NCBI GenBank assembly: GCA_014802175.1
Contig: JAAVCU010000017.1
Span: 1 to 34,815 of the forward strand
Reading direction: 5' to 3'
Source: Bacteroides sp.
GTDB lineage: Bacteria > Bacteroidota > Bacteroidia > Bacteroidales > Muribaculaceae
DNA length: 34,815 nt
Shown here: piece after piece, positions 1 to 34,815 of the stretch
Layout of the letters: each line of letters starts with the position of its first letter
Position numbering within the stretch: the first letter of the stretch is position 1
Notes under the pieces: generated by a model
The model's input: the letters and a program-made list of their open reading frames with translations, nothing else
What the model was told of the DNA's origin: nothing
Database searches by the model: none
Made by a program: the position numbers and the translations under genes

Positions 1-541
1 ATGTGCCATCATGCCAATAGGTTTCAAATTCCTCTAAATCTTCTACCTCATCATTTTTAAGAATGGAGGCATATTTGTCGTAGCAATACAGAGGCTTTTG
101 AAGACCATCTTTATAAAATGCCAACTTCCATGCAGTAAGGTCACACTGAAACTTATCCAGTTCGGGAAGATGGATAGCCAATATGGTTTTCAGAATATCC
201 GTCTGACTTTCTGAGATGGATATGAATTTTACTCTGTCGACTTGATTAATGGTGGCGGTCTTCTTTTTATTTGGTTTGGGAGGTTCTGTCATTTTCATAT
301 ACCGTCTGACCGTGTTGGCGGTCAGACCGAGTGCATCCGCTATCTGAGGAGCTTTGTCTTTGGGATTATTATTTGCATAATCCCTTACTTTGTTATATAT
401 GTATATTTGTCGGTCGGTTGCCCTATCTATGCTTCTCGTCTTAATGTATGAGCGTATAGCGGCTGTTGTTACGTTATGTTTAGCCGCGTTTTCCTCCACA
501 GACAGCGTGGGGTCGTAATTGGTGATTCGTGAGATCTTCAT
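1..541 (-). CDS. Partial helix-turn-helix protein, C-terminus beyond the window
   Basis: Reading the reverse strand from the ATG at 541 gives 180 open codons running off the left edge, so the C-terminus is missing. The N-terminus begins MKISRITNYDPTLSVEENAA. Two stretches look like HTH units: residues about 12-35 (SVEENAAKHNVTTAAIRSYI) and about 58-80, containing APQIADALGLTANTVRRYM, which is typical of a recognition helix that binds DNA. The rest is charged, with no recognisable catalytic motif in the visible part. A good Bacteroidota promoter lies immediately upstream and leaves almost no 5' leader. It may be a regulator or the DNA-binding head of a larger enzyme; the family is not recognised. 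Confidence 0.75.
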   Translation of the reverse strand, partial: MKISRITNYDPTLSVEENAAKHNVTTAAIRSYIKTRSIDRATDRQIYIYNKVRDYANNNPKDKAPQIADALGLTANTVRRYMKMTEPPKPNKKKTATINQVDRVKFISISESQTDILKTILAIHLPELDKFQCDLTAWKLAFYKDGLQKPLYCYDKYASILKNDEVEDLEEFETYWHDGT

Positions 542-550
542 ATCTACCGA

Positions 551-581
551 CAAATATATTCATTTATTCGTAAAACTCAAA
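551..581 (-). promoter_or_regulatory. Promoter for the HTH gene, nearly leaderless
   Basis: On the minus strand TTTG (581-578) and TATATTTG (558-551) are separated by 19 nt, matching the Bacteroidota -33/-7 pattern. The -7 box ends only 10 nt before the ATG at 541, so the transcript would have a leader of a few nucleotides at most. Confidence 0.6.
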
Positions 582-612
582 ATTTGATAGTTATAAAAGC
601 GGATATTTTATC

Positions 613-633
613 AACTCAAATGAGTTTTGAGTT
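613..633. repeat. Inverted repeat AACTCAAA / TTTGAGTT
   Basis: AACTCAAA (613-620) and TTTGAGTT (626-633) are perfectly complementary around a 5-nt centre. A third half-site, ACTCAAA, lies at about 575-581 and overlaps the -33 element of the HTH gene promoter. The layout would suit an operator for the divergent HTH regulator, but that is inference. Confidence 0.4.
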
Positions 634-669
634 AAAGATTCTATAATTTACTGCTTTTGTAGTCAAAAA

Positions 670-701
670 TTTGCAATCGGCTGATTCTGGATGTAACTTT
701 G
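670..701 (+). promoter_or_regulatory. Promoter for the 31-codon ORF
   Basis: TTTG (670-673) and TAACTTTG (694-701) are spaced by 20 nt, a good Bacteroidota promoter. Transcription would start near 707, about 25 nt upstream of the ATG at 731. The 190 nt between this gene and the HTH gene thus hold two divergent promoters. Confidence 0.6.
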
Positions 702-730
702 CACTGTAATCGAAAATTGGTTACACCACT

Positions 731-826
731 ATGAAGGGTAAGAAGTCTGATCAGCGGCTTACTTTGACAACCAGCCTCGTTGCAGGCAACGGTGTATCCC
801 GAAAGGGCATAGGGTTAAGTAATTAA
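731..826 (+). CDS. Small ORF, 31 aa, unknown function
   Basis: The ORF runs from ATG 731 to TAA 824-826 and encodes a basic 31-residue peptide beginning MKGKKSDQRLTLTTS and ending GVSRKGIGLSN. It has no signal peptide or membrane segment. The support is a well-spaced promoter and a short leader; no homology can be shown from the sequence alone. A short hairpin (GTTGcaggCAAC) lies inside the coding part. It could instead be a leader peptide for, or the 5' remnant of, the decayed frames downstream. Confidence 0.35.
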   Translation: MKGKKSDQRLTLTTSLVAGNGVSRKGIGLSN

Positions 827-844
827 CAAATAATATGTAACGAA

Positions 845-1300
845 ATGACTACCAGTAATTTTTTTAATTCAAAACCTCACCACAATAAATGCTCAGTAGT
901 AGCACGAAATCGGCAATCCTCTCTCCACTGCCTCGCCTTCCGTGTACCATTAAAATTCCCTTTATGAAAATTGCTGTCAGGTGTCTATATTATAGACCGA
1001 TTACTCCAAACTTTCTGATACTCAATCTTGAAGAAAACGTCTGGTTAAAATTCCTTTGGGGTGACATACAGACACGGATTAATATAGTGATTCCCTATCT
1101 TCCACGTGAACATCCACCTATTAGAGAACTATCATGGATTCCGCTTGACAGTCTTTCGGAATCAGACAAAACAATATTAATCATCAACTTATTTTGATGG
1201 AAAAATTGAATTTGATGGGAAAGAATATAGAACCAATTCTTACAACAAATTGCTGGAGCTTATCTATGAGCATACCAACGAGTTAAGAGGGGGCGTTAAA
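845..1300 (+). pseudogene. Decayed reading frame with two frame changes
   Basis: Coding-like sequence moves between frames. A 40-codon frame (ATG 845 to TGA 965-967) overlaps by ATGA a second frame from ATG 964 to TGA 1195-1197, which carries plausible protein sequence (LPREHPPIRELSWIPLDSL). Just past that stop, the frame one base over reads YFDGKIEFDGKEYRTNSYNK and continues to about 1297. Removing one T near 1189-1190 would join the last two segments as INYFDGKIEFDG. This suggests a single gene broken by small indels, or a sequencing error. The family is not recognised. The original stop seems lost, because the last frame runs through the terminator into the tRNA gene. Confidence 0.45.
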
Positions 1301-1302
1301 AG

Positions 1303-1334
1303 AAAAGAGGAGTCTCGGATGAGACTCCTCTTTT
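1303..1334 (-). terminator. Rho-independent terminator of tRNA-Leu(CAA)
   Basis: A perfect 14-bp stem (AAAAGAGGAGTCTC, 1303-1316, with GAGACTCCTCTTTT, 1321-1334) closes a GGAT loop and ends in a T run on both strands. It lies 3 nt past the 3' end of the tRNA and could also stop plus-strand transcripts from the decayed frame. Confidence 0.85.
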
Positions 1335-1337
1335 CAG

Positions 1338-1419
1338 TACCCTGAGCCGGGGTCGAACCGGCACGGATTGCTCCACTGGTGTTTGAGACCAGCGCGTCTA
1401 CCGATTCCGCCATCAGGGC
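1338..1419 (-). tRNA. tRNA-Leu (anticodon CAA)
   Basis: The minus strand folds as a long-variable-arm tRNA beginning GCCCTGATGG. The anticodon stem-loop CTGGT-CTCAAAC-ACCAG gives anticodon CAA, which reads UUG. The T arm contains GGTTCGACCCC. The acceptor stem closes with G1-U72 and discriminator A, and no CCA is encoded. Length is 82 nt. Type II structure and anticodon both indicate leucine. Confidence 0.95.
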
Positions 1420-1428
1420 TTGCGTCTG

Positions 1429-1460
1429 CAAAGTTAATAATTTTTTTTGTAGATTGCAAA
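1429..1460 (-). promoter_or_regulatory. Promoter of tRNA-Leu(CAA)
   Basis: On the minus strand TTTG (1460-1457) and TAACTTTG (1436-1429) are separated by 20 nt. The -7 box ends 10 nt before the mature tRNA, as expected for a short pre-tRNA leader. Confidence 0.65.
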
Positions 1461-1482
1461 ATTGTTTTCAGTTTTTAGACTA

Positions 1483-1513
1483 CAGTTGTCAGATTTCAGT
1501 AATCTGACAACTG
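1483..1513 (-). terminator. Inverted repeat after the membrane-protein gene
   Basis: CAGTTGTCAGATT (1483-1495) pairs perfectly with AATCTGACAACTG (1501-1513) around a 5-nt loop, 10 nt beyond the stop codon of the upstream minus-strand gene. There is no clear T run, so it could be a weak terminator or an mRNA 3'-end stabiliser. Confidence 0.5.
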
Positions 1514-1523
1514 GTTGGGGGTG

Positions 1524-2831
1524 TTATTCGTAGCGGATGCGGGAGCGGCGGAGCACTTTCCATGCGCCACCTTCGAAGACGGCGGTGCCGGCGTTTTCGG
1601 TCACGATGTTGCTGAGGGCTGCGGTGTCTTCCAGGTCTATTGCTGTGCAACCACCTCCCAAATATTCAATGGGATGCTCGGCTACCATATCAACAACCTC
1701 CGGACGGTCTACGACATGGAAGGTGCCTACCAGGCCGTCGCGGGTCTCAAGGCGATAGATGGAATGACCGGGTGAGAACTGACGGTCGGCGCGTACGAAG
1801 AGTCCGCGATTGTTGACGCGACCGAGATAGAACTCCGATGCGGTTTTGCGCGGTGCCGGCTGTTCCTCGGCTGCTACGGGGCGACGCTGAGGTTGCGGTT
1901 GAGGCTCGGGTTGACGGCGTGGTGCCGGCTGCGGCTGAGCAGGAGCTTCCTGCTGGCGACGGGGCGCTGATTGGAGTGCGGCAAGCTGCTCTTTGAGTGC
2001 CCTGACTTCGTTGCGCAGGCGTTTGGTCTCTTTCTGCTCCTCTTCAAATGCGGCGCGATATTGCTCCATTGTGTCTTTCGCGGAGTTGTATTTGCTCTGG
2101 AGTTTGTCGAGTTCCTTGGGATCGGCACCGATTCCGGCGCGTGTGAGGGGTTCCGCCTGCTTCTTCATCATATTTGCGGCGAACACCACCAGCCACACCA
2201 CCACACCGATAAGGATGATGAGTATGACAACGTAGACCCAGGTGCTGCTGCTTTTCTTGGCGGGGCGGCGCTCCTGTTCATCGTTGGCAATGGCATTCTG
2301 ATCTGCCAAGATCTCCTCCTGCTTCTCCAGGATCTGCTCCTGTTCGGCGAGGGTGGCGGGTTGAGTCTCGGCAGCGGTGGCAGCAGGTTCGGCGGCTGCA
2401 GGTTTTTCTGCCTCGGGCTTCTTCTCTTCCACAGCGACGGGAGCCGGCTTGTCGGAAATCTTCATGGCCTCGATGCGCTTCTTGACACGTGAGCGCGCCA
2501 CCTTCCCCTTCGCTGTCAGATTGGGCGATGCGAAGAATGTGACACCCCAGAATTCAGCCAAGCGGGCTTTATCCCAGGAGGCGTAGTCTGAGGGAACTTT
2601 GACTTGTTTGAATGCCACGATGTTCTCCTTCTCCTTCGCTTTGAGCTTGGATTCGAGTTCAGACATTGTGGTGGCTTTCACCTCGTCGAGATAGCCGGAG
2701 CCGTCGTTGGCATATCGCAGGTATAACTGCGCGGCGATAGTCTTGGCCTCCTCCATTTCCTTGTCGGTAACGGCAAATAGGGGAGTGGCAACTATTGCCA
2801 TAATCAGGAATGTAAAAAATTTCTTTATCAT
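1524..2831 (-). CDS. Signal-peptide and single-TM coiled-coil protein, unknown function
   Basis: The 435-residue product from ATG 2831 has a signal peptide (residues 1-20, MIKKFFTFLIMAIVATPLFA) and a soluble segment to about 125. An Ala/Glu/Pro-rich linker follows, then a second hydrophobic helix (about 198-219), a coiled coil (about 235-288), a Pro/Gln/Arg-rich tract (about 288-328) and a C-terminal domain (330-435). This implies an envelope protein crossing the inner membrane once. A GTG at 2849 overlaps the rpoN stop as GTGA and would add six residues; ATG 2831 is preferred because it gives a clean signal peptide. The gene is almost certainly co-transcribed with rpoN. No family is recognised, and a role in sensing or scaffolding would be a guess. 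Confidence 0.85.
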   Translation of the reverse strand: MIKKFFTFLIMAIVATPLFAVTDKEMEEAKTIAAQLYLRYANDGSGYLDEVKATTMSELESKLKAKEKENIVAFKQVKVPSDYASWDKARLAEFWGVTFFASPNLTAKGKVARSRVKKRIEAMKISDKPAPVAVEEKKPEAEKPAAAEPAATAAETQPATLAEQEQILEKQEEILADQNAIANDEQERRPAKKSSSTWVYVVILIILIGVVVWLVVFAANMMKKQAEPLTRAGIGADPKELDKLQSKYNSAKDTMEQYRAAFEEEQKETKRLRNEVRALKEQLAALQSAPRRQQEAPAQPQPAPRRQPEPQPQPQRRPVAAEEQPAPRKTASEFYLGRVNNRGLFVRADRQFSPGHSIYRLETRDGLVGTFHVVDRPEVVDMVAEHPIEYLGGGCTAIDLEDTAALSNIVTENAGTAVFEGGAWKVLRRSRIRYE

Positions 2832-2845
2832 AATGCTCTTTGTTT

Positions 2846-4192
2846 TCACAAATTTTTTCGCAGACGCGCCACAGGGATTCCCTGGCGGTCGCGGTATTTG
2901 GCGATAGTGCGCCGCGACACATCGTAGCCCCGCTCCAGCATCTCCTCCATAATCTTCTGGTCGGAGAGGGGTTTGCGTTTATCTTCCGCTTCGACGAGTG
3001 CGGCGATCTCGGCCTCGATCTTGCGGTTGGTGGTGGCATTCCCGTCGTCGTCCGTTTCTCCGATGGAGTCGCTGAAAAAGAATCGCAAGGGAAAGATGCC
3101 CCACGGAGTGGATACAAACTTGTTGGCTGTGGCGCGCGAGATCACCGAGAAGTCAAAACCGGTCAGCTCCGACACGTTTTTGATCATCATCGGCTTCAGC
3201 TTATAGACATCCTCGGTTAGGAAATACTCTTTCTGGATGTTGACGATGGCGGTCATCACTGCCATCATGGTCTGTTGCCGCTGGGTGAGCACGCGCATGA
3301 AATCGCGCGCGTCGTTATAACGGCTCACAATAAATTCGGAACCCTTCTTCGGTCTTCCAGCCGCCGTGCGCTCAAGATTCGCCATGGCCTGCTCGAAACT
3401 CTGCTCTATACGCAATTCGGGAATCTTGTTGTTGAGCGAGATTGTAAGGTTACCATCCTCATTGTTTACAATGAAGTCAGGTATGATCACATTCGATTCT
3501 TCCGCCGGGTCGTGGCCCAATGCCGCTCCCGGTTTAGGGTTAAGAGTGAGGATGAGTGCGAGAGCACGGTCCACGCGCTCGTCGGTGAGCCGCAGCATTG
3601 TGACTATGCGTTTCTTGTGCTTCATAGTGAAGGGTTCGTATGCCTCACCGATGATGCGCAGTGCGTCGTCACGTTCCTCAGAAGGTGGCAATGCCTTGAG
3701 CTGCATGTCGAGGCAGTCGCGCAGGTCGTGCGCTCCGATCCCCGCAGGGTCAAGGCTTCGCACGGCGTCAAGTGCCTCCTGCGCCTCGGCTTCCGACACA
3801 TACAGAGCCTCGCCGAAAGCCATGTCATCAACAAGCTGCTGCAGCGAGCGGTGCAGATAGCCATTCGAGTCGAGGTTGCCGATAATGTAACGGGCGGCGG
3901 ACTCAACTTGGGGGGAAAGGCGACGTTCCGACAGTTGTGCGTAGAGGTGATCATAGAGCGATTCCGAATCGTCGGCAGGGGTGAACGTATTCACCGGGGC
4001 TTCGGGCGCCGGGGCGTAGTAGACGGGATAACGCTCCTCTTCATCGCGGGTGTTCTCCTCAACCACTCCCAGCGCGGGATTATCCTCCAATTCACGCTCC
4101 ACGGCTTCGTCGAGTTCGGGCGCGTTGAGCTCCAGCAACTTCACGAATCGAAGCTGCTGTTGCGAAAGGCGCATGCCGATGCGTTGATCCAT
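2846..4192 (-). CDS. rpoN: RNA polymerase sigma-54 factor
   Basis: RpoN directs RNA polymerase to -24/-12 promoters and needs AAA+ activators to open DNA. The 448-residue product shows the glutamine/leucine-rich region I (MRLSQQQLRFVKLLELNAPE), an acidic region II, the core-binding region around DLDSNGYL/SLDPAGIG-type motifs (NLDSNGYL and RSLDPAGIGAHDLRDCL are visible), and the C-terminal RpoN box (RRTIAKYRDRQGIP) ending at the last residues. The open frame extends upstream across tRNA-Leu(UAA), which cannot be coding, so the start is ATG 4192, or possibly TTG 4210, which would restore the canonical AQSLK N-terminus. The downstream membrane protein is coupled to it. Length is near the family norm of about 450-500. 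Confidence 0.96.
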   Translation of the reverse strand: MDQRIGMRLSQQQLRFVKLLELNAPELDEAVERELEDNPALGVVEENTRDEEERYPVYYAPAPEAPVNTFTPADDSESLYDHLYAQLSERRLSPQVESAARYIIGNLDSNGYLHRSLQQLVDDMAFGEALYVSEAEAQEALDAVRSLDPAGIGAHDLRDCLDMQLKALPPSEERDDALRIIGEAYEPFTMKHKKRIVTMLRLTDERVDRALALILTLNPKPGAALGHDPAEESNVIIPDFIVNNEDGNLTISLNNKIPELRIEQSFEQAMANLERTAAGRPKKGSEFIVSRYNDARDFMRVLTQRQQTMMAVMTAIVNIQKEYFLTEDVYKLKPMMIKNVSELTGFDFSVISRATANKFVSTPWGIFPLRFFFSDSIGETDDDGNATTNRKIEAEIAALVEAEDKRKPLSDQKIMEEMLERGYDVSRRTIAKYRDRQGIPVARLRKNL

Positions 4193-4241
4193 TTTCAAGC
4201 TCTGTGCCAAAACTCTAAGTGATTGATGGTTTTTATCAATT

Positions 4242-4277
4242 AAAAAAAACGGAACCGCACAAGCACGGCTCCGTTTT
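4242..4277 (-). terminator. Rho-independent terminator of tRNA-Leu(UAA)
   Basis: On the minus strand ACGGAGCCG and CGGTTCCGT form a stem (one G-T pair) around CACAAGCA-type loop sequence, followed by eight Ts. It lies 9 nt beyond the tRNA 3' end and just upstream of rpoN, so rpoN is probably expressed from its own promoter or by read-through. Confidence 0.85.
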
Positions 4278-4285
4278 GTTCTTAG

Positions 4286-4370
4286 TACAGAAAGTGGGAC
4301 TCGAACCCACACAGCCGGTAAAGGCCAAAGGATTTTAAGTCCTTCGTGTCTACCATTCCACCATTTCTGC
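4286..4370 (-). tRNA. tRNA-Leu (anticodon UAA)
   Basis: The minus strand begins GCAGAAATGGTGG. It has the anticodon stem-loop AAGGA-CTTAAAA-TCCTT (anticodon TAA, reading UUA), a long variable arm, and the T arm GTGGGTTCGAGTCCCAC. The acceptor stem closes with G1-U72 plus discriminator A, as in the other tRNA-Leu of this window. No CCA is encoded. Length is 85 nt. Confidence 0.95.
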
Positions 4371-4404
4371 ATCCGAGATTCCGGTCTCATCCGGAGTTCA
4401 CTTG

Positions 4405-4436
4405 CAAAATTAATCTCTTTTATTGAGAAAAACAAA
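4405..4436 (-). promoter_or_regulatory. Promoter of tRNA-Leu(UAA)
   Basis: On the minus strand TTTG (4436-4433) and TAATTTTG (4412-4405) are spaced by 20 nt or just under, the Bacteroidota pattern, about 35 nt before the tRNA. Confidence 0.6.
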
Positions 4437-4477
4437 TTTATTTTAAGGTTTTATGAGTCGGAGGCTGCACATTCCTC

Positions 4478-4996
4478 TTACCATTGGAAAGAGAGCTGGC
4501 GTGCTTTACCTTGAAAGGCTTGGGAGATGTTGTCGCTCTTGATTGTGGCTGTTGTGAGGCTGGGGCGCACGGTCGAGGTTACGTTTACAGGGTCTTCAGC
4601 CCGGTGGGAGGAGGTGCGACGTCCCTCGGGATATATCATCATGGGGCGCTCGATGCTCCATCCCCGGGAGGCGTTGCGCAGGTAAAGTTTTGCGAGTCCG
4701 GAGATGCCCCGGCATTTGCGACGCAATTCACCCCAAAGCTCTGTGAGGTCGTTGACCGAATTCAGCATAAACTCCAGCACTGTGCGGCCGTGCATCACCA
4801 GACGGGCAAACAGGCGGTCGCCGAAGCTGATCTGTTTATCTTCCGCACCGACAGCATGCAATACTCCGTTACGGCTTTTGCTAAAAGACTGGCGAATACC
4901 CTTTACACCCGAACGGTTGTCGGATTCATCATAACGTTTCTCGTTAAAGTTGCGGTCGGTACCTGCAATGTAGTTGTTAGAGGCAGAGAAATTCAT
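4478..4996 (-). CDS. Hypothetical protein, 172 aa, lineage-restricted
   Basis: The frame begins MNFSASNNYIAGTDRNFNEK at ATG 4996. The middle reads as a plausible folded domain (about residues 50-130, including GDRLFARLVMHGRTVLEFML and LAKLYLRNASRGWSIERPMM), and the tail is polar. There is no signal peptide, membrane helix or known motif. The opposite strand also carries a long ORF, but its low-complexity, cysteine-rich translation looks like a shadow. A TAATTTTG -7 box at 5093-5086 on the minus strand supports transcription in this direction, although its -33 element is weak. It is probably a soluble cytoplasmic protein of unknown function. Confidence 0.65.
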   Translation of the reverse strand: MNFSASNNYIAGTDRNFNEKRYDESDNRSGVKGIRQSFSKSRNGVLHAVGAEDKQISFGDRLFARLVMHGRTVLEFMLNSVNDLTELWGELRRKCRGISGLAKLYLRNASRGWSIERPMMIYPEGRRTSSHRAEDPVNVTSTVRPSLTTATIKSDNISQAFQGKARQLSFQW

Positions 4997-5085
4997 AATA
5001 GTGTATTTTTAGTGAGATTGCTTAAACTGACGAATCAATCTTACGACTTCAAATCTTCGGAAGTCTTATCCATTGATTTCGATAG

Positions 5086-5093
5086 CAAAATTA
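5086..5093 (-). promoter_or_regulatory. Possible -7 box for the 172-aa gene
   Basis: TAATTTTG on the minus strand matches TAnnTTTG about 90 nt before the ATG at 4996. No good -33 TTTG sits 19-20 nt upstream, so the call is tentative. Confidence 0.35.
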
Positions 5094-5143
5094 CAATCTC
5101 ACGCTGCCATTATTTTGCACTACGCTGCTAACAAAAGTTAAAG

Positions 5144-5413
5144 TCAGGGGTTATAGAGGTCTTTGTTGCGATAGTCGAGGATGTCGGAAGCGGCGCGGAG
5201 GGCATGGCGGGCGGTGCTTTCGGGGTTGATGGCAATAGCCGCGAGGTAGTCGTTGATGGCTAAGGAGCGTTTGCCGGCTCCCCAGTGCTTCATGCCGCGC
5301 GCGGTGAGAGCCTCGTCGTCGTCGGGATGCGCGGCGATATAATCGCTTAATGCCTTAACAGCCTCATCGTACGAGGCCGTGAGCAACGATTCCTTTAATT
5401 CCGATAATGTCAT
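5144..5413 (-). CDS. Small TPR-like protein
   Basis: The 89-residue product consists of paired helices with the TPR pattern: SYDEAVKALSDYIAAHPDDDEAL, then GAGKRSLAINDYLAAIAINPES. About two repeats fill the whole chain, so it is probably a small protein-interaction module in the cytoplasm; no signal peptide is present. The ATG at 5413 is the only start giving a complete first repeat. It follows murI on the same strand across a 120-nt AT-rich spacer with TAATTAG-like repeats, so co-transcription is possible. The partner is unknown. Confidence 0.8.
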   Translation of the reverse strand: MTLSELKESLLTASYDEAVKALSDYIAAHPDDDEALTARGMKHWGAGKRSLAINDYLAAIAINPESTARHALRAASDILDYRNKDLYNP

Positions 5414-5533
5414 TTTAATGGGAAATGGGTAATGTTTAATAATAATGGGGAGTATTCCTAATTCCTAAATGCTAATCACTAATTAGAAAAACTGTCCATA
5501 ATTACTAATTTCTAAATATGAATTACTAATTAG

Positions 5534-6367
5534 TTAAAGTGAAATGCGGTCGGAGTGGATGGGGTGACGCATGAAGAGGGTGGCGAGAGGATCGAATTTG
5601 TCGGGATTCTCGGTGGTGAGAAACCGGACGGTGCCTCCTCGGGTGCATCGCTCTTCCATCGAGGGGTGACGTCGCAGATAGTCGGCAAGACTATCCGCCA
5701 CTAATTCACCTTGCGGGAGGATGCGGATATGTTCCGGGGTGTATTTGCGGATCTTCGGCAGCAGGATGGGATAGTGGGTGCAGCCGAGGATGAGTGTGTC
5801 AATCTCGGGGTCTATGGCCAAGATCCGGTCAATATATTTCTTCACGAAGTAGTCGGCTCCATCGCTGTCAAATTCACCGGCTTCAACAAGTGGCACCCAC
5901 ATCGGGCATTCGAGTTCGGTTATCTGCATCCCGGGGTAGATCTTCTCGATCTCCATGCGGTAGGAGTGGCTGCGGACTGTGCCGGGAGTGGCAAGAAGTC
6001 CGATGTGGCGGTTAGCCGAGACTTTCCCGAGGATCTCCACCGTAGGACGAATCACACCGAGTACGCGGCGGTCGGGGTCGGTGATGGGGAGCATGTGCTG
6101 CTGGATGGTGCGCAGGGCTTTTGCCGAAGCAGTGTTGCAGGCGAGGATCACCAGCTGACACCCCCGGTTGAACAGGTGGTCGACGGCCTGGCGGGTGAAT
6201 TCGTAGACGATGTCGAAGCTGCGGGTGCCGTAGGGGGCGCGCGCGTTGTCGCCGAGGAAGAGGTAGTCGTATTGTGGGAGGCGCTGGCGGATTTCGCGGA
6301 GGATGGTGAGGCCGCCATAGCCGGAATCAAAGATTCCGATCGGGCCGGGAGGGGATGGGTATGACAT
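5534..6367 (-). CDS. murI: Glutamate racemase
   Basis: MurI converts L-glutamate to D-glutamate for peptidoglycan stem peptides, in the cytoplasm. From ATG 6367 the product is 277 residues, the usual size. Visible motifs are IFDSGYGGLTIL (12-23, including the proton-transfer Asp/Ser), the first catalytic cysteine in LACNTASAKA (C77), and the second in LILGCTHYPIL (C196). The frame continues 11 codons upstream to another ATG at 6400, but the MSYPSPPGPIGIFDSGYGG start fits the family. In Porphyromonas-type genomes murI lies beside the skp/bamA cluster, as here, although a strong terminator and a repeat block separate them. Confidence 0.95.
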   Translation of the reverse strand: MSYPSPPGPIGIFDSGYGGLTILREIRQRLPQYDYLFLGDNARAPYGTRSFDIVYEFTRQAVDHLFNRGCQLVILACNTASAKALRTIQQHMLPITDPDRRVLGVIRPTVEILGKVSANRHIGLLATPGTVRSHSYRMEIEKIYPGMQITELECPMWVPLVEAGEFDSDGADYFVKKYIDRILAIDPEIDTLILGCTHYPILLPKIRKYTPEHIRILPQGELVADSLADYLRRHPSMEERCTRGGTVRFLTTENPDKFDPLATLFMRHPIHSDRISL

Positions 6368-6417
6368 GGTTTCTTTGGGATATGGGAATGAAGCACTCAC
6401 TGCGTTCGCGCCACAAT

Positions 6418-6570
6418 CTCTGAGTACGAGGCGCCGCTCTTGGCTTTCTCTGATTCGGAGCAGATGGCTCTATCTCTGATTCGGAGGCGCCGCAAACTCT
6501 CTGATTTGGAGCAGATGGCTCTATCTCTGATTACGAGGCGCTGCAAACTCTATAATAACGAGGCGCTGGT
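6418..6570. repeat. Degenerate direct repeats including a 2 x 51-nt tandem
   Basis: TCTCTGATTCGGAG- and TCTCTGATTACGAGGCGC-type blocks recur six times between murI and the skp terminator. Positions 6447-6497 and 6498-6548 form a tandem pair of 51-nt units that differ at only a few bases. Partial copies lie at about 6418 and 6549. Although 51 is a multiple of three, the plus-strand open frame over the array runs into the terminator hairpin, so coding is unlikely. Confidence 0.8.
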
Positions 6571-6612
6571 AAAAAAACTGCGAAGTTCTGGTGGGAACTT
6601 CGCGGTTTTTTT
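6571..6612 (-). terminator. Strong terminator of the bamA-skp cluster
   Basis: GCGAAGTTC and GAACTTCGC form a 9-bp stem around TGGTGG, extended by A/T runs on both sides (AAAAAAAC and GTTTTTTT). It is 30 nt past the stop of the last skp-like gene and works in either direction. Confidence 0.9.
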
Positions 6613-6641
6613 CTCTCTTTTATTTGGTTATCGGGTTGAGC

Positions 6642-7148
6642 TTATTTGAGTCCCAGTTTTGCTTTTACGAGGCTGGTGATGTCTTCTACCGGTGAGGCGT
6701 AGAAGAGGATCTGGTCGGGGGTGTATGCCTGAATCAATGAGTAGCCACTCTCTTTGCCTACAGATTCGATTGCCTCTTTGATCTTGTTGGCGATGGGCGC
6801 CATGAGGCTCTGCTGCTGCTGAGCTACATCCTGTTCAGCATTCTGGACGAATGCCTGGATCTTCTGCTGGTAATCTGTGATCTCGCGGGTTTTGCGCTCA
6901 CGGATTGCGGGAAGCTCATCCTCTTTCATCTTCTGGAGTTCATCAACCATGCGCTGATATTCCTCATTGAGACGATTCATCTCTTCCTGATATTTCTGGC
7001 TGATTTCAGTCAATTTAGTCTGAGCGGCAGTTGTTTCCGGCATTACAGTGAAAATAGCGTTTGTGTCAACGATGCCAAGTTTAACTGTCTGAGCGGAAGC
7101 AAACATAGGAAGGGCAACCGCCAATGCGAGTAAGAATTTCTTTAACAT
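6642..7148 (-). CDS. OmpH/Skp-family periplasmic chaperone (second copy)
   Basis: Skp-family proteins are periplasmic trimers that hold unfolded outer-membrane proteins on the way to BamA. This 168-residue protein has a cleavable signal peptide (MLKKFLLALAVALPMFASA, residues 1-19), a short strand (VKLGIVDTNAIF), then a long Glu/Gln/Lys-rich helical hairpin (about 40-125) forming the tentacle, and a C-terminal strand region with GYSLIQAYTPDQILFYA. It is a paralogue of the gene directly upstream. It has its own promoter in the 195-nt gap and is followed by the cluster terminator, so it can be expressed apart from bamA. Confidence 0.9.
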   Translation of the reverse strand: MLKKFLLALAVALPMFASAQTVKLGIVDTNAIFTVMPETTAAQTKLTEISQKYQEEMNRLNEEYQRMVDELQKMKEDELPAIRERKTREITDYQQKIQAFVQNAEQDVAQQQQSLMAPIANKIKEAIESVGKESGYSLIQAYTPDQILFYASPVEDITSLVKAKLGLK

Positions 7149-7230
7149 TTTATCTGATATAAGTTATTATTATTCAATTTGTGGGTTATAACTTCACTTC
7201 AAACTTATGGTAGTTGAGGTGTTGCGTGTG

Positions 7231-7261
7231 CAAAGTTAACTAATTTCAATAGCTTTTCAAA
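7231..7261 (-). promoter_or_regulatory. Promoter for the second skp-like gene
   Basis: On the minus strand TTTG (7261-7258) and TAACTTTG (7238-7231) are separated by 19 nt, 83 nt upstream of the ATG at 7148. Confidence 0.65.
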
Positions 7262-7343
7262 ATACGAGGGTGGTTAAGAAGCCTTATATTAGTGATAAAT
7301 CTACTAAATTCTGTTAAAATTGCTGTTAACGCCTTTCGCAACG

Positions 7344-7859
7344 TTATTTGGAGTAGCCTAATTTGGCAAGAACTTCGTTGCTTACGTCGATTCTCGGCGA
7401 TGCGAAAACGATGCTTTGTGAAGATGCGCGGTCGAAGATGGTCATATATCCTTTCTCTTCAGCCACTGCCTTGATGGCGTTATAGACATCCTCCTGGATC
7501 GGTTTGATCAGGGCCTGACGTTTCTTGTAAAGTTCACCTTCCGGTCCGAAGTACTGATAACGGAGGTCGGTGGCCTCTTTCTCTTTGGCAACGATTGCCT
7601 CCTGACGTTTTTTCTTCTGATCGTCGGTGAGGAACACCATGTCTGACTGGTAATTCTTATACATGGTCTCGGCCTCTTTTGAAACCTCATTAACCTCTTT
7701 CTCCCATCGCTGTGAAACTTGATTCAGCTGTTCGTTTGCCATCTCATAGGAGGGGACGTTGCGCAGGATATATTCCATATCGATGAGCGCAAATTTCTGA
7801 GCGGAAGCTCCGGCAATCCCTGCCACGGCAAGGACGAGTGTGAGTAATATCTTTTTCAT
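7344..7859 (-). CDS. OmpH/Skp-family periplasmic chaperone (first copy)
   Basis: The 171-residue product has a signal peptide (MKKILLTLVLAVAGIAGASA, 1-20), the strand KFALIDMEYIL typical of the family, a long charged helical hairpin (about 45-125) with GPEGELYKKRQALIKPIQE at the return helix, and a C-terminal AIKAVAEEKGYMTIFDRA segment. It lies 93 nt downstream of bamA on the same strand, separated by a hairpin. The tandem skp pair behind bamA is seen in Bacteroidales such as Porphyromonas and fits outer-membrane protein delivery. The two copies differ enough in sequence to suggest distinct clients or hetero-oligomers (inference). Confidence 0.92.
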   Translation of the reverse strand: MKKILLTLVLAVAGIAGASAQKFALIDMEYILRNVPSYEMANEQLNQVSQRWEKEVNEVSKEAETMYKNYQSDMVFLTDDQKKKRQEAIVAKEKEATDLRYQYFGPEGELYKKRQALIKPIQEDVYNAIKAVAEEKGYMTIFDRASSQSIVFASPRIDVSNEVLAKLGYSK

Positions 7860-7878
7860 CTCTATTCAGTTTTGTTTT

Positions 7879-7909
7879 GTCTTAATATGTGATCTACACT
7901 TATTAAGAC
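7879..7909 (-). other. Hairpin between bamA and skp
   Basis: GTCTTAATA (7879-7887) pairs perfectly with TATTAAGAC (7901-7909). No T run follows, so it is more likely an mRNA processing or stability element that tunes skp against bamA than a terminator. Confidence 0.4.
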
Positions 7910-7952
7910 ACGTAGTAATTTCTATGGTTTATCCTGAGTGGATTAAAAGTTG

Positions 7953-10607
7953 TTAAAACTCTTGTCCGAGGATGAAGTGAATCTGCGAGCCACCGCGCTG
8001 ACCCCACACTTTGTCGAAACCGTACGCCCAGTCGATACCGAGGTATCCGAGCATCGAGAGGTAGACGCGCGCTCCGACACCGGCACTTCTCTTGAGGTTG
8101 AAGGGTGCGAAGTCTTTTACGTCATACCAAGCGTTACCCGCTTCGGCGAATGCGATGGCGTAGATTGTGGTGGAGGGTTGCAGCAGGAACGGGAAGTGGA
8201 GCTCCATGGTGAACTTGCCGTAAGCGTAACCTTCATAACCGGAGGGTGTGAACTGGCCGTTCTCGTATCCGCGCATTGAGATTGTCTCGGTGGCGTAGGT
8301 GTAGGAACCTGTCATACCGTCACCTCCGAAGTAGAAGGTCTCAAACGGAGTCTTGATGTGTTTGTTGTAAGAACCGAGCAAACCGAAATCGGCGCGTGTC
8401 ATGAGCACGAGCGTCCACTTTCCGTCGGGGTCGGTGAGCGGAGTAAATGTCTTGCTCTTGAAACGCAACTTCCAGTATTCGATCCAGCGGTAAAGCTGAC
8501 TGCGGGCAGCCTCACGCGATTCGGTGTTCTGGTTGTTATAGCTTGCGTCTTCCTCCAATTTCGCCCAGTTGCGTTTGCCGAAAAGTGAAGCCGGAGGTGT
8601 CAGCGTAAGGTCAACGGAGAACTGTGAACCGCGACGTGTATAGATCGGGTTGTCGATAGATGTGCGGGAGAGTGTCAAGCCGAGGGTGAGGGAGTTTGAC
8701 GTACCGTTACGCATGTAGTAAAGGTAATCCCAGTTCTTGAGGTAATACCAGCGATAACCTAACTGAGCCTGGAACTGGAAGTAGTCGTCGGGCCAGGTAA
8801 GGCGCGTACCGAATCCGACGCTCACACCGGCAAGCTGAAGCACTTTGTTCGGGTCGTAGGCGTTCTGGATGGCGTAGGTTGAATAGTTGGTGTTGTAGCT
8901 ATACTGTGAATACAGTGCGTTCATGTAGTTGGTGCTCCAGGAGTCGTTATAGAAGCTGGAGTTGATACCGGTGGCGCGACTGTAGTCGAGAGAAACCGAC
9001 AAAGAGTTAGGACGGTTTCCTCCGAGCCACGGATCGAAGAACGAGATGTTATAGCTCTGGTAGTATTTGGCATTGGTCTGAGCGGAGATGGAGAATGTCT
9101 GACCGTCGCCTCGCGGGATGATTCCGCGGTAAGCACCCGGATTGAATAGGTTCTTCATCGAGAAGTTCGAGAAGGAGAGGGCTACCTGTCCGGTCACACC
9201 TGTCTGTCCCCAACCGAACGAGAGCTGAACCTTATCGTTGGCTTTGGATTCGAGATCGAAAGAGATGTCAACAGTTCCGTCGTTAGGGTTCGGGGTGGGG
9301 TTGATTCCCATTGTCTCGGGGTCGAAATGACCGCTGGCAGCAATCTCGCGCTGTGAGCGGATAAGCTCTGCACGAGAGAAGAGATCGCCCGGGCGCACGC
9401 GCAGCTCGCGGCGGATTACCTTCTCGTAGAGCTGATCGTTACCGTTGATAATCACCTTATTGATTCGTGCCTGGTCTCCTTCGTAAACACGCATCTGGAG
9501 AGTGATGCTGTCACCCTTGATAGATTCCTCGATCGGCAGGATGTGCGAGAAGAGGTAACCGTTGTCCATATAGATCGAGCTTACGGCATCTTCGTCTTGT
9601 GTGAGTCGCTTGTTAAGCATCTTCTGGTTGTAGACATCGCCGGGATACATGCCGAGCATCGAGTTGAGCACCTCGGTAGGGTAGACGGTGTTACCGACCC
9701 ATGTGATGTCGTCGATATAATATTTCTTACCCTCATCGACAGTAAGGAACACATCTACAGACTTGTCGTCGTATTGCGCCACGCTGTCGTGAGTGATCTG
9801 AGCATCGCGATATCCGAGCTCATTATATTTCTCGATGATGCGGTTGCGGTCGTCCGCGAAATCGCGATCCACAAACTTCTTCTGGCTGAAGATCTTAAGC
9901 AGGTCGCTGTTTTCGTTGGTCTTCTTCATGGTGCGTTTGATCTTGCGGTCGGAGAGCACTTCGTTGCCATCGATATAGATCTTATGCACCTTGACTTTAT
10001 TGTTTTTGTCTACGTCGACATTGAGGATCACCTGATTCTCTTTGGAAAGGTCAGGATGCTGAATTACATTTACAGCCGCGTTCTTGAATCCCTTCTTATC
10101 GTAGTAATCCTTTACAATCTTTTTTACCTGCGCAATGATGTTAGGAGTCAGCTGCTGACCGGGCACCATGCTCAGGCGCTGTTCAAGATCCTTTTTTTCG
10201 CCGGATTTCACACCTGTGAATGTCAGTTCGGACATGCGCGGCTGCTGGGCGAGGGCGATTTCGAGCCACACCTTGTCACCGGCAATTTTATCGACATTGA
10301 TCTGCACCTTTGAGTAAAGACCCTGACGCCAGAAGCGTTTCACGGCAGCTGTGATCTCATCGCCCGGGATCTCCACGCGGTCGCCCACCGACAGACCGGA
10401 GTATCCGATGATCAGGTAATCGTCGGAAGCAGGCACACCCGTAACGCGGATGTCGGCGATCTCGTATGTCTTCGGGAGGGGTGAATAAATCACATCAGGG
10501 TTATACACAGTATCGACAGGCGTAGCGGGTGTGATGTCGAGAGCCGACGCACTGGCCGCCATGCCGAGGCTGAGGAATATCAAAAGTGTCTTTTTCAGCT
10601 GTTTCAT
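7953..10607 (-). CDS. bamA: Outer-membrane protein assembly factor BamA
   Basis: BamA inserts beta-barrel proteins into the outer membrane. The 884-residue product has a signal peptide (about 1-22), a tandem array of POTRA domains (about 45-430, with typical lines such as ADIRVTGVPASDDYLIIGYS, MSELTFTGVKSGEKKDLEQR and VHKIYIDGNEVLSDRKIKRT), and a C-terminal 16-strand barrel region (about 450-884). The barrel includes MRGYENGQFTPSGYEGYAYG, the counterpart of the lid-lock VRGF motif, and ends in the phenylalanine expected of a barrel signal (ILGQEF). It is encoded after uppS with a 43-nt gap and before two skp genes, so assembly factor and chaperones are made together. Length is typical for Bacteroidota. 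Confidence 0.97.
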   Translation of the reverse strand: MKQLKKTLLIFLSLGMAASASALDITPATPVDTVYNPDVIYSPLPKTYEIADIRVTGVPASDDYLIIGYSGLSVGDRVEIPGDEITAAVKRFWRQGLYSKVQINVDKIAGDKVWLEIALAQQPRMSELTFTGVKSGEKKDLEQRLSMVPGQQLTPNIIAQVKKIVKDYYDKKGFKNAAVNVIQHPDLSKENQVILNVDVDKNNKVKVHKIYIDGNEVLSDRKIKRTMKKTNENSDLLKIFSQKKFVDRDFADDRNRIIEKYNELGYRDAQITHDSVAQYDDKSVDVFLTVDEGKKYYIDDITWVGNTVYPTEVLNSMLGMYPGDVYNQKMLNKRLTQDEDAVSSIYMDNGYLFSHILPIEESIKGDSITLQMRVYEGDQARINKVIINGNDQLYEKVIRRELRVRPGDLFSRAELIRSQREIAASGHFDPETMGINPTPNPNDGTVDISFDLESKANDKVQLSFGWGQTGVTGQVALSFSNFSMKNLFNPGAYRGIIPRGDGQTFSISAQTNAKYYQSYNISFFDPWLGGNRPNSLSVSLDYSRATGINSSFYNDSWSTNYMNALYSQYSYNTNYSTYAIQNAYDPNKVLQLAGVSVGFGTRLTWPDDYFQFQAQLGYRWYYLKNWDYLYYMRNGTSNSLTLGLTLSRTSIDNPIYTRRGSQFSVDLTLTPPASLFGKRNWAKLEEDASYNNQNTESREAARSQLYRWIEYWKLRFKSKTFTPLTDPDGKWTLVLMTRADFGLLGSYNKHIKTPFETFYFGGDGMTGSYTYATETISMRGYENGQFTPSGYEGYAYGKFTMELHFPFLLQPSTTIYAIAFAEAGNAWYDVKDFAPFNLKRSAGVGARVYLSMLGYLGIDWAYGFDKVWGQRGGSQIHFILGQEF

Positions 10608-10650
10608 ATATGCTTGAAAGGTTGAATCCGGGGATTCTCAAAAAAAGTAT

Positions 10651-11409
10651 TTACTTAGCTTTAACCTGATCGGAAGTCTTGCCGAAGCGTCGTTCACGCT
10701 GCTGATAGTCGATAAGGGCTTCAAGATAAGCGGCATTATCGAAATCGGGCCAGAGCACCGGGGTAAAATATAATTCACTGTAGGCAATCTGCCAGAGGAG
10801 GAAGTTCGATATACGCTCCTCGCCGCCGGTGCGGATAAGGAGGTCGGGATCGGGAATGCCACCGGTGGATAGGCAACCGGCAAGAGTATTCTCGTCGATC
10901 TCCTCCGGGTTGATTTCGCCGAGGGCGGCTTTGCGGGCGAGTTCACGCGCCGCGCGCGTCAGCTCCCACCGTGAGGAATAACTCAGGCAGAGCAGGAGAT
11001 TGAGACCTGTGCAATGCGCTGTGGCTTCCACTCCATCGAGCAGGCTCTTGCGGACCTCTTCGGGGAGACGGTCGGTCTCGCCGAGGATATGGATCTTCAC
11101 ATTGTTGGCAACCAGATCCGGGGTCTCCTTGCGGATGGTCCAGCCTATGAGGCTCATCAGCATATCCACTTCCGCCTGCGGGCGGTTCCAGTTCTCGGTG
11201 GAGAACGCATAGAGTGTGAGATATTTGATGCCGATGTCGGAAGAGAAGCGGGTGATACGGTTCACGCTGTTCACCCCCTCGGCGTGGCCGTCGCTGCGTT
11301 CGCGCGCACGCATACGCGCCCAACGTCCGTTGCCGTCCATGATGATGGCAACATGTTTCGGCAGACGTGCCGGGTCGAGTTCTTTTAATCTTTCTTCTAA
11401 ATCCTTCAT
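10651..11409 (-). CDS. uppS: Isoprenyl transferase (undecaprenyl diphosphate synthase)
   Basis: UppS extends farnesyl diphosphate with isopentenyl units in cis to make the C55 carrier lipid for peptidoglycan and surface glycans. The 252-residue product shows the signature HVAIIMDGNGRWA (catalytic D25), SDGHAEGVNSV, TLYAFSTENWNRP and the C-terminal PDLLIRTGGEERISNFLLWQ, all conserved in the family. The frame can start at TTG 11418, which overlaps the stop of the preceding gene (TTGA), but ATG 11409 gives the usual N-terminus. Tight spacing with the DUF6089 gene upstream and bamA downstream indicates one operon joining lipid-carrier supply and outer-membrane assembly. Confidence 0.96.
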   Translation of the reverse strand: MKDLEERLKELDPARLPKHVAIIMDGNGRWARMRARERSDGHAEGVNSVNRITRFSSDIGIKYLTLYAFSTENWNRPQAEVDMLMSLIGWTIRKETPDLVANNVKIHILGETDRLPEEVRKSLLDGVEATAHCTGLNLLLCLSYSSRWELTRAARELARKAALGEINPEEIDENTLAGCLSTGGIPDPDLLIRTGGEERISNFLLWQIAYSELYFTPVLWPDFDNAAYLEALIDYQQRERRFGKTSDQVKAK

Positions 11410-11414
11410 GGGGA

Positions 11415-12110
11415 TCAATCTTTATAATGGCAAACGGCGCACCGCTTGCTGAATTCGTAACTTATTGTGATGCTCATGGTGGAATACCAGTCGGTATTCT
11501 TCATGAAAGAGCTTTTTATGCCGTATGGGTCGCGCAGGGCATCGCCGTCGAGCCGGTCGGTGAAGGTCTTTTTCATCAGGAACTCGAATCCGAGGTTCCA
11601 GCGTTCCGACAGTTTATATTTCACTCCGACACCTAACGGGATGTTAAATGCGGCTCCGGTTTTGCCGTCGATGCTCCAGAGGGTAATTCCCAGACCGGCA
11701 GTGATGTATGGGGAGATACGTTTCAATTTACGGTAAGACTCACCTTTGCCGTAATTGAAGAAATTGAACTCCGCCATCTCTCCCAATTCGTAAAAATTAG
11801 TAGAGAATTTATAAGTCTCACCTCCGGGGAAGACGTTGGTCATCTGCGAAGAATCGCCGCTGAGGCTACCTGTGTAAAAATTGGTCTTGAACGCCCAACG
11901 AGGATTCAGTATATATCGGAAAAGAACCTCGAAGTCCCAACCGGGATTTTGCCAAAGATTGGCTGTGTTGGCATCGCCGAGGTATCCGGTCATACCCACG
12001 CCGCCTCCCATGTCAAAACGGTAGTCTTCCTGCGCCCTCACTCCGGTGGGCAGGAAAGCTAACGTGGCGAACAGAAGGCCCGCGAGTCGTATGGATAATG
12101 AGTGTCTCAA
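11415..12110 (-). CDS. DUF6089 / PorG-like outer-membrane beta-barrel protein
   Basis: The 231-residue product has a signal peptide (about 1-26, ending GVRAQ), then alternating amphipathic strands rich in Gly and aromatics (GGGVGMTGYLGDANTANLWQ, ISPYITAGLGITLWSIDGKT) and a final strand motif WYSTMSITISYEF. This is typical of an eight-stranded barrel. The family includes PorG of Porphyromonas gingivalis, a type IX secretion component encoded directly upstream of uppS and bamA in the same order. No other type IX gene is seen here, so this copy may have a general envelope role (inference). The only in-frame start preserving the signal peptide is TTG 12110, since TAA lies six codons upstream. Confidence 0.85.
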   Translation of the reverse strand: MRHSLSIRLAGLLFATLAFLPTGVRAQEDYRFDMGGGVGMTGYLGDANTANLWQNPGWDFEVLFRYILNPRWAFKTNFYTGSLSGDSSQMTNVFPGGETYKFSTNFYELGEMAEFNFFNYGKGESYRKLKRISPYITAGLGITLWSIDGKTGAAFNIPLGVGVKYKLSERWNLGFEFLMKKTFTDRLDGDALRDPYGIKSSFMKNTDWYSTMSITISYEFSKRCAVCHYKD

Positions 12111-12120
12111 TCCTTTAAAA

Positions 12121-13620
12121 TCAGATTATTGGGGTGAATGTAAGGCGAGCCAGAACACCTTGCCAGATAGTGTTATACAACTTACCCTGCGGGTCAAAAC
12201 CGCCGATAAGGTAGATGTAAGGGCAATCCCACAAAATGAGGTCTCCATCCACTTCAACGTTGTGTCCGCTGCGTGTGGTTTTCTTCCAGTAGTCGGAAAG
12301 ATTGGCCTGACGACGATGATTGGCAACCACGTTGTCGCAACCGGTCATGGTGGGGATATCTTCGGGGAGCTGGAGGTCATCGTTTCCTTTGCTCCAGTTC
12401 ACGCCATTGTCGTATGAGATGTAGACGGTGCGGTTGAGTGTGCCGTCGGCGAGTGTGCCTCCGAGCAACATCCATACCGGATATTCTGTTTTAGTGATAG
12501 CCGATGTGGTGAATCGGAAGCCATAGTAGGGGATAAGTGATGCACCCTGCACTTGTGGCACACCTCCCTCGGAGAGCTTGATCCAGTTGTAACCATCGAA
12601 TGCCCAGGTGGCGTTAGAGAGCGTTTCCTCGCTCTGTTTGCCGCCGACAAGGAATCCTACGGGCGAGGATGTCCATTTGTTGGCAAGGATCTCGAAATTG
12701 GAGAAACCTGATACCGGGAATTCCGGATCTATGGGGCAGATATTGAGGTCTTTCTGTGGATACTGAGCGTAAACGGCATTTCCTCCGGTCCCTTTGATAC
12801 CTACGACTGTGTCGAGATATGCGCCGAGCATTGCGCTCCAGGTTTCGCCGGTAGCAGTCCAGGAAGAGCCGTCGGTTGATTCATACATCACGCCATTGGT
12901 GTCGAGGATTATGAGCGCCGAAGTTGTGGCGCAAAGTGATCTCACGTCGGGCGAGAATGGGAATGATACGGCATTTTTCTGCCAGCTCTTTTGGTAAAGA
13001 TCGGTGGTGGTGGCATAAGTGAATGTGCCGTCGTTTTCCTCGATGAGCGACACCACCGTGCCGTTATATTCAATGCTTTTCTGGTTCTTGGGATTTGCCA
13101 GACGTGAGGGGAGTGCTGTCTTCTCGCGGTCTGACCAGAGCAGTTCCTCGGAGTTTTCCTTGTGAATGTTCACCTTGATCAGGTATTCGTGAGAGAGTTC
13201 GTCATCGTCGGTTGAGATGGTGAGAGTCACCTTTCCCGTGAAGTCGATGGAATCTGTGGGTGTGGTCAGGTAATCCACTTCGCCGGTGCGGGTTTCGCCC
13301 CCCTCCATCTTGATTGTGGCTTTGGTGATGTAGCTCGAATACTTGATGTTGGTTACAAGTTTATCGATCTTGGTGCCGACAGGGAGTGAATCTGCGTTGA
13401 ATATCACGCGGTTCTCAAGGTCGATGGAGAAGAAAACGGAGTCAAGGTTCTCCATGACATCGTCGTCGGCGTTGAGTGTGAACGAGGTCACCGCCACGTT
13501 CGAGGGGGTGAGATAAATTTCAGTAGCTTCGGGTTTGTCGTTGCACGACGTGATTGAACTCGCCGCCGCAACTAATGCAGCTGCACCTAAGAAGTAGTGT
13601 ATTTTGTTGTAAATCTTCAC
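12121..13620 (-). CDS. DUF6242-type lipoprotein with beta-propeller-like repeats
   Basis: The 499-residue protein has a lipoprotein signal (hydrophobic 9-20, lipobox ITSC with Cys26). An N-terminal domain about 120 residues long follows (TLNADDDVMENLDSVFFSID, ISTDDDELSHEYLIKVNIH), resembling the Ig-like/cadherin-like modules of Bacteroidota lipoproteins. The C-terminal two thirds carry repeated W/G-rich strands (DGSSWTATGETWSAML, DNGVNWSKGNDDL, IYLIGGFDPQGKLYNTIWQG) consistent with BNR/Kelch-type propeller blades. DUF6242 is my best family match from memory. Translation starts at GTG. The gene opens the operon containing DUF6089, uppS and bamA, with 10 nt to the next gene, suggesting an envelope role. 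Its ligand is unknown. Confidence 0.8.
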   Translation of the reverse strand: MKIYNKIHYFLGAAALVAAASSITSCNDKPEATEIYLTPSNVAVTSFTLNADDDVMENLDSVFFSIDLENRVIFNADSLPVGTKIDKLVTNIKYSSYITKATIKMEGGETRTGEVDYLTTPTDSIDFTGKVTLTISTDDDELSHEYLIKVNIHKENSEELLWSDREKTALPSRLANPKNQKSIEYNGTVVSLIEENDGTFTYATTTDLYQKSWQKNAVSFPFSPDVRSLCATTSALIILDTNGVMYESTDGSSWTATGETWSAMLGAYLDTVVGIKGTGGNAVYAQYPQKDLNICPIDPEFPVSGFSNFEILANKWTSSPVGFLVGGKQSEETLSNATWAFDGYNWIKLSEGGVPQVQGASLIPYYGFRFTTSAITKTEYPVWMLLGGTLADGTLNRTVYISYDNGVNWSKGNDDLQLPEDIPTMTGCDNVVANHRRQANLSDYWKKTTRSGHNVEVDGDLILWDCPYIYLIGGFDPQGKLYNTIWQGVLARLTFTPII

Positions 13621-13706
13621 GTTATTGCTGTTTGCGTGTACATTCTATCAAATGCCGACTTTCATCAGGAGTTGGAAAATCCAAATGAAAATAGCATTTC
13701 AACTTG

Positions 13707-13740
13707 CAAAGTTAGCATTTCTTACTGAATTATATTGCAA
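13707..13740 (-). promoter_or_regulatory. Promoter of the DUF6242-DUF6089-uppS-bamA operon
   Basis: TAACTTTG (13714-13707, minus strand) is a perfect -7 box, with TTG about 23 nt upstream, slightly wide of the norm. It gives a leader of roughly 80 nt before the GTG start. Confidence 0.5.
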
Positions 13741-13771
13741 TTTCAGCCCGTATTTTAGAATTTAAAATTTT

Positions 13772-14704
13772 TTAACCCTTGAAAACCGGTGCTTTTACAC
13801 CCTTTATAACATTTTTGCCTGATTTCTCAATCCGGACTTCGTCGTAAAGTTCAGCGTCAATGAAACTTTGGAGCAGTGCCGCACCCCCTTCCACCATCAG
13901 CGATGTGATTTTATGTTCGCTGTAGAGCAGGTGCATGTTTTCCGTTAGGGGTAATACCGGGTCGAGAATAATGGGAGAGGATTGCATCACTTTCAGATCG
14001 GGTGTGAGGCGCGGGGAATTGAAAATCACAGGTCGCGGAGATTTGCGTGCGGGCCACAGGCGCACGGTGAGCGACGGATTATCGGAAACGAGTGTGCCGG
14101 AGCCGACCATAATGGCATCAACCATAGCGCGCTCGCGGTGCATCTCCACAAGCGATTCGGGAGTGGAGATAGGTATCGAACAACGGCTGCCATCAGTGTC
14201 GAATCCTCCTATGAAGCCGTCGGCGCTTTCTGCCCATTTGAGTTGAATATAGGGGCGGTGAAGCTCGTGGGCGGTGATGAAACGGCGGTTAAGTGCGCGG
14301 CATTCCTCTTCCATCACGTTTACCTCGACCTCGATACCGGCATCGCGGAGCATGGCGATGCCTCTGCCGCTCACCTCCTTGAACGGATCGGTCATGCCGA
14401 CAACAACCCGTTTCAGTCCTGTTTCGATTATCAGTTTGCTGCAAGGTGGCGTTTTGCCGTAATGAGAGCAGGGTTCAAGTGTGACATAGATAGTGGATTC
14501 CTTCAGCAATTCCCGGTGTTCGGGACGCACGGAGGCTATGGCGTTCACCTCGGCGTGCGGACCGCCGTAAAGTGCGTGCCATCCTTCGCCGATTATGCGG
14601 TTGTCGGGAGCCACGATCACGGCTCCCACCATAGGATTGGGCGATACGAATCCTGCCCCGTTGCGGGCAAGTTCCAATGCCCGTTTCATATACACGTTAT
14701 CCAT
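13772..14704 (-). CDS. ribD: Bifunctional riboflavin biosynthesis deaminase/reductase
   Basis: RibD deaminates the GTP-derived pyrimidinone and then reduces its ribosyl side chain, in the cytoplasm. From ATG 14704 the protein has 310 residues. The deaminase half (1-145) shows the zinc site HAE (H50, E52) and EPCSHYGKTPPC (C79, C88), plus SPNPMVGAVIV. The reductase half (about 150-310) has KWAESADGFIGG, MVGSGTLVSDNPSLTVR and LMVEGGAALLQSF. The alternative TTG at 14707 adds one residue. Size is slightly short of the typical 330-360, with a compact C-terminus. No other rib gene is nearby, and AT-rich tandem repeats replace a normal leader upstream. Confidence 0.95.
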   Translation of the reverse strand: MDNVYMKRALELARNGAGFVSPNPMVGAVIVAPDNRIIGEGWHALYGGPHAEVNAIASVRPEHRELLKESTIYVTLEPCSHYGKTPPCSKLIIETGLKRVVVGMTDPFKEVSGRGIAMLRDAGIEVEVNVMEEECRALNRRFITAHELHRPYIQLKWAESADGFIGGFDTDGSRCSIPISTPESLVEMHRERAMVDAIMVGSGTLVSDNPSLTVRLWPARKSPRPVIFNSPRLTPDLKVMQSSPIILDPVLPLTENMHLLYSEHKITSLMVEGGAALLQSFIDAELYDEVRIEKSGKNVIKGVKAPVFKG

Positions 14705-14711
14705 CAAAATA

Positions 14712-14795
14712 ATTAATGGTTAATAATTAATGGTTAATAATTAACGGTTAATAATTAATGGTTAATAATTAATGGCTAATAATTAATGGTTAATA
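14712..14795. repeat. Six tandem copies of a 14-nt AT-rich unit
   Basis: ATTAATGGTTAATA is repeated six times without gaps (two copies with one substitution each) directly upstream of the ribD start codon, followed by a partial seventh copy. The array replaces the region where the ribD leader and promoter would be. Confidence 0.9.
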
Positions 14796-14835
14796 ATTAA
14801 AGGCTCAAATAAATTATCAGCTGAATAGCTCAATT

Positions 14836-14863
14836 ATTAATTATTAATCATTAATTATTAATT
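14836..14863. repeat. Dispersed 28-nt AT-rich repeat, copy 1
   Basis: These 28 nt are the exact reverse complement of 21865-21892. The core is TTAATCATTAA flanked by symmetric ATTAATTATT tracts, giving a large imperfect palindrome downstream of the DUF4421 gene. Confidence 0.7.
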
Positions 14864-14880
14864 CCCAGGTCTCTCCGAGC

Positions 14881-15969
14881 TTAGAACCGCACTCCGGCAC
14901 TGATCTGGAGATTCTCTACCGAAGAGAGGAATGAATAGCTGCCGGAATTGTACCAGTTGCCGTCGAGTTTGCCGATGGCGCAGATAAAGAAGTCTCCGAG
15001 ATTGTAGGTGAGCGATGATTGTCCTTTCAGTGTCAGAGCCACCAGCTTATTGCTTTTCTCAACCGAATCCTCGTAAGAGTGGGTGTAACCTACGCCGGGG
15101 AATGCCGATATGTTGAACAGCAGATGTCTGTTGAGCACCCAGTTGAAACTGTAGCCACCCATCAGGCAGTAGGAATTGTAATGAAAACGATAGCTCTGCG
15201 GCGGTTTGTTCAGATATGGTTTCAGCTCCTCGGGAATCTTGTTGAGGTTCATATTGATGTCGGTGTTGTTATAATTGAACCCGATGATTGCCGAGCCGGC
15301 GCTCTTTTTCTGGAATTTCGAGAAGTTATAAGCCGCTCCCATTGAGAACTTCTTGTTGTTGAAGAAGAAATAGCCGTTTACACCGATGGTTTTCTGCGTG
15401 GCTCCGGAGAATGCCTTTTTTACGAGTCGTCCGCTGTTATAGTTTCCGAATGTACGTATGAAAGTGTCGCCGGTGTTCTCCCAATAATGCCCTTCGATAT
15501 TGAATCGTGCGCAGTTGAAGTTGAATTCCAGTTTCTTATGGTTGGAGGGTTTGTTGCCGATGATGTTGGTCATATCTAATGAGTATCCCACGGATACAGC
15601 CATATATTGCAGGTATCCTCCCAAGTTGCAGTAGGGGTCGCTCATCATTCGGATAGGCATCTCGCGCCCGATGTTGAGGTAATAAGAGTCTACCCAGTTG
15701 TCGGAGGTGATTCGCGCCTTCCAGCGTCGGCCGGTGCCCACGACGTAAGTGGTGTCGTAAGAGTTGAACGTATGGTCTGCCCAATTGTAGACATCGATGC
15801 AGAAGCCGAGAAAACGAGGATATTCCACGCTCTTGTCCGATAACTTCAACTGACCTTTCTTCAGCAGATGCCACCAGTTGCGGTCAGACACGGTGTCTGT
15901 CTTCTCTATGGCTTGAGCACACAGTGAACTTATGAGAATCAGCAATATGGGTATCAGACGTTTGTTCAT
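14881..15969 (-). CDS. DUF4421-family outer-membrane protein
   Basis: From ATG 15969 the 362-residue product begins with a clean signal peptide (MNKRLIPILLILISSLCAQA, 1-20). A conserved segment follows (SYYLNIGREMPIRMMSDPYC, then LGGYLQYMAVSVGYSLDMTN), with a series of amphipathic strands ending LQISAGVRF, a terminal aromatic residue as in beta-barrels. The pattern matches DUF4421 from memory. An earlier in-frame ATG at 16059 lies inside mltG and would destroy the signal peptide. The gene follows mltG by 25 nt, so they probably share a transcript. Function is unknown; it is likely a surface barrel. Confidence 0.82.
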   Translation of the reverse strand: MNKRLIPILLILISSLCAQAIEKTDTVSDRNWWHLLKKGQLKLSDKSVEYPRFLGFCIDVYNWADHTFNSYDTTYVVGTGRRWKARITSDNWVDSYYLNIGREMPIRMMSDPYCNLGGYLQYMAVSVGYSLDMTNIIGNKPSNHKKLEFNFNCARFNIEGHYWENTGDTFIRTFGNYNSGRLVKKAFSGATQKTIGVNGYFFFNNKKFSMGAAYNFSKFQKKSAGSAIIGFNYNNTDINMNLNKIPEELKPYLNKPPQSYRFHYNSYCLMGGYSFNWVLNRHLLFNISAFPGVGYTHSYEDSVEKSNKLVALTLKGQSSLTYNLGDFFICAIGKLDGNWYNSGSYSFLSSVENLQISAGVRF

Positions 15970-15994
15970 ATTGAAAAAGCATAACTGAATGAAG

Positions 15995-17044
15995 CTACAG
16001 GATTCCTCTTTCGTTGAGTGCCTTGCGGTATCGTTTGGCGTTCTGCGAATGCTCGGCAAATGAGACCGCGAAATTATGCGTGCCGGAGAAATCCTCCTTC
16101 GCGCACATATAGAGATAATCGTTGGGCGCTGAGTTCAGGAACGCGTCAAGAGTGGCGCGTGAGGTGCTCCGTATCGGTCCGGGGGGCAAACCGGCGTGCA
16201 TGTATGTGTTGTAGGGTGAATTGACTTTAAGATGTTCACCTTTCACTCGTCGGATTGTAAAGTCGTTGAGGGCAAACCTGACCGTTGGGTCCGACTGAAG
16301 CCGCATCCCTTTCTTGAGGCGGTTTAGATAGAGCCTGGCGATTGTGCCTTTTTCTGAGAGTGCGTTTGTTTCTTCGTCGGCAAGCGAGGCTATGATCATG
16401 GCATCGGCCGGCGTTATCCCCAACTCAGCTGCTTTCTTGCTGTTTTCGGTCTCATACCAATAGTTGAGGTAGTTTTTACCGATTTTGTTTATGAGTTCTT
16501 CGGGCGATGCACTCCAGTAGACTTCGTAGGTGTCATCTAAGAACAGAGCCAATGCCTGTGATGGTTGCAGACCATAGGCGCGGAGATTCTCGGGATCCGC
16601 GAGATAAGCCTTGAGGGAATCGGCAGGAAAGTCGAGACGTGAGGCAATGCGTTCGCAAAGGAGATCGAGGCTCCGGAAACCGTTCACTGTCAGCTTCACC
16701 GGGGTCTGCCCACCATAACCGAGGCGGCGGAAGGCGTTGAGAGCGTTGGTGCCGGCAGGGATGGCGTAGGATCCGTGACGTTTGCTGAAATCCACATTCT
16801 TGATTTTTGACAATCGCATCACGCGTCCGGCAAAAGTCTTGCCGTAATATTTTGTAAGAGAATCGGTGACGTTCTGCTCGGTGGCGTTTGCCGGTATGCG
16901 TATTGTGGCGTCGGCGGCTGTCCGCGAGAATAAGAGGGGATATAGGAATATGAGGAGGATTATAATAAACAACGTCAACCCCAAAAGGATGTAAAGCATC
17001 CTTTTGGGGAGTCGTTTATGTACTTGTTTCTTTTTTGCAGACAT
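15995..17044 (-). CDS. mltG: Endolytic transglycosylase MltG
   Basis: MltG cuts nascent glycan strands at the inner membrane and so helps set glycan length. The 349-residue protein has a cytoplasmic basic N-terminus, one membrane helix (about 17-38), a LysM-like region, and the YceG catalytic domain with NRLKKGMRLQSDPTVRFAL, SPYNTYMHAGLPPGPIR and CAKEDFSGTHNFAVSF, the last two being diagnostic. The active-site helix reads ASLADEET (219-226), where relatives usually read SIVEKET or SIVEEET, so the first acidic residue of that motif is Asp223. The gene follows hpf by 16 nt. Function is confident; the motif change deserves a look. Confidence 0.95.
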   Translation of the reverse strand: MSAKKKQVHKRLPKRMLYILLGLTLFIIILLIFLYPLLFSRTAADATIRIPANATEQNVTDSLTKYYGKTFAGRVMRLSKIKNVDFSKRHGSYAIPAGTNALNAFRRLGYGGQTPVKLTVNGFRSLDLLCERIASRLDFPADSLKAYLADPENLRAYGLQPSQALALFLDDTYEVYWSASPEELINKIGKNYLNYWYETENSKKAAELGITPADAMIIASLADEETNALSEKGTIARLYLNRLKKGMRLQSDPTVRFALNDFTIRRVKGEHLKVNSPYNTYMHAGLPPGPIRSTSRATLDAFLNSAPNDYLYMCAKEDFSGTHNFAVSFAEHSQNAKRYRKALNERGIL

Positions 17045-17060
17045 TTGCAGGTCTTATGAT

Positions 17061-17351
17061 TTATCTCTCTTTGATCTTCTCCAGCTGGGGCTCAAGAGCG
17101 CGCAGACAAAGGTCGATGGCCTCTTCAAATGTGTCGGCGGTCTTGGATGCGAAGAGATCGGGACTCTGCGGTACGATAAGTTTCACCTGTGCCTCCTTGT
17201 TCATAGCTGTTTCCGGTTTCACTACCTTCAAAGACACATCTGCGTCTGCGATAGATTCAAAACGGCGTGCAAGTTTGTCGATTTTTTTATTGATAAAGGC
17301 AACGAGATTTTCTGATGCGTCGAAGTGGATTGCTTTGATTGTTGCTTCCAT
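17061..17351 (-). CDS. hpf: Ribosome hibernation promoting factor, short form
   Basis: HPF/RaiA-type proteins bind the decoding centre and stabilise inactive ribosomes in stationary phase. This 96-residue protein has the beta-alpha-beta-beta-beta-alpha layout: IKAIHFDASENLVAFINKKI, then DVSLKVV, AQVKLIVP and the C-terminal helix DTFEEAIDLCLRALEPQLEK. It lacks the extra dimerisation domain of long HPF. It lies 123 nt from the recombinase gene with a possible promoter of its own (TATATTTG at 17401-17394, minus strand) and is followed within 16 nt by mltG. Confidence 0.9.
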   Translation of the reverse strand: MEATIKAIHFDASENLVAFINKKIDKLARRFESIADADVSLKVVKPETAMNKEAQVKLIVPQSPDLFASKTADTFEEAIDLCLRALEPQLEKIKER

Positions 17352-17393
17352 AATCTTAATGATTTAAGTTAATAATGCAGAGGAGTGAGTTCA

Positions 17394-17401
17394 CAAATAT
17401 A
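17394..17401 (-). promoter_or_regulatory. Possible -7 box for hpf-mltG
   Basis: TATATTTG on the minus strand fits TAnnTTTG, about 43 nt before the hpf ATG at 17351. The expected TTTG at -33 is not convincing, so the promoter is tentative. Confidence 0.35.
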
Positions 17402-17474
17402 AACAAAAAAATCGGCAATAAGGTTAAGCGGGACGGTAATTTTTGTTCTGTTGTGCGCATTTTTGGTTACCCGT

Positions 17475-18371
17475 CTATTCTTTGCCGGAATCGGGGTGGG
17501 AGCGTGGGTGCGCTGAGTTATAGGCTTTTTTGAGTTCGGCAAATGAGAGGTGGGTGTAGATTTGCGTAGTGGAAAGCGAGGAGTGTCCGAGAAATTCCTT
17601 TACGGAGTCGAGCGACGCGCCGTTGTTGAGCATGGCTGTGGCGAATGTGTGGCGCAGCACGTGCGGACTCTTTCGCATTGCTGATGATGAAGCGAGGGCT
17701 TCGCGGACGATGCCATAGATTGCGCTGCGGCTCAGTGCACCGCTTGGTCCGGCAATCAGCGGGCGCGGTGTCGGCAGGTCGGGATAGCGGTTGTCTCTGA
17801 TGCTTTGCCAGTGGCGTATCTCTTCGAGAAGTTCCGGCGGAAGAGGGATGTTGCGCTGTTTTGAGCGTTTACCGAGCACTTTCACCTCTTTTAATGAGAA
17901 ATCGATGTCGGCATCGGTTATGGTGCGCAATTCTTCGCGACGAATTCCGGTGGAGTAGAGCAGCAGCATCACTATGTGGTTTCGCACGGAGTGGAAATCG
18001 TCGGGGTTGTAGTTAGCTACGATCTCCTCTATTTCGCTCTCCTTCACAAATTCCGGAAGATGTTTGGGTGCCTTTGCAAGTGTGACGTCGGCAGCGGGGT
18101 TGGATTTGATTGCGCTGCGTTTGAGCAGGAAGCGGAAATATGCCCGCAGGCTCTGGGTCTTGCGCCTTAATGTGAGTGGCGATTCGTGGTGGGCGATTGA
18201 GGTGAGCCATGCTCGGATGTCGCCGGTGGTTACGGATCCGGGATCGAACACGGATGCTGGACCCGATGCCGATACCCATTCCATGAATTGGCGAATGTCG
18301 CGGCAGTAGGCCTCCACCGTGTGGGGGCTCCGGTTCAGCTCATAGCGCATATATTTCTCAAATTCTTCCAC
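17475..18371 (-). CDS. Tyrosine recombinase of the XerC/XerD type
   Basis: The 298-residue enzyme has an N-terminal SAM-like core-binding domain (about 1-85, YMRYELNRSPHTVEAYCRDI) and a catalytic domain with all expected residues: R144 (STGIRREEL), K168, H237 and R240 (HVLRHTFATAML), H263 (LGHSSLSTTQ) and nucleophile Y272 (QIYTH). Length and motifs fit a chromosome-dimer-resolving Xer rather than a phage integrase, as does the setting between rpsU and hpf, a housekeeping neighbourhood in Bacteroidales. Translation starts at GTG 18371, because a stop lies three codons upstream and the family N-terminus starts here. Whether it is XerC or XerD cannot be settled. Confidence 0.93.
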   Translation of the reverse strand: MEEFEKYMRYELNRSPHTVEAYCRDIRQFMEWVSASGPASVFDPGSVTTGDIRAWLTSIAHHESPLTLRRKTQSLRAYFRFLLKRSAIKSNPAADVTLAKAPKHLPEFVKESEIEEIVANYNPDDFHSVRNHIVMLLLYSTGIRREELRTITDADIDFSLKEVKVLGKRSKQRNIPLPPELLEEIRHWQSIRDNRYPDLPTPRPLIAGPSGALSRSAIYGIVREALASSSAMRKSPHVLRHTFATAMLNNGASLDSVKEFLGHSSLSTTQIYTHLSFAELKKAYNSAHPRSHPDSGKE

Positions 18372-18412
18372 GGACGTTTAGTTGATAGATTCTTAGGGTG
18401 ATAAATGCACAA

Positions 18413-18450
18413 CAATTCAGCGCAGGCTGCGGTGAGCTTACGCTGAATTG
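18413..18450 (-). other. Hairpin between rpsU and the xer gene
   Basis: CAATTCAGCG (18413-18422) and CGCTGAATTG (18441-18450) pair perfectly, with inner pairing of AGGCT and AGCTT. No T run follows, so it is probably an attenuating or processing hairpin that lowers xer expression relative to rpsU. Confidence 0.5.
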
Positions 18451-18478
18451 TAGTATTTGTGCAGATAAAAGTGGCTTT

Positions 18479-18670
18479 TTACTGCTCAGCCTGACGAAGC
18501 GCCTGAACGTAAACTGCCTTCATCATCTTCTTGCGATTAGTCACAGAAGGTTTTTCGAAAGCCTGACGTGAACGAAGCTCCTTTACGATGCCTGTTCTTT
18601 CGAATTTACGTTTGAACTTCTTGAGTGCTTTCTCGATGTTTTCGCCTTCTTTTACTGGTACGATAATCAT
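18479..18670 (-). CDS. rpsU: 30S ribosomal protein bS21
   Basis: bS21 binds near the 3' end of 16S rRNA. The 63-residue product starts MIIVPVKEGENIEKALKKFK and has the basic helical tail typical of the family. In Bacteroidota bS21 helps mask the anti-Shine-Dalgarno sequence, and rpsU of Flavobacterium is reported to be autoregulated through its own Shine-Dalgarno. Here no GGAGG lies next to the ATG, but one sits about 45 nt upstream in a hairpin. The gene has its own strong promoter. Confidence 0.96.
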   Translation of the reverse strand: MIIVPVKEGENIEKALKKFKRKFERTGIVKELRSRQAFEKPSVTNRKKMMKAVYVQALRQAEQ

Positions 18671-18714
18671 GTTTTTGTCTTGTTTATTTTTTGTAATTCT
18701 AATTATTTGAGCTT

Positions 18715-18731
18715 GCCTCCGGAGGGCAACA
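18715..18731 (-). promoter_or_regulatory. GC-rich hairpin with GGAGG in the rpsU leader
   Basis: TTGCCTCCGGAGGGCAA is almost palindromic and sits in the otherwise AT-rich rpsU leader. In the mRNA it contains GGAGG, the anti-anti-SD core, but about 45 nt from the ATG, too far for ordinary initiation unless the leader folds. Confidence 0.45.
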
Positions 18732-18758
18732 TGCAGGCCCCGGTGACATAATGCGTTG

Positions 18759-18789
18759 CAAAATTATATATTCTTCCAAATATGACAAA
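18759..18789 (-). promoter_or_regulatory. rpsU promoter
   Basis: On the minus strand TTTG (18789-18786) and TAATTTTG (18766-18759) are separated by 19 nt. The leader to the ATG at 18670 would be about 80 nt and includes the GC-rich hairpin. Confidence 0.65.
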
Positions 18790-18900
18790 ATTTTTTGCAA
18801 ACTTTTCTTCAATTTTTAACACCCTGAGCCCATTTTTATTTCTAAAACCGGGATTTTTCTCAATTTTATAGTGAAAATGGGGTTGAGAGTGTGTCTACTT

Positions 18901-19440
18901 TTATGCTTTCTCTTCGGTGGCGGCTTCCTCGTCATACCATTTGGAGTACATGAGGTAGTTTTTGGCAATTCCTACGTTTAGGTCTTTTGCTTTTTCGGGT
19001 TCCACCATCTTTACGAATTTGGCGGGTGCGCCTGCCCACATCTCGTGCGGACCGATCTTGGTGCGGCTGAGCACTACCGAGCCGGCGGCTACAAGTGCGC
19101 CTTCGCCTACTTCTGCGTCGTCCATCACTACGGATCCCATGCCGATGAGGGCATAGTCGCGAATCTTCGCGCCGTGGATCACTACGTTATGACCGATGGA
19201 TACGTCGTCACCGATCTCGATAGTAGATTTCTGGTAGAGTGTGTGAAGCACACTTCCATCCTGGATGTTTACACGGTTTCCGATGCGGATGGAGTTGACG
19301 TCGCCGCGCAATACGGTGCTGTACCAGATGCTGCATTCGTTGCCGATGACAACATCGCCGATGATTACCGCGTTTTCGGCAAGAAAGCAATCTTCGCCGA
19401 TCTCAGGGACAAATCCCCTGACAGGTCTAATTAGAGCCAT
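18901..19440 (-). CDS. Gamma-class carbonic anhydrase family protein
   Basis: The 179-residue chain is a left-handed beta-helix of hexapeptide repeats (IGDVVIGNECSIWY, IEIGDDVSIGHNVVIHGAKI) with the zinc histidines of the class at H66, H84 and H89; the spacing of the last two (H-x4-H) is as expected. Such proteins hydrate CO2, although many YrdA/CaiE-like members have no shown activity, and the proton-shuttle loop is absent here. A C-terminal helix follows (VEPEKAKDLNVGIAKNYLMY). It is encoded downstream of the aminopeptidase gene across a 75-nt spacer with three ATTAATC repeats, possibly one transcript. Confidence 0.9.
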   Translation of the reverse strand: MALIRPVRGFVPEIGEDCFLAENAVIIGDVVIGNECSIWYSTVLRGDVNSIRIGNRVNIQDGSVLHTLYQKSTIEIGDDVSIGHNVVIHGAKIRDYALIGMGSVVMDDAEVGEGALVAAGSVVLSRTKIGPHEMWAGAPAKFVKMVEPEKAKDLNVGIAKNYLMYSKWYDEEAATEEKA

Positions 19441-19515
19441 ATATTTTAGTTCTCAGTTATCAGATTTCAGACTGTGGTTGTATCCGAAAATCATTAATCA
19501 TTAATCATTAATTAC

Positions 19516-21303
19516 TCAGATTGTTGCGCATTTCTCCGCCAGCCATTTCTGCTCTTCGGGGGCGAGGAGCGGTGAGAGCTCCGTGAGCACTCGTGCATGG
19601 TAGGTGTTGATCCAATCGATCTCCTCTTTTGTGAGTATGGCGCGCTCTATGAGTCGTGCATCGTAGGGGAAGAGGGTGAGGGTCTCGAAGTTGTAGAAGT
19701 CTCCGAAGTCGGTGGTCTCAAGATAGCGTGTGGCTATCAGGTTCTCGATGCGGATGCCATATTTCCCTTCGATGTAGATGCCCGGCTCATCACTGGTGAT
19801 CATACCCGGTTCCAAGGGGGTGGGAACATCGTTGAGTCGGATGCTCTGCGGTCCTTCGTGGCAGTTGATGAAGAAGCCCACGCCGTGACCTGTGCCGTGG
19901 TAGTAAGCTTTCCCCTCATTCCAGAGGAACTGACGTGCGAGTGCGTCGAGCTGTCCGCCGCGTGTGCCTTTGGGGAAGATGGCGCGGGCAAGAGCGATGT
20001 GTCCTTTGAGCACGAGGGTGTAATCGTGGATCTCCTCCGCTGTAGGTGTGCCTAAACCTATGGTGCGTGTGATGTCGGTAGTGCCGTAGGTGTACTGGCC
20101 GCCGGAGTCAACGAGCAGCAGGCCGTCGCCGGTTACGGGCACATCCGTTTGTTCGTTGGCTTCGTAGTGTACGATGGCGCCGTGTGCATTCCATCCCAAG
20201 ATAGGGGAGAAGCTTTCGTCTACACACGACGGATCGGCAAGACGAAGGGCGCGGAGTCGTTTGCCAAGCTCTACTTCGGTGAGTGTGCCCGTGGGGTACT
20301 CCTTCTCTACCATCATGAAGAAACGGGTCAGAGCCACGCCATCTTTCAGCATTGCCGTGTGTACGTTCTGAAGCATGGTGTCGTTCTTTACGCTCTTGAG
20401 TTTGGCAACATTTGCACCTCCGAATACAGGTGTGCATCCGATGTTGTCATAAAGTCCGCGTGAAGTTTTCTCCGGATCTATCAGTAGTCGGGTCTCTTTG
20501 GGGAGTGACTTCACAAATTCCAATACCGAATCATAAGGTTTGACCTCGATATTATATTTGGCAAGGTGGTCGGCCACCTCCTTGCTGATCTTCTCCTGGT
20601 CGATGAAAAGTATGCGCTTGCTGTCGTCGACATAGAGATATGCTACAAAAATCGGTGAGAAAGCGATGTCGCCGGCGGTTCGCACGTTGGTGGCCCAGGC
20701 AATGTCGTCGAGGGCTGAAAGCATCACGGCGTTGGCAAGCTCACCTTTTACTTCCGTCATCAGGCGCGACATCTTACTCTCTACGGTCTCGCCTACGATC
20801 TTCTCGTCGTGAACAAAAAGTTTGTTCTTGGGGCGCGAAGGGCGGTCGCTCCATATCTTGTCAAAAGGATTGAAATGGTCGTTGAACTTGATATTGTTGT
20901 CGGAAAGCTCCTGCTGAATGCGCTGAGCCTGCGAAATAGAGAAGGTCATGCCGTCGATGGCGACCGTTTGTCCGGCGTTGACGTGCTCCGTCACCCAGTC
21001 AACGAGATCCACAGCCTCCGGACCATCCTCTTTCATCATCTCGAAACCTGTGTCGCGCAGCTGGTCGGTAGCCTGGATGAAGTATCTTGAGTCTGTCCAT
21101 ACGTAAGCCTTGTCGGCAAGGACCACTGCTGTGCCGTTTGTGCCGTTCTCGGAAGCGAAGCCCGTAAGCCACTCACGACCGCGCCAGTGCATGGGGGGGA
21201 GTTCGCTCTGATGGGGGTCGGTGCCTGAAATTATGACGCAATCCACGTTCTCCTCTTTCATTACCTCCCGCAGCTTGGCGAGATATTCTGCATTCTTTTT
21301 CAT
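19516..21303 (-). CDS. Xaa-Pro aminopeptidase (aminopeptidase P, M24B)
   Basis: The enzyme removes N-terminal residues from X-Pro peptides using two divalent metals, in the cytoplasm. The 595-residue protein has two creatinase-like N-terminal domains (about 5-300), the pita-bread catalytic domain (about 310-530) and the C-terminal extension of the long eukaryote-like APP form. Metal ligands are visible at D399 (LLLVDSGGQYTYG), D410 (TTDITRT), H473 (YYHGTGHGVG), E506 (TSDEPGIY) and E520 (GIRIENL). No signal peptide is present. A 20-nt palindrome sits in its leader. Genes for Pro-rich peptide use are not adjacent. Confidence 0.95.
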   Translation of the reverse strand: MKKNAEYLAKLREVMKEENVDCVIISGTDPHQSELPPMHWRGREWLTGFASENGTNGTAVVLADKAYVWTDSRYFIQATDQLRDTGFEMMKEDGPEAVDLVDWVTEHVNAGQTVAIDGMTFSISQAQRIQQELSDNNIKFNDHFNPFDKIWSDRPSRPKNKLFVHDEKIVGETVESKMSRLMTEVKGELANAVMLSALDDIAWATNVRTAGDIAFSPIFVAYLYVDDSKRILFIDQEKISKEVADHLAKYNIEVKPYDSVLEFVKSLPKETRLLIDPEKTSRGLYDNIGCTPVFGGANVAKLKSVKNDTMLQNVHTAMLKDGVALTRFFMMVEKEYPTGTLTEVELGKRLRALRLADPSCVDESFSPILGWNAHGAIVHYEANEQTDVPVTGDGLLLVDSGGQYTYGTTDITRTIGLGTPTAEEIHDYTLVLKGHIALARAIFPKGTRGGQLDALARQFLWNEGKAYYHGTGHGVGFFINCHEGPQSIRLNDVPTPLEPGMITSDEPGIYIEGKYGIRIENLIATRYLETTDFGDFYNFETLTLFPYDARLIERAILTKEEIDWINTYHARVLTELSPLLAPEEQKWLAEKCATI

Positions 21304-21321
21304 ATTATATTGTAAATTTTT

Positions 21322-21341
21322 GAAGTTGTTTAAACAACTTC
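21322..21341. promoter_or_regulatory. Perfect 20-nt palindrome upstream of the aminopeptidase gene
   Basis: GAAGTTGTTTAAACAACTTC is fully self-complementary and lies 18 nt before the ATG at 21303. It could be an operator for a dimeric regulator or form a hairpin in the mRNA leader near the start codon. Confidence 0.5.
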
Positions 21342-21434
21342 TTTATTAGTCTATCTTCATTATAACAATAACGGAGGGGGAATCTTCCGCAAATATACTC
21401 AAAATTTGGTAAAATTGCATCACAAGGTGCAGCT

Positions 21435-21518
21435 ATGTTTGAAGAGTGGATTTCTCCGGATGTCGACGATATAGGTATGGAAAAAGTGAGGAAAAAATGT
21501 AAAGAATGGTCAAAATAG
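21435..21518 (+). CDS. Possible 27-aa ORF in the intergenic region
   Basis: ATG 21435 to TAG 21516-21518 encodes MFEEWISPDVDDIGMEKVRK plus seven more residues (KCKEWSK). The composition is protein-like and charged, with a possible amphipathic C-terminal helix. The promoter is weak (TAAAATTG near 21410 is one base off the -7 consensus) and no homologue can be checked here. It may be chance. Confidence 0.2.
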   Translation: MFEEWISPDVDDIGMEKVRKKCKEWSK

Positions 21519-21605
21519 ACTTAAAAAGGGGGTATATTTACCAATTTTAACATTTATTCACACAAAATTCAATGCATAAAACTGCCGATGAAAACAAAAA
21601 ATAAT

Positions 21606-21806
21606 TAACTTTGCATCACGAAAAGCCGGTAAAACCGGCAACAGCAAAGTAAGACAAGATGGCAAGTCAAAAAATCTTTTAAGTAATAGTGATATAAATT
21701 TGTAAGTTAGTGGTTGAGTAGGATAGTTGTTTGCTTGGGAAAGTAAGCTAAGTCTAAAAAATCACATCACGCCGGACAATTGTGAAATTGCCCGGCGTTG
21801 TTGGTT
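21606..21806 (+). ncRNA. Candidate small RNA with promoter and terminator
   Basis: A perfect -7 box (TAACTTTG, 21606-21613; the -33 element is weak) is followed by a 5' hairpin GCCGGT-AAA-ACCGGC (21625-21639). About 130 nt without a meaningful ORF come next, only a 7-codon frame, and then a strong hairpin at 21769-21798 (ACGCCGG/CCGGCGT, one mismatch, CAATT/AATTG, GTGA loop) with a moderately T-rich tail. A transcript of about 185 nt is implied. It does not match tmRNA, SRP RNA or RNase P by eye. It could also be an attenuator for the GlmU-type gene, but that gene has its own promoter downstream. Confidence 0.45.
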
Positions 21807-21821
21807 ATTAGCCCCACACTT

Positions 21822-21853
21822 ATTGCAGGATATCCGGAAAATGCTTAACTTTG
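21822..21853 (+). promoter_or_regulatory. Promoter of the GlmU-type gene
   Basis: TTG (21823-21825) and TAACTTTG (21846-21853) are separated by 20 nt. The leader of about 125 nt contains a 28-nt AT-rich repeat (21865-21892) and the perfect palindrome TATTCAGCTGAATA (21901-21914). Confidence 0.6.
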
Positions 21854-21864
21854 ACGCTCTAAGC

Positions 21865-21892
21865 AATTAATAATTAATGATTAATAATTAAT
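21865..21892. repeat. Dispersed 28-nt AT-rich repeat, copy 2
   Basis: Exact reverse complement of 14836-14863. As at the first copy, a CAGCTGAATA motif lies within about 20 nt (here inside TATTCAGCTGAATA, 21901-21914), so the shared unit may be larger than the AT tract. It falls in the transcribed leader of the GlmU-type gene. Confidence 0.7.
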
Positions 21893-21984
21893 GACCGGAC
21901 TATTCAGCTGAATACCAGATTATTTAATCGTCCAGTATATTAATTATTTATTCATTTAAACTTAAGTAAAATAATTATAGATAA

Positions 21985-23256
21985 ATGGAGAATAACAGAT
22001 ATGTGGTTTTGTTCGACAGGAGGGAGGCGTTTGAGAACCTGCTGCCGTTGAGCTATACGCGTCCGGTTTCCGGGCTGAGGGTGGGAATCCTTACAATCCG
22101 GGAGAAGTGGGAGACTTTGATGCCGGGACGTTATTCGGCTCTAACTGCACTTTATCTGCGTGAGAAGTTTCCTGTGCAGACTAATCCGGAGGGTGATACA
22201 CTGTTTGTGTCGGGCTCGTTGCTGCCGGATGAGGCGTTGGTCGATAAGATACTTTCGCTCAATGCCGGCGAAATACTCGTTAAAAATGGCGATGTACTTG
22301 CCTATCGTGGCAATCACAACGATTTTGTGAAGATTATAGGAGAGGATTTCAATTATACAATCGGTGGTAACGGCGAGGAGTTGGTGCAGCTCGATATACC
22401 CTCGGCTGTTATCGAGATGGATGCGGAGGTCAGCAAGATTCGCTATGTGTTCGATATCTTCATGCAAAATGGCGATCAGATCAAGAGCGATTACCGTTTG
22501 CTCGTGAAGGGTGAATCGCCGGTAGTGCCCGACCGATCGGTCATGATAATAGGAGATATGCTCACGCCCGATGGTCTTCCTTCTGTATATATAGAGGAGG
22601 GTGCGCAGGTAGAGGGGGCAATCCTCAATGTCAAGGAGGGTCCTATATATATAGGAAAGGATGCGCGCATAATGGAAGGCTCCTGCGTGCGCGGTCCGCT
22701 GGCGTTGTGCGACCATGCTCAGATCCGCATGGGTTCAAAAATATATGGCGCAAATACCATAGGTCCTTACTGTAAGGTTGGAGGCGAACTCGATAATGCA
22801 GTGATGCAGGGTTTCAGCAACAAGGCTCACGACGGTTATCTTGGTAATGCCGTGATAGGGGAGTGGTGTAATCTTGGTGCGGGAGCAGTGGCTTCAAATC
22901 TTAAGAACGACTATTCCAAGATACGCATCTGGAATTATTATACGCAAAGCTTCATGCGCACCGACCTTCAGTTCTGTGGTCTGGTGATGGGTGATCATTC
23001 CAAGGCAGGGATCAACACCATGTTCAATACCGCCACGGTGGTTGGTGTGGGTGTGAACCTTCATGGATCAGGTTTCCCACGTCAGTTTATACCCAGCTTC
23101 TCGACAGGTTCTCCTGAAGGAGGTTTCGATAATGTGCATATCGGCAAATTTATGGAGACCGCCGGAAAGGTCATGGCGCGCCGCGGGCTCACACTGACCG
23201 AGACCGACCGAAAGATATTCGACACCATCTACTCCTCGGCATCGCGCTTTAAGTAA
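21985..23256 (+). CDS. Alternative GlmU-type sugar nucleotidyltransferase/acetyltransferase
   Basis: The 423-residue protein starts MENNRYVVLFDRREAFENLL, and its N-terminal half carries PLSYTRPVSGLRVGILTIRE, which matches the Bacteroidota family of alternative GlmU-like proteins (nucleotidyltransferase-like). The C-terminal half (about 200-390) is a left-handed beta-helix with hexapeptides (ARIMEGSCVRGPLALCDHAQ, AVIGEWCNLGAGAVASNLKN) as in N-acetyltransferases. A role in UDP-GlcNAc formation for cell-wall precursors is the family proposal; direct proof is not available from sequence. It sits alone between its promoter and the ribosomal superoperon. Confidence 0.85.
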   Translation: MENNRYVVLFDRREAFENLLPLSYTRPVSGLRVGILTIREKWETLMPGRYSALTALYLREKFPVQTNPEGDTLFVSGSLLPDEALVDKILSLNAGEILVKNGDVLAYRGNHNDFVKIIGEDFNYTIGGNGEELVQLDIPSAVIEMDAEVSKIRYVFDIFMQNGDQIKSDYRLLVKGESPVVPDRSVMIIGDMLTPDGLPSVYIEEGAQVEGAILNVKEGPIYIGKDARIMEGSCVRGPLALCDHAQIRMGSKIYGANTIGPYCKVGGELDNAVMQGFSNKAHDGYLGNAVIGEWCNLGAGAVASNLKNDYSKIRIWNYYTQSFMRTDLQFCGLVMGDHSKAGINTMFNTATVVGVGVNLHGSGFPRQFIPSFSTGSPEGGFDNVHIGKFMETAGKVMARRGLTLTETDRKIFDTIYSSASRFK

Positions 23257-23272
23257 AATTATTGTTAAAAAC

Positions 23273-23303
23273 TTGTGTAATTCACTTAGTTTTAGTAATT
23301 TTG
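23273..23303 (+). promoter_or_regulatory. Promoter of the str operon
   Basis: TTG (23273-23275) and TAATTTTG (23296-23303) are separated by 20 nt, upstream of a leader of about 140 nt before rpsL. Confidence 0.65.
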
Positions 23304-23318
23304 TGGAGCCAAAAGAAC

Positions 23319-23391
23319 AGGATTCTTTGAGTTGTGCGGTTAAATAATTGGGTGTCAATTATTTAACGCGCATAATGTGCGTAGGAATCTT
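23319..23391 (+). promoter_or_regulatory. Structured leader upstream of rpsL
   Basis: AGGATTC (23319-23325) can pair with GAATCTT (23385-23391, one G-T) to enclose a perfect 11-bp hairpin GTTAAATAATT/AATTATTTAAC (23339-23349 and 23357-23367, 7-nt loop). Such a fold at the head of the str operon would suit autogenous control by a ribosomal protein (inference). Confidence 0.5.
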
Positions 23392-23451
23392 GTTTGATTT
23401 TGAACTGACAAAGAAGTTATAAATCAAATAAATCAAAAAAAGAGACTAAGA

Positions 23452-23835
23452 ATGCCAACTATTCAACAATTAGTAAGAAAAGGACGCACTGTTCTCAAAG
23501 ACAAGAGCAAGTCGCCCGCATTGGATTCCTGTCCTCAGCGCCGCGGCGTGTGTGTGCGTGTGTACACTACAACTCCCAAGAAGCCTAACTCAGCAATGAG
23601 AAAGGTTGCTCGTGTACGCCTTACGAACGGCAAAGAGGTGAACAGCTACATTCCCGGAGAGGGTCACAACCTTCAGGAGCACTCAATCGTGATGGTTCGT
23701 GGCGGTCGTGTTAAAGACCTCCCTGGTGTACGTTACCACATCGTTCGCGGTACACTTGATACTGCAGGAGTTCAGGGTCGCACCCAGCGTCGTTCCAAAT
23801 ATGGAGCTAAGCGTCCTAAGGCAGCTAAGAAATAA
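23452..23835 (+). CDS. rpsL: 30S ribosomal protein uS12
   Basis: uS12 sits at the decoding centre and affects accuracy. The 127-residue product shows the conserved loop [20 protein letters not shown], with the lysines linked to streptomycin response unaltered, and [17 protein letters not shown]. First gene of the str operon, followed after 141 nt by rpsG. The spacer contains CCGC-aagaga-GCGG and is long enough for a regulatory fold; in E. coli the equivalent spacer is the uS7 target. Confidence 0.98.
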
Positions 23836-23976
23836 TTCACTGCCGCTTACATTTAAAATCAAATCGTAAACACCCGTTTTTGATTTATTGGATGGCTAAG
23901 GTTGAGTAAACTCCGCAAGAGAGCGGTGTTGAAGATTTAAAAAGCAGCCAAAAACAAAAACATTAAACAAACAAAA

Positions 23977-24453
23977 ATGAGAAAAGCAAAACCGAAGAAA
24001 AGGGTAGTACTCCCTGATCCCGTTTTTCATGACGTCAAAGTGACAAAATTTGTGAACCATCTGATGTTTGACGGCAAGAAAAACACAGCTTTCACAATTT
24101 TCTATACTGCATTGGAGACTGTGAAGTCAAAAATGCCTAACGAGGAGAAGAGCGCTCTCGAAATCTGGAAAAAGGCGCTTGAGAATGTAACTCCTCAGGT
24201 GGAGGTTAAGTCTCGCCGTGTAGGTGGTGCAACCTTCCAGGTTCCTACAGAGATCCGCGCAGATCGCAAGGAATCTATATCAATGAAAAATCTCATTATC
24301 TTCGCTCGCAAACGCGGTGGCAAGACAATGGCCGACAAACTCGCAGCTGAAATCGTTGACGCATTCAACGACCAGGGTGGAGCATACAAACGTAAAGAGG
24401 ATATGCACCGCATGGCTGAGGCTAACCGCGCATTTGCACACTTCAGATTTTAA
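23977..24453 (+). CDS. rpsG: 30S ribosomal protein uS7
   Basis: uS7 nucleates assembly of the 30S head. The 158-residue protein begins [20 protein letters not shown] and shows [20 protein letters not shown] and the [20 protein letters not shown]-type end ([20 protein letters not shown] visible). ATG is preceded by an A-rich leader without Shine-Dalgarno, as usual here. 17 nt separate it from fusA. Confidence 0.98.
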
Positions 24454-24470
24454 TTTTGAGATAAGAGAAA

Positions 24471-26594
<2,124 letters not shown>

Positions 26595-26615
26595 AATTAA
26601 AGTCATAACAACAAT

Positions 26616-26921
26616 ATGAGCCAGAAAATTAGAATAAAACTCAAATCTTACGATCACAACCTCGTAGACAAGTCAGCTGAGAAGATCGTAAAGACGGTCA
26701 AATCGACCGGCGCAGTTGTGAGCGGCCCCATTCCATTGCCCACTCATAAGCGTATCTTCACTGTAAACCGCTCTACATTCGTAAACAAAAAGAGCCGTGA
26801 GCAGTTCCAGCTTTCATCTTATCAGCGTCTGATCGACATCTACTCAAGCACTTCAAAGACAGTGGATGCACTCATGAAGCTTGAGCTCCCCAGCGGTGTA
26901 GATGTATCGATCAAGGTTTAA
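26616..26921 (+). CDS. rpsJ: 30S ribosomal protein uS10
   Basis: The 101-residue product begins [20 protein letters not shown] and carries the loop [20 protein letters not shown]. uS10 belongs to the 30S head and, as NusE, also works in antitermination. It starts 21 nt after fusA and opens the S10 part of the superoperon, but no promoter is seen in front of it. The next gene is preceded by a GC-rich hairpin. Confidence 0.97.
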
Positions 26922-26953
26922 TATCGCTAAGAGAATAATAACAGAATAATCAT

Positions 26954-26980
26954 GGAAGGCTCCGGCCTCCGGAGCCTTCC
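26954..26980 (+). promoter_or_regulatory. Perfect 12-bp hairpin between rpsJ and rplC
   Basis: GGAAGGCTCCGG (26954-26965) pairs exactly with CCGGAGCCTTCC (26969-26980) around a CCT loop. No T run follows directly, so it is not a standard terminator. It sits 28 nt before the rplC ATG and could set the ratio of uS10 to the downstream proteins, or bind one of them. Confidence 0.6.
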
Positions 26981-27008
26981 AATCAACCACAATAATTTTA
27001 AAAAAGAA

Positions 27009-27626
27009 ATGCCAGGATTATTAGGAAAGAAAATCGGAATGACATCCGTTTTCAGTGCCGACGGAAAAAATGTTCCGTGCACTGTTATCGAAGTAGGTCC
27101 TTGTGTGGTTACCCAGGTAAGAACCTTGGAGAAGGACGGCTATGAGGCAGTTCAGGTAGGCTTCATCGAGAAAAAGGAGAAGCACACCAACAAAGCTGAA
27201 GCCGGAAACTTCAAGAAAGCGGGTACAACCCCCAAGCGTCACTTGGCCGAGTTCAAATCGTTTGAGACCCTCCCGGGTCTTGGCGAAACGCTGACTGTGG
27301 ATCTTTTCCAGGAGGGTGGTTTTGTCGATGTTGTCGGCACATCCAAAGGTAAAGGTTTCCAGGGCGTTGTTAAACGTCACGGATTTGGCGGCGTAGGCCA
27401 GAGCACTCACGGTCAGCACAACCGTCTCCGCGCCCCCGGTTCTATCGGTGCATGTTCTTACCCTGCAAAGGTGTTCAAAGGACTTCGCATGGCAGGCCAG
27501 ATGGGTAACGAGCGCGTTACAGTGCAGAATCTTCAGGTGATCAAAGTGATCCCCGAGCACAATTTGTTAATGATTAAGGGTTCGGTGCCCGGACCCAAAG
27601 GTTCAATCGTTTTAGTTGAGAAATAA
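27009..27626 (+). CDS. rplC: 50S ribosomal protein uL3
   Basis: The 205-residue protein starts [20 protein letters not shown] and contains [19 protein letters not shown] and [18 protein letters not shown] near the peptidyl-transferase-facing loop. An upstream in-frame ATG at 26952 reads through the GC-rich hairpin; the conserved N-terminus shows that 27009 is the start. Its stop overlaps the rplD start by one base (TAATG), so the two are coupled. Confidence 0.97.
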
Positions 27627-28258
27627 TGGAATTAGCAGTATATAACATCAAAGGAGAGGATACCGGACGTAAAGTTACGCTCAACGACGAGGTGTTCTCA
27701 CGCGATTTGAGCGAAGGTAATGCTGAGCATACACTTTATCTCGACGTAAAACAGTTCCTCGGCAACCAGCGTCAGGGTACTCACAAGAGCAAAGAGCGCA
27801 GCGAGGTTTCAGGTTCAACACGCAAGCTCGGTCGCCAGAAAGGTGGCGGCGGCGCACGTCGTGGTGATATCAACTCTCCGTTGCTCCGTGGCGGTGGTAC
27901 AGTGTTCGGACCCCGTCCGCGCGACTACCGTTCAAAACTTAACAAGAAAGTTAAGGCTCTTGCACGTCGCATCGCACTCACTTCACGCGTTAACGACAAC
28001 AAGATCATCGTAATCGAGAACTTCACTTTCGAGGCTCCCAAAACTAAAGATTACATGAATCTTGCAAAAGGCTTCAACCTTGAGGATAAGAAAGTGCTCC
28101 TCGTTATGGCTAACGATGACCGTAACGTTCTCCTTTCTGTCCGCAATGTCCCCAACGCCCTCATGGCTCAGGCTAAGGATCTGAATGCCTACACAGTGCT
28201 CAACAACGATGCTATCCTCGTAACAGAAGACAGCCTCGCAATCATGAATGAATTTTAA
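27626..28258 (+). CDS. rplD: 50S ribosomal protein uL4
   Basis: The 210-residue product has the extended loop lining the exit tunnel ([20 protein letters not shown], then [14 protein letters not shown]) and the C-terminal globular region ending [13 protein letters not shown]. In E. coli uL4 represses the S10 operon through the rpsJ leader; no comparable leader is visible before rpsJ here. Translation is coupled to rplC by a one-base overlap. Confidence 0.97.
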
Positions 28259-28260
28259 GC

Positions 28261-28267
28261 AAAGGAG
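28261..28267 (+). promoter_or_regulatory. Shine-Dalgarno-like site of rplW
   Basis: AAAGGAG ends 8 nt before the rplW ATG, ideal SD spacing. Most genes in this window have only A-rich leaders, so a clear SD is unusual. Confidence 0.5.
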
Positions 28268-28275
28268 ATTAAGAA

Positions 28276-28569
28276 ATGGATATCCAGATTAAACCTATCG
28301 TTACAGAAAAGGCAACAGCCTATAGCGAGAAGGAGAATTGCTACACATTTGCTGTATCTCCGGAGGCTAACAAATTCCAGATCAAGGACCTTGTAGAGAA
28401 ACTCTATAACGTTCGCGTGGAGAGAGTAAACACCGCCAGCTACGCCGGCAAGCGCAAACAGCGTTACACCAAGAGCGGTTTGATCCGCGGTCAGCGTGCA
28501 GCTTTCAAGAAAGCTTACGTGACAGTAGCTGAAGGACAGACTATCGACTTTTATAGCAATATCAAGTAA
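28276..28569 (+). CDS. rplW: 50S ribosomal protein uL23
   Basis: The 97-residue protein begins MDIQIKPIVTEKATAYSEKE and shows YTFAVSPEANKFQIKDLVEK and VRVERVNTASYAGKRKQRY. uL23 lies at the tunnel exit and docks trigger factor and SRP. It has a good Shine-Dalgarno sequence, and rplB follows after 3 nt. Confidence 0.97.
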   Translation: MDIQIKPIVTEKATAYSEKENCYTFAVSPEANKFQIKDLVEKLYNVRVERVNTASYAGKRKQRYTKSGLIRGQRAAFKKAYVTVAEGQTIDFYSNIK

Positions 28570-28572
28570 ATA

Positions 28573-29400
28573 ATGGCAGTAAGAAAATTCAAGCCCACTA
28601 CGCCTGGGCAAAGACACAAGGTTATTGGTGTGTTCAAAGGAACAATCACTGCTACCACACCAGAAAAATCTCTTACAGTCGGAAAGCGTTCCACTGGTGG
28701 ACGTAACTCTTCCGGACACCTGTCTACACGTTATCGTGGAGGCGGTCATAAGAGAAAATTGCGTCTCATCGACTTCAAGAGAACAAACGATGGCGTTCCC
28801 GCAACAGTGAAGAGCATCGAATACGATCCCAACCGCTCTGCGCGTATCGCCCTCCTGTATTACCAAGACGGTTCCAAGTCTTACATCATCGCCCCCAACG
28901 GTCTTGAGGTAGGACAGATTGTAATGAGCGGTGCTGACGTAGCTCCCGAGGTTGGTAACACCCTTCCTTTGAGCGCGATCCCCGTGGGAACCCTTATCCA
29001 TTGTATCGAGCTCCGTCCCGGTCAGGGTGCCAGCATGGCACGTTCTGCCGGTACATTCGCGCAGCTCACATCACGCGAAGGTGATTACGCAATCATCAAA
29101 TTGCCTTCTGGAGAAACAAGAAAAGTGCTTCTGACATGCCGCGCCACTGTAGGCGTTGTCGGTAACTCCGACCACGCTCTTGAGCAGAGCGGTAAGGCAG
29201 GACGTTCACGCTGGCTCGGTCGTCGCCCCCACAACCGTGGTGTGGTTATGAACCCTGTGGATCACCCGATGGGTGGTGGTGAAGGTCGTCAGTCCGGAGG
29301 TCATCCCCGTTCACGCACTGGTCTTTACGCTAAGGGCTTGAAGACCCGTTCGCCGAAGAAGCATTCTTCGAAGTATATAATTGAAAGAAGGAAAAAATAA
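28573..29400 (+). CDS. rplB: 50S ribosomal protein uL2
   Basis: The 275-residue product begins [20 protein letters not shown] and contains [18 protein letters not shown] and the conserved C-terminal segment [20 protein letters not shown], with the histidine near the peptidyl-transferase centre, then [16 protein letters not shown]. uL2 is required for subunit joining. 20 nt separate it from rpsS. Confidence 0.98.
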
Positions 29401-29420
29401 TTTGATTAATTGAGACAAGT

Positions 29421-29690
29421 ATGAGTCGTTCGCTTAAAAAAGGACCATTTATCAGCGTTAAGCTTGAGAAGAAGGTGGCAGCCATGGAGGAAAGCGGCAA
29501 GAAAAGCGTCATCAAGACCTGGAGCCGTGCTTCCATGATTTCACCCGATTTCGTTGGCCATACCTTCGCCGTTCATAACGGGAATAAGTTCATCCCTGTT
29601 TATGTGACAGAGAATATGGTAGGTCACAAGCTCGGAGAGTTCGCACCGACCCGCACCTTCCGCGGTCATGGCGGTAACAAGAAAAAATAA
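29421..29690 (+). CDS. rpsS: 30S ribosomal protein uS19
   Basis: The 89-residue protein shows [38 protein letters not shown] and the basic tail [18 protein letters not shown]. It binds the 30S head with uS13. A 41-nt A-rich spacer separates it from rplV. Confidence 0.97.
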
Positions 29691-29731
29691 TGGCCCGCAT
29701 CATTAATTCAGAAAAATAAGAATAACATACA

Positions 29732-30136
29732 ATGGGTTTAAGAAAAAGACAATCAGCCGAGGCTATCAAAGAGGCACGCAAAAGCGAGTATTTCGCTAAG
29801 CTCCATAATGTGCCCAGCTCTCCGCGCAAGATGCGCCTTGTGGTCGATATGATTCGTGGCCAGGAAGCTTTCAAAGCACTCGGAATACTGAAATTTTCCA
29901 ATAAAGAGGCTTCCCGTAAGGTAGAGAAGCTGCTTCGTTCGGCAATCGCAAACTGGGAACAGAAAAATGAACGCAAGGCTGAGGCCGGCGAGCTTTATGT
30001 GAAGACAGTCTTCGTGGACTGCGCTCCCATGCTCAAACGTCTTCGTCCCGCTCCCCAGGGCCGTGGATACCGTATCCGCAAGCGCTCAAATCACGTAACA
30101 TTGTTCGTTGACACTATTAATAACGATAAAGCTTAA
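29732..30136 (+). CDS. rplV: 50S ribosomal protein uL22
   Basis: The 134-residue protein has a Bacteroidota-type N-terminal extension ([20 protein letters not shown]) before the canonical core ([20 protein letters not shown]) and the tunnel-lining beta-hairpin region around [20 protein letters not shown]. 9 nt precede rpsC. Confidence 0.97.
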
Positions 30137-30145
30137 TTTGCAAAG

Positions 30146-30877
30146 ATGGGACAGAAAGTTAATCCAATAAGCAACCGTCTCGGAGTTATCCGCGGTTGGG
30201 ACTCCAACTGGTATGGTGGAAAGAAATACGGTGACACCCTTCTTGAGGACTCTAAGATCCGTAAATATCTCCACACTCGTCTTGCTAAAGCAAGCGTGTC
30301 AAGAATTATCATTGAGAGAACCCTTAAGATGGCGACAGTGACTATCTGCACTTCTCGCCCGGGTCTGATTATCGGTAAAGGTGGTAAGGAAGTTGATATC
30401 CTCAAAGAGGAGCTCAAGAAGCTCACCGACAAGGATGTTCAGATCAATATCTACGAGATCAAGCGTCCGGAACTGGATGCTGAGATCGTGGCTTCCAATA
30501 TCGCCCGCCAGATCGAGAACAAAGTGGCTTACCGCCGTGCAGTGAAGATGGCTATCGCCTCTACAATGCGCATGGGTGCCGAGGGTATCAAGGTTCAGGT
30601 TTCAGGTCGTCTTAACGGCGCTGAGATGGCTCGTTCCGAGATGTTCAAGGAAGGCCGCACACCTCTTCACACACTGCGTGCAGATATCGACTACGCTTTG
30701 GTTGAGGCTCTCACCAAAGTTGGTATCATCGGTATCAAGGTTTGGATCTGCCGCGGAGAGATCTATGGCAAGAAAGAACTTACCCCGACTTACGCTATCG
30801 GTCAGAAAGAGACCGGTCGTCAGCAGGGTGGCGGTCGCAAAGGCGGTTTCCGCAACAAGAAAAACAACAACCGATAA
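30146..30877 (+). CDS. rpsC: 30S ribosomal protein uS3
   Basis: The 243-residue product begins [20 protein letters not shown], has the type II KH domain with [20 protein letters not shown] (GXXG-like IGKGG), and the C-terminal domain with [20 protein letters not shown]. The basic tail is rich in Gly, Arg and Asn. uS3 lines the mRNA entry channel and contributes helicase activity. Confidence 0.98.
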
Positions 30878-30891
30878 AAGCTCAATAAGAT

Positions 30892-31323
30892 ATGTTACAA
30901 CCTAAGAAAACCAGATACCGCCGTTCACAAAAAGGCCGTATGAAAGGTGAGGCCCAGCGTGGCAACCAGCTTGCATTCGGTTCGTTCGGTATCAAGACAC
31001 TTGATTCTAAATGGATCACCGGTCGTCAGATCGAGGCTGCCCGTATCGCCGTTACTCGTTACATGCAGCGTCAGGGTCAGATCTGGATCCGCATCTTCCC
31101 GGACAAACCCATCACTAAGAAACCTGCAGAGGTCCGAATGGGTAAAGGTAAAGGTAATCCCGAGGGATTTGTTGCGCCTGTTACTCCGGGACGCATCCTG
31201 ATCGAAGTTGAGGGCGTTCCTTACGATGTTGCAAAAGAGGCACTTCGTCTGGCAGCTCAGAAACTTCCGGTAATCACCAAGTTTGTGGTTCGCCGCGACT
31301 ACGATCCCTCACAGAACATCTAA
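30892..31323 (+). CDS. rplP: 50S ribosomal protein uL16
   Basis: The 143-residue protein starts [20 protein letters not shown] and shows [20 protein letters not shown], the conserved basic [20 protein letters not shown] and the region around the hydroxylatable arginine. It helps form the A-site tRNA pocket. It is the last gene before a strong terminator, so the first part of the superoperon ends here. Confidence 0.97.
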
Positions 31324-31331
31324 TAAAATCG

Positions 31332-31375
31332 AGTTAAGTTTTATCCGGCTCGCCGGGTGAAACTTAACTTTTTTT
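31332..31375 (+). terminator. Strong terminator between rplP and rpmC
   Basis: AGTTAAGTTT (31332-31341) pairs with AAACTTAACT (31360-31369), and inside it ATCCGGC pairs with GCCGGGT around a 2-nt loop. The hairpin is followed by a T run (31369-31375). This is the strongest plus-strand terminator in the window, only 9 nt after rplP. Confidence 0.92.
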
Positions 31376-31427
31376 ATAAAAAGCGATAAAAAAAGCCTAA
31401 AAATTTTCATAATAGCAAATAATTCAG

Positions 31428-31435
31428 TAACTTTG
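31428..31435 (+). promoter_or_regulatory. -7 box of the rpmC operon promoter
   Basis: TAACTTTG is a perfect -7 box about 50 nt past the terminator and about 140 nt before rpmC. A convincing TTTG at -33 is not seen (the region is AT-rich), but the placement right after a terminator supports a real promoter. Confidence 0.6.
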
Positions 31436-31451
31436 CGGAAAATATGGATTT

Positions 31452-31504
31452 TGCAAGTTGAATCCGGAGGTGCGAAACAGTCGCTCCGCCCAGATTAACT
31501 TGCA
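31452..31504 (+). promoter_or_regulatory. Folded leader RNA upstream of rpmC
   Basis: TGCAAGTT-g-AATC (31452-31464) pairs with GATTAACTTGCA (31493-31504), 12 pairs with one bulged G. Inside, CGGA/TCCG and GCGA/TCGC (31465-31488) form a bulged hairpin with an AACAG loop. The element starts about 12 nt after the predicted start site and lies 70 nt before the rpmC ATG. A 5-codon ORF (MDFAS) overlaps its start. It is a good candidate for a ribosomal-protein leader. Confidence 0.6.
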
Positions 31505-31576
31505 TTTAATCGCGTAAATTAGAGCTCTTTAAGGGGCGTTAAACGAGAAAACAACAAACAGAGATAATTAACATAA

Positions 31577-31798
31577 ATGAAAAAGGAAGAAATCAAGGAA
31601 TTAAGCATTCAGGAGCTGACAGCACAGATAGAGGCTGCAGAGAAGGCTTATCGTGAATTGAAAGTAGCGCACGCGATATCTCCCATCGACAATCCCGCGA
31701 AGATCACTCGTGATCGTCGCGATATTGCCCGCTTGAAGACAGTGTTGCGCCAGAAGGAAATCGCCGCCGCCAAGGAGGCCGCTTCTGAAGTAAAGTAA
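31577..31798 (+). CDS. rpmC: 50S ribosomal protein uL29
   Basis: The 73-residue helical protein begins MKKEEIKELSIQELTAQIEA and has the conserved NPAKITRDRRDIARLKTVLR. It binds near the tunnel exit next to uL23. It is the first gene of the second ribosomal unit, behind its own promoter and structured leader, 253 nt from rplP, the largest gap in the superoperon. Confidence 0.96.
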   Translation: MKKEEIKELSIQELTAQIEAAEKAYRELKVAHAISPIDNPAKITRDRRDIARLKTVLRQKEIAAAKEAASEVK

Positions 31799-31821
31799 TC
31801 CCGTAAAACTATTTTTTACAA

Positions 31822-32082
31822 ATGGAAGAGAAAAGAAATTTGAGAAAAGAGAGAATCGGGGTTGTTTCCAGCAACAAATGTGATAAGACTATCACTGTTG
31901 AGATCAAGTGGAAAGAGAAACACCCGATTTACGGAAAATTTGTCAATAAGACAAAGAAGTATCATGCTCACGATGAAAACAACGAATGCTCTGTTGGCGA
32001 CACAGTCCGCCTGATGGAGACCCGTCCGTTGAGCAAAACCAAGAGATGGAGACTGGTAGAAATCATTGAAAAAGTTAAGTAA
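31822..32082 (+). CDS. rpsQ: 30S ribosomal protein uS17
   Basis: The 86-residue OB-fold protein shows [40 protein letters not shown] and [20 protein letters not shown]. It is a primary 16S rRNA binder. Two nucleotides separate it from rplN. Confidence 0.97.
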
Positions 32083-32084
32083 TC

Positions 32085-32450
32085 ATGATCCAGACAGAAT
32101 CCCGATTGACAGTAGCGGACAACAGTGGAGCAAAAGAGGCTCTCTGCATTCATGTCCTTGGCGGTACAGGCCGTCGTTACGCCAGCGTTGGTGACATCAT
32201 CGTAGTGACAGTAAAGAGCACCATCCCCTCTTCAGATGTTAAGAAGGGAACAGTATCGAAGGCTGTAGTTGTGCGCACAAAGAAAGAGATCCGTCGTCCG
32301 GATGGAAGCTATATCCGTTTTGATGACAACGCGTGCGTGCTTCTCAACAACGCAGGAGAGATCCGCGGTACCCGTATCTTCGGTCCGGTAGCCCGTGAGT
32401 TGCGTGCAACAAACATGAAAATTGTTTCACTTGCACCTGAAGTACTTTAA
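32085..32450 (+). CDS. rplN: 50S ribosomal protein uL14
   Basis: The 121-residue protein begins [20 protein letters not shown] and contains [20 protein letters not shown] and the C-terminal [20 protein letters not shown]. It forms part of intersubunit bridges and is the docking site of the silencing factor RsfS. Confidence 0.97.
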
Positions 32451-32473
32451 TCGTCTTAAACCGTAATCAAAAA

Positions 32474-32794
32474 ATGGCAAAATTCCATATAAAGAAGGGC
32501 GACATGGTCTATGTCAATGCCGGCGACGACAAAGGCAAGACCGGGCGTGTGCTTAGCGTGCAGGTAAGCAAAAAGCGCGCTATCGTTGAAGGAATCAACA
32601 TCGTGTCTAAGAGCACCAAGCCCAGCGCCAAATATCCGCAGGGTGGCATCATCAAAATGGAGGCTCCCGTGCATATTTCTAATTTGAATGTAATCGATCC
32701 CAAATCCGGCAAGCCGACACGTATCGGCCGCAAGCTCAACGAAGCCGGCAAATTGGTGCGTTATTCTAAAAAATCAGGAGAGGAGATCAAGTAA
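32474..32794 (+). CDS. rplX: 50S ribosomal protein uL24
   Basis: The 106-residue KOW protein shows [40 protein letters not shown] and a basic tail. It starts 50S assembly. Its stop overlaps the rplE start by one base (TAATG). Confidence 0.97.
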
Positions 32795-33333
32795 TGGAAA
32801 CAACACTCAGCAAAGACTATAAGGAAAGAATAGTTCCTGAGCTCACCGAGGAATTCAAATACTCGACACCCATGCAGGTGCCCCGCCTGGAGAAGATCGT
32901 CATCAACCAGGGTCTGGGTGCTGCTACTCAGGATAAGAAACTCATCGAGACTGCAATCAACGAGCTTACTGCAATCACAGGTCAGAAAGCCGTTCCCACG
33001 CTGTCAAAGAAAGATATCTCTAACTTCAAGCTTCGTAAGAAAATGCCCATCGGCGCAATGGTAACACTCCGTCGCGACAAGATGTATGAATTCCTGGAGC
33101 GTCTGGTGAAGGTAGCCCTTCCCCGTATCCGTGACTTCAAGGGTATCAACTCCAAGCTTGATGGCCGAGGCAACTACACTCTCGGTATCACAGAGCAGAT
33201 CATCTTCCCCGAGATTAACATTGACAATGTGCCGAAACTTCAGGGTATGAACATCACTTTCGTGACTTCAGCTAACACTGACGAGGAAGGTTTCGCACTC
33301 CTTAAGAAATTCGGTCTTCCCTTCAAAAAATAA
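32794..33333 (+). CDS. rplE: 50S ribosomal protein uL5
   Basis: The 179-residue protein contains [40 protein letters not shown] and [20 protein letters not shown], the family signature. It binds 5S rRNA in the central protuberance. It is coupled to rplX by a one-base overlap, with 6 nt to rpsN. Confidence 0.97.
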
Positions 33334-33339
33334 TTTGAC

Positions 33340-33642
33340 ATGGCAAAAGAATCAATGAAAGCCCGCGAGGTAAAGCGTCAGCGCATGGTTGCAAAATATG
33401 CCGAGAAGAAAGCTGCTTTGAAGAAAGCTGCTCTCGCTGATGCTGAAGGCAACATCGATTACGAAGCACTCGCCAAACTTCAGAAGCTTCCCAAGAACGC
33501 TTCAAAGGTGAGACTTCACAACCGTTGCGAGATCACGGGTCGTCCCAAGGGATATATGCGCCAGTTCGGTATCTCCAGAATTCAGTTCCGTGAGATGGCG
33601 AGCGCTGGTCTCATCCCCGGTGTGAAAAAGGCAAGCTGGTAA
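33340..33642 (+). CDS. rpsN: 30S ribosomal protein uS14 (zinc-free form)
   Basis: The 100-residue product begins [20 protein letters not shown] and ends with [20 protein letters not shown] then an [14 protein letters not shown]-type tail. Only one cysteine is present and the zinc-binding CxxC pairs are absent, so this is the long C-minus form that works without zinc. A structured 148-nt spacer follows before rpsH. Confidence 0.97.
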
Positions 33643-33657
33643 TCTAACGATTGCCGG

Positions 33658-33718
33658 CGGCCTCCGGCTCCGCCGATAACGAGAAGGCGGACGCATGCCA
33701 ACCGCGACCGGGAGGCCG
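33658..33718 (+). promoter_or_regulatory. GC-rich folded spacer between rpsN and rpsH
   Basis: CGGCCTCC (33658-33665) pairs with GGAGGCCG (33711-33718). TCCGCC (33669-33674) pairs with GGCGGA (33686-33691). Short CGC/GCG pairing can close a third arm, giving a possible three-way junction. An alternative CGGCGG/CCGCCG hairpin competes with it. The element is far richer in GC than the rest of the spacer. It could be a uS8 target or a mobile hairpin element. Confidence 0.5.
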
Positions 33719-33790
33719 AACAATAACAGAAAATTTAAGAGAGTATTAAATATTGTTCAGTATATCTGAATCAATTTAACAATCTAAACA

Positions 33791-34189
33791 ATGACTGATC
33801 CAATAGCAGATTATTTGACAAGATTGAGAAACGCTATCCGCGCAGGACACCGCGTGGTAGAGGTTCCGTCTTCAAAAATGAAAAAAGAGATCACAAAGAT
33901 CCTTTTTGACCAGGGCTATATCCTCAACTACAAGTTTGAGGAGGGCAATACCCCCCAGGGTACTATCAAAATAGCTCTGAAGTATGATCCGGTCGACAAA
34001 GTGAACGCAATCAAGAATCTTCACCGCGTTTCTCGTCCGGGTCTTCGCCAGTATACAGGTTACAAAGAGATGCCCCGCGTTCTCAATGGCCTTGGTATCG
34101 CAATCCTTTCAACTTCACAGGGTGTGATGACCAACAAAGAGGCTAAAGAGCGTAAGATCGGTGGCGAAGTATTGTGTTACGTTTATTAA
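33791..34189 (+). CDS. rpsH: 30S ribosomal protein uS8
   Basis: The 132-residue protein begins MTDPIADYLTRLRNAIRAGH and has the conserved GVMTNKEAKERKIGGEVLCY end. uS8 binds helix 21 of 16S rRNA and in E. coli represses the spc operon at a mimic near rplE. Here a folded element lies directly upstream instead. 14 nt precede rplF. Confidence 0.97.
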   Translation: MTDPIADYLTRLRNAIRAGHRVVEVPSSKMKKEITKILFDQGYILNYKFEEGNTPQGTIKIALKYDPVDKVNAIKNLHRVSRPGLRQYTGYKEMPRVLNGLGIAILSTSQGVMTNKEAKERKIGGEVLCYVY

Positions 34190-34192
34190 AAA

Positions 34193-34199
34193 AAGGAGG
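34193..34199 (+). promoter_or_regulatory. Strong Shine-Dalgarno of rplF
   Basis: AAGGAGG ends 4 nt before the rplF ATG at 34204. It is the most complete SD in the window, in a phylum that normally avoids them, though the spacing is short. Confidence 0.55.
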
Positions 34200-34203
34200 T
34201 ATT

Positions 34204-34758
34204 ATGTCAAGAATTGGTAAAGCACCCATTGAGATACCTGCCGGCGTAACCGTACAGGTTAAAGACAATGTAGTGACCGTAAAAGGTCCGAAAGGGGAAC
34301 TCTCACAGGAGGTGAATCCCGATATCACAATCAAAGAGGAAGATGGCCATCTCGTGCTGACTCGTCCGAGCGACGACAAAGAGCACCGCGCCATGCACGG
34401 TCTTTACCGCGCGTTGGTACACAACATGGTTGTCGGAGTGTCTGAAGGCTACAAGAAAGAGATGGAGCTTGTAGGTGTCGGTTATCGTGCCGCTGCCACA
34501 GGTCAGGTTCTCGAGCTTTCTCTCGGTTTCTCTCACGCCATCTATATCAAGCTCCCCAAAGAGATCAAAGTAGAAGCAAAGGCAGAACGTAACAAAAACC
34601 CGCTTATCATCCTCGAGAGCAGCGACAAGCAGCTTCTCGGTCAGGTATGCGCAAAGATTCGTTCACTTCGCAAGCCTGAACCTTACAAGGGTAAAGGTAT
34701 TAAGTTTGTTGGCGAGATTATCCGTCGCAAGAGTGGAAAATCGGCTAATGCCAAATAA
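34204..34758 (+). CDS. rplF: 50S ribosomal protein uL6
   Basis: The 184-residue product starts MSRIGKAPIEIPAGVTVQVK, with HRAMHGLYRALVHNMVVGVS, LVGVGYRAAATGQVLELSLG and the C-terminal signature EPYKGKGIKFVGEIIRRKSG. An in-frame ATG at 34174 lies inside rpsH and adds non-homologous residues, so 34204 is the start. uL6 sits near the factor-binding site of the large subunit. Confidence 0.97.
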   Translation: MSRIGKAPIEIPAGVTVQVKDNVVTVKGPKGELSQEVNPDITIKEEDGHLVLTRPSDDKEHRAMHGLYRALVHNMVVGVSEGYKKEMELVGVGYRAAATGQVLELSLGFSHAIYIKLPKEIKVEAKAERNKNPLIILESSDKQLLGQVCAKIRSLRKPEPYKGKGIKFVGEIIRRKSGKSANAK

Positions 34759-34771
34759 AAATTGAGGAACT

Positions 34772-34815
34772 ATGATATCCAAGATAGCAAGAAGAAATAA
34801 GATCAAAACCCGTAT
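34772..34815 (+). CDS. rplR: 50S ribosomal protein uL18, 5' fragment
   Basis: Fourteen codons are visible before the window ends: MISKIARRNKIKTR. The basic start matches the N-terminus of Bacteroidota uL18, and the position after rplF is its place in the spc gene order. It begins 13 nt after the rplF stop. The rest lies outside the window. Confidence 0.85.
   Translation, partial: MISKIARRNKIKTR

Follow-up and report, generated by a model that had tools for sequence, protein, structure and literature searches.

Putative punctuation of the S10–spc ribosomal superoperon between rplP and rpmC, and a conserved hairpin before rpsH, in a genus of the Muribaculaceae

The rplP–rpmC junction in the window and its relatives

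The window, the whole stretch of DNA analysed here, comprises 34,815 nt of a Muribaculaceae genome (JAAVCU010000017.1, positions 1–34,815, forward strand; locus label G000:C17). On the forward strand, rplP (uL16; 30892–31323; Pfam Ribosomal_L16, 2.1e-53) is the open reading frame that ends the upstream S10 half of the ribosomal superoperon, and rpmC (uL29; 31577–31798; Pfam Ribosomal_L29, 2.4e-18) is the one that starts the downstream spc half. Few bacterial gene orders are as well conserved as that of S10–spc, and the joint transcript probably serves to balance the proteins. Here, the two halves are separated by a spacer of 253 nt, between the rplP end at 31323 and the rpmC start at 31577, in which a hairpin with a T run, a promoter box, and a folded leader follow one another in the order expected of a punctuation point.

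The hairpin (31331–31370, forward strand) was identified by a terminator scan as resembling an intrinsic terminator, with 18 counted pairs followed by TTTTTATAAA, and it has a counterpart in locus L124. The fold of 31324–31380 reaches −25.6 kcal/mol (z −7.0). The first-pass annotation had placed a strong terminator 9 nt past rplP; the hairpin itself stands, and its distance from the stop codon is corrected to 7 nt by the scan. The regional scan returned 16 terminator-like sites versus 11.4 (sd 3.8) in shuffled sequences, so their number proves nothing, and the stem at 31331–31370 is the longest of the 16. Elsewhere in the window, a perfect 13-bp hairpin with a 3-nt loop lies between rpsJ and rplC (26953–26981), where the forward strand carries no T run.

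The perfect box that the same annotation had read downstream of the hairpin is confirmed as TAACTTTG at 31428–31435 (forward strand), an exact −7 box of the Bacteroidota sigma-ABfr type, for which the consensus is TAnnTTTG (PMC7366714). It predicts a transcription start near 31441–31443. A single match of this kind is weak evidence, as TAnnTTTG occurs 30 times in the whole window versus 17.2 times in shuffles. By eye, no clear TTTG is seen near −33 of the box, and a scan for sigma-70 type promoters returned no site in the rplP–rpmC spacer; the poor −33 element counts against a punctuation point at this position.

The genus of the window was represented by 111 genomes, 30 of which lack an rplP match and 81 of which contain one (42 of 46 among genomes at least 90% complete); rpmC was matched in 82 of the 111. 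The loci counted are the 77 in which rplP and rpmC adjoin, after the removal of two unreliable rows: L203, the spacer of which is an artefact because the rplP frame is broken in the assembly, and L202, a long branch with an rpmC only 37% identical, which is probably a foreign contig. No rpmC adjoins rplP in L143, which lies at a contig end, or in L154, the locus of genome G052. The outgroup set was drawn from 80 loci selected by uL16 similarity, of which 12 were recognised by eye as belonging to the window's genus, leaving 68.

Outside the genus, the rplP–rpmC spacer measures 2–42 nt in all 68 loci, while within it the range is 12–2,893 nt (median 112 nt, n = 77), where 37 spacers reach 150 nt or more and 19 do not exceed 42 nt; about half (40 of 77) fall into the short group below 150 nt. 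Strong enlargement is confined to rplP–rpmC and rpsN–rpsH among the 12 junctions measured between rplW and rpsH; the others remain at 112 nt or less. TAnnTTTG is present in 22 of the 37 long genus spacers, versus 4.8 expected from shuffles, and in none of the 40 short ones, leaving 15 long spacers without it. This recurrence in relatives gives the box in the window the phylogenetic support that a single match lacks. The flanks of the box are similar in several clades by eye, suggesting common descent. Strict terminator hairpins, for which only the first 300 nt were scanned in spacers longer than 600 nt, occur in 6 of the 37 long spacers, versus 0.2 expected, and in none of the short spacers that reach 30 nt (n = 23).

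The spacer changes rapidly between close relatives. A tree was built by a quick method from 89 rows, which include eight of the 68 non-genus loci, and was flagged for joining two long rows. It implies at least seven changes of promoter state and at least ten of long/short spacer state (86 rows; undirected), with L154 coded by hand as "promoter" and "long" from its separated rpmC. The three species that include the window have a sister clade (L125, L128, L130, L131, and L133), in which the rplP–rpmC spacers of 59–72 nt contain hairpins and, by eye, neither a box nor a T run. At rpsN–rpsH, a promoter box is found in all five rows of this clade and in neither the window nor L126; L124 ends before rpsH. 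A DNA similarity search with the window spacer matched 12 of the 111 genus genomes, including the window's own, but the alignment was extensive in G072 alone (86% across the first 131 nt, which hold the terminator and promoter), the remaining matches being 27–52 nt long. One of the matches, in G053, lies on contig C51, whereas the rpmC of that genome is on C11; away from rpmC, positions 761–880 of the corresponding locus (L085) hold a TAATTTTG box, after which come letters resembling the window leader, TTGAATCCGGAG, together with a small hairpin.

Several other recurrent sequences are found at the two enlarged junctions. By eye, TACAATAA followed 15–20 nt later by CGTTAT recurs at rplP–rpmC in L166, L171, and L177 and at rpsN–rpsH in L149, L168, L181, and L183, and could represent either a different kind of promoter or an RNA motif. 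A clade-specific element, GGAAAT-GCC-GAATT...AAGTAGGC-ATTTCC, with an outer stem that appears by eye to covary, lies at rplP–rpmC in L189, L190, L175, L198, L193, L194, L184, and L187. Inverted repeats surround the promoter box at rpsN–rpsH in L125, L130, L131, and L133 and at the rpmC promoter of L173, and such repeats, for example CAGGTGCG...CGCACCTG, are possible candidate operators.

In a few relatives, the junction is opened further. The spacer of G110 contains a Sel1-repeat gene, and the 2,893-nt spacer of G049 holds an apparent gene interrupted by an IS4/5-type transposase. In G052, the sister of G049 in the tree, rplP (C36:1600–2028, +) and rpmC (C36:38868–39074, −) lie 37 kb apart on one contig, although misassembly is possible. 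Directly upstream of this rpmC are a TAATTTTG box and a leader which, by eye, has stretches in common with that of G049; a cobalamin riboswitch also lies upstream, on the opposite strand. Judging from the spacer genes and the split genome, these relatives seem not to depend on read-through. Within the genus, the junction appears in closed, punctuated, interrupted, and fully separated form. The claim of the first-pass annotation that the rpmC unit is expressed independently is borne out to this extent: because the box recurs, genes lie inside two spacers, and rplP and rpmC are separated in G052, comparative sequence evidence gives good support to the rpmC half being transcribed on its own.

The folded leader of rpmC

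The predicted start would give the rpmC unit a 5′ leader of about 136 nt (31441–31576, forward strand), which folds below shuffled sequences with a z of −3.78, or −2.96 when 150 nt, including 14 nt of rpmC, are folded. The previously described 12-bp bulged stem around a second hairpin is present in our own reading of the sequence: the main stem (31452–31504, forward strand) pairs 31452–31464 with 31493–31504 in 12 pairs, with a G bulge at 31460, and encloses an inner hairpin. The predicted fold leaves the region around the rpmC start codon without pairing, the 3′ end of the leader is A-rich, and no T run is seen by eye downstream of the stems. The modelled structure therefore neither overlaps the ribosome-binding region nor forms a terminator, and it could still act at a distance.

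The window leader has few counterparts. No Rfam leader family matches the rplP–rpmC spacer at gathering score, and at E up to 10 there are eight chance-type hits, all far under the cut-offs and none of them a leader; across 12 related loci, Rfam identifies only a cobalamin riboswitch. The outer stem, searched as an exact pattern, is found in only 3 of the 111 genus genomes, once per genome in three sister species and each time directly before rpmC. By eye, the rpmC leaders are alike within clades and different between them, and no motif common to all of them is seen. In the leaders of L158 and L204, a short open frame starts with ATG-GCT-GAC-TCT (MADS), possibly encoding a leader peptide.

Folding, in contrast to sequence, is a recurrent property. 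Segments that lie 5′ in the message with z < −2 are found downstream of 17 of 22 rpmC boxes, with differing sequences, and downstream of 21 of 22 rpsH boxes, again with variable sequence. In the window, the rpsL box of the str operon, TAATTTTG, is likewise followed by a leader containing a long hairpin of very high stability (23296–23451; z −6.2).

The conserved element before rpsH

The second enlarged junction of the window, rpsN–rpsH (33643–33790), ends in a conserved hairpin (33739–33784, forward strand) directly before rpsH (uS8; 33791–34189, forward strand), an open reading frame matching Pfam Ribosomal_S8 at 4.7e-50. This spacer varies from 63 to 1,875 nt in 59 genus loci, and several carry a TAnnTTTG box and hairpin of their own, in some cases where rplP–rpmC has none. 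The hairpin, of the form TTAAATATTGTTC-RG-loop-CYGAA-TCAATTTAA or a slight variant, lies at the spacer end in all 59 testable genus loci and in 61 of the 62 outgroup loci (of 68) in which an rpsH start is available, L075 being the single miss. Its 5′ strand contains AATATTG in 62 of 63 rows and its 3′ strand CAATT or TAATT in 63 of 63, with the window included in both sets.

The pairing in this element is conserved through compensatory changes. In 27 distinct rows, 294 of 294 cells are paired in an alignment that was fitted to the model, and 18 cells are changed on both sides versus 4.8 in shuffles (none of 500 as high); such changes affect 3 of 11 pairs (17 of 500 shuffles as high), and further pair types are not above shuffles (301 of 500). 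In the genus set of 33, 99.4% of 363 cells are paired, with 6 two-sided cells versus 2.0 and 2 pairs changed on both sides (52 of 500 shuffles as high). The position is equally consistent, as rpsH lies directly downstream in all 20 whole-genome matches that were fetched, the window included. Whole-genome searches of the order under strict filters identified the element in 36 of 295 and in 25 of 119 genomes, with a single copy in each. In a phylum-wide draw it was identified in 3 of 296 genomes, which all belong to the window's order and include the window itself; these low counts are suggested to reflect the loss of weak matches, since the locus-level test gave 61 of 62. Rfam has no match to the element at gathering, with one chance-level hit at E 7.1. 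When a uS8-type model was searched in 35 sources chosen from the 81 genus loci and L204, the 24 matches, one per source, all lay directly before the rpsH start and none in an rpmC leader.

The uS8 site has been described as A595-(A596-U644), (G597-C643)-U641, A642; in the spc mRNA of E. coli it takes the form A+80-(A+81-U+11) (PMC4176348). Mapped by hand, the rpsH element has the equivalents of A640, U641, A642, U644, and A596; A-U replaces G597-C643, and position 595 is C or U. It resembles the E. coli site at rplE (letters from NC_000913) in an A-x-A-pyrimidine-U-G 5′ strand and an A-A on the 3′ strand of the internal loop, in the same strand order, but differs in its location directly before rpsH. 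In a hand alignment, the 16S rRNA of genus genome G047 has a G at the U641 position, which is a point against simple mimicry. On these sequence features, the element is a strong candidate for autoregulation by uS8, and a better candidate within this operon than the rpmC leader.

A putative punctuation point and its alternatives

The arrangement is likely to be that of a superoperon punctuated between rplP and rpmC by a terminator, a new promoter, and a putative protective 5′ leader hairpin. Transcripts of the S10 half would stop at the hairpin downstream of rplP, and a housekeeping promoter would start a separate rpmC-rpsQ-rplN-... message. Its leader, about 136 nt long, would open with a strong stem-loop and close with A-rich, unpaired sequence around the start codon. 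The stem-loop would most likely act as a cap-like 5′ hairpin, protecting a message that is highly expressed and leaving the start region open, a role that would place little demand on the leader sequence. Besides the poor −33 element, the 15 long spacers without TAnnTTTG, the 40 short genus spacers, and the small number of strict terminators weigh against this reading.

Two alternative readings concern the boundary itself. The hairpin at 31331 may be a processing or stabilising 3′ element, with the rpmC message produced mostly by read-through and topped up by the promoter. Hairpins without a box or T run in the sister clade, and the rarity of strict terminators (6 of 37 long spacers), agree with this reading, but it is made unlikely by the 18 pairs and T run of the window hairpin, and by the spacer genes and the split genome, which suggest that relatives can do without read-through. 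It is highly improbable that the spacer is a drifting, weakly selected remnant of insertions, in which the box and stems are incidental. Its length does shift quickly, with at least ten long/short changes over the 86 rows of the tree, but the box is well above shuffles and confined to long spacers, its flanks are alike by eye in several clades, the leaders fold below shuffles, and most of the other junctions remain tight.

A further alternative concerns the leader, which the first-pass annotation had proposed to bind an encoded protein such as uL29, uS17, uL14, or uL24. In this reading, one of these, or another protein encoded downstream, would bind the stem at a newly evolved, clade-specific site and repress its own message. 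The leader folds better than shuffles and is long for its phylum, the median 5′ UTR of B. thetaiotaomicron being 32 nt, with 13.5% exceeding 100 nt (PMC7366714), and restriction to particular lineages is common among ribosomal leaders (PMC7247131, Table 1). The window type (family A, three members) is too small for a covariation test. Two-sided changes affect 3 of 20 pairs in family B (four sequences), where 10 of 500 shuffles reach the covariation score but 53 of 500 reach the two-sided count. In family C (five sequences) they affect 8 of 34 pairs, but with an unfavourable covariation term (+1.44) and with many pairs that one sequence or another cannot form. The restriction of the exact window pattern to 3 of 111 genomes, the unlike leaders at the same position in other clades, the unpaired rpmC start, the missing Rfam match, and the absence of uS8-type matches from the rpmC leaders of the 35 sources also argue against a binding site, and autoregulation through this leader is doubtful. 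With moderate confidence, a general protective 5′ element is preferred for the main hairpin over a specific protein site, because leader types are lineage-specific, the rpsH and rpsL leaders fold too, and the rpmC start is predicted to be unpaired.

More speculatively, and improbably in our estimation, the two junctions could be evolving punctuation points at which promoter, terminator, and a rapidly exchanged leader come and go between sister species, with some rpmC leaders being young autoregulatory sites that postdate the split; the birth of ribosomal autoregulation would then be traceable within one genus. As the junction appears in this genus at stages from closed to separated, one can ask how protein balance survives the break-up of an operon.

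In E. coli, a punctuation point splits the S10/spc cluster into two halves between rpsQ and rplN, where the gap is 164 nt, and rplP and rpmC overlap by one base. The boundary described here is alike in dividing the cluster into halves, but the cut lies two genes earlier, between rplP and rpmC. As in published accounts of insertions into ribosomal clusters, inserted genes are followed by a loss of synteny in some species; those accounts, as far as available, place insertions at rpoBC/str, str/S10, or rplL/rsmC, whereas here a single junction inside the S10–spc unit is affected and the stages are visible within a single genus.

The accessible, mostly open literature on Bacteroidetes leaders, uS8/rpsH, and S10/spc organisation describes neither this rplP–rpmC split nor the rpsH element, and a search for papers on Muribaculaceae ribosomal operons returned none. 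The ribosomal operon BT_2700–BT_2731 of B. thetaiotaomicron presumably includes rplP–rpmC. This operon is among the longest transcripts of that organism (PMC7366714), and the regulation of spc outside Gammaproteobacteria is described as unknown in the available text of a review (PMC10931766). The table of 20 leaders in PMC7247131 contains none for uL29, uS17, uL24, or uS8, and that paper does not mention rpmC or rpsH; leaders for S4 (rpsD) and L13 (rplM) are listed there for Bacteroidia (Table 1). The leaders described here resemble those S4 and L13 leaders in being structured, lineage-restricted, and located before ribosomal genes, but differ from them in the genes that they precede.
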